Below the pieces are notes generated by a model. It was not told where the DNA came from. It saw nothing but the letters and a program-made list of their open reading frames with translations, and made no database searches. From a virus, in IMG/VR virus record IMGVR_UViG_3300037247_001803, positions 1 through 42,966 of that record: DNA of 42,966 nt; one strand, written 5' to 3'. This document shows positions 1 to 42,966 of the stretch, in pieces (positions within the stretch are counted from its first letter, which is position 1; each line of letters begins with the position of its first letter). The position numbers and the translations under genes were made by a program.

Positions 1-127
1 ATCAGATGTTTCAAACAGAATACATTTTGCATCAAGAAGCCGTTCGCCTTCCGGAAGTTCACTTCGACTTTTTCCATCAAGAGGCTGAATACTTCCAAAC
101 TCATTAGGGAAAGTATTATCTGAACCA
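1..127. repeat. Terminal direct repeat, left copy
   Basis: These 127 bases are identical to 42840-42966. A protein-coding frame passes through the repeat and joins seamlessly when the ends are fused, so the repeat is most simply an assembly overlap of a circular or circularly permuted molecule (127 is a common assembler k-mer size). A true short terminal repeat cannot be excluded from sequence alone. Confidence 0.95.
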
Positions 128-246
128 GGGGTATAAATACCCTTAACCCTGATACCTGGATTCTGCTTGATCAAAGTGAATTGCTCTATAGATGCCTGGT
201 TTCTTAACACGGCCTTACTTGCATTTTGACCGATCTTATAAGCCAT
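1..246 (-). CDS. Connector/neck-region protein, 5' part (gene split by the window ends)
   Basis: The ATG is at 246 and overlaps the stop of the upstream gene (TGATG). The window holds the first 82 codons (MAYKIGQNASKAVLRNQ...). Joining position 1 to 42839 continues the same frame for 55 more codons to a TGA at 42675-42677, giving a 136-residue protein. I do not recognise the family. It lies between a gp10-like tail-completion gene and a tail-terminator-like gene, where head-closure or neck proteins are usual, so a connector role is inferred from position only. The intact joined frame is the best evidence that the genome is circular or permuted. Confidence 0.8.
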   Translation of the reverse strand, partial: MAYKIGQNASKAVLRNQASIEQFTLIKQNPGIRVKGIYTPGSDNTFPNEFGSIQPLDGKSRSELPEGERLLDAKCILFETSD

Positions 247-692
247 CAGGTAATCACCTTGTGAGTAATAGATTTCTTATACAGCTCATGAATACCAATC
301 AGAGGATTGCTTGATTTCTTTGCTTTCTTCGTTTCCTCCTTGTTTTCAGGAGTTCTCAAAGTAACGATTGATTGCTTAATAGCACCTTCCATTTTTTCAC
401 CGATCAAGCCGGCCAATTGTTTATCAACGACCATTTTTTGAGGGTCAACATTCTTTTTGATCATTCCCGGTATTGTTTTTTCAAGTTTCTTAATAGCGTT
501 TCTAATTGCCGGCCTCTCTGGAATATCTACAGTTCCGAATTCATTCCATGCGGCAACTGCGGCAACAAAAGTGCCATCCGGATATTTCGCACTGGCAAAA
601 ACACCGGCCTCAATTGCTTTGACACCACCTTTTCCGGCTCCATCAAAAAACTTTTTTAGCTTTTCTCCACCCTCAAAAGTTACATCAACCAT
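246..692 (-). CDS. HK97 gp10-like tail-completion/neck protein
   Basis: This 148-residue protein has the look of the HK97-gp10/virion-morphogenesis family: an N-terminal strand followed by a short motif AAWNEFGTVDIPERPAIRNA, the typical N-E-F-G...I-P-x-R-P-x-x-R signature of these small connector proteins (about residues 49-68), then a helical, Lys-rich C-terminal half. Members complete the head-tail joint in siphoviruses and myoviruses. The start has a GAGGG ribosome site 8 bases upstream and overlaps the previous stop by one base (TAATG), so translation is probably coupled. Family assignment is from motif recognition; the exact position in the neck is inferred. Confidence 0.75.
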   Translation of the reverse strand: MVDVTFEGGEKLKKFFDGAGKGGVKAIEAGVFASAKYPDGTFVAAVAAWNEFGTVDIPERPAIRNAIKKLEKTIPGMIKKNVDPQKMVVDKQLAGLIGEKMEGAIKQSIVTLRTPENKEETKKAKKSSNPLIGIHELYKKSITHKVIT

Positions 693-1069
693 TATGCAAC
701 CCTCACGCTGAACCGTTTACCTGGACATGAATTTCTTAAAATAACATACATCCGTCCGTAGGGATTGGTAGTATAAAAAGAGTCATCCGTCCCGTCCTGG
801 GCCATTGATTTAAAAGAAGCACTCACGCTTTTTGCTGACTCGCTTGCAGTTTCCCGCGCTCCACCACCGTCCACGCTTCCACCAGAACCACCCACACCAC
901 TTTCATCATTGATAACATAAATATGGGCAGCAAGATAAACGGTTGCCATCTCACAAATGGCGTGAATGATGATAGCATTATTTAAAAACAATGTTATCTC
1001 ATCATCAGATTTGAGATTAAACTCAGGGAATTGATCCCTGAATATGGGGAGTAGTTCGTCGGCTGTCAT
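692..1069 (-). CDS. DUF4054-like head-tail adaptor
   Basis: A 125-residue protein opening with MTADELLPIFRDQFPEF, the pattern of the DUF4054 family (start of the mature fold: short helix, then FP-E-F before the first long helix). DUF4054 proteins lie between the capsid and tail-completion genes and are thought to be connector adaptors. A Gly/Ser-rich linker (about residues 59-70) separates the helical N-terminus from a C-terminal part ending YGRMYVILRNSCPGKRF, also typical of the family. It is packed tightly between neighbours (2 bases after the upstream stop, 1-base overlap downstream). Confidence 0.75.
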   Translation of the reverse strand: MTADELLPIFRDQFPEFNLKSDDEITLFLNNAIIIHAICEMATVYLAAHIYVINDESGVGGSGGSVDGGGARETASESAKSVSASFKSMAQDGTDDSFYTTNPYGRMYVILRNSCPGKRFSVRVA

Positions 1070-1071
1070 GC

Positions 1072-1647
1072 TTAAGACTCTTTTTGCATTTCTTCGAACT
1101 GCTGTTTTTCATCTTCCGTTAGAGGACCGTATAATTTTTTATCCTCTGAATCCATTACCCAGAATTTTCCGGCACCACGATGTTCAATGGTATGGGCTTC
1201 AGGATCGAAAACAAATGGCTTGTTTGGTATTACATCGTTTTTTTCGGTGGCGCCGGACCCTGAATCACCTTTTTTGAGAACCTTGATTTGATCTTCAAGG
1301 ATAGATTTTCCCTTTACGAGATCAGACACCTTTTTCTCAAGAGCCTTAAAAGATGCTTCCATCTCTTTCCGAAGTTTGGCTTCAATCTCTTTTTTAATTA
1401 CAGGCCCAAGATCTTGCCTTGCTTCGGAAAGAGCCTGTTCTTTGATCAAGTTGCGCTCTGTGGCCATCCGTTTTTTCAAATCACCATCCACGGCAAACAA
1501 AGTGGTGTTGTACAATGCCGCTCCGGAAGGTGTTTTACAAAAATCCATTAATGCCTGTTCGTTAACATCGGTATTCAGACCTCTCTGACAAAGGATTCTG
1601 CCGACATAAACCGGGTTTCCTTTATTTTTTACTTTAATCATACCCAT
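1072..1647 (-). CDS. Hypothetical virion-region protein, coiled-coil
   Basis: A 191-residue protein. The frame is open to 1674, but the ATG at 1647 is preceded by GAAGAGG at good spacing, whereas the ATG pair at 1669-1674 has no ribosome site, so 1647 is chosen. The middle (about residues 70-130) is rich in Lys, Glu and Leu with heptad-like spacing and should form a helix or coiled coil. The C-terminal 50 residues hold aromatic and charged segments (FVFDPEAHTIEHRGAGKFWV). It sits directly after the capsid gene in transcription order. No family is recognised; a structural or assembly role is inferred from position only. Confidence 0.7.
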   Translation of the reverse strand: MGMIKVKNKGNPVYVGRILCQRGLNTDVNEQALMDFCKTPSGAALYNTTLFAVDGDLKKRMATERNLIKEQALSEARQDLGPVIKKEIEAKLRKEMEASFKALEKKVSDLVKGKSILEDQIKVLKKGDSGSGATEKNDVIPNKPFVFDPEAHTIEHRGAGKFWVMDSEDKKLYGPLTEDEKQQFEEMQKES

Positions 1648-1677
1648 AGAGACCTCTTCATCTTTCACCATCAAAAA

Positions 1678-2769
1678 TTAAATTGCATCAAAATATCTCA
1701 TCACTGTTGGGCGCTTCACATTCAGTCCGCTGATTTTGTACTCCATTGGTGCATCAACGCCGTAATGAGTCTCAACCATCCGGATCACACGAGGCTGAAT
1801 AGGCATAGCCATCTCCATAATCCTGTCATGATTAAATCCAAACAGACACCTGTCAGTTGCGCCGGAACCGGCACCAGCCATTTCCGCCACGGATTCCATC
1901 TTCAATTCTTGGCCTGTTCTCCGTGTCCATTGATTATTCACCCGAACATATTCCCAAACGGTTTTTGACGCATCGGTAGCCAGTTTGGTATCACCAATGA
2001 GGGTTTCTTGAGCAAGCGGAAAATATATGGTCAAGCCTGTTTTAATAATCCTGCTCATGACTTCAGCTGACTGTGAAATAATATCAGACACGCCATCAAG
2101 AATGAACTTGACCATTTCATCAGCCGTCATGTTTGCAATTGTTTTTGTACTGTTTGCCGCTGGTATATCAGCCTGGTTAATAAGACCTGTGAAACTCCGG
2201 CTTGCATCGCCTTCCAGACCTACGATCTCAATATGATCAAGACAACCTTCTGTCCCGGCTTGGATCGAATGAGTATCAAGAGGAATTCCGGCAAAGGCCG
2301 CGCCTCTAACATCCTCAAGAGTCCAAGAAGGAATGATCCCGGCATATTCCAGCGCATAAGGTACGTTCTGCATGGATGCAGATGCCCTGTTTGCATCCTT
2401 CCCGGAATTGTCAATGAATTTGCCAAGGCCGTATTTGTTAGCAACCTTGTAGCTGTAAGTCGTTGCGCCTTCCGGAATCGTGGTTATAATCGGAAAATAA
2501 CTGTCAAGCCTGAAATCCGTATACAGGATTTCTTCAACCATAGCCTGGATTGCTTGAAAGTTATTTGTTACGAATCCCAAAGCTTGCGCCGATGCTTCGA
2601 TGTCGTTCAAAGGCACTTTGACAGGATTGTGTTTTGATGGCAATGCGTTAAAATCATGTACCAACCCCCTGGTTTTAAGCTGATAATTATGAGCGTCAAG
2701 CATTTTTTTTGCCGCCATATCCTTGTAAAATTGATAATCCCTTTCGGTTTGTCCTAAAATATCAGGCAT
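1678..2769 (-). CDS. Major capsid protein (DUF2184-type)
   Basis: A 363-residue protein preceded by AAGGAG and located after the cement and protease/scaffold genes. Its body resembles the DUF2184 major-capsid family: a Q-A-x-V-E-E-I-L-Y-T-D-F segment about residue 80, followed by the P-I-x-T-x-I-P-E-G-A stretch and a strand-rich domain with the E-Y-A-x-I-I-P-S-W-T-L-E-D-V turn near residue 145. These are expected for an HK97-fold shell protein. Length and context match. It should be the most abundant virion protein. No sign of truncation. Confidence 0.88.
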   Translation of the reverse strand: MPDILGQTERDYQFYKDMAAKKMLDAHNYQLKTRGLVHDFNALPSKHNPVKVPLNDIEASAQALGFVTNNFQAIQAMVEEILYTDFRLDSYFPIITTIPEGATTYSYKVANKYGLGKFIDNSGKDANRASASMQNVPYALEYAGIIPSWTLEDVRGAAFAGIPLDTHSIQAGTEGCLDHIEIVGLEGDASRSFTGLINQADIPAANSTKTIANMTADEMVKFILDGVSDIISQSAEVMSRIIKTGLTIYFPLAQETLIGDTKLATDASKTVWEYVRVNNQWTRRTGQELKMESVAEMAGAGSGATDRCLFGFNHDRIMEMAMPIQPRVIRMVETHYGVDAPMEYKISGLNVKRPTVMRYFDAI

Positions 2770-2835
2770 TTTTTTAACTCCTTGTTTAAATATTATGTAT
2801 TAACAAACGCAAACGATTCAGCCTATTGGCAAAAC

Positions 2836-3966
2836 TTAGGACACGTCAAGAACCAAGTATGTGATATGAACTTCCAGAACTGAATCATCAGAAGCGTTAC
2901 CACCGAATTCGCCATCTCCATCATTGAAGAGGGCAAGATTTTTGTTCGCAACATCAGCCAAGGCATCAACGGCGTCTGCAATTGGTATTGCATTAATAAC
3001 AGTATCAGCTGCCTGATCAATGAAACCAGTACATTCAATCGCACCGGTCACGGGTATAGCTGACCCGCCATCATATTCGATCACAAGGTTATCATCGCTT
3101 TCAGTGAAAACCTCTGAGCCATAGTCTAAAACGAAAGTGGCAGATATCAGCTGAATCAGGGTGTTTGCTCCCTGGGCTGCGACAAGTTCGAACGGTGTGG
3201 CTCTTAATTGTTTTACATCGGCTGCGGGAATTGGCACTATTATTGTAGTAGGCGCAAAGTCTGCAACTACTTTCAGCTGAGTGTCAAGCAATTCATCGGC
3301 ATCCGCAAGGTCTGTGGCTGCATCAATGTAGTTCGTTCCAACCGGTGAAATATAAGAGCCATCAGTATCAAGCCCGGCCCCGGCCTGTGTAGCGTCAAGC
3401 TCTGTTTGAAGATCATCAGTGGTCGTGGCATCGAGCGCGACAAATGCATATGAGACAGAAGGAACTCTAATTTCTACTATTGCACCGTCAGCAACCGTTT
3501 TCCCCGGATCAACATAAAATTGAAAAGGTTTCTTTCTCAGATCGTCAGCGGTCGCAGGGCTCGGAGTATATTTGATCCATTTCTCTGTTGATTCGTTATA
3601 AATCGCTGAATCCATAGACAGAACAGTTTCACCGGCAATAGCAAAAACATGCCCGAATTCAACCAATGGCACAATTACACCAACCGCGAAAACAACTTCT
3701 GAAATGTTGTTTGTTGATGGGGCTCCGATAGCAGTGTTGAGCAAATTCTTGTTGAATCCGACAACATGCGTGACAAGCTTTCTTGTCGCTGCATCAACCG
3801 GCAAAATCCAATCGCTTCCGCTCACAAAATAAACACCCATACCAGGCTTTAATTCCACACCGGCAACACCTTGATCGATGTTATAAGGTGCACTGACTCT
3901 GGAAATTTCTCCGACTTGCCCACGCTGCTGGTGGTATGTAAAATTTCTTTGAATCATGTCAACCAT
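2836..3966 (-). CDS. Structural cement/decoration protein (Gp24-like)
   Basis: A 376-residue protein with GGAGG six bases before its ATG. The N-terminus (MVDMIQRNFTYHQQRGQVGE) followed by a segment with V-E-L-K-P-G-M-G-V-Y-F-V resembles the structural cement protein Gp24-like domain that stabilises capsids of DUF2184-type phages. The second half is Asp/Ala-rich with repeated short strands and may be an added surface domain; the family core is usually much shorter, so a fusion or insertion is likely. It sits between the protease/scaffold and capsid genes, the usual place for a cement protein. Confidence 0.7.
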   Translation of the reverse strand: MVDMIQRNFTYHQQRGQVGEISRVSAPYNIDQGVAGVELKPGMGVYFVSGSDWILPVDAATRKLVTHVVGFNKNLLNTAIGAPSTNNISEVVFAVGVIVPLVEFGHVFAIAGETVLSMDSAIYNESTEKWIKYTPSPATADDLRKKPFQFYVDPGKTVADGAIVEIRVPSVSYAFVALDATTTDDLQTELDATQAGAGLDTDGSYISPVGTNYIDAATDLADADELLDTQLKVVADFAPTTIIVPIPAADVKQLRATPFELVAAQGANTLIQLISATFVLDYGSEVFTESDDNLVIEYDGGSAIPVTGAIECTGFIDQAADTVINAIPIADAVDALADVANKNLALFNDGDGEFGGNASDDSVLEVHITYLVLDVS

Positions 3967-3996
3967 GTTATGCCTCCAATTTTATATATTAAATTT

Positions 3997-4686
3997 TTAA
4001 TCTTTCAGTTGCGTCCGTGCCTCAATAGCGGACATAGGCTCAGACAATGTTACACTATCTGATTTCTTCCAATCCTGATTGATAAATTTATCAGCCTCAG
4101 ACCTGTCCTTTGTAACCATATCAAGAAGGCCGCTCAGGTAATCGTCTGATTGATCTTTCATTTGTTCAGGCTTGACACCTACAGATGACAATGCTTTTTC
4201 AAGCAATTCCCTGTCAGTGGCATCATGAATTTTGAAGTCCTTATCAGTGATATATGGTTTCACGCGATCCAGAAGTTTCGATCTTGATTTTATACCATCT
4301 TGGATTTTGGCGTCCATGACTTCCGGCGTGATCTCTTCGGGGGGAGGATCGTTCACATCTTCAGTATCGCCCGAACCTGATTCCTGCGCTGCGGCTCCCG
4401 ACATTCCGGCAGCAATTTCTTTTGCAAGGGCTCCAAGAAATTCAGGTGTACCTACCGCCTCTTCAAGCTGGGGTTTTAATTCGGCAACCAAAGCGGGGAT
4501 CAAAGCGGCCATATCAATGTCTTTCAAAAACGCCTTACTTAAAATGTTTTTTTCATCGGTTAAGGCCTCGACAAAGGCAACAATATCGCCGACATCCTCA
4601 TCCTTTGCGTCTGGCATGAATAGTTTGATTTGATCCTCAGAAATACCGGCATCCCTGAGAGCTTTAAGCATTTGTTTTCTGGTCAT
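3997..4686 (-). CDS. Nested scaffold protein from an internal start
   Basis: Inside the protease/scaffold gene an in-frame ATG at 4686 is preceded by AAGGAG with an 8-base spacer, a better ribosome site than that of the full gene. It lies at the boundary between the DUF2213 domain and the acidic helical region, and would give a 229-residue protein starting MTRKQMLKALRDAG. Nested scaffolds of this kind are established for lambda C/Nu3 and many relatives. The sequence shows the site directly; the separate product is inferred. Confidence 0.65.
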   Translation of the reverse strand: MTRKQMLKALRDAGISEDQIKLFMPDAKDEDVGDIVAFVEALTDEKNILSKAFLKDIDMAALIPALVAELKPQLEEAVGTPEFLGALAKEIAAGMSGAAAQESGSGDTEDVNDPPPEEITPEVMDAKIQDGIKSRSKLLDRVKPYITDKDFKIHDATDRELLEKALSSVGVKPEQMKDQSDDYLSGLLDMVTKDRSEADKFINQDWKKSDSVTLSEPMSAIEARTQLKD

Positions 4687-5280
4687 AGTATTAGCTCCTT
4701 GATCTAAGATTTTTACGCTATCGCCACACCGCCCTTCCGGGACAATTGCCAAATGGTTGTTTAACATTGGACCATCCATTCGGTAAAAATATTTCTGACT
4801 GTTGAATGATCCTTCTTCTGAAATTATAAATACATCATATCCTAAACTTAACTCTTCAACTTCTCTTCCAAGAACTTGTTTGACCACGGCATCATCAGTG
4901 ATTTGGATTGATGCACCGAGCGTTTCTGAATCAATAGGTTCTACGGTTTCCCCGACTGATCCAATCGATAACCGGGAATGATTTGTCGAATCAATATCCT
5001 GTTCCGGATGCAACAAAGCAATCGGTTTCATTCTCAAACTTGCTGCTGTTTCAGGATGGAAAACAGTTTCCGGTGGACGAAAAACCCCAATAGATTCATC
5101 AGAATCAATACCAAAATCTCTGGCACAATACATCTGAACGCCCACTTTTGTTACCGCAGCAGTCGCTTTCAAATATCCTTCAGGTGTCAATTCCCTTGTC
5201 GACGTTATGGGAAGGACCACATTATCAGAAAAACGAACTTTGCAGTCTTGAAAATCTCGGAGTTTAAACCGTTTCTTCAT
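3997..5280 (-). CDS. Prohead protease/scaffold fusion (DUF2213)
   Basis: A 427-residue protein. Residues 1 to about 190 match the DUF2213 family (phage prohead protease-like): R-F-S-D-N-V-V-L-P-I-T near residue 17, an R-P-P-E-T-V-F segment near 68, P-I-A-L-L-H-P near 87 and a strand ending E-L-S-L-G-Y near 150. The rest is acidic, Glu/Asp/Lys-rich and helical, as expected for an internal scaffold. The protease should cleave scaffold and capsid precursor inside the procapsid. A second start inside the gene (4686) probably makes the scaffold separately. The start overlaps the upstream gene by 17 bases. Confidence 0.78.
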   Translation of the reverse strand: MKKRFKLRDFQDCKVRFSDNVVLPITSTRELTPEGYLKATAAVTKVGVQMYCARDFGIDSDESIGVFRPPETVFHPETAASLRMKPIALLHPEQDIDSTNHSRLSIGSVGETVEPIDSETLGASIQITDDAVVKQVLGREVEELSLGYDVFIISEEGSFNSQKYFYRMDGPMLNNHLAIVPEGRCGDSVKILDQGANTMTRKQMLKALRDAGISEDQIKLFMPDAKDEDVGDIVAFVEALTDEKNILSKAFLKDIDMAALIPALVAELKPQLEEAVGTPEFLGALAKEIAAGMSGAAAQESGSGDTEDVNDPPPEEITPEVMDAKIQDGIKSRSKLLDRVKPYITDKDFKIHDATDRELLEKALSSVGVKPEQMKDQSDDYLSGLLDMVTKDRSEADKFINQDWKKSDSVTLSEPMSAIEARTQLKD

Positions 5281-5599
5281 TGTTCAATTCCGTCAATAGT
5301 TTTTGAATCTGCTCATCAGACATATTGTCATAACATTCCAAGAGATAAAATTTTTCATTCGGAACTATACTATATCCATCATCATCTGCAAGGCCATATT
5401 TCATTAAAACATCAAGGGCGTATTCCCCGGTGGACATATTTCGATGCTCGAAAACCCTACCCTCCGGAGGGACCTGTATAATTTCACCGCCATACATTTT
5501 ATAAGGCTCTTTAACCTCACGGCTTGGCATATACTGTTCAATTAATCCAACTAAAGCATCAAGAATTTGTAAAGTCTCTTTTGTTATTTTTTCAATCAT
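5264..5599 (-). CDS. Hypothetical small acidic protein
   Basis: A 111-residue acidic protein overlapping the protease/scaffold gene by 17 bases and the upstream KTSC-domain gene by 4. It contains a predicted helix at the N-terminus and a short motif VFEHRNMSTGEYALDVLMKYGL in the middle, ending in an acidic helix. No signal peptide, membrane segment or metal site is visible and I do not recognise a family. The overlaps show it is a real operon member. Confidence 0.6.
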   Translation of the reverse strand: MIEKITKETLQILDALVGLIEQYMPSREVKEPYKMYGGEIIQVPPEGRVFEHRNMSTGEYALDVLMKYGLADDDGYSIVPNEKFYLLECYDNMSDEQIQKLLTELNNEETV

Positions 5600-5820
5600 T
5601 TTTCATCATTCTCCAACTTGGTAGCATCATGTATTTTAACTATAAATTTGTGAAAAGCACTACCAACACTATCAGCAAAAAGAACATTGCAAACCGTTTC
5701 TGGATCAATGTCCTTATAAGAATAGGATAACCGATTTTTGAACGTCACTACCAAAAGTTTAAATTCGATATCGTATGCAATTGATTTTATATTCGAACTT
5801 TCGACTAAATATTTTTTCAT
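5596..5820 (-). CDS. KTSC-domain protein
   Basis: A 74-residue protein made of one KTSC-like domain: V-E-S-S-N-I-K-S-I-A-Y-D at residues 6-17, then L-L-V-V-T-F, the Y-S-Y-K-D-I turn and a C-terminal S-V-G-S-A-F-H-K-F-I segment corresponding to the family's S-x-G-x-x-F-N. KTSC domains occur alone in many phages and bacteria and have been proposed to bind nucleic acid or protein, but their role is not established. It overlaps both neighbours by a few bases, so it is co-translated with this accessory virion block. Confidence 0.75.
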   Translation of the reverse strand: MKKYLVESSNIKSIAYDIEFKLLVVTFKNRLSYSYKDIDPETVCNVLFADSVGSAFHKFIVKIHDATKLENDEK

Positions 5821-6119
5821 TATTCTACTTGTTCTGTTATTATCTTAGGTTTTTTTATTTCTTTCGCAATCGATGTTTTGGTTGCTTTTCCTGAAAGAGA
5901 AGCCATGAAAGCAATTAACACCAAAGAGACTGCCCCGTATACAATTAATTCAAGTATTCTTATTCTCACATTATGTGCCTTGCTTGGTAATGTGGCAATT
6001 GATATTTTTAAATTTGATATATTGTCAGTGATTGATACCTTGAATTTTGATATATCTGTAGCAATACCATCAATTTTATCATGAATTCTCAAAATAGCAT
6101 CATAAACCTTATCGTCCAT
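5820..6119 (-). CDS. Small membrane protein, coiled coil plus one transmembrane helix
   Basis: A 99-residue protein with an amphipathic N-terminal helix (MDDKVYDAILRIHDKIDGIA), a short coiled coil, one hydrophobic segment (about residues 57-74) and a Lys-rich tail. This order is shared with XhlA-type lysis accessory proteins and some holins, but also with other small phage membrane proteins. Since no other clear holin is seen, it is a candidate for the lysis or membrane step; the assignment is speculative. Starts and stops overlap its neighbours by one base. Confidence 0.55.
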   Translation of the reverse strand: MDDKVYDAILRIHDKIDGIATDISKFKVSITDNISNLKISIATLPSKAHNVRIRILELIVYGAVSLVLIAFMASLSGKATKTSIAKEIKKPKIITEQVE

Positions 6120-6457
6120 TACGGCGAATCAGCATGAACATTAGGATCATCTGGCAAACTATATTTAATCGGCTTGAACGTATCCTTACCGGCTAAAACT
6201 GAATGGACTGTCAAATATCTGTCAGTCAATCCACGCCCTTGAACGATATTGTTTGCTCCTGAAATTACAAATGAACCGGCCGGAGCAACGGAAGGAAGTT
6301 CAGTCCAGTCGACCAATATATTAATGCCGTCAGATAGCTTATACTCAAGCAAATCAATAGATGACACAGGGTTCCCGTCCACATCTGTAAGAGTATAATT
6401 AATCGTGATGGTTTGACCTTCATTTACGCATTCTAAAAACTGAATCGTGCAAGTCAT
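6119..6457 (-). CDS. Hypothetical strand-rich virion protein
   Basis: A 112-residue protein, mostly alternating strand-like segments with an early G-Q-T-I-T-I-N-Y-T-L-T-D-V-D-G-N-P-V motif that resembles an immunoglobulin-like or BppU-like beta sandwich. No signal peptide. It lies in a run of small genes between the MuF-like gene and the scaffold, where decoration or head-fibre proteins are common. The function is unknown; a surface role is inferred from fold impression and context only. Confidence 0.6.
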   Translation of the reverse strand: MTCTIQFLECVNEGQTITINYTLTDVDGNPVSSIDLLEYKLSDGINILVDWTELPSVAPAGSFVISGANNIVQGRGLTDRYLTVHSVLAGKDTFKPIKYSLPDDPNVHADSP

Positions 6458-6469
6458 TTTACCCTCTAA

Positions 6470-6835
6470 TTACGTCGGGTCTAAAACTTCATGATCCCAT
6501 GTAGGAAATGTAACTGTTCCACCATCAGTCAACGACTGGCTTGTGCATGTCGTTATGTCGATAATAACAGTTGCGAGCGAAAGGATAACATGAAGTGCGG
6601 TCCCTGTGACCAAAATAGAAACACCAGTTTTTTCAGCCATAGCAACTTTTCTTCCGGATACATCGCCGGCACTGATCGTGTAATCATTACCATCACCTGG
6701 TGTCATGGCTACATTAGCGAGTGAGTTTGACAAATCGCCAGGCGTAGAAACGTCGCTCGTTACATCCATTCTTGTGGCCGTGGCAACCTCGTCAAGCAAC
6801 ACATCAATCGTATCATCAGGAACAAATTTACCCAC
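6470..6835 (-). CDS. Hypothetical phage structural protein
   Basis: A 121-residue protein with a GTG start preceded by a near-perfect GGAGG at 6-base spacing. It carries the pattern G-N-D-Y-T-I-S-A-G-D-V-S-G-R-K-V near residue 49, then G-T-A-L-H-V-I-L and a final G-G-T-V-T-F-P-T-W-D-H-E-V. I recognise this arrangement from many small phage virion-region proteins of unknown function, often near capsid or tail genes. A beta-rich decoration fold is plausible. The gene overlaps the upstream one by 8 bases. Confidence 0.65.
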   Translation of the reverse strand: MGKFVPDDTIDVLLDEVATATRMDVTSDVSTPGDLSNSLANVAMTPGDGNDYTISAGDVSGRKVAMAEKTGVSILVTGTALHVILSLATVIIDITTCTSQSLTDGGTVTFPTWDHEVLDPT

Positions 6836-7025
6836 CTTTCACCTCCTGTATTTTTGGATCAAGAATCAAAGTGATTTTTATATTCCCATTCTCAAGTTTT
6901 TCCTGGGTTTGATTTATGATCATGGATTTTAAACGCTGTCCGATACTTTTGACAGAGACATCCTGAACACTCGATTTTTGAGTTACATTTTGAATTTCGA
7001 GAACAACCGGTTTTATATCGTTCAT
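6828..7025 (-). CDS. Hypothetical small protein
   Basis: A 65-residue protein, strand-helix-strand by eye, with no Cys and no membrane segment. It overlaps the preceding gene's stop by 4 bases and the next gene's GTG start by 8, the packing expected of a translated member of the operon. No family is recognised. Confidence 0.5.
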   Translation of the reverse strand: MNDIKPVVLEIQNVTQKSSVQDVSVKSIGQRLKSMIINQTQEKLENGNIKITLILDPKIQEVKGG

Positions 7026-7213
7026 TTCGATAAATCAGTTAGGATGTTGTCAGACACCATAAATTCTTTTGTATGGTCGTCGGCATCTGAATTCTTTGGA
7101 TGAATAGAAAAACTCACACCCCTATCAAATGTTTTGATGACAGTTACTTCAAACTGCTTATCAACCCACTCTTCGTCTGAAAGTTTAAGCAATTCTTCTA
7201 GTGTTAAAGTCAT
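7022..7213 (-). CDS. Hypothetical small protein
   Basis: A 63-residue protein starting MTLTLEELLKLSDEEWVDK. A GTG at 7222 is in frame, but the ATG at 7213 has AGGTG six bases upstream and is preferred. The N-terminal amphipathic helix is followed by strand-rich sequence. It overlaps the next gene by 4 bases. Function unknown. Confidence 0.5.
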   Translation of the reverse strand: MTLTLEELLKLSDEEWVDKQFEVTVIKTFDRGVSFSIHPKNSDADDHTKEFMVSDNILTDLSK

Positions 7214-7222
7214 GATTGTCAC

Positions 7223-8734
7223 CTATTCTATTTCAAGATTTATGCCTGATTGTTTGAGTTCAAGAGATATACCTGGTGCCTTTAAAGTCAACGTTATTAT
7301 CACCTTTCCTTCGAATAACGAGAAGACAACATTTTCAATTGTTTGACCTTGTATCAATTCATTTATCTCAAGAATATTATTCTGTGTCAAGCCAAGACTT
7401 TCAAGTGATTGATTTTGTATAATATTTGCGACCTGTAAAAGGATGCCAGTATCAAGTGTGATTTGCTCTAAAGCTTGGGTTTGATCGATCCCGGCAATAT
7501 TAAGAATATTTTGCTGTATAAGATTTAACGAGTCAATATTTTGGCTTTGAACTATTTCCGCAATCTGAAGTATTGTCCCGACGCCTAAAACTATATTGTC
7601 AAGTGCCTGAGATTGATCAATCCCGTTTATTGATATCGTTGATTGTTGAATTAACTCAACATTTTCTATAGTTTGAGATTGAGAATTGCCACCTATCTGT
7701 AGAACGATTCCCACCTGCAAACTAATATTATCAATGGCTTGAGCTTGATCCATGCTATCAACATCAAGTAAATGTTGTTGAATAAGGTCGATATTATCAA
7801 GCGCCTGGTCCTGGTCAACCGCATTAATTACGAGAACATTTGCCTGTATTAGATTTAGATTCTCTAAAGTTTGATTTTGCGAACTCTCCTGAATTGATAA
7901 AATAAATTGCTGTATCATGTCTAAATTTTCAAGTGCTTGTGACTGGTCCATTCCGTTTATCACAAGAATGTTTTGCTGAACGATACCAATATTGTCAATT
8001 GATTGAGCCTGGTTGACTGGATTTATAACTAACACAGTTCCAGCACCTACCGAATATGTTCCTGATCGTATTTCATCAGCCTCTGAATCAGTAATAATAT
8101 CATCAAAAATTACTATTTCATCCACGAGGCCGTTCATAACAAAACCGATCTCAAGATCTACAGCAGTAACAGAAAGACTATTTGTTGTTGCTCCATTATA
8201 CGACGCAGATGACGCAGCTACATCATCCCACAATCTTAAAGTCCAATTTTGCGAAGAATCTTCGTAGGTTAAAACTGCATGATACCATTGCTGTACTGTC
8301 AAATTTGAAACCAGTTCTACAATTTCTGTGTTATCTCCGTTATTATAGCCGGCGAAAAAATTAAGCTCATTATTTCCGCTTTCGTATCGAAATATAAATG
8401 ACCGCCCACCGCTTTCGAACTTATATTTTTGGATAAAGTTGTGATCAGAATCATTTTCTAAATAAAACCATAACGACATGGAAATATTTTTATTAGTATC
8501 ACCACTTTTAAATGGGAACCCAGCATCTAAATCCGCATCAGCAATTAAGAAATACTCATTATTTACTTGTACAAATTCACCACTCGCAGCGCCCTCCTGA
8601 AAATCGGTGGTATTGGCAGTAACTGTATTGATATTTGTTAACGTATTGCTTCCAATAGAATCGGTTGTTAGTGCCCCTGATTCTAATCGCCAAAGTACTT
8701 TGCAATTAGGATCACCTGTGAAGTCATTAGCCAT
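7223..8734 (-). CDS. LamG-like domain protein with eleven 22-residue repeats
   Basis: A 503-residue protein. Residues 1 to about 230 look like a concanavalin/LamG jelly-roll: N-I-S-M-S-L-W-F-Y-L near 84, W-Y-H-A-V-L-T-Y-E-D near 150, and G-L-V-D-E-I-V-I-F-D near 205, a sugar- or surface-binding fold. Residues about 234-478 are eleven tandem units of 22 residues with consensus L-x-I-x-x-x-x-Q-x-Q-x-[IL]-[ED]-[NS]-[IL]-x-L-I-Q-x-x-[IVL], which should form a regular rod or solenoid. The likely role is a head-attached adhesin or fibre, since it lies between portal and capsid genes rather than with the tail fibres. Receptor and function unknown. Confidence 0.65.
   Translation of the reverse strand: MANDFTGDPNCKVLWRLESGALTTDSIGSNTLTNINTVTANTTDFQEGAASGEFVQVNNEYFLIADADLDAGFPFKSGDTNKNISMSLWFYLENDSDHNFIQKYKFESGGRSFIFRYESGNNELNFFAGYNNGDNTEIVELVSNLTVQQWYHAVLTYEDSSQNWTLRLWDDVAASSASYNGATTNSLSVTAVDLEIGFVMNGLVDEIVIFDDIITDSEADEIRSGTYSVGAGTVLVINPVNQAQSIDNIGIVQQNILVINGMDQSQALENLDMIQQFILSIQESSQNQTLENLNLIQANVLVINAVDQDQALDNIDLIQQHLLDVDSMDQAQAIDNISLQVGIVLQIGGNSQSQTIENVELIQQSTISINGIDQSQALDNIVLGVGTILQIAEIVQSQNIDSLNLIQQNILNIAGIDQTQALEQITLDTGILLQVANIIQNQSLESLGLTQNNILEINELIQGQTIENVVFSLFEGKVIITLTLKAPGISLELKQSGINLEIE
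7300..8035 (-). repeat. Tandem 66-bp coding repeats (22-residue units)
   Basis: About eleven in-frame units, diverged at DNA level but with strict 22-residue spacing. Units alternate roughly between an N-G-I-D-Q-S-Q-A-L-D-N type and an x-x-x-x-Q-x-Q-T-[IL]-E-N type, suggesting growth by duplication of a two-unit block. Boundaries are approximate. Confidence 0.8.
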
Positions 8735-9030
8735 TACACATCAGCCTCTTTAAAGTATTTTATTGTTTCGATAACACCATCGCCAAGGTCTTTTTCTGCG
8801 ATGACAATAAAACTTCTTGTCACTGATTTATCTGGATTTAGTCGACTACACACATCTGTTTTTACGGTATATCCTGCTTCTATTGACAAGGGTGAAGAAA
8901 GTCGCGCTGATTCACAGTCTGGGTATTTCAAATCCGATGAAGAACTTACAATCTGAATATACCTATTATTTTTTTTAAAAGCATTTTCCTGAGCTAAAAT
9001 CATATTTAAAATTGTATCTTTGATTGCCAT
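8734..9030 (-). CDS. Hypothetical protein
   Basis: A 98-residue protein with an N-terminal helix (MAIKDTILNMILAQENAFKK) and a strand-rich C-terminal part. It contains two Cys residues in the middle region but no metal-site spacing. It precedes the LamG-repeat gene with a one-base TAATG overlap, so the two are probably made together. No family recognised. Confidence 0.55.
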   Translation of the reverse strand: MAIKDTILNMILAQENAFKKNNRYIQIVSSSSDLKYPDCESARLSSPLSIEAGYTVKTDVCSRLNPDKSVTRSFIVIAEKDLGDGVIETIKYFKEADV

Positions 9031-9067
9031 TTAACCCCCGTAGTCTCCATAACTACTGACTCTAAAT

Positions 9068-9454
9068 TTACGACCAATTAGCTTTAAATTTACTAAATAA
9101 ACTTATAATAATTTTCCAAAAACCTTGAAGCAGGTTGGTTTTTGTGGGAGGACCGTCCGTTCTATACCTTACAAAAACCTCATTTGAATAGTCAGATTCC
9201 AAAGAAGGAATCTCATTATCGTAGACAGTAATAACAAAATAATACGACTTAGTATCATCTAAGCCAGTTACCGTAGATTCAACTACATTTCCTGCATCAA
9301 TAGGTTCGCCATAAACCCCAGATTCATTTCCATAATAGATTTTATACCCAGCAAGATCAGGTTCCGTATTTGCATCCCACTGAAGAGTCACATCAGCGGT
9401 AAACCCATTCCCAGCAAACATTAATAAAATTAAAGCCAAAAATAATCTTTTCAT
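9068..9454 (-). CDS. Secreted fibronectin type III domain protein
   Basis: A 128-residue protein. The frame is open further upstream, but the ATG at 9454 is preceded by GAGGAG and followed by a classic signal peptide (MKRLFLALILLMFAGNGFTA, positively charged start, hydrophobic core, A-type cleavage site). The mature part is one fibronectin type III domain: V-T-L-Q-W-D-A-N-T-E-P-D-L-A-G-Y-K-I-Y-Y-G, then T-V-T-G-L and S-Y-Y-F-V-I-T-V-Y-D. A Sec signal on a protein encoded inside the head module is odd, because virion proteins are not normally exported; a host-surface or superinfection-exclusion role is possible. The C-terminal 25 residues are hydrophobic/basic. Confidence 0.7.
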   Translation of the reverse strand: MKRLFLALILLMFAGNGFTADVTLQWDANTEPDLAGYKIYYGNESGVYGEPIDAGNVVESTVTGLDDTKSYYFVITVYDNEIPSLESDYSNEVFVRYRTDGPPTKTNLLQGFWKIIISLFSKFKANWS

Positions 9455-9458
9455 AATC

Positions 9459-9518
9459 TCACTCCTCTTCATTTTGTCCCTGTAACTCAGGGATGACCGG
9501 TATGGCGGTGCAACGTCA
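9459..9518 (-). other. In-frame coding extension of the MuF-like gene beyond UGA
   Basis: After the UGA at 9516-9518 the same frame continues R-C-T-A-I-P-V-I-P-E-L-Q-G-Q-N-E-E-E and ends at TGA 9459-9461, four bases before the next ATG, with that gene's GAGGAG ribosome site inside the last codons. R-C-T-x-I-P-V-x-P is the normal end of MuF-like proteins. The UGA stands where the family has the first Cys of N-C-R-C. It is therefore either selenocysteine or a nonsense change of a Cys codon. Confidence 0.7.
9477..9493 (-). promoter_or_regulatory. Hairpin, candidate bacterial SECIS element
   Basis: On the transcript the sequence reads TCCCTG-AGTTA-CAGGGA, a perfect 6-bp stem with a 5-base loop whose second base is G. 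The loop begins 29 bases after the in-frame UGA of the MuF-like gene, inside the 16-37 base window known for bacterial SECIS elements. It has no U-tract and is not a terminator. The conserved bulged U of the E. coli element is not evident, so the SECIS assignment is tentative. Confidence 0.35.
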
Positions 9519-10262
9519 ATTATAGGGTTCACCCGGATGACCGTCAGGAGGAGGGGCGATCCACAAAAAAGTTTTCCCGTTCCTGATAAAATGATCCATG
9601 TGACCCGGATTTCCATCCGGATATAATCCACCCGGAGTACCCACGACTTTTTCATCTTCTGAAGTTTGCCAAATATATGATCTGATTCCGAGATCGGTTT
9701 GCCTTGCCTTATTAAGCTGCCCGACTATTTTCCCGGTTTGATCCCTGGCAATGAATTTTGCTCTATTATTTGCGACTTTAAAACGTTTTTCAAGGGATTG
9801 AACCATAGCTTGCTGATCAAAACCTTTTTCACGGAAAATCTTTTCAAACTGTTCAACGATCTGCAAATTGAGTTTTTGAGGAATGCTTTTTATCAGTGCC
9901 ACATTATCCATGACTGCCTGATTCATTATGTGACGGATATTTAAATCAGACATGAATGGATTAACATCCACGCCAAGAGCTGCCTGAAAGGATTTAATTA
10001 GATTGACTTTGTGAACTCGGCGAAGATTATCGAGAGCTACTTGTACAGTTTCAACACCAAATGATTCACCGGAAGTCATGAAAGCGAACTCTTCAGTTAC
10101 TGCGCGGGTATATGCTGCTTTTATTCGAGGAACTGATTCAAGTTTGGCTTTTGTTCTGGCAAGTAGTGGGTCAAGAATGTCTTTTTTAATGGCTCTTGCA
10201 TACGCTTTTTCATCCTTACGTCTTGAGCCTACACCCCTGGGATTACGCAATCTTTTAACCAT
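9516..10262 (-). CDS. Phage head morphogenesis protein (Mu gpF-like), candidate selenoprotein
   Basis: The frame gives 248 residues to the first UGA. The C-terminal half carries the Mu gpF-like signature: A-R-D-Q-T-G-K-I-V-G-Q-L-N-K-A-R-Q-T-D-L-G-I near residue 175, Y-I-W-Q-T-S-x-D-E-K-V near 197, H-x-x-x-N-G-K-T-F-L-W-x-x-P-P near 225 and H-P-G-E-P-Y-N at the end. In the family the next residues are C-R-C; here UGA replaces the first Cys and the frame goes on through R-C-T-A-I-P-V. Read through, the protein is 267 residues (to 9459). MuF proteins are minor head components next to the portal, made with it (overlap of 34 bases). See the findings for the selenocysteine case. Confidence 0.85.
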   Translation of the reverse strand: MVKRLRNPRGVGSRRKDEKAYARAIKKDILDPLLARTKAKLESVPRIKAAYTRAVTEEFAFMTSGESFGVETVQVALDNLRRVHKVNLIKSFQAALGVDVNPFMSDLNIRHIMNQAVMDNVALIKSIPQKLNLQIVEQFEKIFREKGFDQQAMVQSLEKRFKVANNRAKFIARDQTGKIVGQLNKARQTDLGIRSYIWQTSEDEKVVGTPGGLYPDGNPGHMDHFIRNGKTFLWIAPPPDGHPGEPYN

Positions 10263-11683
10263 TTGAGAAATCCCCCTGTTTCATATATCTTAGAATCTGT
10301 TTGTTTCTGAACGAGAGTGTTTGAAAGACTTCTCGTGAATTCGTCAATTCCCTCAATTGGTTCTTCAAGATCGTCAAAATCACCGAGTATTTCATCACCA
10401 TCCATAATACCCCTGGCCTCATCTTCATCAATCAGTCCGGAATTAACAAGAGGCACGACAATTTGTGATTTCTTGAGAGCATTTTCGATCTTATCTTTTT
10501 CGCTGATATCGAGAATAGAAACGAATTTATAGCAAATCTTTTCTGGCAATCCGAGATGTTTTTCGATGACTTGGTCAATTTTGTCCAGTGGTTCGGGTAA
10601 TTGATTTTCCTGATCGGACGCAACTTTTAAAGCATAATTTCTTTGCTCACCCTCGCCAGTCGACTGCATCCCTACGATTGATTTTGACCAAAATCTCGTT
10701 TCTGGAATGTCGGCAGCTGCGGATAATCTCACAGCCATTCTATCAATAATTTCATGAAGTCCGGAAAAGTTCACCTCTGTACGGCTGAAATCGTCTTCTT
10801 TGTCCATGAAATTTGTTCGATAGATAGACAATAAAGCGGTTGTAGCTGCCATCCTATCTTGTAATGACAACTCGCCACCAGTGCCTTCAAGTGCCTCTTC
10901 AAATCCATCAATCTTCATATTCTTGATCGATGATTCGCTGACTAGATGAGCGATACCTTTTGAAACATTCGAGTCCTGAAATATTTCTGTGAGGACAGGA
11001 ATAATTGAAGCAACTCCCCAATCCGGATCATATGAAATCCATCCGTTATCTGAAGTCGATACCGTTCCATCAAATCTGATAACCCTGGAATGATGTACAA
11101 CGATATTACCGGCATTTTTTAAGTTGATGCTATATGAAGTTGGTTTTCCGTAATTGATAGAATAGGGATTATTTTCTTTTGAAACAATAGTTGCATCAAA
11201 CCTGTCAACAGTGAGAATGTTTGCAAGATCACCGGGTTGCATCGTGCTTAAGTTAAGCGGATTTTCCGGCTTGGTTTCCTTGGTCAGAATTATAAATAAA
11301 CCAGTTCCATAAAGCCTACCTGACTTCATAGCCCTTGAAAGCCTTGATCTTATTTTAAATCTATTTTCTACATCTTCTACAAGCTTGACATTCTCTGTGT
11401 CCATGTCGCAAAATTCGCGCCATTTCACAAACATGTCATCAACAGGGATATCCACAAATTTGGCAGCAGCCCACGACTCAACATAGATTGTCTCGTTGAA
11501 ATTTCTTGATACTAAACGGGTGGGGGCAAAGAAAGAATTGCTATTTTTATCAAGACTGGTTCCGGCTCCGGACATTGGATTTATAAAACCGCCAAATCCA
11601 AAATTATTAAAATAATTTGTCGAAACAGAACTATCTTTTTTTTTATGCTTTGACCGGTTTTTGTTTTTGGATTTTTTTTTCAC
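10229..11683 (-). CDS. Portal protein (DUF1073)
   Basis: A 484-residue protein with a GTG start 7 bases after AGGA. A very basic Lys/Ser/Asn-rich leader (first 18 residues) precedes the DUF1073 portal body: Y-V-E-S-W-A-A-A-K-F-V-D-I-P-V-D-D-M near residue 68, S-R-A-M-K-S-G-R-L-Y-G near 117, R-F-D-G-T near 198, and the F-W-S-K-S-I-V-G-M-Q-S-T-G-E-G-E segment near 337 that is highly typical of these portals. It forms the dodecameric DNA-entry ring and docks terminase. It is first in the late leftward operon. The gene's position some 1.9 kb from terL, separated by a rightward cluster, is unusual. Confidence 0.9.
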   Translation of the reverse strand: MKKKSKNKNRSKHKKKDSSVSTNYFNNFGFGGFINPMSGAGTSLDKNSNSFFAPTRLVSRNFNETIYVESWAAAKFVDIPVDDMFVKWREFCDMDTENVKLVEDVENRFKIRSRLSRAMKSGRLYGTGLFIILTKETKPENPLNLSTMQPGDLANILTVDRFDATIVSKENNPYSINYGKPTSYSINLKNAGNIVVHHSRVIRFDGTVSTSDNGWISYDPDWGVASIIPVLTEIFQDSNVSKGIAHLVSESSIKNMKIDGFEEALEGTGGELSLQDRMAATTALLSIYRTNFMDKEDDFSRTEVNFSGLHEIIDRMAVRLSAAADIPETRFWSKSIVGMQSTGEGEQRNYALKVASDQENQLPEPLDKIDQVIEKHLGLPEKICYKFVSILDISEKDKIENALKKSQIVVPLVNSGLIDEDEARGIMDGDEILGDFDDLEEPIEGIDEFTRSLSNTLVQKQTDSKIYETGGFLKWLKDCVIPGV

Positions 11684-11715
11684 TAGAATATCCTATATTT
11701 AATTAGATTATTTTC

Positions 11716-11743
11716 ATAATACCTTCAATTATAAAAATGTCAA
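11716..11743 (-). promoter_or_regulatory. Leftward promoter for the structural operon
   Basis: On the minus strand TTGACA (11738-11743), a 16-base spacer and TATTAT (11716-11721) form a sigma-70-type promoter about 33 bases before the portal start. It is the only good candidate at the head of the long late operon. Confidence 0.65.
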
Positions 11744-11788
11744 TCTGCAAGTTTTTTTACTTTATTTTACTTTTTTTAATAAAATGTC

Positions 11789-11817
11789 TTGACATACGTC
11801 ATTACAAATGAGATAAT
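11789..11817 (+). promoter_or_regulatory. Strong rightward sigma-70 promoter
   Basis: TTGACA (11789-11794), a 17-base spacer and GATAAT (11812-11817) match the consensus in 11 of 12 positions. It would start transcription about 11824 and drive the rightward cluster 11867-13552. CATTacaAATG (11800-11810) in the spacer is a small palindrome that may be an operator. Confidence 0.8.
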
Positions 11818-11866
11818 GTTTTTAGGTTGAGGGAAACAAATTAACTCAAAACAAAGGAGAGAGAAG

Positions 11867-12034
11867 ATGGAAAAATTCAGACAGGACAACACAGAGGGTT
11901 ACACCGACAATCAGCTCCTGGCCTTAAACGCCGAGCTTGATGATAGAAAACAAGCCGCAAATCTCGATCTCGATGACCCTGACTTGGTAGATTTTTTTGA
12001 AAAATCATTCGCTGACGAGGTTTCAAGACGATAA
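11867..12034 (+). CDS. Small acidic protein, first gene of the rightward cluster
   Basis: A 55-residue acidic protein (MEKFRQDNTEGYTDNQLLALN...) with an AAAGGAGAG ribosome site 6-10 bases before the ATG. The motif Y-T-D-x-Q-L-x-x-L-N-x-E-L is found in many very small phage proteins of unknown function. Helical throughout by composition. First product of the strong promoter, so probably made early and abundantly. Confidence 0.65.
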   Translation: MEKFRQDNTEGYTDNQLLALNAELDDRKQAANLDLDDPDLVDFFEKSFADEVSRR

Positions 12035-12052
12035 TTGCTAAATAATCAACCA

Positions 12053-12068
12053 CCCCTCTCCGGAGGGG
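12053..12068 (+). promoter_or_regulatory. Intergenic RNA hairpin with UCCG tetraloop, copy 1
   Basis: CCCCTC-TCCG-GAGGGG forms a perfect 6-bp stem closing a C(UCCG)G loop, one of the extra-stable UNCG class. It lies 18 bases after the first small gene and is followed by AAACTT-AAA-like sequence and the next ribosome site. No U-tract follows, so it is more likely an mRNA stabiliser or processing element than a terminator. Confidence 0.6.
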
Positions 12069-12098
12069 ATAAACTTAAAACTAAAAAGGAAAGAAAAA

Positions 12099-12293
12099 AT
12101 GAAATTAAACAAAGAAAGAAAAATAATAGAAACAGCAGTCAGAAATGCCTGCTTTAAATTTGAGTTTCAAAATCAGTACAGGAAAGAAATTGCAAGACTT
12201 GCTGCAAGTCTTGCTGACAAAAACGGCGTAAACGTTGCAGACGCGCCGTATCTGCAGGAAATTTTCATCGATGCGATCGATGAAAATTTATAA
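12099..12293 (+). CDS. Small hypothetical protein
   Basis: A 64-residue protein, basic at the N-terminus (MKLNKERKIIETAVRNACFK) and acidic at the C-terminus, mainly helical. AAAAAGGAAAG precedes the ATG. Its 5' leader is a near-copy of the leader of the next gene, including a UCCG-loop hairpin. Family unknown. Confidence 0.6.
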   Translation: MKLNKERKIIETAVRNACFKFEFQNQYRKEIARLAASLADKNGVNVADAPYLQEIFIDAIDENL

Positions 12294-12305
12294 GAATAAT
12301 CAAAA

Positions 12306-12321
12306 CCCTTCTCCGGAGGGG
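12306..12321 (+). promoter_or_regulatory. Intergenic RNA hairpin with UCCG tetraloop, copy 2
   Basis: CCCTTC-TCCG-GAGGGG pairs as a 6-bp stem with one U-G wobble and the same C(UCCG)G loop as copy 1. The flanking sequence (AAACTT then AAA-rich, then AAAAAGGA) is also shared, so the two leaders are related by duplication. The compensatory wobble suggests the RNA stem is kept. Confidence 0.6.
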
Positions 12322-12354
12322 CAAACTTGAAACAACCTAAAAAGGAGAGAGAAG

Positions 12355-12645
12355 ATGGAAAAAAAAATAATACATCCAGAAACACAGGAAAAAAAACAGG
12401 CATATTCTACAAGGCTAAGAGCCGATCAAATCCAATTCTTAAAAAGCTTAAATAATGCAGCAAAATGGCTTGAAAGAGTTATTGACGGAGCAACTATAGA
12501 TTTGAATGTTGTTAGATTTCAATGCGCAAAATGCTCACATACGAGCAGTAAATTTAAAAAAATAAAAGGTAAAAATAATGTAATCTATTTTGTGTGTCCT
12601 GGATGCGGAGTTGATGCATCCAAGTATATGGAATTAATACAATAA
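12355..12645 (+). CDS. Zinc-ribbon protein
   Basis: A 96-residue protein with AAGGAG before its ATG. Residues 1-45 are basic and helical, with a segment Y-S-T-R-L-R-A-D-Q-I-Q-F-L-K resembling a ribbon-helix-helix strand and helix. Residues 58-86 hold C-A-K-C and C-P-G-C, a CXXC-x(n)-CXXC zinc ribbon. A nucleic-acid-binding regulator is plausible. Target unknown. Confidence 0.65.
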   Translation: MEKKIIHPETQEKKQAYSTRLRADQIQFLKSLNNAAKWLERVIDGATIDLNVVRFQCAKCSHTSSKFKKIKGKNNVIYFVCPGCGVDASKYMELIQ

Positions 12646-12657
12646 TTGGAGTAAAAA

Positions 12658-13326
12658 ATGAAACCAGCCACATATAAAAAATCAAATAAAGATAAAAAAA
12701 TGCGAGTCTGCAAATTAGGTTCGGCAAAACTCGCGGTAGGAAAAATTGAAAAAAATACGGACACATTTATTTTGACGTATGGCCAATTTTCGCTGATTGA
12801 CGGATTAATGGCGATCCTGGACCAAACCGGACCCGCCCATATATCAATCAGCACATGGACAGCGGCACATGCACATCTTGATAAGTCTGCGGAATTATTG
12901 GCTAATTCTAATATTTTGTCATTCAGAATGATTGTTGATCGTTCTTTTAAAACGAGACAACCCAAATATTTCAATCATATGATAGAATTGTTCGGAAGCG
13001 ATAGCATCCGGGAAATGCGAACCCATGCAAAATATCTGGTTATTACAAACGACGAGTGGAACATTGTTGTGAGAACATCGATGAATTTGAACGAAAATCC
13101 TCGTCTTGAGAATATTGAAATCTCAGAAAATAAAGATTTTGCAGATTTCTTTTTGTCAATAACCGATAATATTTTTCATGAAATTGAACCAGGAAAATCA
13201 TATTCGCCACTACCAGATTTAAATGATCTACCGGAAAATCCGAAATTCAAAACAGTTAGTGGAAATTTTATGGAAAGATCAAGTTTACAGGAGGCTAAAT
13301 ACACCCATGAATTTAAAAAACATTGA
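12658..13326 (+). CDS. Phospholipase D-like (HKD) domain protein
   Basis: A 222-residue protein with GGAG before its ATG. The C-terminal half shows a PLD-type active-site motif: T-H-A-K-Y-L-V-I (His123, Lys125) followed by R-T-S-M-N-L-N-E-N-P-R-L-E-N (Ser141, Asn143, Asn145). This is one HKD half-site with a variant third position, so a dimer would be needed for the two-motif active site of PLD nucleases. Similar single-motif proteins occur beside phage terminase genes; their role is not established, and a nuclease or DNA-end function is possible. It ends 20 bases inside the next gene. Confidence 0.65.
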   Translation: MKPATYKKSNKDKKMRVCKLGSAKLAVGKIEKNTDTFILTYGQFSLIDGLMAILDQTGPAHISISTWTAAHAHLDKSAELLANSNILSFRMIVDRSFKTRQPKYFNHMIELFGSDSIREMRTHAKYLVITNDEWNIVVRTSMNLNENPRLENIEISENKDFADFFLSITDNIFHEIEPGKSYSPLPDLNDLPENPKFKTVSGNFMERSSLQEAKYTHEFKKH

Positions 13327-13552
13327 AAAGGCAAAAAAAATATTACCAATTTTGACACCCGAAGTTATTGTTGAGCTACTTGCTTCCCAAATGGGAATTG
13401 CGGAAGAGGCAAGGGATAGAATAATCGAAGAGGGAATCGTTGTAAGAGATATGAAAGGATCTGTGATAGAACATCCTGCAATAAAAATTGAGCAATCAGC
13501 ATTGAAAATCATCAATGATTTGCTGAAAAATAAAAAGAACCGGCATGGTTGA
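13307..13552 (+). CDS. Small helical protein abutting terL
   Basis: An 81-residue protein. The frame is open earlier, but the ATG at 13307 follows AGGAGG (12-base spacer) and is preferred; starting there it overlaps the PLD-like gene by 20 bases. The pattern E-G-I-V-V-R-D-M-K-G-S-V-I-E-H-P-A-I-K-I-E near residue 42 recalls part of the P27-type small-terminase family, but the match is short and a better small terminase lies at 14926-15504. Its TGA directly abuts the stop of terL on the other strand. Confidence 0.55.
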   Translation: MNLKNIEKAKKILPILTPEVIVELLASQMGIAEEARDRIIEEGIVVRDMKGSVIEHPAIKIEQSALKIINDLLKNKKNRHG

Positions 13553-14929
13553 TCACATGTTCGACCTAAGTCCTTTTTTTATATCGTTTGCATAGGCCAT
13601 AACGATAGAATCGGCAAGGTTTGGACTATCGGCATCATCTGGGGCTTTGTCAACTTTAATCTTTCCAGAGCTGTCATCATACACACACTGTGACAGCTCG
13701 GAAAGAACCTTATCAATATTTTCAATTTCGCTATCAATAAAAAAACATTTATCAGGGTTTATTTTTTCACCATCAAGAAGTTTTATAGTATTTTCAGTTC
13801 TCAATTTTAAATTCCACCACGCCTGGGCATTAATTCGATGAAAGTAATCTTTATTTTTAATTTTTAATTCTTTGTGTTTTATGAAAAATCTATTCGGCCC
13901 CTTAACTTTCCCGTTGAAAAGAAAAGGAATGAATTTTTTCAAACCGGGTCCGGTTCCTGTTTGGGGACTTGTTTTTATCCTTGATAGATCCGACTTGATG
14001 CCGGCGCCGAGTCCGCCGGCATCATAATACATTGATGCTACATTATTTGTTTTATTGAGAAAATCAGCTTTTGCAGCTGTCATGTGGAGGTATTTGACTT
14101 TCCATTCACGCACAATTGACAATAAAGGTCCTTGTCTATACGCCCACGAATTCGTGTCATTTCCTTCATCTGCGACATCAAGCCCAGAATAACTCATTCC
14201 TGAAGGTTTGTAATTTATTTTTTTATGAGCATCAACACATTTTAAAAGACTCTCGTAAGATAGCACTCGATAGAATCCATAATTATCTTTCGGTTCACCA
14301 TCCCAAATGTGTGGATATTTGTCATTATTATATTTTAAATCATGTAATCTTTCTTTTTCTTGTTCTTCAGATAAATGTGGATTATTTTGCCAACCAACTT
14401 TTTGAATAATTGCGTCGGACGTATCTGCATTTTTAGAAAGAAATCTTTTGTCAACCGGATCATTACGAGAATGTCTATTAAAAGAAAGCCATATTTCTGA
14501 ACCTGGTTTCCTGATAGTTTTTGTTAATAAATCCCACGCTTCCTGCTTAATAGTATTTGCCTCCTCGCCCCAAAAAATATCGACATCTTCCCATCCTTTG
14601 ATTGACATCATGTTCCGTTCAAGACCTTTAAAACGGAACAATGATTTTGTTACTTTATTTATTATTTGTGTTTTATGGATTAAAAACTCATCTTCCATTC
14701 CAAACCGATAAATTTGTTTTTCAATGGCCGGTTTCACGGAAACGTCTATCGATTCCATAAACTGTCGGCCACACATTATTCTTTTAAAACTCTCGGATGA
14801 AATAATAACAAGGGCCTCAGCAAACGAAAATGTTTTCATTCCATTTCGTCCGCCATAATAGATTTTATATCTTTTTGGTTTATAAAGAGGTTGGAATTTT
14901 CTATGAATGCCCAGGCGTGTTTTTATCAA
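13553..14929 (-). CDS. terL: Terminase large subunit
   Basis: A 458-residue PBSX/XtmB-like terminase. The ATPase N-terminus shows a variant Walker A, G-G-R-N-G-M-K-T at residues 26-33 (the usual form is G-G-R-G-S-G-K-S/T), a Walker B with W-E-D-V-D-I-F-W-G-E-E-A near residue 117 and a coupling S-F-N-R-H near 152. The nuclease half has Asp-containing strands S-G-L-D-V-A-D-E-G near 247, Y-Y-D-A-G-G-L-G-A-G near 300 and D-S-P-N-L-A-D-S-I-V-M-A near 440. The start is a TTG overlapping the terS stop by four bases (TTGA), so translation is coupled. It packages the genome through the portal. Confidence 0.9.
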   Translation of the reverse strand: MIKTRLGIHRKFQPLYKPKRYKIYYGGRNGMKTFSFAEALVIISSESFKRIMCGRQFMESIDVSVKPAIEKQIYRFGMEDEFLIHKTQIINKVTKSLFRFKGLERNMMSIKGWEDVDIFWGEEANTIKQEAWDLLTKTIRKPGSEIWLSFNRHSRNDPVDKRFLSKNADTSDAIIQKVGWQNNPHLSEEQEKERLHDLKYNNDKYPHIWDGEPKDNYGFYRVLSYESLLKCVDAHKKINYKPSGMSYSGLDVADEGNDTNSWAYRQGPLLSIVREWKVKYLHMTAAKADFLNKTNNVASMYYDAGGLGAGIKSDLSRIKTSPQTGTGPGLKKFIPFLFNGKVKGPNRFFIKHKELKIKNKDYFHRINAQAWWNLKLRTENTIKLLDGEKINPDKCFFIDSEIENIDKVLSELSQCVYDDSSGKIKVDKAPDDADSPNLADSIVMAYANDIKKGLRSNM

Positions 14930-15504
14930 TTTTCATCTTTTTTGTTAAAGTCGTGAAAATCAATATAAAATCTTCTGTCTTCAACCACGACATTTAAATC
15001 TGTTTTATCTGACCACATTTTTAAATATTTTCCAAGCATGTCAAGAGCTTTGTCTATCCCAGGTATTTTATACTCAGACACAACTGGAAATGACTCTATC
15101 TCTCCGTTTTCTTTTTGCTTATCAATCATCCAAAGTTTCATGCTTTGAACAATTTTTGCATCTTCCGGGTCCATGTCATGCAGCGCAATAGGGCTACCAT
15201 CAGGATTAATCATACATTGAGGATTGAATTCAATTATTTTCATAAGATTTCTCAAAACATACTGAACGTCAACCTCAACTTTATGAGTCATTTTTTTTAT
15301 GAAATTATTGATATATTTTTTAACACGGTCTCTTTTAAAAAAGTCGCTTGATAGCTTATATGAAGATTCCCGTTTCCCAAACGGGTAGCCTACTCTATAG
15401 CAACGAGCCTTTGCCCATGTAGGGTTCTGTATTCTAGCATGGCAAACAATCAGTTCTTTTTCTGTCAATTCTGTAGCTAATTTTTTTTTCTTTTTTAATT
15501 TCAT
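14926..15504 (-). CDS. terS: Terminase small subunit
   Basis: A 192-residue protein with a Lys-rich start, then L-T-E-K-E-L-I-V-C-H-A-R and A-R-C-Y-R-V-G-Y-P, the T-A-A-x-x-A-G-Y-like helix-turn-helix of Terminase_2 small subunits. The segment G-I-D-K-A-L-D-M-L-G-K-Y-L-K-M-W-S-D-K-T near 155-175 matches the C-terminal K-A-L-x-L-L-G-K-H-L-x-M-F-x-D-K motif of that family. It binds the packaging site and feeds DNA to terL, whose gene it overlaps by four bases. Confidence 0.85.
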   Translation of the reverse strand: MKLKKKKKLATELTEKELIVCHARIQNPTWAKARCYRVGYPFGKRESSYKLSSDFFKRDRVKKYINNFIKKMTHKVEVDVQYVLRNLMKIIEFNPQCMINPDGSPIALHDMDPEDAKIVQSMKLWMIDKQKENGEIESFPVVSEYKIPGIDKALDMLGKYLKMWSDKTDLNVVVEDRRFYIDFHDFNKKDEN

Positions 15505-15513
15505 TCATCAACC

Positions 15514-15545
15514 TTAACTTTTATTCACTGTGTTGTAAAAGTTAA
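15514..15545 (-). repeat. 9-bp perfect inverted repeat before terS
   Basis: TTAACTTTT and AAAAGTTAA flank a 14-base loop and fill the whole gap between the upstream zinc-ribbon stop (15546-15548) and the terS start region. In RNA it would be a weak AU-rich hairpin near the terS ribosome site; in DNA it could be a protein site, even a packaging-recognition site. No direct evidence for either. Confidence 0.5.
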
Positions 15546-15689
15546 TCAACCTCTATCGATACCGAATGTAGTACCACAATGTTGACATATTACATGATTT
15601 TGTTCAGTCATACCAGGTTTTAGTGGTTCTGGAATATCGTACGACGTTCTATTTTTACATTTTGGGCATCTTAAAAATATTGAATTCAT
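15546..15689 (-). CDS. 47-residue zinc-ribbon protein
   Basis: A very short gene with AGGTG before its ATG at 15689. It encodes MNSIFLRCPKCKNRTSYD... with C-P-K-C at residues 8-11 and C-Q-H-C at 35-38, a complete CXXC pair typical of a zinc ribbon. The spacing to the upstream gene (3 bases) and to terS supports a real operon member. The target is unknown; mini-ribbons of this kind often bind RNA polymerase or nucleic acid. Confidence 0.7.
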   Translation of the reverse strand: MNSIFLRCPKCKNRTSYDIPEPLKPGMTEQNHVICQHCGTTFGIDRG

Positions 15690-15692
15690 CCT

Positions 15693-16046
15693 TCACCTCT
15701 TAAAACCTGATACATCTTGGTATTCATCAAGCAAATCAAACATATTGTTTTGTATGTCGATACAATATCCTATTGCATTAAGATTTAAAAATATTTCTCC
15801 ACATTTTTCACACATATACCATGATGAAATATCAATAATAGCATCCTCTCCTAAGATATTATACTCCTCATTATCTTCGACTCCACGATGTCTTGTAAAA
15901 ATTAAACATAGTGATTCAAGATTAATTTTAATATTACAACTGCAACATCGCCGTCGGTATTTTGTTTTAAGATTTATAAAATCTGTGGGATTAATATAAT
16001 ACCATCCCTCACCATCCCATTCATCACAACTACATGTTAACGGCAT
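15693..16046 (-). CDS. Cys-rich metal-binding protein
   Basis: A 117-residue protein that begins MPLTCSCDEWDGEGWYYINP and holds C-C-S-C near residue 34 and C-E-K-C near 79, besides the N-terminal C-S-C. The pairs are spaced as in treble-clef or zinc-ribbon folds. I recognise this opening (M-P-L-T-C-x-C) from small phage proteins of unknown function. The middle E-D-N-E-E-Y region is acidic. Nothing indicates catalysis. Confidence 0.65.
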   Translation of the reverse strand: MPLTCSCDEWDGEGWYYINPTDFINLKTKYRRRCCSCNIKINLESLCLIFTRHRGVEDNEEYNILGEDAIIDISSWYMCEKCGEIFLNLNAIGYCIDIQNNMFDLLDEYQDVSGFKR

Positions 16047-16139
16047 AATTCACCTTAAATTTTTCTTTAAAAAAGTTTTAATATAATCAATATCCACTAC
16101 TGGATATTTTTTAGGTGGGGGCGGTGGAGGAGGCGGTTT

Positions 16140-16319
16140 TTAAAATCTTTCTCGGATTTCACAAGTATTATTATCATCAAGAAGAATACAATTTATTTGA
16201 GTATCTACCCCAACACACCCCATCAACAACCACCACCATTTCTTCTTAACTATCTTAAATTGCTCAGGATGATAGCATTTACCCTTTATGAAACAAATGC
16301 AATTTATATTTGGTCCCAT
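16140..16319 (-). CDS. Small Cys-rich protein with possible polyproline extension
   Basis: A 59-residue protein from the ATG at 16319 (a GTG at 16325 is also in frame; GAGG lies 5 bases before the ATG). Five Cys (C-I-C, then three spaced single ones) and a W-W-W cluster are visible. After its TAA the same frame runs on as Lys, eight Pro, K-K-Y-P-V-V-D-I-D-Y-I-K-T-F and stops at 16050-16052, three bases before the next ATG. The extension looks protein-like, so the TAA may be a recent nonsense change; no start for the extension alone is seen. Function unknown. Confidence 0.5.
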   Translation of the reverse strand: MGPNINCICFIKGKCYHPEQFKIVKKKWWWLLMGCVGVDTQINCILLDDNNTCEIRERF

Positions 16320-16321
16320 AA

Positions 16322-16792
16322 TCACCTCAAATTTTCTTCTAAAAAGTTTTTAATTAAATCAGGGTTAATATCTTTAAGTTCAGGATTTTTGCTAAGAATA
16401 ATACTTAAGAATATTTTAATCCAATCTGTTTCTATCCCGGTAATAACAATCATCTTCCCGGAATCGCCCCACACTTTTGAGACTCTACCGTCCCAAATAT
16501 GTGAATCTTGAGTGAAAAGAGAATCGAGCAACGCTTTTTCCATATTGTCCTTATCAGGAGTTTTTTGACATGACGTATGCCTCATCTTATCTCTTTTTCT
16601 ATAATTCCAACCTAAGGGCATTTTTAGAACGAAGATAACGTGATAACCACTTTCGGGTAGGTAGACACCACCTTCTCTTATATCGTCCTTAAATCGGTAG
16701 TACTTGGCCTCCCGTGGTGTAGTTTTCCACTTACTTGATCTCGTTTGTCTCGGTTTTGCAACTGGCTCAATATCGTATATTTTGAATTCCAT
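16322..16792 (-). CDS. rusA: RusA-family Holliday junction resolvase
   Basis: A 156-residue protein. It begins with a strand and V-A-K-P-R-Q-T-R-S-S-K-W, the RusA opening (P-x-P-K-x-R-x-R), and carries T-P-D-K-D-N-M-E-K-A-L-L-D-S-L near residue 84 with the catalytic acidic residues of the D-x-D-N-x-x-K...D-x-L motif, followed by I-W-D-G-R-V. RusA dimers cut four-way junctions symmetrically. In a phage it trims branched concatemers before packaging. AAGGAG stands 8 bases before the ATG, overlapping the end of the upstream gene. Confidence 0.85.
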   Translation of the reverse strand: MEFKIYDIEPVAKPRQTRSSKWKTTPREAKYYRFKDDIREGGVYLPESGYHVIFVLKMPLGWNYRKRDKMRHTSCQKTPDKDNMEKALLDSLFTQDSHIWDGRVSKVWGDSGKMIVITGIETDWIKIFLSIILSKNPELKDINPDLIKNFLEENLR

Positions 16793-16794
16793 CC

Positions 16795-17427
16795 TTAAAT
16801 CTCCTTTGTTAAACTATTGGAAAGATTAGATAAATCAACAGAATTTTCAATATTCCCATGCACATTTTCGGCTATTTTAAGCATTTGCTTTTTATCACCA
16901 ACATATTCAATTTGTGGTTTTATATCTTTCCCATTCGATTGGTTTTGAATCTCATGTAATCCGGAAAGATAGCCTTGATGTTTTATGTTTTGTTTCGCAT
17001 ATGCAGAATATATCTTTGAAAAATCTTTTTGAAACCATTTTTCTTGATCAACCATAAGTTCGGTACACATCTGAACCCAGCCACCAAAGCCCGTACTAAT
17101 AACAGCCATTGTCACAGGATCATCAAACGCAATAGAAGTATATGAGCCTTTTTCTTTTATTGCTTTCAAGACTATTCCTGCCTGAACAAGACCTATTTCA
17201 TCAAGACTTACACTGCCGGATATGCTTTCGATAATATCAACAGGCTTAGGAAAGAATCTACATGTGACAATTGATTGATTTATCGACGTTTCTATTTGAT
17301 CAATTGTGAAATTTTTAAACGCCTCTAAATACATATTTAGCAAGACTTCTGTATATTTTTTGTCAAACATTTCGCACATGCCTGTGAATAGTTCCAAGAA
17401 TCGCTGTTCGCCTTTTTCAGTTTTCAT
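16795..17427 (-). CDS. Replication P-like protein (DUF6475-type), probable helicase loader
   Basis: A 210-residue protein from the ATG at 17427, chosen because of the AAAGGAG site before it; the frame is open upstream. The N-terminus F-L-E-L-F-T-G-M-C-E-M-F-D-K and the helical R-F-F-P-K-P-V-D-I-I-E-S-I near residue 65 are those of the DUF6475 family, which lies directly after O-like genes. F-G-G-W-V-Q-M-C near 127 is also typical. By context it should deliver host DnaB helicase to the origin, as lambda P does. It overlaps the O-like gene by 11 bases. Confidence 0.7.
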   Translation of the reverse strand: MKTEKGEQRFLELFTGMCEMFDKKYTEVLLNMYLEAFKNFTIDQIETSINQSIVTCRFFPKPVDIIESISGSVSLDEIGLVQAGIVLKAIKEKGSYTSIAFDDPVTMAVISTGFGGWVQMCTELMVDQEKWFQKDFSKIYSAYAKQNIKHQGYLSGLHEIQNQSNGKDIKPQIEYVGDKKQMLKIAENVHGNIENSVDLSNLSNSLTKEI

Positions 17428-18313
17428 TTTCTCCTTTCTCCTTTCGAATTTGTTTTCTTTTTTCAAGCCATTTTTTCCCAACTTCGATATTGTGAGCTGT
17501 TGTTTCTGAATATTTAGAATCACCCTTTGGCATTTTCAGCCATAGTTGTGAAAATTGCTTTCTTAGTTTTAAAGTAGAGAGAATGTTATTTTGCCAAAAA
17601 GAATCTGCCTGACACCACCTGGTTACTTTTTCTATTTTTTCAACAGTTCGTTTGTCCATCCGAATCATTCTTTCGATATGCATCGACCATTTTTGCAAAT
17701 CAGGGATTTTAAAGTCTGGATCTCTGTCCATTATTTTGTCTAATAAAAGTTTAGAAAGTCTGATTTCTTCAGAGTCAGACGTATATAATTTCTTTTGTAT
17801 AGTTTCTTTTGTAATAGTTTCTTTTGTGGGTGCAAGAAATGGAACATCTTTTACCGTTTCTTGCACTACCTCTTTACCGTTTCTTGCACCACCCCCTATT
17901 TCTTGCACCACCCCACTTTTGTTTTTAGCGTAATAATTCCTGCGTGTTTTCAATACATTATCATATTGGTTGGATTTTTCTTGCACCACCCATTGAGCAT
18001 ATTTTTTATTAAAAGATATCTCATTAATATCATTCTCGTTGCTTGATTTTCTTGACTTCTTGATTATAATCATTTTTTTAGTTTCAAGATTTTGCAATGC
18101 GTAAATTATAGTCCTTCGAGAACAATTAGTCATTTTTTGAAGTTGGGATATACTTATTTTGTCTTTCTTTTTATTCCATCCATACGTTTTCCTGATAATA
18201 GCCCATAAAACTTGAGCATTTGAATTTCCAATTGCCGTTTTAGCTAAAGCCTCCATGATTTCATTTGCTATTTGAGTGTATCCATTTTCTTTTTGAGGAT
18301 CAGAAGAACCCAT
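17417..18313 (-). CDS. Replication protein O-like origin-binding protein
   Basis: A 298-residue protein. Residues 10-95 match the phage replication protein O N-terminal domain: G-Y-T-Q-I-A-N-E-I-M-E-A-L-A, then V-L-W-A-I-I-R-K-T-Y-G-W-N-K-K-K-D and a winged helix S-I-S-Q-L-Q-K-M-T-N-C-S-R-R-T-I-I-Y-A-L. The middle (about 105-175) is low-complexity and encodes the iterons; the C-terminal part should contact the P-like protein. As in lambda, the protein probably binds repeats inside its own gene. AGGGG precedes the ATG. Replication then relies on the host replisome. Confidence 0.8.
   Translation of the reverse strand: MGSSDPQKENGYTQIANEIMEALAKTAIGNSNAQVLWAIIRKTYGWNKKKDKISISQLQKMTNCSRRTIIYALQNLETKKMIIIKKSRKSSNENDINEISFNKKYAQWVVQEKSNQYDNVLKTRRNYYAKNKSGVVQEIGGGARNGKEVVQETVKDVPFLAPTKETITKETIQKKLYTSDSEEIRLSKLLLDKIMDRDPDFKIPDLQKWSMHIERMIRMDKRTVEKIEKVTRWCQADSFWQNNILSTLKLRKQFSQLWLKMPKGDSKYSETTAHNIEVGKKWLEKRKQIRKEKGENEN
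17789..17827 (-). repeat. AT-rich triple repeat beside the iterons, candidate unwinding element
   Basis: TTTCTTTTGT occurs three times (17789-17798, 17803-17812, 17818-17827) at 14-15 base spacing, with a highly AT-rich content. It lies directly next to the iterons, the arrangement of lambda ori. In protein it encodes T-K-E-T repeats, so a purely coding explanation remains possible. Confidence 0.5.
17828..17991 (-). other. Iteron cluster, candidate origin of replication
   Basis: The core TTTCTTGCAC (plus strand) occurs at 17857-17866, 17880-17889, 17899-17908 and 17977-17986, usually followed by CACCC or ACC, and once inverted at 17830-17839. Spacings of the first three are 23 and 19 bases. 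The copies are read in different codon phases (V-V-Q-E in three, G-G-A-R-N in one, F-L-A-P for the inverted one), so the conservation is of DNA, not protein. Location inside the O-like gene matches lambdoid origins. Confidence 0.7.
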
Positions 18314-18322
18314 TCAATACCC

Positions 18323-18457
18323 CTAAGTAGATTTTTTCTTAAACCAAATCCGAGAGTTACAAGAAGGGCAAACTTTAGGTTTCCTATCAACCAATCTTGG
18401 CAACCATTCAAATCCACACCTGTCACATTTTAACAAGTATCGCTTTAAACTCTTCAT
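18323..18457 (-). CDS. 44-residue zinc-ribbon protein
   Basis: From the ATG at 18457 (AGGAG just upstream; the longer frame has no ribosome site). It encodes MKSLKRYLLKCDRCGFEW... with C-D-R-C and C-P-S-C, a compact zinc ribbon like many phage conserved mini-proteins placed before replication genes. It is the first gene after the internal promoter at 18488-18517. Partner unknown. Confidence 0.7.
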   Translation of the reverse strand: MKSLKRYLLKCDRCGFEWLPRLVDRKPKVCPSCNSRIWFKKKST

Positions 18458-18475
18458 TATTCTCCTATTTGTTTT

Positions 18476-18486
18476 GTTATGATAAC
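18476..18486. promoter_or_regulatory. Palindromic operator candidate
   Basis: GTTATgATAAC is a perfect 5-1-5 palindrome just downstream of the -10 of the leftward promoter at 18488-18517. It differs by one base from GTTATGATTAC at 27305-27315 in the early control region, suggesting one regulator acts at both. Confidence 0.5.
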
Positions 18487-18487
18487 G

Positions 18488-18517
18488 AGTATAGAGCACA
18501 AAAAAATATATTGTCAA
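18488..18517 (-). promoter_or_regulatory. Internal leftward promoter before replication genes
   Basis: On the minus strand TTGACA (18512-18517), an 18-base spacer and TATACT (18488-18493). It directly follows the methyltransferase stop and would drive the zinc-ribbon, O-like, P-like, rusA and terminase genes independently of the early promoter. Confidence 0.7.
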
Positions 18518-19276
18518 CTAAAATAAACCTTCAGTTAAAATTCTCCATGCGGTTGCAGCCACTTGAGGAACTTGGCCGTTTCCAATGGCTTTAGACCTGT
18601 CCATCCTATTGGCCAATCCATCAATTTTTCTAATAAAGTTGGATTCAGATAATAACCAACTTTCTCTGGTACTAATTTTCCTACCGCGGCACTTAAAGAA
18701 CGGCCATGGGTTCCTTTCCGCTCCACTGGGCATTCTTTTCTGATTGGCTTGTAATCTTGACTTGCTCTTGGAGTTGGCAACAATCCATAACCTTTCCCTT
18801 TTGTGTGGAGCGCCGCAATTCGCAGCGGATAAACAACACCATCTTGCATCATACCCGATTTGCGCCAAGTCTGATAAAATGTTTCCGAGATATCCACAAC
18901 TAATAAGACCTGGGACATTTTCCAAAAAGGCGTAAGATGGTCTGACGATGTCGATAACTTCGCGAGTGGCAGGCCACATATTTCTTTCGTCTTGGCCGGC
19001 TTTTCTTTTTCCTTCGACTGAGAATGGCTGGCATGGGAATCCCCCTGAAATAACATCAACCATGCTTTTATATCTTTTGGCATACCCATCATCGATGAAT
19101 GTTTTGATATCGCCGAATATAGGGGCGATGCTAAGCAATCCATCTTTGATTCGTTGTGCAATGACTCTTTGGCAGTAGTCGTTAATTTCGACATATCCTA
19201 ACGTCCTCCATCCAAGGAAATATTTTGATGCAAGTAATCCACCACCGGCACCTGAAAATAAACTTAATTCATTCAT
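18518..19276 (-). CDS. Cytosine-C5 DNA methyltransferase (compact)
   Basis: A 252-residue orphan C5 methyltransferase. Motif I L-F-S-G-A-G-G (6-12, cofactor), motif IV G-G-F-P-C-Q-P-F-S with catalytic Cys82, motif VI E-N-V (119-121), motif VIII H-K-R-E-R-L-W-I-V-A (158-167) and motif X G-N-G-Q-V-P-Q-V-A near the end are all present in canonical order. It is short because the target-recognition region between VIII and X is only about 65 residues. No restriction partner is seen, so it probably protects phage DNA from host restriction or marks it. Recognition sequence unknown. A second long frame overlaps it (see 18535-19194). Confidence 0.9.
   Translation of the reverse strand: MNELSLFSGAGGGLLASKYFLGWRTLGYVEINDYCQRVIAQRIKDGLLSIAPIFGDIKTFIDDGYAKRYKSMVDVISGGFPCQPFSVEGKRKAGQDERNMWPATREVIDIVRPSYAFLENVPGLISCGYLGNILSDLAQIGYDARWCCLSAANCGAPHKRERLWIVANSKSKSRLQANQKRMPSGAERNPWPFFKCRGRKISTRESWLLSESNFIRKIDGLANRMDRSKAIGNGQVPQVAATAWRILTEGLF
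18535..19194 (-). other. 219-codon open frame overlapping the methyltransferase in another frame
   Basis: Same strand, shifted by one base, starting at an ATG at 19194 and covering most of the methyltransferase gene. It reads K-S-G-M-M-Q-D-G-V-V-Y-P-L near residue 110, then Y-G-L-L-P-T-P-R-A-S and, near the end, N-P-T-L-L-E-K-L-M-D-W-P-I-G-W-T-G-L. I remember strings of this kind from database proteins found in many phages. They are exactly the off-frame reading of conserved methyltransferase motifs VIII and X. No good ribosome site is seen. It may be an overprinted gene or only an echo of a conserved DNA sequence. Confidence 0.3.
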
Positions 19277-19287
19277 GTTATCAACCG

Positions 19288-19482
19288 TTACTTAAATAGT
19301 AAAAAAACTATCACACCGAGACAAAAACCAATAAATCCACCCAACGTAAACCCCAAATTAAAATTATAATACTTAGTTTTTTCAAGCTGCTTCTTGTGAA
19401 TTTCTTTTAATCTCTTATTACTTTTTATGATCTGATTATATGATTCAGATTCTTCGCAAAATACATTCTGTTCTTTTAGCAT
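19288..19482 (-). CDS. Small single-pass membrane protein
   Basis: A 64-residue protein with GGAGG before its ATG. Residues 1-40 are charged and helical; residues 41-63 are one transmembrane helix rich in Gly and Phe (F-T-L-G-G-F-I-G-F-C-L-G-V-I-V-F-L-L-F). It resembles the general layout of spanin-like or Rz-like small proteins inverted, and of many phage early membrane proteins. No family is recognised. Confidence 0.6.
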   Translation of the reverse strand: MLKEQNVFCEESESYNQIIKSNKRLKEIHKKQLEKTKYYNFNLGFTLGGFIGFCLGVIVFLLFK

Positions 19483-19514
19483 ATTTCCTCCACGTCGGTA
19501 GTGCCATTAAATTA

Positions 19515-19730
19515 CTAACCATTTTCGTATATTTGAATAGCTTCAAATAAATCATCACACATAGATTCATTCAGCATTAACTGACGAATGAAATAAGCAT
19601 ACGTCAATAATTCAGGTACATAAGTTCTGTGCCACCAAACTAGTGAGCGACCATCTGATTTTAATTTTTTCCTGAATTTTTTTATAACAAACTCTTTGTC
19701 AATGGTTTCGTTTTTTAATTCTTTTGACAT
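19515..19730 (-). CDS. Hypothetical small protein
   Basis: A 71-residue protein from the ATG at 19730, which has GGAG upstream; an in-frame start at 19760 lies inside the previous gene and is less likely. It has a Lys-rich first half and a helical second half with R-S-L-V-W-W-H-R-T-Y-V-P-E-L-L. No membrane segment or metal site. Function unknown. Confidence 0.55.
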   Translation of the reverse strand: MSKELKNETIDKEFVIKKFRKKLKSDGRSLVWWHRTYVPELLTYAYFIRQLMLNESMCDDLFEAIQIYENG

Positions 19731-19750
19731 ACTCTTTCTCCTATTAATTT

Positions 19751-19948
19751 CTATCCACAATCAATATTATCTCTTCCCTTATTTTCTTTAAATTTGTCCA
19801 ATTTATTAAAATATTCTCCACTGATTTCATCTGCATCTTGACCACATTTAAATAAAACAGATAAAAAAACAGCAATAAATGTCATTATTGATACATATCC
19901 TAACAACAACCACATCCAATTATCCGAAATCCACATTATTAAATTCAT
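19751..19948 (-). CDS. Small single-pass membrane protein
   Basis: A 65-residue protein with AAAGGA before its ATG. Residues 4-33 form one hydrophobic helix (W-M-W-L-L-L-G-Y-V-S-I-M-T-F-I-A-V-F-L), followed by a charged cytoplasmic or periplasmic tail. One Cys follows the helix. Early phage membrane protein of unknown role; holin activity cannot be excluded. Confidence 0.55.
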   Translation of the reverse strand: MNLIMWISDNWMWLLLGYVSIMTFIAVFLSVLFKCGQDADEISGEYFNKLDKFKENKGRDNIDCG

Positions 19949-19967
19949 ATTAATTCCTTTGATTTTG

Positions 19968-21689
19968 TTAAAATAATTCAGTTTGTTTTAAAACTTGTTT
20001 ATGTGGTGCGAATGGCTCAATTTTTGAAGTAACTTGACGGCCTTTCCCTCGCCGGACACTTATATTCGTTACATTCTTAATCTTCTTTTTGCATTTCAAT
20101 GGATAACTATTTTCAATGTATTGAAATACATTATTTAATTCGGTCAAAGACATTAAATCCCTTGATTTTAAGAACTTATTTTTTATTTCACAATTTATTT
20201 GACGTGGATGATATCTATTTGCACGAGAAAAACGGTTGACATGGGTAGATATTTCTTGTCTCAATTCTGTTTCTTGTTCTTTTATTGTCTTAATCACGGG
20301 AATTTTTTCAATTAAATCTATTTCGATTTTATTAAACTCTTCGCCAAGTATAAATTTATCCGTCTGGGTAATTTCTGAATGGATAGGTGTAACTTGTTGC
20401 AACCCGAATTCATTACCATCTTCATCGCCTTCCTCATCTTCAGTTACAGTTTCATTTTTAATAAAATTCTCAACAGCTGCTATTTGCTGCTTCCTAATCA
20501 TATCAACAACTTTTTTAAATTTACGATCCATAGGCGCAAACACATAGCATTTTTGAGATTCATAACTAAGCCCGCACGACCGGTCGATTCTTACGCCCCT
20601 GGCTAACATTTGCTCAATCCATTCGCGCGAACGAATGTTCGTAAGAACGCATATATGGGTTATGTTTGGAACGTCGAGGCCCTCATAGGCCATTGCGATA
20701 GTCACAAGACATTCAATTTGATTTTCTTTAAACTGTTTAATTGCTTTGTGAGCTTCAGAAGAATTGTGGCTTGTTGCTATTTCTGCAACTAATCCTATCG
20801 ATTTTTTCAATGCAAAAAGAACATCCTTCGCCTGTTCATAGTCCGCAGTTACGACAAGAAGTTTTGAAAGTGGATTTTTTCTTTTAATATACTGCCAGTG
20901 GTTGACACATTTTCCTAATAAATCAAACGCAAACTCTGAGTTAAGTGCCGTGTACAATGCCTCTGTAACAATTTTCGGAGTTCTTGCAGTGGAAAAAGAT
21001 TTAATACTTGATACTTTTCCATTCAATCTTTTCCATTTGAATTCGCCATCCGATAAATGAAATTCAATAGGAAGGATGGCTTTTTCTCTTAAAGCATCGG
21101 TTCTGCTATACATTATCATTCGTGAATCTTCTGAATTTCTAAAGTGCGGACGTAGCTTCTTATAGTCGATATATGCTATTTCTTTCTTGTCGCCACGACC
21201 GAGAGTACCTGTCATCTTAATTAGAAATGTTGCCCTCTGAACAATAGGATCAATTGCATTGTGCCACAATCCGTCTTTTTCAAGATGATGTGGCTCATCC
21301 AAAATGATGATATATCTTTTTGAATTAACTTCACGCAAAACAGTATCGTGTTTATCGGCTACTATCGCCTGGTAAGTCGTCACAAAACCATTTGTATCTC
21401 GACATGGATTAAACTCATTTGTTGATGATCTTATTGTGCTATTATGATTAAACATTTGTTTAAAAAATGGATCAAGGAATCCACGTTCTCCTTGATCCTG
21501 CAAAGCCGATCTGGGCACTACCCATAAAATTGAATCCGCGAGACCGGCCTTTATTAATTTAGTTGCCTGGATCGGAATAGAGCTTTTCCCAGCTCCAGGC
21601 GTCGCAATTATATCAACAATCTTGACGCCAGAACCTTCAATAATTCCGTCTATTATATCTTCAAATTCACGTTGATGTTTTCTTTTCAT
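19968..21689 (-). CDS. Superfamily 2 helicase (DEAD/DEAH type)
   Basis: A 573-residue protein. Walker A A-T-P-G-A-G-K-S-S at 29-37, motif II D-E-P-H-H at 131-135, motif III M-T-G-T at 159-162, and a C-terminal helicase domain with A-M-A-Y-E-G-L-D-V-P and R-S-R-E-W-I-E-Q-M-L-A-R-G-V-R-I-D-R (motif VI). It belongs with the SSL2/UvsW-like COG1061 group. In phages such helicases remodel recombination intermediates and restart replication. It starts 23 bases inside the nuclease-like gene upstream, so the two are translated together. The C-terminal 170 residues are unassigned. Confidence 0.85.
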   Translation of the reverse strand: MKRKHQREFEDIIDGIIEGSGVKIVDIIATPGAGKSSIPIQATKLIKAGLADSILWVVPRSALQDQGERGFLDPFFKQMFNHNSTIRSSTNEFNPCRDTNGFVTTYQAIVADKHDTVLREVNSKRYIIILDEPHHLEKDGLWHNAIDPIVQRATFLIKMTGTLGRGDKKEIAYIDYKKLRPHFRNSEDSRMIMYSRTDALREKAILPIEFHLSDGEFKWKRLNGKVSSIKSFSTARTPKIVTEALYTALNSEFAFDLLGKCVNHWQYIKRKNPLSKLLVVTADYEQAKDVLFALKKSIGLVAEIATSHNSSEAHKAIKQFKENQIECLVTIAMAYEGLDVPNITHICVLTNIRSREWIEQMLARGVRIDRSCGLSYESQKCYVFAPMDRKFKKVVDMIRKQQIAAVENFIKNETVTEDEEGDEDGNEFGLQQVTPIHSEITQTDKFILGEEFNKIEIDLIEKIPVIKTIKEQETELRQEISTHVNRFSRANRYHPRQINCEIKNKFLKSRDLMSLTELNNVFQYIENSYPLKCKKKIKNVTNISVRRGKGRQVTSKIEPFAPHKQVLKQTELF

Positions 21690-22158
21690 TTAAAACCTTT
21701 TTTTTGAGATTCCAAATCCGCATAGCACCAAGATGCGCGAGATGCAATTTCTCTTTATCAGTAATAGATCTTGCCTTCATATTGTTAATAGGTTTTTTTA
21801 AAAGTTTTGTATGAATACCGCCGCGATCATTTCTTGACACAATGATTATTCCTGCACGTTCTGGGACATGCTTTTCTACATCTTTTAGATTTTCTGGATA
21901 TGCAAAATAAAGTCTTCTAATTGCTGGATGACTATGTCCATGCAATTTTTTTTTATCTGCTATTAAATCAGACTTAGAAACTTTTATTTCGATTTCATAG
22001 AGATAATTGCTACATGTGCAAATTAATAAATCACATTCATGTAATGGAATTTTATCAATATACATCCCCCACGACACGCCTGGAACAATTAAGTTTTGTC
22101 TAAAATCGAAATAACTTGAAAGTATTATTTCCATTTCGACTGTTTTTATTTTTTTCAC
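21667..22158 (-). CDS. PD-(D/E)XK-like nuclease (MmcB-type fold)
   Basis: A 163-residue protein with a GTG start overlapping the SbcC-like stop (GTGA). The core H-E-C-D-L-L-I-C...Y-L-Y-E-I-E-I-K-V-S-K-S-D-L (about residues 37-65) gives the D-x(n)-E-x-K pattern of PD-(D/E)XK nucleases, with K-K-L-H-G-H after it, as in MmcB-like DNA repair proteins. F-A-Y-P-E-N near 86 and R-A-G-I-I-I-V near 101 complete the small alpha/beta fold. Placed between SbcC-like and helicase genes it should act in DNA repair or recombination. Confidence 0.65.
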   Translation of the reverse strand: MKKIKTVEMEIILSSYFDFRQNLIVPGVSWGMYIDKIPLHECDLLICTCSNYLYEIEIKVSKSDLIADKKKLHGHSHPAIRRLYFAYPENLKDVEKHVPERAGIIIVSRNDRGGIHTKLLKKPINNMKARSITDKEKLHLAHLGAMRIWNLKKKVLNEKKTST

Positions 22159-24659
22159 AATGCACCAAAATTTATCTCATAATCAGCCATTGCCACAACG
22201 TCAGGATTATGTGAAATAAAAAAGCAGGTATCGAAATCACCGGTTGTCATCATTGATCTATAAAGTTGAATAAACTCGATAGCCTTTTCACTGTCCAGTG
22301 CTCCGTCCTCTTCATCAGCGAACAACGACCGGAAGTCACGGCCCGACTTTCTTTTTGAAACAAGCGTCATGCCTAGAGAAAGAGCCTTTGCAATCCAGAC
22401 TTTTTGACCTCCGGAGAGATTTCCAAAATCATCCTCGGCCCCATCATCACGAATCACTTTAATCCAGAAAACTTCTTTTCCAGTTTCCGGGTCCTGGGTT
22501 ATTATTTTAATCTGCGAGTCAAGTCCGAATGCTTGCTCAAGTAACGTGTTTGCTTCTGAAGTAATAAGAGGTGCAGCGCCGTCAATTTCAAGAGCCTGTA
22601 GGCCAGTTTTGGAACATGCGAGCCGGAGATAGTCCCATTCGTTTAATTCTTTTTGATACATACTTTCAATCTTTTTTGTGTCTTCGATTAAACAAATCAA
22701 GCCCTCTCTTTTTTTTATGTCGTTTACGAAGACGGCAGAGCAAGCTCTTAATTCGTCAAGAGCTTCTATCAAATCATATCGTTGTCTTGACAAAATTAAT
22801 TTTTCGTTCTTTTTATTTTCAATCTTTTCATCGATATCAGTTTCAATGTTTTCATCGATATCGAAAATTAACTCCTGCGTTAATAAAATATCCTTTGACA
22901 ATTCATTGCATTTTTCAGAAATATCTTTCTTCTTGGCCTCAAAATCATCACAGATACGTTTGCTTTCTGAATCCAGATATATCTTTTTTTCTTCGGCAAT
23001 TTCGATCTGTGATTTTTTTGATGATAAAATTTTCAATTCATCGATCAATGTTTTAATACTCGACAATTTTGACTGATAAAATTCTTTAATTTCATCATTC
23101 ATGAAATTGTCGGATGAAAGAAGAGTTTTTATATTGATGAATGAAGTATCTTCTTCTTTGAAATCTTTAATCTTAGCATTTATTTCATCATTCATCAGTC
23201 TTTCGTCCATTACACAATATGCAATTCTATCATCAAGATCGATGATGTGTGCATCGCAAATTTTAATCAAAGCTCTTATTGCCTTAATGTTTTCATCATT
23301 GTCTGATTTTAAATCATTCTCTATCCCTTCCAGTTTCGACAATTCGTTTTGTGCATCTTTGACCATTTTGATTGCAGGGCATATACTACTGCTACAATCT
23401 GGATCAATAGCCAGTGTGATCTTTTCTTTACAGATTACAACGTCGGACGTTGCTTGCATCACTGCGAAATTATTCTCCTCAGTATTTAATTTATTTTCTA
23501 AAGCATGTCGCTTCAGAAAAACACCTTTTTTATTTAATTCCAGGTAATTCAAAGTCGTTTTCAATCCATCAAGAATCAAATCATCTTCAAGGCTTTTGAT
23601 ATTTTGAAAAATAGACAACCGACTTTCATCAATAAATTTTATACCATTGTTAATGACGGGTTGCTCATCAACCGCACAGCCATAGCAACTTGAGAAATAT
23701 CTTTCATTTTTCTCTATGGTTATGATTCTTGACGAGGCAGCAAATATTTTTTCTTTATTCGTTAAGATGCTATCAATGAATTCAATTTCTTCATCGAGCT
23801 TATATTTTTTGCCAGCAAATGATTGAGTTTCTAACTTGAGATCAATTGCTTTTTGATCACGATAAAATACGAGTTTTTTGAGTTGGATTTCAAAATCAGT
23901 TTTTCGCTCGATATTGACACTTTGTTTTTCGATTTTAGAATTTAAATCCTTGATAGACGATTCAGCCAGCTCTATTTTATTATCAATACCGTCGATCAAG
24001 GATTTTTTATCAGAAATCATCAAATCAGTTTCTTCGATTTTTTTATCAATACCATTGAGATCGGTTAGTTGGTCGTTACAAACATCAATCTTCCCGTCTA
24101 TGACATTGAGTTTTTTCTCATAAAATTCAACGCCGGCCGAAGAAATTTTTCTATTTTCTTCAAGACGTTCAATCCGAAGGAATTCGACGAAAAGGTCTTT
24201 GATTTTTCCGGCAGTCATACTCGACATGTTTTCGCTGCCCTGGGCGCAAAAAACGGAATTGTAAAAAAGAACTTGGGAGCCGAACAAATCAATGATAAAT
24301 TTATCGTACTCTTTCACTTTACCGTTGACTACCGATTCGCCGTCAACAACTATAAAACCCTCCGTCCTGTCCGATCCGGAATCTATTTTCACGATAGTAT
24401 GATAAAGGTGTCCACCATACTCAAATCTTCTTTCGATAAAAGAATCTCGCAAAAAGAAATGATGCCGGAACGAACCTTTCCTTGAGGCAAACGTTCGGTA
24501 GGGGCTCATTAGTTCAAGCAGAGTTGTCTTGCCCTTTCCGTTTTGTCCGGACAAAGCCACGAGTCCGGTTTTGTCCGATAAATCGAACTCTATCTCATCG
24601 ACGCCAAGACCTTTTTTGAATCCAATAGCACCACGAATTTTAATGTAAGTCATTTTCAT
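22155..24659 (-). CDS. SbcC/Rad50-like ATPase (phage gp46 type)
   Basis: An 834-residue SMC-like protein. Walker A G-Q-N-G-K-G-K-T-T near residue 38, a long coiled coil from about 165 to 690, the ABC signature N-L-S-G-G-Q-K-V-W near 740 and Walker B R-S-L-F-A-D-E-E-D near 780. Two Cys pairs lie in the coiled-coil region, C-Y-G-C near 323 and C-S-S-S-I-C near 423; the first is the better zinc-hook motif though it is off-centre. With the SbcD-like nuclease it should process DNA ends and hairpins to start recombination-dependent replication. Confidence 0.88.
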   Translation of the reverse strand: MKMTYIKIRGAIGFKKGLGVDEIEFDLSDKTGLVALSGQNGKGKTTLLELMSPYRTFASRKGSFRHHFFLRDSFIERRFEYGGHLYHTIVKIDSGSDRTEGFIVVDGESVVNGKVKEYDKFIIDLFGSQVLFYNSVFCAQGSENMSSMTAGKIKDLFVEFLRIERLEENRKISSAGVEFYEKKLNVIDGKIDVCNDQLTDLNGIDKKIEETDLMISDKKSLIDGIDNKIELAESSIKDLNSKIEKQSVNIERKTDFEIQLKKLVFYRDQKAIDLKLETQSFAGKKYKLDEEIEFIDSILTNKEKIFAASSRIITIEKNERYFSSCYGCAVDEQPVINNGIKFIDESRLSIFQNIKSLEDDLILDGLKTTLNYLELNKKGVFLKRHALENKLNTEENNFAVMQATSDVVICKEKITLAIDPDCSSSICPAIKMVKDAQNELSKLEGIENDLKSDNDENIKAIRALIKICDAHIIDLDDRIAYCVMDERLMNDEINAKIKDFKEEDTSFINIKTLLSSDNFMNDEIKEFYQSKLSSIKTLIDELKILSSKKSQIEIAEEKKIYLDSESKRICDDFEAKKKDISEKCNELSKDILLTQELIFDIDENIETDIDEKIENKKNEKLILSRQRYDLIEALDELRACSAVFVNDIKKREGLICLIEDTKKIESMYQKELNEWDYLRLACSKTGLQALEIDGAAPLITSEANTLLEQAFGLDSQIKIITQDPETGKEVFWIKVIRDDGAEDDFGNLSGGQKVWIAKALSLGMTLVSKRKSGRDFRSLFADEEDGALDSEKAIEFIQLYRSMMTTGDFDTCFFISHNPDVVAMADYEINFGAL

Positions 24660-24662
24660 GTG

Positions 24663-24869
24663 TTATCCCTCCTCATTTTCATATTGTGAAATATATTCAT
24701 CCACTCCACGTACATCCACTCCGAGTGTGATTTTTGTGCCATCATCAAAAACGATGACTAATAGCTCGCATAGATGCAAACATTCAAGTTTGGTTCCTTG
24801 TTCATCCTCAAAATGAGAAATAGTTTTCCCAAGATATTTGTTTGAATTTTTCGTAGCCAGCTTTTTCAT
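24663..24869 (-). CDS. Hypothetical small protein between the SbcD and SbcC genes
   Basis: A 68-residue protein from the ATG at 24869, which has AAGGAG at 7-base spacing; the longer frame lacks one. It is strand-rich with G-K-T-I-S-H-F-E-D, a C-L-H-L-C-E pair and I-V-F-D-D-G-T-K-I-T-L, a pattern seen in small early phage proteins. A promoter stands directly before it. Function unknown. Confidence 0.6.
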   Translation of the reverse strand: MKKLATKNSNKYLGKTISHFEDEQGTKLECLHLCELLVIVFDDGTKITLGVDVRGVDEYISQYENEEG

Positions 24870-24886
24870 CTCAACTCTCCTTTTAT

Positions 24887-24894
24887 TAATCATA
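24887..24894. promoter_or_regulatory. Partial operator-like site
   Basis: TAATCATA equals the reverse complement of TATGATTA, the half-site found in the early operator at 27298-27322. It lies between the -10 of the promoter at 24901-24930 and the following start codon. Short, so it may be chance. Confidence 0.3.
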
Positions 24895-24900
24895 TAATTA

Positions 24901-24930
24901 TTAATACAGATATTGTTTAAGATATGTCAA
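24901..24930 (-). promoter_or_regulatory. Internal leftward promoter
   Basis: On the minus strand TTGACA (24925-24930), an 18-base spacer and TATTAA (24901-24906), in the 69-base gap before the small gene and the SbcC-like gene. It would allow SbcC-like expression apart from SbcD-like. Confidence 0.55.
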
Positions 24931-24938
24931 GTATTTTT

Positions 24939-26243
24939 TTAATCTTGTGATATTGAAATCACATCCTCAGAACATGGAACCACTTTTTTACCATTAATAA
25001 AAACATCAACGTTATTAATGGAATAAGATTCACATTTCCACGGTTCTTTTTCTCCTGATTCGAGAAGAGCGGCTTTGTTAAGAATAGAATCGTCAATCTT
25101 TTCTCCCCTTAATTCAGCCATGGCCTTGATTTTATCCGGAAGATTTTCAGCCTCAAGCACTTTTTCTGCCCGTACTGTTTCGCGTGGTTTTCTTACGATA
25201 TTAACGATCATGGTTTGTGCGTTATATTCGCACAATAAGTCCTCGATAGCAGACCTGGAAACTGTTTTTGCTTCATCCTGCCAGACAGTAATTGTGATCT
25301 TGCAACCCCAATCACTATAGTCCTCAGCAATACCTTCGCACATTGATTCAATAGTCGGCATAATGTCAATATCGTCTTTTTTATTTGTCAAATCAAACTT
25401 TGCATCATGCAGATATCTGGCAGGGGTTTTGATGAATTCGGCGACTGATAATTGCCCACTATCCAGCAATTTGTGAATCCAAAACCCTTTATCCTCAGTC
25501 TCTCCATGATTCATTCTGGTAGGCGAACCGGCATATAGAATATAATCTCCCATATCCTGGCGGAGATGCAAATGCCCATAACAAATCAAATCAGCATTCA
25601 GTATAGAAAGTTGAGACTTTGAAATCTCAATATCGCGTCCAATCAATTGTTGTGTTTCCGAGATGAAAGCGCCTCCTATCTGGCCATGGCCATTAACAAT
25701 ATGAGGGATATTTTCAAACTTTTCTGCAGCGCCGCCAAACGAAGCGAAAATCGCGTCCATGGCGTTTGAAATCGCCTTATCCGTATCCTCAATTGACATG
25801 TCATTTACGAAATATTGCTTTGTAGGCTGGGGTATCTGAGTGATTACAAAATCAAGCTCGTCTATTTCAAAATCAACACGCTTTATGTTATAAAACCGTT
25901 TCTCTTTATTAAAATATCCGAATTGTTCAGGCCTGTCTGAAACTAATATAGGATGTTTACCACGGCATGATCTTAGCGCCAAAGACGCTTTCCCATCATG
26001 AGAGGGCGTACCGATCACAATTGCAACCGGTGCAACATCTAGCATAAAAGAAATAATTTCAAGAATACTGCGAGCTGATCTTGAATCAAGATCCAGGTGC
26101 CTTGAATCTGTAATGTCACCTGAGATGATAATCAAATCAGGTTGCTCTATTGCGGCCCTATCCGCAATATACCGGACGCATTTATAAATTTCATCATGAT
26201 CTTTTTCCCGAAAATGCCAATCGGCAGTATGAATTATTTTCAT
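24939..26243 (-). CDS. SbcD/Mre11-like nuclease (phage gp47 type)
   Basis: A 434-residue metallophosphoesterase. Metal motifs are T-A-D-W-H (Asp8, His10), S-G-D-I-T-D (Asp43), G-T-P-S-H-D-G (variant of G-N-H-D), V-N-G-H-G and C-Y-G-H-L-H (last His pair near 225). The C-terminal 180 residues form the capping and SbcC-contact region. It should be the nuclease partner of the SbcC-like ATPase. The start overlaps the upstream annealing-protein gene by four bases (ATGA). Confidence 0.88.
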   Translation of the reverse strand: MKIIHTADWHFREKDHDEIYKCVRYIADRAAIEQPDLIIISGDITDSRHLDLDSRSARSILEIISFMLDVAPVAIVIGTPSHDGKASLALRSCRGKHPILVSDRPEQFGYFNKEKRFYNIKRVDFEIDELDFVITQIPQPTKQYFVNDMSIEDTDKAISNAMDAIFASFGGAAEKFENIPHIVNGHGQIGGAFISETQQLIGRDIEISKSQLSILNADLICYGHLHLRQDMGDYILYAGSPTRMNHGETEDKGFWIHKLLDSGQLSVAEFIKTPARYLHDAKFDLTNKKDDIDIMPTIESMCEGIAEDYSDWGCKITITVWQDEAKTVSRSAIEDLLCEYNAQTMIVNIVRKPRETVRAEKVLEAENLPDKIKAMAELRGEKIDDSILNKAALLESGEKEPWKCESYSINNVDVFINGKKVVPCSEDVISISQD

Positions 26244-27274
26244 GAACCTTTCTCCATTTTACCTTTTAAATGATTGAAAAAATCACATCGCCATTGCTGT
26301 TCTGAATTGCCGATTCCACCTTGAATCTTATCATTATAAAAATCAAAATCGGTTTTTGTTTTTTCGCATAATGTTTTTAAGATGTTCACCTGATCATCAA
26401 TAGAAGAATTTTCAAAGTCTATGACACTTCCGTCAACCGAGTCTTCTTCCTGGGCTTCAAATTTATTTTGAGTTTCTTTTTCTTCGACAGGCACATCAAT
26501 AATATCATCTGTTTCATTAATAGAAGTAGGATCATTATAAGCTATTTGACCCATATCCTTAACGCCTCCATAAATCATGTTTTGTGACTCGTTGAACGAT
26601 CCGGACAATGCTTTCCTAACATCCGGATGTTTAGGGTTAAGTGCATAGTGAATCATTACAAACTGAGTGTTCAAAACTTGTTTAACATCAGAATATTGAC
26701 TTTGAAGTCCAAGTACGAATCTGATAACCCTGGCCTTTGCTCCTGACTCAACAAGCATTAATTTATTTTTGCGCTTTTGGATCATGTCGCGTCGAACCAT
26801 TGCAGAGACGAAGGATTCTTCTGTCTTATGACCGTTCTTTTTCCATTCCTGGTTACCGGTTAGACTCTTCACTTTTGCCCAATTTGCGGCATATTGATCT
26901 TCAAGTTCCATTTCGATGATTTCAAGATCAATATCCTTTTCAGCCTTATGGAAATATATTTTCCCATCTGCTTTCCGAACTCCTCCAACCGCCCGAAAAG
27001 AACAATACATTTTGTCTGTTCTTCCGTCAGTCCTACAGGTATCGATTGACGACCATTCGAAACCTGCAGCTGCGGAAAGTCTGAGTAATCCATTATAATG
27101 GATCCGATGCTTACCAGTCGCCTTATAAACTTCATCCTCTCTGAGTTCTACAGTCTCAATTACCGGCATATAAAAACTGTTTTCCATGGAAAGAATTGGG
27201 GAGGGCATAAAAACGAATGCACCCGCGGTTCTTTTTTCTTCAATAAATTTTCTAATTTCATCGTAATCATTCAT
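26240..27274 (-). CDS. Probable single-strand annealing recombination protein
   Basis: A 344-residue protein, first in the early leftward operon. Residues 15-35 (F-V-F-M-P-S-P-I-L-S-M-E-N-S-F-Y-M-P-V) and G-L-L-R-L-S-A-A-A-G near 62, D-I-D-L-E near 114, and R-R-D-M-I-Q-K-R-K-N-K-L...E-S-G-A-K-A-R-V-I-R near 161-186 follow the pattern of phage recombination proteins I associate with RecT/Erf-like annealing modules. The last 90 residues are acidic and end in a helix. Context (SbcCD, helicase, RusA) supports an annealing role; the exact family needs a profile search. Confidence 0.6.
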   Translation of the reverse strand: MNDYDEIRKFIEEKRTAGAFVFMPSPILSMENSFYMPVIETVELREDEVYKATGKHRIHYNGLLRLSAAAGFEWSSIDTCRTDGRTDKMYCSFRAVGGVRKADGKIYFHKAEKDIDLEIIEMELEDQYAANWAKVKSLTGNQEWKKNGHKTEESFVSAMVRRDMIQKRKNKLMLVESGAKARVIRFVLGLQSQYSDVKQVLNTQFVMIHYALNPKHPDVRKALSGSFNESQNMIYGGVKDMGQIAYNDPTSINETDDIIDVPVEEKETQNKFEAQEEDSVDGSVIDFENSSIDDQVNILKTLCEKTKTDFDFYNDKIQGGIGNSEQQWRCDFFNHLKGKMEKGS

Positions 27275-27297
27275 TAATTATCTCCTTTGTGTTTAAT

Positions 27298-27322
27298 TAA
27301 TCATGTTATGATTACTATCATA
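27298..27322. promoter_or_regulatory. Overlapping palindromic operators of the early promoter
   Basis: TAATCATgttATGATTA (27298-27314) is a perfect 7-3-7 palindrome, and TATGATtactATCATA (27307-27322) a perfect 6-4-6 palindrome sharing its right arm. The second covers the leftward -10 hexamer exactly, as expected for a repressor site. The Cro-like protein at 28359-28559 is the obvious candidate ligand. Confidence 0.65.
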
Positions 27323-27344
27323 CAGCTATTTTATGCCTTGTCAA
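27317..27344 (-). promoter_or_regulatory. Early leftward promoter
   Basis: On the minus strand TTGACA (27339-27344), a 16-base spacer and TATGAT (27317-27322), 43 bases before the recombination-protein start. It drives the early leftward block and is overlapped by the palindromic operators. Confidence 0.7.
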
Positions 27345-27353
27345 GCTTTTATC

Positions 27354-27382
27354 TTGACTTTGTTTAATGTTTGTTTTTTAAT
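27354..27382 (+). promoter_or_regulatory. Early rightward promoter
   Basis: TTGACT (27354-27359), a 17-base spacer and TTTAAT (27377-27382), 26 bases before the first rightward start. Its -35 and that of the leftward promoter form an inverted repeat, GTCAAG (27340-27345) and CTTGAC (27353-27358). Confidence 0.65.
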
Positions 27383-27407
27383 TGTCTAAACATATAAGGA
27401 GATATTA

Positions 27408-27530
27408 ATGAAAATAAAATATGATGACGATTCAATAACTGTTTCAGTCGGTGGTGGTTATGTTTTCATACCAGTATATACAGATACATATACGATTAAT
27501 AACCCTAAAATATTACAATATGATTTATAG
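27408..27530 (+). CDS. 40-residue protein, first gene of the rightward control cluster
   Basis: The ATG follows AAGGAG (27397-27402) closely and encodes MKIKYDDDSITVSVGGGYVF..., a short strand-rich peptide ending at TAG 27528-27530. It is too small for family recognition. The good ribosome site right behind the promoter supports translation; it might also act as a leader peptide. Confidence 0.55.
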   Translation: MKIKYDDDSITVSVGGGYVFIPVYTDTYTINNPKILQYDL

Positions 27531-27536
27531 GGTTTA

Positions 27537-27635
27537 ATGTATTTATCAAATGAACATTTTATAGATATTGGCTTCAATATTTATCTACCACACTTAATTG
27601 ATAAAATTAGAAAGGAAAAAAATGTCAATAATTAA
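27537..27635 (+). CDS. Possible 32-residue leader peptide
   Basis: An ATG at 27537 lies four bases after AGGG and opens a 33-codon frame (MYLSNEHFIDIGFNIYLPH...) ending at TAA 27633-27635, 14 bases inside the following gene. The peptide is amphipathic. It may couple translation to the next gene. Weak evidence. Confidence 0.35.
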   Translation: MYLSNEHFIDIGFNIYLPHLIDKIRKEKNVNN

Positions 27636-28104
27636 TGGTGTCGATATGCCGAATTTTACACCCGGAGAATTTTCCGAAAATCCTAATAAGTTCGCTCATC
27701 CTGAATTGTTAATAAACGCTCAAAAATTCAGGACTATTTTGGGCGCTAAGATTTTTCCTTCTAAAAGCATAGGGGCACTGGCAAGAACCTATGGTTCTAT
27801 TGAATCAATGCATTATATAGGCAAAGACAAAATAGTCACAAAATCTGAGGATAAATATTTGTCAAAAGCCTGGGATATCTTCTGCAATACTCATATATTC
27901 AAGGCATGGACTGTGGCTGTGAGTTGTGGCTTGTGGACGGGAGTTGGTGTTTATTTCGATACGAACAGATCATGCCATCTGTGGCCCATGCTACATTTAG
28001 ATTTAAGATCCTCTCCGTCAATTTGGTATAGAGAGCACGGGATATATCATTATCCAAATCAGAGCAAAACGTTTTTCACTGATTTACAGAATCTTTTTGA
28101 ATGA
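27622..28104 (+). CDS. M15-like peptidase or derived protein, candidate endolysin
   Basis: A 160-residue protein from the ATG at 27622 (GAAAGGA upstream; an in-frame TTG at 27598 is less likely). It opens N-F-T-P-G-E-F-S-E-N-P and contains E-S-M-H-Y-I-G near residue 65, S-K-A-W-D-I-F near 85 and W-P-M-L-H-L-D-L-R near 127. These correspond to the S-x-H-x-x-G, x-A-x-D and H-x-D zinc motifs of M15 peptidases, with an insertion between the first two. It may cut peptidoglycan cross-bridges and be the lysis enzyme, the only candidate in the genome. Its place in the control cluster rather than the late operon is unusual, and the spacing is aberrant. Confidence 0.5.
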   Translation: MSIINGVDMPNFTPGEFSENPNKFAHPELLINAQKFRTILGAKIFPSKSIGALARTYGSIESMHYIGKDKIVTKSEDKYLSKAWDIFCNTHIFKAWTVAVSCGLWTGVGVYFDTNRSCHLWPMLHLDLRSSPSIWYREHGIYHYPNQSKTFFTDLQNLFE

Positions 28105-28143
28105 TTGTTATAAATGTTACCGCAACTAACTCAAGAAAGGAAG

Positions 28144-28362
28144 ATGAAAATGGCAAAAGAGCTGTACGGATATTATTCTAGAAACGAAGATGATTGTGTT
28201 GTATTTTATGATGATGGCAGTTTGGCTGCGTAAGCCTACAGTTACCAAATATCAAGTAGTGGATATGTTGAATTGCCTAAAGAAGAAGCGGAAAAACTTT
28301 TCTTGGTTATGCTCAAATATTATACAAACCCGATAAAAAAATCACAGCGAGGAACAAAATGA
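28144..28362 (+). pseudogene. Small gene interrupted by an in-frame TAA
   Basis: From the ATG at 28144 (AAGGAAG before it) the frame encodes MKMAKELYGYYSRNEDDCVV..., reaches TAA at 28231-28233 and then continues for 42 more sense codons (A-Y-S-Y-Q-I-S-S-S-G-Y-V-E-L-P-K-E-E-A) to TGA 28360-28362. That last stop overlaps the ATG of the Cro-like gene (ATGA), the usual coupling, which implies the full 72-codon frame was the real gene. UAA has no known sense meaning here, as many genes in the window end in TAA. A nonsense mutation or an assembly error is likely. Confidence 0.6.
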
Positions 28363-28559
28363 GTGAAAGCAGAATCCATCAAGAAATAAGAACAAAACTT
28401 TTTATGACATGCACAGAATTTGCAGAAAAAAACAATGTTTCAAGAGCGACCGTATCCGGCTGGGGGAATGGAAAAAAAATATCCCCAAAGCATTGCAAAT
28501 TATTGCATGCCCTGGGGATATCTCAGGAGACTATAGAGAGGCCAAACGAAAAAATTTAA
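28359..28559 (+). CDS. Cro/YdaS-like helix-turn-helix protein
   Basis: A 66-residue protein containing one helix-turn-helix: M-T-C-T-E-F-A-E-K-N-N-V-S-R-A-T-V-S-G-W (about residues 16-35), then an N-G-K-K-I-S-P-K-H-C-K-L-L-H-A-L-G segment as in YdaS/Cro-type regulators. It is the only clear transcription factor in the window and lies in the cluster it would control, so it is the probable ligand of the palindromes at 27298-27322. Its TAA overlaps the stop of the convergent late operon. Confidence 0.75.
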   Translation: MSESRIHQEIRTKLFMTCTEFAEKNNVSRATVSGWGNGKKISPKHCKLLHALGISQETIERPNEKI

Positions 28560-29962
28560 CCGTTTGTTGGTTCGGGCTCAAAAATATATCCTACTAATAA
28601 TGTCATGGATGAAACATCATCAGAACCATCCGGATTGTAATAAAGTTCAAATTTTCCACCCTTAGGCAATTCGGAGAATTTATCAAGATTATCTAATAGA
28701 AAAGTTTTCTCCGGGTTAGTGTCGCTTGATATCACATCTTCAATCTTCATATTAGCAGTTTCGGTTCTCATGCTTTCTCTTGCATCAGATCCAGGGATAG
28801 CATCATACTGTTTAAATATTGCACCTATCCATACGTGCTGGGTAGAAAATATTTCAAATGCAATATCGTTGTTGGCACCAACGGTTGTTATGACACTTGA
28901 TTCGTCGGGCGTTGTGAATGCGTATCCGCTTGAATAATAGTCAGTATCAAGAGAGGGGTCTGACCCGTATACAGCAACCTCCGTATCAACATAATGAATT
29001 GTAATCGCGTAGTAATTGCCGGGGATTAACGGAGTATTCAAAGAAGGAATTTCAAGAGCTACGCCAGCTATAAAATCCTTTATCGAATATGCCCTTTGGC
29101 CACCTATTAGATTTAATTCAACTTGAGCGGCTACCGCACCGCTGTTGAATCCTCTGTCACCAAGCTCTTCATATTGATCCGCATCATTGAGCCCGTCAAT
29201 TCCTGACTCAGGAAGCGTTTTTCCAAAATCCCAAAGTTTGAAAAGCACGCTACCCGGTTTCGGTGTAGCAATAATATTATCTACCCACCCGTTCGAACCT
29301 GGCTTTGATCTAGTGCAACGAAATCCTATTTTTGTTATTGAGGTTACGTCCGTGATACCAGCATCCTCGACCATAGCAGATTCAGGCACTTCAATGTTTT
29401 CAAAAGTGTTGATATTTGAAATAATAAGAGGTACGGATTTTGTGTTAGCTCCATCACCTATAAAAAATTCAATGTCTACCCCGCTAGGCCCGTTCAAATT
29501 ACTTTGTCTTATATCCATATCAAATTGAAAATCAGTATAATCGATAGAAGGAATGGTGTTGATCCACTCACCATCCGCAACGGTAGTGGGAATGTTCATT
29601 GACTTAGAGCCTTCAGAAAAAATAGTTTCATCGAGCAATGCAACGGACGCACCCGACCCTTCAACCCATTCGGCCTGCAACGCCGCCGAATCTGCGTAGC
29701 TCTCAAAATCTTCAAGAGTAGATCCTCCGCCACCTTCAAGGGTTATACCCCCAATGCCGTTTATGTTGTCATGGCTGGCCTGCCAAGCTTGACCGACTAT
29801 ATTTACAGCTGTAACAATTCCTTGAACTGACCGGCTTGATTCAGAATGCTCGTTGATTATTTGCGGACGTATTCGAAATTTATTGAGCACACCGCGTTGT
29901 ACAGAATATTCTCTCGAATTACTTGTTTGTTTTGAATATGATGCTCGTATTGTTTGGGGCAT
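28556..29962 (-). CDS. Tail-fibre-region protein with carbohydrate-binding-like domain
   Basis: A 468-residue protein, last gene of the late operon, with AAGGAG at 8-base spacing. After about 85 residues of linker with a Gly-rich stretch, the segment T-L-E-D-F-E-S-Y-A-D near 83, then S-E-G-S-K-S-M-N-I-P and D-F-Q-F-D-M-D-I-R-Q-S, looks like a discoidin/CBM-type jelly roll common in surface-binding phage proteins. A second strand-rich domain follows. It probably sits on the tail tip or fibres. Receptor unknown. Confidence 0.6.
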   Translation of the reverse strand: MPQTIRASYSKQTSNSREYSVQRGVLNKFRIRPQIINEHSESSRSVQGIVTAVNIVGQAWQASHDNINGIGGITLEGGGGSTLEDFESYADSAALQAEWVEGSGASVALLDETIFSEGSKSMNIPTTVADGEWINTIPSIDYTDFQFDMDIRQSNLNGPSGVDIEFFIGDGANTKSVPLIISNINTFENIEVPESAMVEDAGITDVTSITKIGFRCTRSKPGSNGWVDNIIATPKPGSVLFKLWDFGKTLPESGIDGLNDADQYEELGDRGFNSGAVAAQVELNLIGGQRAYSIKDFIAGVALEIPSLNTPLIPGNYYAITIHYVDTEVAVYGSDPSLDTDYYSSGYAFTTPDESSVITTVGANNDIAFEIFSTQHVWIGAIFKQYDAIPGSDARESMRTETANMKIEDVISSDTNPEKTFLLDNLDKFSELPKGGKFELYYNPDGSDDVSSMTLLVGYIFEPEPTNG

Positions 29963-29986
29963 TTTGATTTCTCCTTGTTTATTTTT

Positions 29987-31033
29987 TTACATATCTTTCG
30001 GAAAATACCATCCGTTAAATCTTACAGTGACATTTGGTGACGTACCGGTTGCCCTTATTTGAAACTGTTTCAAACTATCCAGACGAATATCTAACGTACT
30101 TACATTTGCATCAAATGAAAGGATAAAATGGCCTGAACCTACGGATTCAAATGCCCTCCAAAACAAAGACCCTCCGCCTACAGCAGACCCTGTTATCGTA
30201 ATCTGAACTTTATCCACAAAATCTGGCACAGCATCAGTGGCGGTAACGGTTGTCCATGCTCCTGAGACTGGGGAAGCACTATAGACAATCTCCTCTTCGT
30301 CATAAAAAACAATATCATTTGCATGATAAAACGGCACTATCTCGTCAAAGCTGTTTACCCATGTTACGAATATACATAGATCGTTCCCATTGTACCAACC
30401 TTTTTTAACCTGATTATAAGTCGGGACCGTTAATGAATCAGTAATTTCAGCACTCGTAACTAATGTTGTATCCGAAATAGCGATTGCACTGTCATTTAAA
30501 TAATAAAAAACCCACTGATCATTACCAAACGTTGACTTTGAATAAGAAATTGCTGAATCAATATGAAGCAATTGATCCCTGGTTACAAAATGTGGATATA
30601 CTCCCCCTGTTATATCAATATCAGAGACGGAATCATAATCAAAATGAGCTCTTCTTAATTGCAAAAGTAAAGCTTTACTCAATGTCAATGTGGCTTGCCA
30701 GGTACCCGTAATATCACCAACCGGATCAACAACATTTGTTGAGGGCCCATTTGCCACAAATGATTTATATTCATTACCATCCGAGCCCTTAGCAGCTACA
30801 CCGATCGCATAATCGATAGTATCATTATACTCAAGAAAAGGGCCTTTTTGATTTATCTCAACAGCTAATGCCGATAGATATCTAAATAACTGATTGAATT
30901 GTTGACGCTGCGGAAACGAACCTCCTGGGGTTGAATAGGTAACAGGCCAGAGTTCGTTTAAATCCAAGCCGCCCAGCCCCACGTCGCCTGAATTTGCATA
31001 TTTTGTTTGTATTAGTGCGTCTACATCTCTCAT
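29987..31033 (-). CDS. Tail fibre protein
   Basis: A 348-residue protein with AAGGA before its ATG. The N-terminus holds F-P-Q-R-Q-Q-F-N-Q-L-F-R-Y-L-S-A-L-A-V-E-I-N near residue 41, a pattern of baseplate-attached fibre proteins, followed by L-E-Y-N-D-T-I-D-Y-A-I-G and G-N-E-Y-K-S. The rest is strand-rich. Its place among fibre genes supports a receptor-binding or adaptor role. No enzymatic motif seen. Confidence 0.65.
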   Translation of the reverse strand: MRDVDALIQTKYANSGDVGLGGLDLNELWPVTYSTPGGSFPQRQQFNQLFRYLSALAVEINQKGPFLEYNDTIDYAIGVAAKGSDGNEYKSFVANGPSTNVVDPVGDITGTWQATLTLSKALLLQLRRAHFDYDSVSDIDITGGVYPHFVTRDQLLHIDSAISYSKSTFGNDQWVFYYLNDSAIAISDTTLVTSAEITDSLTVPTYNQVKKGWYNGNDLCIFVTWVNSFDEIVPFYHANDIVFYDEEEIVYSASPVSGAWTTVTATDAVPDFVDKVQITITGSAVGGGSLFWRAFESVGSGHFILSFDANVSTLDIRLDSLKQFQIRATGTSPNVTVRFNGWYFPKDM

Positions 31034-31063
31034 TGTTTTTATCCTTTAACTCTTAACCGTGGC

Positions 31064-31750
31064 TTACAAATATATTATATTAATTTTAACACCTGCCGGC
31101 TTTGTTATTATTCCTGATTCAATCAAAGATTTCGTGACAACATCCAAGGTATCGTCAAAAACAACATCAAGAGTCATGTCACCATTATCAACATAATAAC
31201 CCGTTCCGAATGCTCCTTGGATTGTTGCATTAAGAGAAGGGATTGAGCAATCTGTTAGCAATTGACCGCCTCTCACAATAAGAAGAGACCTGTATGTATC
31301 ATCGTCTATCCCAATTTTCTCAGGCCCACTGACAGGCGCGAATGTGTTCTGATCAAAACCAACGCCATTTCCGTCAAATCCAAACCATTCAGAAAAATCC
31401 TCTTCTGAATATTTTGGCCTCGGATATATTAATCGATCACCAATATAGTCGAGCCAGATTCCGGTAGCTGTAAGGATTGATGATTGTTCGTCAAGATCGT
31501 TTGTCGGATCAACTAACTCATCCTGTATTATCTGATTTATGCTGTCTATAAGATTTTTTAAAATTGTGCTTTGCCGTGGCTTGCCTTCGAGCAGACTACT
31601 ATTTCCGGTAATATCAACAGGGACATGAGGTGTCAATGTGGGTTGCACAAATGGTGGATTGGGCGTGTATGGCGACGCTCTGTCAATCCATTCTTGACCA
31701 ACCCTGTCAACCCATTCCTGGCCGAATCTATCTATCCATTCCTGTGACAT
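31064..31750 (-). CDS. DUF2612-like baseplate protein
   Basis: A 228-residue protein. The C-terminal half has the DUF2612 pattern: D-D-T-Y-R-S-L-L-I-V-R near residue 150, I-P-S-L-N-A-T-I-Q-G-A-F-G near 166 and a final strand region M-T-L-D-V-V-F-D-D. DUF2612 proteins act like gpI, linking baseplate J wedge to fibres. The N-terminus carries three copies of an eight-residue repeat, Q-E-W-[IV]-D-R-x-G/A, unusual for the family. It overlaps the upstream fibre gene by one base. Confidence 0.75.
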   Translation of the reverse strand: MSQEWIDRFGQEWVDRVGQEWIDRASPYTPNPPFVQPTLTPHVPVDITGNSSLLEGKPRQSTILKNLIDSINQIIQDELVDPTNDLDEQSSILTATGIWLDYIGDRLIYPRPKYSEEDFSEWFGFDGNGVGFDQNTFAPVSGPEKIGIDDDTYRSLLIVRGGQLLTDCSIPSLNATIQGAFGTGYYVDNGDMTLDVVFDDTLDVVTKSLIESGIITKPAGVKINIIYL

Positions 31751-33912
31751 TATTTAGCCTTTAATATATCAATTTCTTTCCGTAATCCTTGTATCTCTTT
31801 CAATAAATCTGGTATAAGTTTTTCATAATGAACGCCCTCAACCTCAAGACCTTGTTCTGTTTCATTATAAAATACGAGTCTTTTACTTACTTTTTCAACA
31901 TCTTCGGCAATTAGGCCATGTTCTTTTATCCCAGTACCTTCATCAATATAATTATCGTTTTCGTCTTTTTTCTTGTACTCAAACTCGGCAACATCTAAAT
32001 CATATATATATGATGTATCAATCTCGTAGTTAATCTTTGTTTTCTTTCTTTCTGTCGATGAATTATATCCAAGTTCGCCGAACTCATTAATTAATAGTTG
32101 TCGATAAGTTTCACCGTTCATATCATGGTCATAGACTTGAGGCATAGCGACGATTCCGCTATTGTATACAATCATTCCAGTTACCCATGAAATAGTAGAA
32201 TCTGCTGCATCAGATACGGCTGTATACCAAGTATGCTGTCCATTACCCTGCAGATATCTGGATGCCTCATCTTCTACAATACGCTTGTGCCCGCCATCGT
32301 AATAAGCGTTTTGCATTATGTCTAAATTTCTTCCAGCGAGCGCACTTGTATCACACGTAAATGCTGCTGTGCCACCAAGCTGTATAACTGATAGAGAGTC
32401 AACCCAATCCTCAAGACTTGAATTGCCTACACCCATATTACCATCTTTATTAATATGCATTCTTTCAATTGCTGTGGTAGAACCCGCAGGGGTTGTACTA
32501 ATTTGCACCTTTGTGGGGCTGTCATCTGCGTCCCATACTCCATCAGCCCCACACGAGACTACCCCAACATTCCGTATTGTTGTCTCTCCACCCCTAAAAT
32601 TTACAGCGCCTATAGTATTACCAATACCGACATCTGGGTCCACCCTTTCGAGTGTTAACTGTGTGGTGCCTGAGGATGCCGCGTGAATTCGGACAATCGG
32701 ATTAGTAGTTCCAAATCCAGCATTGCCATTTTTATCAATGGCCATTCTTTTTTCAGCAGTTATTGATCCTGCTGGAGTTGTTTTTAATACTATTCTTGTT
32801 GGGCTGTCATCTGCTGCCCAGGCACCATCCGCCTCAATATGAATAGCTCCAACATCAGCAATTGTAGACTCACCACCACGGGCATTAATACCACCTATTA
32901 CATTTTCGGCGACCACTGTAGTGCTGATACGTTCTAAAGTAAGGAGTGGAGAGCCTTCACGCGCCAAATGCAATTTACTAATAGGATTAGTAGTGCCGAT
33001 GCCTACGTTGCCATCATTAGCAATAGTCAACGCTTCAATCCAACTTATAACATCATCGGCCGTTCCGCTTGCAGCTATTCTGAATATATGAGTTCCATTT
33101 GCTTGTGTGTATTGAACTGCTTCATTAGTGACTTGATATCTCCAATCACCATCATAATAAGCATTATGTGATACAGCAAAAGAAGTATCCGAGCCAGACG
33201 CAGTGGTAGCCAGTAAAGAAGCATTGCCTCCTATCTGTAACGCTGTCCAGGCACTATGCCAATCTTCAAGGTTTGAATTGCCTATGCCAACATTACCATC
33301 CCTACGTTGATTAGAGGAATCGTAACCAAGTGTTCCGTTATCTGTAACGAAAACCTCTCTATATGTTAATCCGGTGACATCTTCAAAATATACAAGTGGC
33401 GTTCTTAAAACTCCACTATCGTCCATACTCATTACGGTTGATCCAGCTGTTTGGAAAAATATATCACCGCCAACAACATCCCCGGCAGTTATAAATACTC
33501 GACCGCCTTGTGAAGCATGATCATTACCGAAAAGTGTTATTGAACTACCTCTATTTGTAGTAGGAGCGCCTCCACCAGCAATTCTTGTGGCATTTGTATC
33601 CGATCCATTCTCAGTATTCTGTGTAATATCAAAAAATAACGCACTACCTTTTATTGAACTAAATTCCGCAGATAATAATATCCATGCCCCAAAACCAGTA
33701 TCATTATCGTTAGGGACAATTACAGACGGGCTTGACTCAGGATTGGTAGTATTATTATTTGTTTCATCATATCTGTATGTAAGAAAAAAAGAGTTATCGA
33801 TTCCGAATGTTTTGTCATTCGTAGATAATGTTAAATATGAAATGCCGTTAAGCGCAGGATTGACAGGCTCAAGACCTGATCCAGTAAGTCCGGTAAAAGA
33901 TTTTTGTGGCAT
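31750..33912 (-). CDS. Tail fibre/spike with S74 intramolecular chaperone
   Basis: A 720-residue protein. The N-terminal 100 residues may attach to the baseplate. The middle has two kinds of about 95-residue modules in the order A-B-B-A; B units contain N-P-x-x-[KR]-[LI]-H-x-A...D-D-S-P-T-[RK] and A units E-D-W...N-A-Y-Y-D-G. The C-terminal 110 residues are a peptidase S74 chaperone: Y-N-S-S-T-E-R-K-K-T-K-I-N-Y-E with the Ser-Lys dyad, G-L-I-A-E-D-V near 670 and a final coiled coil. The chaperone should trimerise the fibre and then cut itself off. It is the main receptor-binding candidate. Confidence 0.82.
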   Translation of the reverse strand: MPQKSFTGLTGSGLEPVNPALNGISYLTLSTNDKTFGIDNSFFLTYRYDETNNNTTNPESSPSVIVPNDNDTGFGAWILLSAEFSSIKGSALFFDITQNTENGSDTNATRIAGGGAPTTNRGSSITLFGNDHASQGGRVFITAGDVVGGDIFFQTAGSTVMSMDDSGVLRTPLVYFEDVTGLTYREVFVTDNGTLGYDSSNQRRDGNVGIGNSNLEDWHSAWTALQIGGNASLLATTASGSDTSFAVSHNAYYDGDWRYQVTNEAVQYTQANGTHIFRIAASGTADDVISWIEALTIANDGNVGIGTTNPISKLHLAREGSPLLTLERISTTVVAENVIGGINARGGESTIADVGAIHIEADGAWAADDSPTRIVLKTTPAGSITAEKRMAIDKNGNAGFGTTNPIVRIHAASSGTTQLTLERVDPDVGIGNTIGAVNFRGGETTIRNVGVVSCGADGVWDADDSPTKVQISTTPAGSTTAIERMHINKDGNMGVGNSSLEDWVDSLSVIQLGGTAAFTCDTSALAGRNLDIMQNAYYDGGHKRIVEDEASRYLQGNGQHTWYTAVSDAADSTISWVTGMIVYNSGIVAMPQVYDHDMNGETYRQLLINEFGELGYNSSTERKKTKINYEIDTSYIYDLDVAEFEYKKKDENDNYIDEGTGIKEHGLIAEDVEKVSKRLVFYNETEQGLEVEGVHYEKLIPDLLKEIQGLRKEIDILKAK

Positions 33913-33923
33913 AACTTCCCCTT

Positions 33924-35117
33924 TTAAGACAAATTCACGTTTATATCATCGATTGATAAAAACTGAATCTTTTCGTTAAGATCAGCAACAATTGTCTCCA
34001 CATCACCACCACCGGCCTTATCTTCCATTTCTAAAGCTGTGACCGTATGACCAGGAACCGAATTGATGGGAGTATAAAGCCTGAATTTATGCAAATCTTC
34101 AGATATTTTCATTCCATCAAGTTCAAACAAATCCGGTTCAGGATCAAATGGGCCGCCGCCGTTTATATATGCCAGTGTTCTTTCTTTCAATAATTGCTCC
34201 CCATCCGCTGGGAAATTAGTTCCTGCGGTAGTTGATATGGTAACTTCGAGATCAATAAAATCCGGACGAAAGAAATTGATATCTGCATGTGGTGGATCGG
34301 AAACTGTTGTTGTTCCGGTCGTTCCGGTCCCGCCTGTTTTCTTCAACCTGATTGCATCTGCAATGTCCTGGTCAAGTCCGCCTTCAACAACCATTGCTAT
34401 TGAATGAGGATCGATTGAAACATTTTGGACAGTGATAGGTGAGTCAGTATCGTTCTCTGTGCCTATGACCTCAACTACATTGTCTTGTTCTGAAATCACA
34501 GAAACCATGGACTCAAGAACGGACAATGCGTTCCTGAAAAGCTCTGTGAAATATCGCTGCCTATATGCCGAATCCGATTCAATATTACGGCCGGTTACAC
34601 CGTCCGCTGGATTTGTTACAGTTTCCCAGCCAGGAACTATATCAACAATGGAAGTCAATTCTCCGGCAAGTAATTCAATTGGCCCGGTTTCAATGGCTGA
34701 CATGGTAGCAGACGTAACACCACCGACATCCAATTGCGCATCATCGTCTATTTGATATGTATCACCTGAATCACTTTTTGCTCTTGATCCGGCGGGAACA
34801 ACATTACCGGGAGTTCCACCGAGCGTTACAGTCACGATTGTACTTTCCGCTCTGTTTTTTGGAATACCTATAAGAGATGCAAGCCCTTCTATTTGCGCAC
34901 TAAACGCCCTAAATATATTAACAGCTCCGCCAACACTGATCACAGCATCATCGGATTGAGACATGGACAAAGCCAGATTGTCAATAAATTGTCCCTGTGG
35001 TGATTTTGCATCAACATCAATAGCCTCACCAAAAGCGGCCTTAAAAGCTGCTCTCAATAGGGTTTGATATTCTGTCAAGGTTGTAGGTGTTATGCCTGTA
35101 TCGGTTACAGTTGCCAT
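33924..35117 (-). CDS. Baseplate J-like protein
   Basis: A 397-residue protein of the Mu gp47/P2 J type. It starts with T-D-T-G-I-T-P-T-T-L-T-E-Y-Q-T-L-L and shows D-A-K-S-P-Q-G-Q-F-I-D near residue 37, G-S-R-A-K-S-D-S-G-D-T-Y near 109, G-R-N-I-E-S-D-S-A-Y-R-Q-R near 174 and a V-V-E-G-G-L-D-Q-D-I-A segment near 240. These are canonical. J forms the wedge joining hub and fibres in contractile baseplates. It overlaps the gp25-like gene by one base. Confidence 0.9.
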   Translation of the reverse strand: MATVTDTGITPTTLTEYQTLLRAAFKAAFGEAIDVDAKSPQGQFIDNLALSMSQSDDAVISVGGAVNIFRAFSAQIEGLASLIGIPKNRAESTIVTVTLGGTPGNVVPAGSRAKSDSGDTYQIDDDAQLDVGGVTSATMSAIETGPIELLAGELTSIVDIVPGWETVTNPADGVTGRNIESDSAYRQRYFTELFRNALSVLESMVSVISEQDNVVEVIGTENDTDSPITVQNVSIDPHSIAMVVEGGLDQDIADAIRLKKTGGTGTTGTTTVSDPPHADINFFRPDFIDLEVTISTTAGTNFPADGEQLLKERTLAYINGGGPFDPEPDLFELDGMKISEDLHKFRLYTPINSVPGHTVTALEMEDKAGGGDVETIVADLNEKIQFLSIDDINVNLS

Positions 35118-35464
35118 TATAGACTCACCTCTGTTTCTCCGAAAATGCTTTCGATGACCACGCTATATGAAAATTCCCTGGTATTCCTATCGAGTTCCGC
35201 AACAACATTTTTGATATTTGTCACCTCAGATTCTTTCAAAACTTCAGCATTTAAAACGGATGCTGACAAATCCTGATCAACAGGCTTTTTCAGAATTTCT
35301 TCAAAATAAGGAACGCCGGCCGTTGTATCCATAAAATATTTTCCTCTGAATAATTTAAGGCGTTGATCTAAATTTTCAGAAAGGCTCTCAAGACCTTCAA
35401 TTATTTTTATGTTTCCAAGGGCATCAAGTGCGGGCTCTCCGTCTTCAAAATACCATGTTCGCAT
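35117..35464 (-). CDS. gp25/W-like baseplate wedge protein
   Basis: A 115-residue protein: an N-terminal strand pair, G-L-E-S-L-S-E-N-L-D-Q-R-L-K-L-F-R-G-K-Y near 25-45 (the Q-x-L-x-x-R-L-x-x-x-x-G-E/K segment of gp25/DUF2634-like proteins) and a C-terminal beta region with I-K-N-V-V-A-E-L-D-R. It joins J in the wedge. It lies between spike and J genes with one-base overlaps on both sides. Confidence 0.8.
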   Translation of the reverse strand: MRTWYFEDGEPALDALGNIKIIEGLESLSENLDQRLKLFRGKYFMDTTAGVPYFEEILKKPVDQDLSASVLNAEVLKESEVTNIKNVVAELDRNTREFSYSVVIESIFGETEVSL

Positions 35465-36132
35465 CAGGGCACCTTTATTGTTGAAATCTCTGCGCCAGAC
35501 ATGTCAGCTATAGCGGTAACACCATTCCCGGGAGGATGGCTTGCGTGTGCGTTATAAGCTGTTACTAAAGCATTAAGTTCAGCCTTCAAAGTATCAAAAG
35601 CAACCTTCATATCTGTAAAAGCAATAGCTGTGTCTGAGTCACCATTTATCATAACCCTATCATCTTCTATGCACACATAGAAAGAACCATCTTCTTTCTG
35701 TAAACACATGCCTGTTTCTGATACAGGTGTTACGGAAAGACCGCCATAACTCGGTATCACATGAGCATCTTCTTTATCAAATATTCCGTTCCCCGGATCT
35801 TCTTGCGAAAACGTTTCTTTGAATTTAGTAATCCCTCTTTGAGAAAATTTTAGCTCAACAGGAGTGCCCGACGGCAGGGGGGAAAGAAGAGTAAACCCCC
35901 CTCCCGAAGGCCACAAAACCGGCACATTTACAATAGCCGATTGTGCAGTCGTGGTGCCATCAGTCAACAATATATTTATTGCCGGTCTTACACGGCATCG
36001 TTTTGTAGTTGAATCGTAGCTTTCAATGATACCAGGGATTGACACGAAAATTGTTTTAATCAATTGATTAAAAACAAATTTCAATGCATCTGTCAGATTG
36101 TCGTATTCCTTTTCCGTGTCAAGATTGCTCAT
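35464..36132 (-). CDS. Baseplate spike protein (gpV/Gp138 N-terminal type)
   Basis: A 222-residue protein. The OB-like N-terminal domain carries V-S-I-P-G-I-I-E-S-Y-D near residue 32, then R-V-R-P-A-I, P-V-L-W-P-S-G-G-G-F near 73 and F-S-Q-R-G-I near 98, the Gp138-N/gpV pattern. The C-terminal part (I-N-G-D-S-D-T-A-I-A-F-T and a helix) is short, giving a blunt spike. It is the membrane-puncturing tip below the tube. Confidence 0.82.
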   Translation of the reverse strand: MSNLDTEKEYDNLTDALKFVFNQLIKTIFVSIPGIIESYDSTTKRCRVRPAINILLTDGTTTAQSAIVNVPVLWPSGGGFTLLSPLPSGTPVELKFSQRGITKFKETFSQEDPGNGIFDKEDAHVIPSYGGLSVTPVSETGMCLQKEDGSFYVCIEDDRVMINGDSDTAIAFTDMKVAFDTLKAELNALVTAYNAHASHPPGNGVTAIADMSGAEISTIKVP

Positions 36133-36134
36133 AA

Positions 36135-36395
36135 TTAAATAAGTATTCTTTTTTTCACAATATGCATATTATCTTTTAATTCAAAACTAAACAACGAATC
36201 CTCAAAAGGCTGTTTATCGCATTTTGAAATAAACAGACCACCCAATTTATTTTTATTTTCATAATACAATGTTGCAATCTGAAAACCAAACATTCTTAAA
36301 AAAGGATTAAGCAATGTCTTCAGTAATGACCTGTGATTGCAAACTTTATTATTTTTATATATTATTCCAAGATTAAGCCGTTTCAAGTTCAACAC
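36135..36395 (-). CDS. Hypothetical small baseplate-region protein
   Basis: An 86-residue basic protein with a GTG start after GAGGGG. It overlaps the hub gene's end by 23 bases and stops 2 bases before the spike gene. Strand-rich second half. In related clusters the hub gene is often followed by a small helper, but no family is recognised here. Confidence 0.55.
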   Translation of the reverse strand: MLNLKRLNLGIIYKNNKVCNHRSLLKTLLNPFLRMFGFQIATLYYENKNKLGGLFISKCDKQPFEDSLFSFELKDNMHIVKKRILI

Positions 36396-37176
36396 CTATC
36401 CCCTCGGTGACAAATATGCCCTCCCTGTTGTCACCTTTGTGTAAGGTTTCAATTACTTTTGTAACACCATTCACAAGCTTAGATTCTATTTTAACACGAT
36501 TGTTCAGTAAAATCCTACCATTTAAAACAGATTTAAAATTGATACCTTTTTCAGTAATCGAGGGGCTTCCTATTAACCCGGTATCCTTATTCAACACAAC
36601 CACATTATCAAGGGCTTTTTTGTTAGCGGAGAACTTTATAAAATTCTCATTTTCAAACCACTGAACCCCGATAGGATTCAAAATTTTATCTAATAAGTCG
36701 CTTGTTTTTCCGGAAAAAGAAAAATCATATAAAAATGCATTGTCCGGTATCTGGTCAATATCTGTGGCGTCCATATTAAAAGTTGGAATTGAATCAAGAA
36801 CGATTTGCTTTACTGATACCTGGCCCGAATATGATTTATTAAAAAAAGCCTGTGAAATCTTAAATACGTTTCCTCCGATATGCAAGACGGTTATCCTGTC
36901 TGGAGATTCAGGAACGGTTTCGGTTCTCCTGACATCACCATCATGGAGAAGGACTGGTCTGTTATCGTGACCACCAAAAACCTGAATCCTTGAGCCGTTT
37001 TCTTTTATTTGGTTCTCCGTCTCTTCTTTAAGATTAAAGATGCCCACAGAACCCTCGTTTGGTTTTGCGCTTATATTTTTCTTAATCTCAATCTGAATAT
37101 AGAAATTCTCAAAAGCAATTGCTTCACCATTATTCGGACTAATAACAATCCTTATGATTCTTTTATAAAGCCTCAA
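36373..37176 (-). CDS. Baseplate hub protein (gpD/gp27-like)
   Basis: A 267-residue protein. No ATG exists near the start; a TTG at 37176 lies six bases after AAGAGG and is preferred over a TTG at 37182. The N-terminal barrel shows G-E-A-I-A-F-E-N-F-Y-I-Q-I-E-I-K-K and G-S-V-G-I-F-N-L, and I-N-F-K-S-V-L-N-G-R-I-L-L-N-N near residue 223 is typical of hub proteins. It forms the trimeric ring between tube and spike. It overlaps both neighbours. Confidence 0.78.
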   Translation of the reverse strand: MRLYKRIIRIVISPNNGEAIAFENFYIQIEIKKNISAKPNEGSVGIFNLKEETENQIKENGSRIQVFGGHDNRPVLLHDGDVRRTETVPESPDRITVLHIGGNVFKISQAFFNKSYSGQVSVKQIVLDSIPTFNMDATDIDQIPDNAFLYDFSFSGKTSDLLDKILNPIGVQWFENENFIKFSANKKALDNVVVLNKDTGLIGSPSITEKGINFKSVLNGRILLNNRVKIESKLVNGVTKVIETLHKGDNREGIFVTEGIGVELETA

Positions 37177-37501
37177 TACCAACCTCTTGAGATTCTTCAG
37201 GGGTTAAGTAAATCAATAAATGTGTGTTATTCCAGGGATCATCTTTTCCGAGCTCTTCTGTTTTTTCGATGGAAGGGATGCAAATAATTTCACCGATAAA
37301 ATCAGACGAAATACTTTTTAAAATTGGTGATCCAACATTTATCCTATATCCGGATACTATTTGAACACCGGTTGAGAATGCCATGGAAAAGAACCAACCT
37401 TCACCGATATCTTGATACCATACCCTGGCTGTAACCTGTTGATTATTCAATACAGTTGTGAGTGTTTGAGCAAAATCGTTTGTTAGGGGTAATATTTGCA
37501 T
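37163..37501 (-). CDS. Baseplate plug protein (DUF6983-like)
   Basis: A 112-residue protein beginning MQILPLTNDFAQTLTTVLNNQQ, then W-F-F-S-M-A-F-S-T-G near residue 35 and a C-terminal L-L-I-Y-L-T-P-E-E. It matches the small DUF6983 family, whose members plug the hub in simple contractile baseplates such as cyanophage Pam3. Assignment by family memory and by its place between the Dit-like and hub genes. Confidence 0.7.
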   Translation of the reverse strand: MQILPLTNDFAQTLTTVLNNQQVTARVWYQDIGEGWFFSMAFSTGVQIVSGYRINVGSPILKSISSDFIGEIICIPSIEKTEELGKDDPWNNTHLLIYLTPEESQEVGIEAL

Positions 37502-38094
37502 TAATTAAAAACTCCCGATATCCCTTCAACTATTTTTAAAAGGAGTGTACCATTCCCTGGAACCTCAGATTGTTTTTGGCCGCCGTTCGCATCGCTTCCT
37601 TTTGTATCTGCCGGGTCACTGAGTTTTGCGGGAGCAAGTTTAACAATTTCAGTTTCTGCAAATTGTGTTTCTTCAAGAGTGATTGTGAACAATAGAGATA
37701 AACCGGTATCCTTGTTCACAGCAGCATCGGCATTTATAACGAGCATATTTTCATACACTCCAAGGGTGGTGATGACCGTAACAAGCTCACCGCTGTTTTT
37801 CATTTCTTTGATTCTGCCCCATGCCTCTTTACTTCTTTTTGCACCACCTATTCTGACAAGCCCCAACACATTAGGCTCAAGATCGGAAACGATTCCTTTC
37901 ATAATAAGCTGTTCAGGCTCAACAACAAAATTATCTGTACGGCTTGATCCATCCTCGACAGGATATTTTGTTTTTGTAACCGGCATATTATGATTTTCAT
38001 CATAATAAATATCCGCGACACCTGATATAAAATCAATATCGGGTGACTCACTACCGAAAAAAAAACCGAATGCTGAAGCTGCGATATCTACCAT
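37501..38094 (-). CDS. Dit-like baseplate/tail protein
   Basis: A 197-residue protein with D-I-Y-Y-D-E-N-H-N-M-P-V-T-K-T-K-Y-P near residue 28, the conserved opening of Dit-like phage tail proteins that follow the tape measure in this phage type, then V-T-I-T-T-L-G-V-Y-E-N-M near 105 and F-T-I-T-L-E-E-T-Q near 135. The C-terminal 55 residues are Lys/Gly-rich and less ordered. It should form the ring joining tube and hub. Confidence 0.7.
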   Translation of the reverse strand: MVDIAASAFGFFFGSESPDIDFISGVADIYYDENHNMPVTKTKYPVEDGSSRTDNFVVEPEQLIMKGIVSDLEPNVLGLVRIGGAKRSKEAWGRIKEMKNSGELVTVITTLGVYENMLVINADAAVNKDTGLSLLFTITLEETQFAETEIVKLAPAKLSDPADTKGSDANGGQKQSEVPGNGTLLLKIVEGISGVFN

Positions 38095-38096
38095 TT

Positions 38097-39500
38097 TTAC
38101 CTGTCGATCGAAGAGTCGAAATCTTCAACCGTGTTTTTGAATTGCTCTTTCAATGCCGAATCAACGTTTTCAGCTATCTCTTTTGAATCACCACCCCGTG
38201 CATCAATGTTGATATTTCCTACGCTTACGCCTGTTGTCCTGCTGACAGATTTATTTGACTGATTTAATACTTGATTCGATGGAGAAACTGCTCCAACCGG
38301 AACCGGTTGGCCTATTCCGAAAAAACCGGATATTTTATCGAGGCCAGGTATTTTCCCACCAAATGATATAAGTTTATCAAACCCTTCAAGCACAGAATCA
38401 AGGGGATTTTTTATAAACTCAACTATTCCATCGCCTATTATTGTGAGCCAATGCCACCACAATTTAAAACCTTCTACTGTTTCAAATAAAAGAAGGCCAA
38501 GGAAATCACCGAAAGAACGAAATGCAGTTTCAATTTTAGGGAATTTTTTAAGGAAGTTTCCTATTGCCGATTCACTTCCTGAGAAGAATGCAAAAAGTTC
38601 TTCACCCAAAATAGCAATAGCAACACTTATTACACCAATTGCAATAGGAATAAGTGTAAATGGGCCTAATGCTAAAATCCATGCAGCCGCAGCTCTAATC
38701 CCCATGGTTGTATATGCTACACCTACAGCGCCGAGTATTCCAATGATTGAAAGCAAAATCTCTTTATGCTCTCTGAAAAATGATATTCCATTTGCAATCA
38801 TTTTGAAGAATTTTGCTAATGGCTCGAAGAAAAATCCTGCAACCTCAAACTTAATAGCGTTGATAGCCTGGGCAATATTTGTCATACCATCAACGAATTC
38901 GGCCGCCCTCGCTGCATCTTGTCTTGACAAGACACCGAGCCTTGCAGCTTCAAGCCTTAAATCTGCGATTGCTTCAGGCGCCGTTTGAAGCAAAAGGATC
39001 GTGCCTTTGTCAATTCCCATTTTCATTGCAAGATCGAACTGTTGAGCCTTTGACAATGTAACGAATTTTTTATTCAAATCAACCAGCAATTCATCTGCAG
39101 TTTTTGTGTCACCATTGGATTTGTGAACCGACAATCCATAATCTTCAAAAGCAAGTTTGGCACGACCTGTACCTCGCTCAACCTCACCAATACTTTTATT
39201 TAAGTTTGATAGCGATGCTCTAAGCCCCTCAACAGTTCCACCCTGTCGTTGTGTTGCAAACTCAAGCTCTCCAAGTGATTCAACAGCCAATCCATTAGCA
39301 TCAGCCCATTTTATTGTCTCGTCAGCTGTTTCGGCTATTTGATTCAACAGGAATCCACCACCAAGAATAGAACCTATTCCGGCTGCGACTTTAAACACGG
39401 TTGCCTTAAAATCGGTAAGACCTTTTTGGGCTTTATCTAATCCGGATTTATCGGTTTCAAAGCCGAATCGAGTTATAAGGGTATCAAGAATTGTCGCCAT
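38097..39500 (-). CDS. Tape measure protein
   Basis: A 467-residue protein. The N-terminus L-I-T-R-F-G-F-E-T-D-K-S-G-L-D-K-A-Q-K-G is the usual tape-measure opening. A helical body follows, then hydrophobic stretches at about 235-310 (I-L-L-S-I-I-G-I-L-G-A-V-G and A-A-A-W-I-L-A-L-G-P-F) that may insert in the host membrane, and a Gly/Pro-containing end. At roughly 1.5 angstrom per residue it predicts a short tail of about 70 nm. The start lies 17 bases inside the frameshift extension of the chaperone gene. Confidence 0.88.
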   Translation of the reverse strand: MATILDTLITRFGFETDKSGLDKAQKGLTDFKATVFKVAAGIGSILGGGFLLNQIAETADETIKWADANGLAVESLGELEFATQRQGGTVEGLRASLSNLNKSIGEVERGTGRAKLAFEDYGLSVHKSNGDTKTADELLVDLNKKFVTLSKAQQFDLAMKMGIDKGTILLLQTAPEAIADLRLEAARLGVLSRQDAARAAEFVDGMTNIAQAINAIKFEVAGFFFEPLAKFFKMIANGISFFREHKEILLSIIGILGAVGVAYTTMGIRAAAAWILALGPFTLIPIAIGVISVAIAILGEELFAFFSGSESAIGNFLKKFPKIETAFRSFGDFLGLLLFETVEGFKLWWHWLTIIGDGIVEFIKNPLDSVLEGFDKLISFGGKIPGLDKISGFFGIGQPVPVGAVSPSNQVLNQSNKSVSRTTGVSVGNINIDARGGDSKEIAENVDSALKEQFKNTVEDFDSSIDR

Positions 39501-40166
39501 TTAATTTCTTTGCCGCCTGTGTTGATCGGTATTCATTTTCATTCTTCACCATCAGGATTTCGTTTAAATCCATGATGTCATCAATACCAATTCCAGTTTC
39601 ATAAAGCTGGCCTATTGTTACCAGACCAGCCATCAGAGGACCTGAAAAAATAGGAGCTATGTTTTTGGTTGCAACCGATTTAAAATCTGGCCCGCGCCTG
39701 GGAAAGCTGACGTGATCTCTGAAAAAGACCCGGAAAAATTTATGAACAAGGCCCTCGCAAGAACCTCGTATATGTTTATCACTTCAAAGTTTTGAAAAGC
39801 AGTGTCTTCCATGCCCTTTAAGTTTATCCAACCTTTTTCAACGCCTATTTTTTCGCCTTGAAATTGGATATACTTAAACATTTTTGACATTAAGCTTTTA
39901 ATAAAGCTCGGAGGAAGGCCCATAATTGTTTTTGTGAAAAGAATTATATTTTGATCTTCAGACCCGTTTCCGCTATCAAAGCCGTCGGCTGTCTTCACAA
40001 GATTTATCCTTATCTCTTCAAATAATTCAAAGCCTTCGTAGGGTGGAAGTTTTTCAATTGTAAATGAAGTGTCTTTAATTTCAAATTCTTTGTTTTTCAA
40101 ATCTTTAAGATTTGCTATCATTTTTTCGAGAAAATTATTCTCTTCCACTTCTTCTTTTTTTTCCAT
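39484..40166 (-). CDS. Tail assembly chaperone, -1 frameshift product
   Basis: Near the end of the short chaperone gene the transcript has C-C-AAAAA-C (39662-39666 are the five As). A -1 slip there avoids the TAG at 39657-39659 and continues N-I-A-P-I-F-S-G-P-L-M-A-G-L-V-T-I-G-Q-L-Y-E-T... for 58 codons to TGA 39484-39486, inside the tape-measure start. The product would be 227 residues. This G/GT arrangement before the tape measure is near-universal in long-tailed phages. The slip sequence is not a classic heptamer, so the exact site is inferred. Confidence 0.65.
39657..40166 (-). CDS. Tail assembly chaperone, short form
   Basis: A 169-residue protein with AAGGG before its ATG. Acidic helical N-terminus, then F-E-I-K-D-T-S-F-T-I-E-K-L-P-P-Y-E-G-F near residue 27, I-M-G-L-P-P-S-F near 81 and Q-G-E-K-I near 101, as in tail chaperones located between tube and tape-measure genes. 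It binds the tape measure and is absent from mature tails. See the frameshift product for the longer form. Confidence 0.75.
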   Translation of the reverse strand: MEKKEEVEENNFLEKMIANLKDLKNKEFEIKDTSFTIEKLPPYEGFELFEEIRINLVKTADGFDSGNGSEDQNIILFTKTIMGLPPSFIKSLMSKMFKYIQFQGEKIGVEKGWINLKGMEDTAFQNFEVINIYEVLARALFINFSGSFSEITSAFPGAGQILNRLQPKT

Positions 40167-40187
40167 ATTACCCTTCTTTTTTTATTC

Positions 40188-40613
40188 TTAAAAATTTGCT
40201 GCCAAATATACAGGTGTAATTGTTTCAAACTCAATCGTAAAATTGCGGTTACCGGCGGCGCCTTTACCGAGTGTTTGTCCAAGCGGAGCGTTTGAAAGAG
40301 TCCCTTTTGTCATTGTTACAACTACCTGAGAAATAGAATCTTTCGCAACGCAAAACCATTTTACCGGGACGCCGTTCAATTGCGCTGCCACTGCATTCAT
40401 AAGAAATTTTGTTGACGGAGAATTTGCCAATAATTTAAAAACGACAGGGCCGCCTTTGTTGCCCGTTCCGATTGCAACCATTTTTCCATCTGCACCCCTG
40501 ACAACGGTTGCCAGATCGACGTCAGGAAGGCTCAACCCGTCTGTGTCATCACTCCATCCGGTCACAGTATGACCGTTTAAAACGACTGCTACTTGTTCAA
40601 GAGAGAAATCCAT
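40188..40613 (-). CDS. Tail tube protein (DUF3277-type)
   Basis: A 141-residue protein with GGGGGTGA before its ATG. V-V-L-N-G-H-T-V-T-G-W-S-D-D-T-D near residue 10, G-A-D-G-K-M-V-A-I-G-T-G-N-K-G-G near 40 and G-K-G-A-A-G-N-R-N-F-T-I near 114 match the DUF3277 family of contractile-tail inner-tube proteins. It directly follows the sheath gene. Tube subunits form the conduit for DNA. Confidence 0.88.
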   Translation of the reverse strand: MDFSLEQVAVVLNGHTVTGWSDDTDGLSLPDVDLATVVRGADGKMVAIGTGNKGGPVVFKLLANSPSTKFLMNAVAAQLNGVPVKWFCVAKDSISQVVVTMTKGTLSNAPLGQTLGKGAAGNRNFTIEFETITPVYLAANF

Positions 40614-40635
40614 TCATCACCCCCATTTATATTTA

Positions 40636-42141
40636 TTAATTTTCAAAAATTAAAGCGATATCAACTTCCTGAATTGCTCCGCTGCCCTTCATCCATACTT
40701 TCCATGGCGGTGAAATTCTTTGATTTCTATCACTTTGAGATTGTGTGAAAATGCCAGGCGCGTAAACAAGAAATCCGGTTGCAAGGAATCCGTCAAAATC
40801 CGAATTGCCTGTTGACTGCTGAACATCAAGTATTGTTGCGGCTGATAATTGTCCCGGAGCTATCCCACCGTTTGTTACAGCCTGTCTCATAACGGCTTCA
40901 ATAACACCTTGAATCGCCGCCATACCGGCCTCAGTCTGGGGAACCTTGTTTGAGTTCCGAAGAAGATTAAAAACGTCTACCCGGACAGCATTGACAGCCC
41001 AATCAAGAAAATATCGGACATCAATCCAAACGTTCGGCTTCATGGTCGTGCCATTATAGACGCCATTGACGGAAGGTGATCCGGAACTGAAAAAAGGAGC
41101 GTAATAATTTACATATTTTTCCTCAAGCGCACTTTGCTGAGTTGTTGTATAATCATCCGCAACGGTTCCGGGAAGTTCTTTCAGGTTGCCTGTGATTATA
41201 GTATTCGCACCGTCAAAATTCACAGATGAATACCGGCCGGCAAACGACAATGCCTTATAATCTTCGGTTTGGGATTGCACACCTGCTATTCTTTGAGGCT
41301 CTACTGCGAATAATTGAGCGAATACAGACGTGGATTCGTCGGGAACCAAAGCTGCTGTCTCAAAACCATCAAGAAAGTACATGTATGATCTTGAGGCTAC
41401 CCATGTGGATACCTCATCAATCGTAGCGAAATCAACAATTGAAAGATCATGGCAAATGAAATAAGGGGAATCATTAAGAATGATAATGGCTGCAATGGCT
41501 TCTGTGATTGTTTCTTCATCAGCTCCCTGATTCAATGTCGCATCAGAATCAAGGCCAAGTAAACCAGATATGTCTGTCCCAACCAGGGGATCGGTTGTAG
41601 AAAATACAGTCAAAGTCTGATCGGCCCCAACTCCTGTACCGGTTGTAACCTCAAATCTTGATTCGGTCACGTTATAAACGCATGTCGCGGCTGCAAAATC
41701 CGGATCACTACCGGTTCTAAGTTCCGTTTGAATCGCTGACGCAACTCCGGCAAGATCACCGGGGACTGTCAAATCAACTGCTTCGAAATTTTCGCCTTTG
41801 CATACAAAAGATCCATCAGAAATAGCATTCAAAATCAGAAAAGTTGAATGGTCATCCCCGATTATTTCAGCTGCCACATCTTCATCTATCCAGCGACCGA
41901 TAACACAATTTTTCGGGAAGGGAATTTGCTGATAAAGTATATCCATTGCATCCCTTGGCTCAGTGCCTATGGCAAAAATGTCCGCATCGTCGGCATCTGC
42001 GACCTCTAAGATTCTATTAGAACCGGTCCCAAGGATACTGGTATCTTTCGTTACAAACATCATGAGACCAAACTCACGCCGAAGGACGCCACCACCAGTT
42101 ATTTGATCCGTAACTCGTACAATTTTACTTATATCAGGCAT
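40636..42141 (-). CDS. Tail sheath protein (DUF3383-type)
   Basis: A 501-residue protein with GGAGG before its ATG. It has the DUF3383 sheath pattern: an N-terminal I-V-R-V-T-D-Q-I-T-G-G-G near residue 6, R-E-F-G-L-M-M-F near 23, D-A-M-D-I-L-Y-Q-Q near 63 and W-I-D-E-D-V-A near 82. Conserved core strands follow, with R-Y-F-L-D-W-A-V-N-A-V-R-V-D-V-F-N-L-L near 374 and I-L-D-V-Q-Q-S-T-G-N near 433. It forms the contractile outer tail layer and defines the phage as a myovirus. Confidence 0.9.
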   Translation of the reverse strand: MPDISKIVRVTDQITGGGVLRREFGLMMFVTKDTSILGTGSNRILEVADADDADIFAIGTEPRDAMDILYQQIPFPKNCVIGRWIDEDVAAEIIGDDHSTFLILNAISDGSFVCKGENFEAVDLTVPGDLAGVASAIQTELRTGSDPDFAAATCVYNVTESRFEVTTGTGVGADQTLTVFSTTDPLVGTDISGLLGLDSDATLNQGADEETITEAIAAIIILNDSPYFICHDLSIVDFATIDEVSTWVASRSYMYFLDGFETAALVPDESTSVFAQLFAVEPQRIAGVQSQTEDYKALSFAGRYSSVNFDGANTIITGNLKELPGTVADDYTTTQQSALEEKYVNYYAPFFSSGSPSVNGVYNGTTMKPNVWIDVRYFLDWAVNAVRVDVFNLLRNSNKVPQTEAGMAAIQGVIEAVMRQAVTNGGIAPGQLSAATILDVQQSTGNSDFDGFLATGFLVYAPGIFTQSQSDRNQRISPPWKVWMKGSGAIQEVDIALIFEN

Positions 42142-42682
42142 CTGTTACCTCCACTGTTTCAGTTAAGTCTGTCTCAGCCGACAAGGTTAAATCTATTTCG
42201 ACTGAGCCTATTGCATTAATATCCTCTTGACTGGTTGATTGATACCTTAATGTGATATCAACGGCCCGCCTTATTTCATTTTTTGAACCCATCACCGAAT
42301 CTAAATTTTGAACAGGCCCGGCAATTTGCCATGTAAGTCCGTTCTCTGCAAGCCAGATTTGACCGGTTGATGTTGACGCATAGCTGAGTAACCCCTCGGC
42401 ATAATCAGCGGCACCATCCCGGTAAAACTGGACAGAATAGGTTATCTCGCGACGGCCACTATGATTCAATGTTACTTCTGTTTCCGATGGGCCTTCTCTG
42501 GCAACTTCTGAATCAATTCCTGACCCGATTTTTGTTATTTCTAAAACTGTAGCATAAGGACCGTTTGGTGCTCCATGACTATCATTTCCAGGAATAACCC
42601 GAAGATCAAAATCGAGTCCGGTTGCAAGGGAAACAAATTCTCTTATTTTCTCGTCGAGATCAAATTGTAATGGTTCAGCCAT
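42134..42682 (-). CDS. Tail terminator/neck protein (LIC_12616-like)
   Basis: A 182-residue protein overlapping the sheath gene by 8 bases. The pattern G-P-Y-A-T-V-L-E-I-T near residue 42, I-T-Y-S-V-Q-F-Y-R-D-G-A near 79 and the final I-R-R-A-V-D-I-T-L-R-Y near 142 matches the LIC_12616/phage neck terminator gp12-like family that caps the tail tube and sheath. The last 30 residues (acidic, Thr-rich) are an added tail. Confidence 0.78.
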   Translation of the reverse strand: MAEPLQFDLDEKIREFVSLATGLDFDLRVIPGNDSHGAPNGPYATVLEITKIGSGIDSEVAREGPSETEVTLNHSGRREITYSVQFYRDGAADYAEGLLSYASTSTGQIWLAENGLTWQIAGPVQNLDSVMGSKNEIRRAVDITLRYQSTSQEDINAIGSVEIDLTLSAETDLTETVEVTDA

Positions 42683-42966
42683 TTTGACCTTCTAATCTTG
42701 TTGCGTAAACTTCAAGGTGTCCGTAGGTGCTCATGTTATAAACAACCCTGACAGCATATCGAATTCCACTGATAGCCGGAATTATAATATCAGAATCGGT
42801 TTGTTTGGTCCCAATTCTCAAAGGTGATATTGCATTATAATCAGATGTTTCAAACAGAATACATTTTGCATCAAGAAGCCGTTCGCCTTCCGGAAGTTCA
42901 CTTCGACTTTTTCCATCAAGAGGCTGAATACTTCCAAACTCATTAGGGAAAGTATTATCTGAACCA
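42675..42966 (-). CDS. Connector/neck-region protein, 3' part (same gene as 1-246)
   Basis: This frame enters from the right edge and ends at TGA 42675-42677, 8 bases inside the terminator gene. The portion 42840-42966 duplicates 1-127. Beyond that the unique part adds Y-N-A-I-S-P-L-R-I-G-T-K-Q-T-D-S-D to the 5' part at 1-246, then a strand-rich segment G-I-R-Y-A-V-R-V-V-Y-N-M-S-T-Y-G. Whole protein 136 residues, family not recognised. Confidence 0.8.
   Translation of the reverse strand, partial: GSDNTFPNEFGSIQPLDGKSRSELPEGERLLDAKCILFETSDYNAISPLRIGTKQTDSDIIIPAISGIRYAVRVVYNMSTYGHLEVYATRLEGQNG
42840..42966. repeat. Terminal direct repeat, right copy
   Basis: Identical to 1-127. Removing one copy leaves a 42,839-bp circle with an intact gene over the joint. 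Confidence 0.95.

Follow-up and report, generated by a model that had tools for sequence, protein, structure and literature searches.

A candidate selenocysteine codon in the MuF-type head protein gene of a tailed phage

We analysed a phage genome of 42,966 nucleotides (IMG/VR record IMGVR_UViG_3300037247_001803, in its entirety hereafter called the window), in which a gene for a MuF-type head protein is interrupted by a single in-frame TGA. Judged from sequence comparison, the TGA at 9518–9516 is very probably a codon for selenocysteine (Sec), and the gene a member of a phage selenoprotein family that relies on SelA, SelB, SelC and SelD of the host. The gene appears to work like that of a bacterial selenoprotein and shows the same sequence signs: the TGA stands at a Cys column, the sequence downstream of it is conserved as coding sequence, and TGA is otherwise an ordinary stop. 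An earlier note on this DNA had proposed Sec insertion by the host machinery, and the exchange of TGA with Cys, the conserved frame of the tail and a SECIS-like hairpin support that proposal. Two of the points developed below were absent from the earlier note: the exchangeability of both Cys positions of the motif, and the hairpin.

Table 1 Features of the MuF locus in the window
Feature	Position	Strand	Remark
MuF-type head (minor capsid/head morphogenesis) gene	9459..10262	minus	one in-frame TGA; 267 residues when read through
In-frame TGA, proposed selenocysteine codon U249	9516..9518	minus	column of the first invariant CxC Cys
TGC, Cys251, second position of CxC	9510..9512	minus	TGA in L002, L004 and L014
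Post-TGA coding tail RCTAIPVIPELQGQNEEE	9462..9515	minus	frame conserved; predicted strand 251-256 and helix 258-265
SECIS-like hairpin UCCCUG-AGUUA-CAGGGA	9477..9493	minus	loop 9483-9487 begins 28 nt after the TGA
True stop of the read-through frame, TGA	9459..9461	minus	
Portal protein gene	10229..11683	minus	directly upstream of MuF, overlaps the MuF start
Putative exported fn3-like protein gene	9068..9454	minus	next gene after MuF; not part of the mechanism

Results

On the minus strand, the ATG at 10262 opens 248 codons that end in ...H-P-G-E-P-Y-N, and both the start and the context of this open reading frame are normal. Beyond the TGA the frame continues R-C-T-A-I-P-V-I-P-E-L-Q-G-Q-N-E-E-E to a second TGA (9461–9459), which a four-base gap, GATT, separates from the ATG of the next gene at 9454. 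The in-frame UGA and the gain of 19 residues upon read-through, both described in the earlier note, are the same at base level in our analysis. The encoded protein matches PF04233 (37 bits against a cut-off of 29.6), TIGR01641 (53.5 bits against 39.65) and phrog_324 (1.5e-51). Its AlphaFold2 model has a mean pLDDT of 95.9 and finds viral minor capsid proteins as fold matches; neither sequence nor fold search returned a solved structure for the protein. By analogy with Mu gpF and SPP1 gp7 (PMC5512222), the MuF protein would be present in the virion.

The window contains the genome of a tailed phage; contractile-tail genes are present, the encoded products including terminase, portal, protease, major head, sheath-like and baseplate proteins, and its head-gene neighbourhood (terminase, portal, MuF, protease, major head protein) is syntenic with that of relatives. 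Its ends carry a direct terminal repeat of 127 bases (1–127 and 42840–42966), bridged by L130, so the genome, of ~42.84 kb, is probably complete and either circularly permuted or circular in the assembly. Of the 31 open reading frames longer than 150 aa, 12 end in TGA; in agreement with the earlier note, the codon is therefore not globally reassigned, and genome-wide reassignment is ruled out. Between MuF and protease, at 7223–9454, lies a cassette with putative signal-peptide/fn3-like and LamG-like proteins. The gene that follows MuF varies among relatives; in L003, L005 and L014 its product is a small protein bearing an ESSNI motif close to the start. The site just past the TGA tail therefore looks like a swap point.

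Alignment and protein searches of IMG/VR yielded about ten close relatives. That MuF proteins end in N-C-R-C followed by a tail, as the earlier note stated, is borne out by a 41-row alignment in which both columns of the CxC motif are conserved. The first column, that of the window's UGA, holds Cys, or TGA read as Cys, in 41 of 41 rows (the 40 other proteins all count as Cys, TGA-encoded in two), and the same is true of the second column in all 40 rows that reach it. The window shares the motif provided that its TGA is read as Sec or Cys. Nearly every aligned homologue is devoid of Cys besides the CxC pair, alongside which His224 (41/41) and His242 (40/41) are conserved.

Among the close relatives, the window and L001 have TGA-R-Cys (U-R-C), L002 and L004 have TGA-R-TGA (U-R-U), and L014 has Cys-R-TGA (C-R-U), its TGA lying two codons later behind an intact Cys. 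L003, L005, L006 and L090, the last from a metagenome-assembled genome (MAG), have Cys-R-Cys. The MuF proteins of L002, L004 and L014, which come from three different metagenomes, are 72–79% identical to that of the window, their genes have TGA at the CxC columns and nowhere else, which exceeds what chance would give, and the DNA of the phages that exchange TGA and Cys is ~64–78% identical in aligned stretches. URC, URU and CRU all occur among these phages: TGA and Cys replace each other at these two columns and no others, each of the three combinations that include a TGA is represented, and at the level of sequence both Cys positions are exchangeable. Close relatives do not end at the UGA without the extension; they have Cys or TGA there and then the same tail. 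About 60 further MuF loci have Cys, and nearly all of the deeper family has Cys at both positions; the MuF of L016 stops at the first Cys. TGA forms are known from only four lineages. Degenerate DNA scans of IMG/VR for further TGA-type MuF genes returned only the known four contigs and spurious matches, or nothing at all, and an additional IMG/VR alignment search gave no new member. A tree of nine MuF proteins did not settle gain versus loss of Sec or the order of changes.

In four other loci (L036, L052, L068 and L093), the MuF frame enters an intein-like sequence after ...HPGxxxN, starting with C-L-x-G-(D/E). This apparent intein sits exactly at the first CxC Cys, the residue proposed as Sec in the window phage.

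The coding character of the tail was assessed among TGA-ending open reading frames of the window and its relatives. The downstream frame is convincingly conserved for MuF only, with 75–93% identity over 12–18 residues; other matches in the scan were judged to come from antisense frames or from overlap with the following gene, and this comparison of TGA-ending frames with relatives revealed no other selenoprotein gene in the window phage or its relatives. Across the four TGA members, third codon positions account for 9 of the 13 variable sites after the TGA (p = 0.009). AlphaFold2 predicts the strand and helix of the tail with high confidence, the very end excepted. The codons of the last three Glu of the tail (GAAGAGGAG, 9462–9470) resemble the ribosome-binding site for the gene that follows; a second constraint may therefore act on the sequence of the tail.

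A 17-nt hairpin with a 6-bp stem and the loop AGUUA or AGUUG lies at the same place in all four TGA members. The model of the bacterial SECIS element asks for a loop of 3–9 nt, a stem of 4–16 bp, a spacing of 16–37 nt, a G as the first or second base of the loop, the next base frequently being G or U, and an energy of –7.5 kcal/mol or lower (PMC13188914). In loop, stem, G and spacing the hairpins of the window, L002, L004 and L014 all agree with this model; in the window the second base of the loop is G and the third is U. Measured to the start of the loop, the distance is 28 nt from the first TGA position and 22 nt from the second, so one hairpin could serve both. The hairpin is identical in the window and L014 (Table 1), that of L004 (UUCCUG-AGUUA-CAGGAA) differs by one compensatory change from C-G to U-A, and that of L002 (UUCCUG-AGUUG-CAGGGG) pairs via G-U. 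The bare stem-loop energies are –8.1 kcal/mol for the window and L014, –5.7 kcal/mol for L004 and –4.6 kcal/mol for L002, against the –7.5 kcal/mol or lower of the model, and the minimum-energy fold of a longer L002 stretch is without the hairpin.

Random synonymous recoding produced an equally good hairpin in 1.5% of draws for the window, 0.3% for L014, 2.9% for L004 and 7.8% for L002, percentages that are not independent tests because the lineages are related. A hairpin of –5 kcal/mol or better accompanies ~3% of all TGA triplets in the window phage and its relatives. Conservation of the P-E-L-Q peptide partly fixes the core CCTGAGTTACAG, which is found in the Cys relative L090 too. Among Cys relatives, the stem is 4 bp in L003 and L090, the hairpin is absent in L005, and L006 has a different, unrelated bSECIS-like hairpin that is presumably due to chance. 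The 4-bp core kept by L090, a Cys-R-Cys form, is possibly a relic of the Sec form.

ARAGORN identified no tRNA gene in the window, and searches of the window, L002 and L004 turned up no tRNA-Sec. Rfam gave no match at the gathering threshold, RF01852 likewise none, and a search of four related phage records, all distinct from the window, failed to detect SelB. With no tRNA-Sec in three phages and no SelB in four records, the pathway must come from the host, and phage-borne Sec machinery is ruled out for the records searched. The Cys-form relative L090 lies in a MAG named Candidatus Sabulitectum (Fermentibacterota), and SelB scores above the cut-off in 35 of 42 genomes of that phylum, this MAG included. 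The tetranucleotide profile of the phage contig in the MAG correlates only at 0.53 with those of the bin contigs; because its composition fits the bin so poorly, the link to Fermentibacterota through L090 is weak, a hint only. When the first 20 kb of the window were searched against the DNA of Fermentibacterota, no match other than the phage contig of the MAG was convincing. Relatedness of portal, terminase and sheath proteins across phage and plasmid records, as a route to the host, reached only ~25–35% identity. The 38,154-bp contig C196 of G001 (L150–L151), binned in the Candidatus Sabulitectum MAG, is syntenic with the window phage.

Discussion

In the mechanism that we propose, SelB of a Sec-decoding bacterial host, bound to the hairpin at 9493–9477, would deliver Sec-tRNA(Sec) to the UGA, and the ribosome would complete a MuF protein of 267 residues with Sec replacing the first Cys of the C-terminal C-x-C motif. 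In related phages Sec would stand at the second position of the motif, or at both. Two products, of 248 and 267 residues, would be expected in a ratio set by the selenium supply. Without Sec insertion the strand and helix of the tail would be missing; a working head protein would therefore depend on selenium, as perhaps would phage yield. Sec is usually a mark of redox chemistry. The CxC/UxU pair may be a redox-active thiol/selenol pair, or a metal site together with His224 and His242, since two His and two Cys would suit a site of the H-H-C-C type; a thiol/selenol switch of the pair could act in assembly or DNA delivery. Sec insertion itself, the identity of the host and the role of the pair are what we infer from the sequences.

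One rival to Sec insertion is that an ordinary amino acid is inserted at the UGA, through a selC*-type Cys tRNA with a UCA anticodon or through near-cognate suppression, which would place Cys or a mixed residue at position 249. Any kind of read-through explains a conserved downstream frame, and a tRNA that reads UGA and is charged with Cys, as is known from other bacteria, would fit the fact that TGA is exchanged for Cys alone. However, the many genes that stop at TGA would be spoiled by a tRNA that reads UGA in general, whereas here a single gene is affected; nor does such decoding sit well with a SECIS-like hairpin at the right spacing or with a phage that has no tRNA gene, and we consider it improbable.

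Ordinary termination, the alternative named in the earlier note, would mean that a Cys-to-stop change has cut 19 residues off MuF in this lineage, with a tail that is either in decay or not needed. In its favour, TGA by default signals a stop, and the frame of 248 residues has a normal start and context. Yet a stop mutation fails to account for three TGA combinations at the same two columns in MuF proteins 72–79% identical to the window's, one of them (L014) with its TGA two codons on and an intact Cys in front of it. Changes after the TGA are mostly synonymous, the tail forms a predicted strand and helix within the fold, the CxC motif is otherwise invariant, and the hairpin is left unexplained, all of which makes termination very unlikely. 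An error of assembly or sequencing at 9518–9516 could be suspected in a metagenome contig, but the same phage, assembled a second time (L001/L130), has 100% identical DNA over 17 kb and TGA recurs at the same motif in L002, L004 and L014, from three other metagenomes, which excludes an error in practice. Insertion of Sec thus stands as by far the most probable explanation of the TGA.

In its UGA at a Cys column with Cys-containing homologues, and in its in-gene hairpin just 3' of the UGA with a loop G and a spacing of 16–37 nt, the MuF gene resembles bacterial selenoprotein genes (PMC13188914). It departs from those listed there in being a phage head gene, for which the infected host must supply the machinery. 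The same 2026 inventory comprises 119 prokaryotic selenoprotein families and subfamilies, FdhF being an example of the kind, and has no phage, virus, capsid, head or MuF entry and no U-x-U motif. No phage selenoprotein was found in the literature searched; as subscription journals and preprints lay outside that search, priority is not proven. The protein is otherwise like the minor head proteins Mu gpF and SPP1 gp7: it scores above curated cut-offs, its gene adjoins that of the portal, it has the C-terminal H-P-x-x-x-x-N-C-R-C and tail, and its fold matches viral minor capsid proteins. Unlike in those proteins, TGA is the codon at one or both terminal Cys positions in the clade of the window.

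Viral use of Sec has a precedent in the glutathione peroxidases of the poxviruses molluscum contagiosum virus and fowlpox virus, in which UGA is read as Sec with the host machinery (PMC8310308). Those are captured eukaryotic enzymes with a eukaryotic SECIS, whereas MuF is a structural phage protein. Basilisk-like Bacillus phages are said to carry a predicted tRNA-Sec gene, and the passages in question describe no selenoprotein (PMC6145125); the window presents the converse, a candidate selenoprotein and no tRNA.

Taken as a whole, the comparison points to a clade of tailed phages that probably build virions with a Sec-containing head protein, in some members as U-R-U, and whose assembly or DNA delivery would then need selenium and the SelB of the host. 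Within such a clade the Sec/Cys configuration would follow the selenium status of the host or the redox habitat. Because gene callers truncate TGA-containing proteins, more of them may hide in virome data. If our interpretation is correct, a structural gene of a bacteriophage encodes a selenoprotein, the selenoprotein families of prokaryotes gain a new member, and phages that infect Sec-decoding hosts could be recognized by a sequence marker. Infection would require the selenium supply and SelB of the host. The presence of Sec would also raise the question of the function of the invariant CxC motif in MuF proteins, for which Sec in place of Cys indicates redox or metal chemistry and not a passive structural role.
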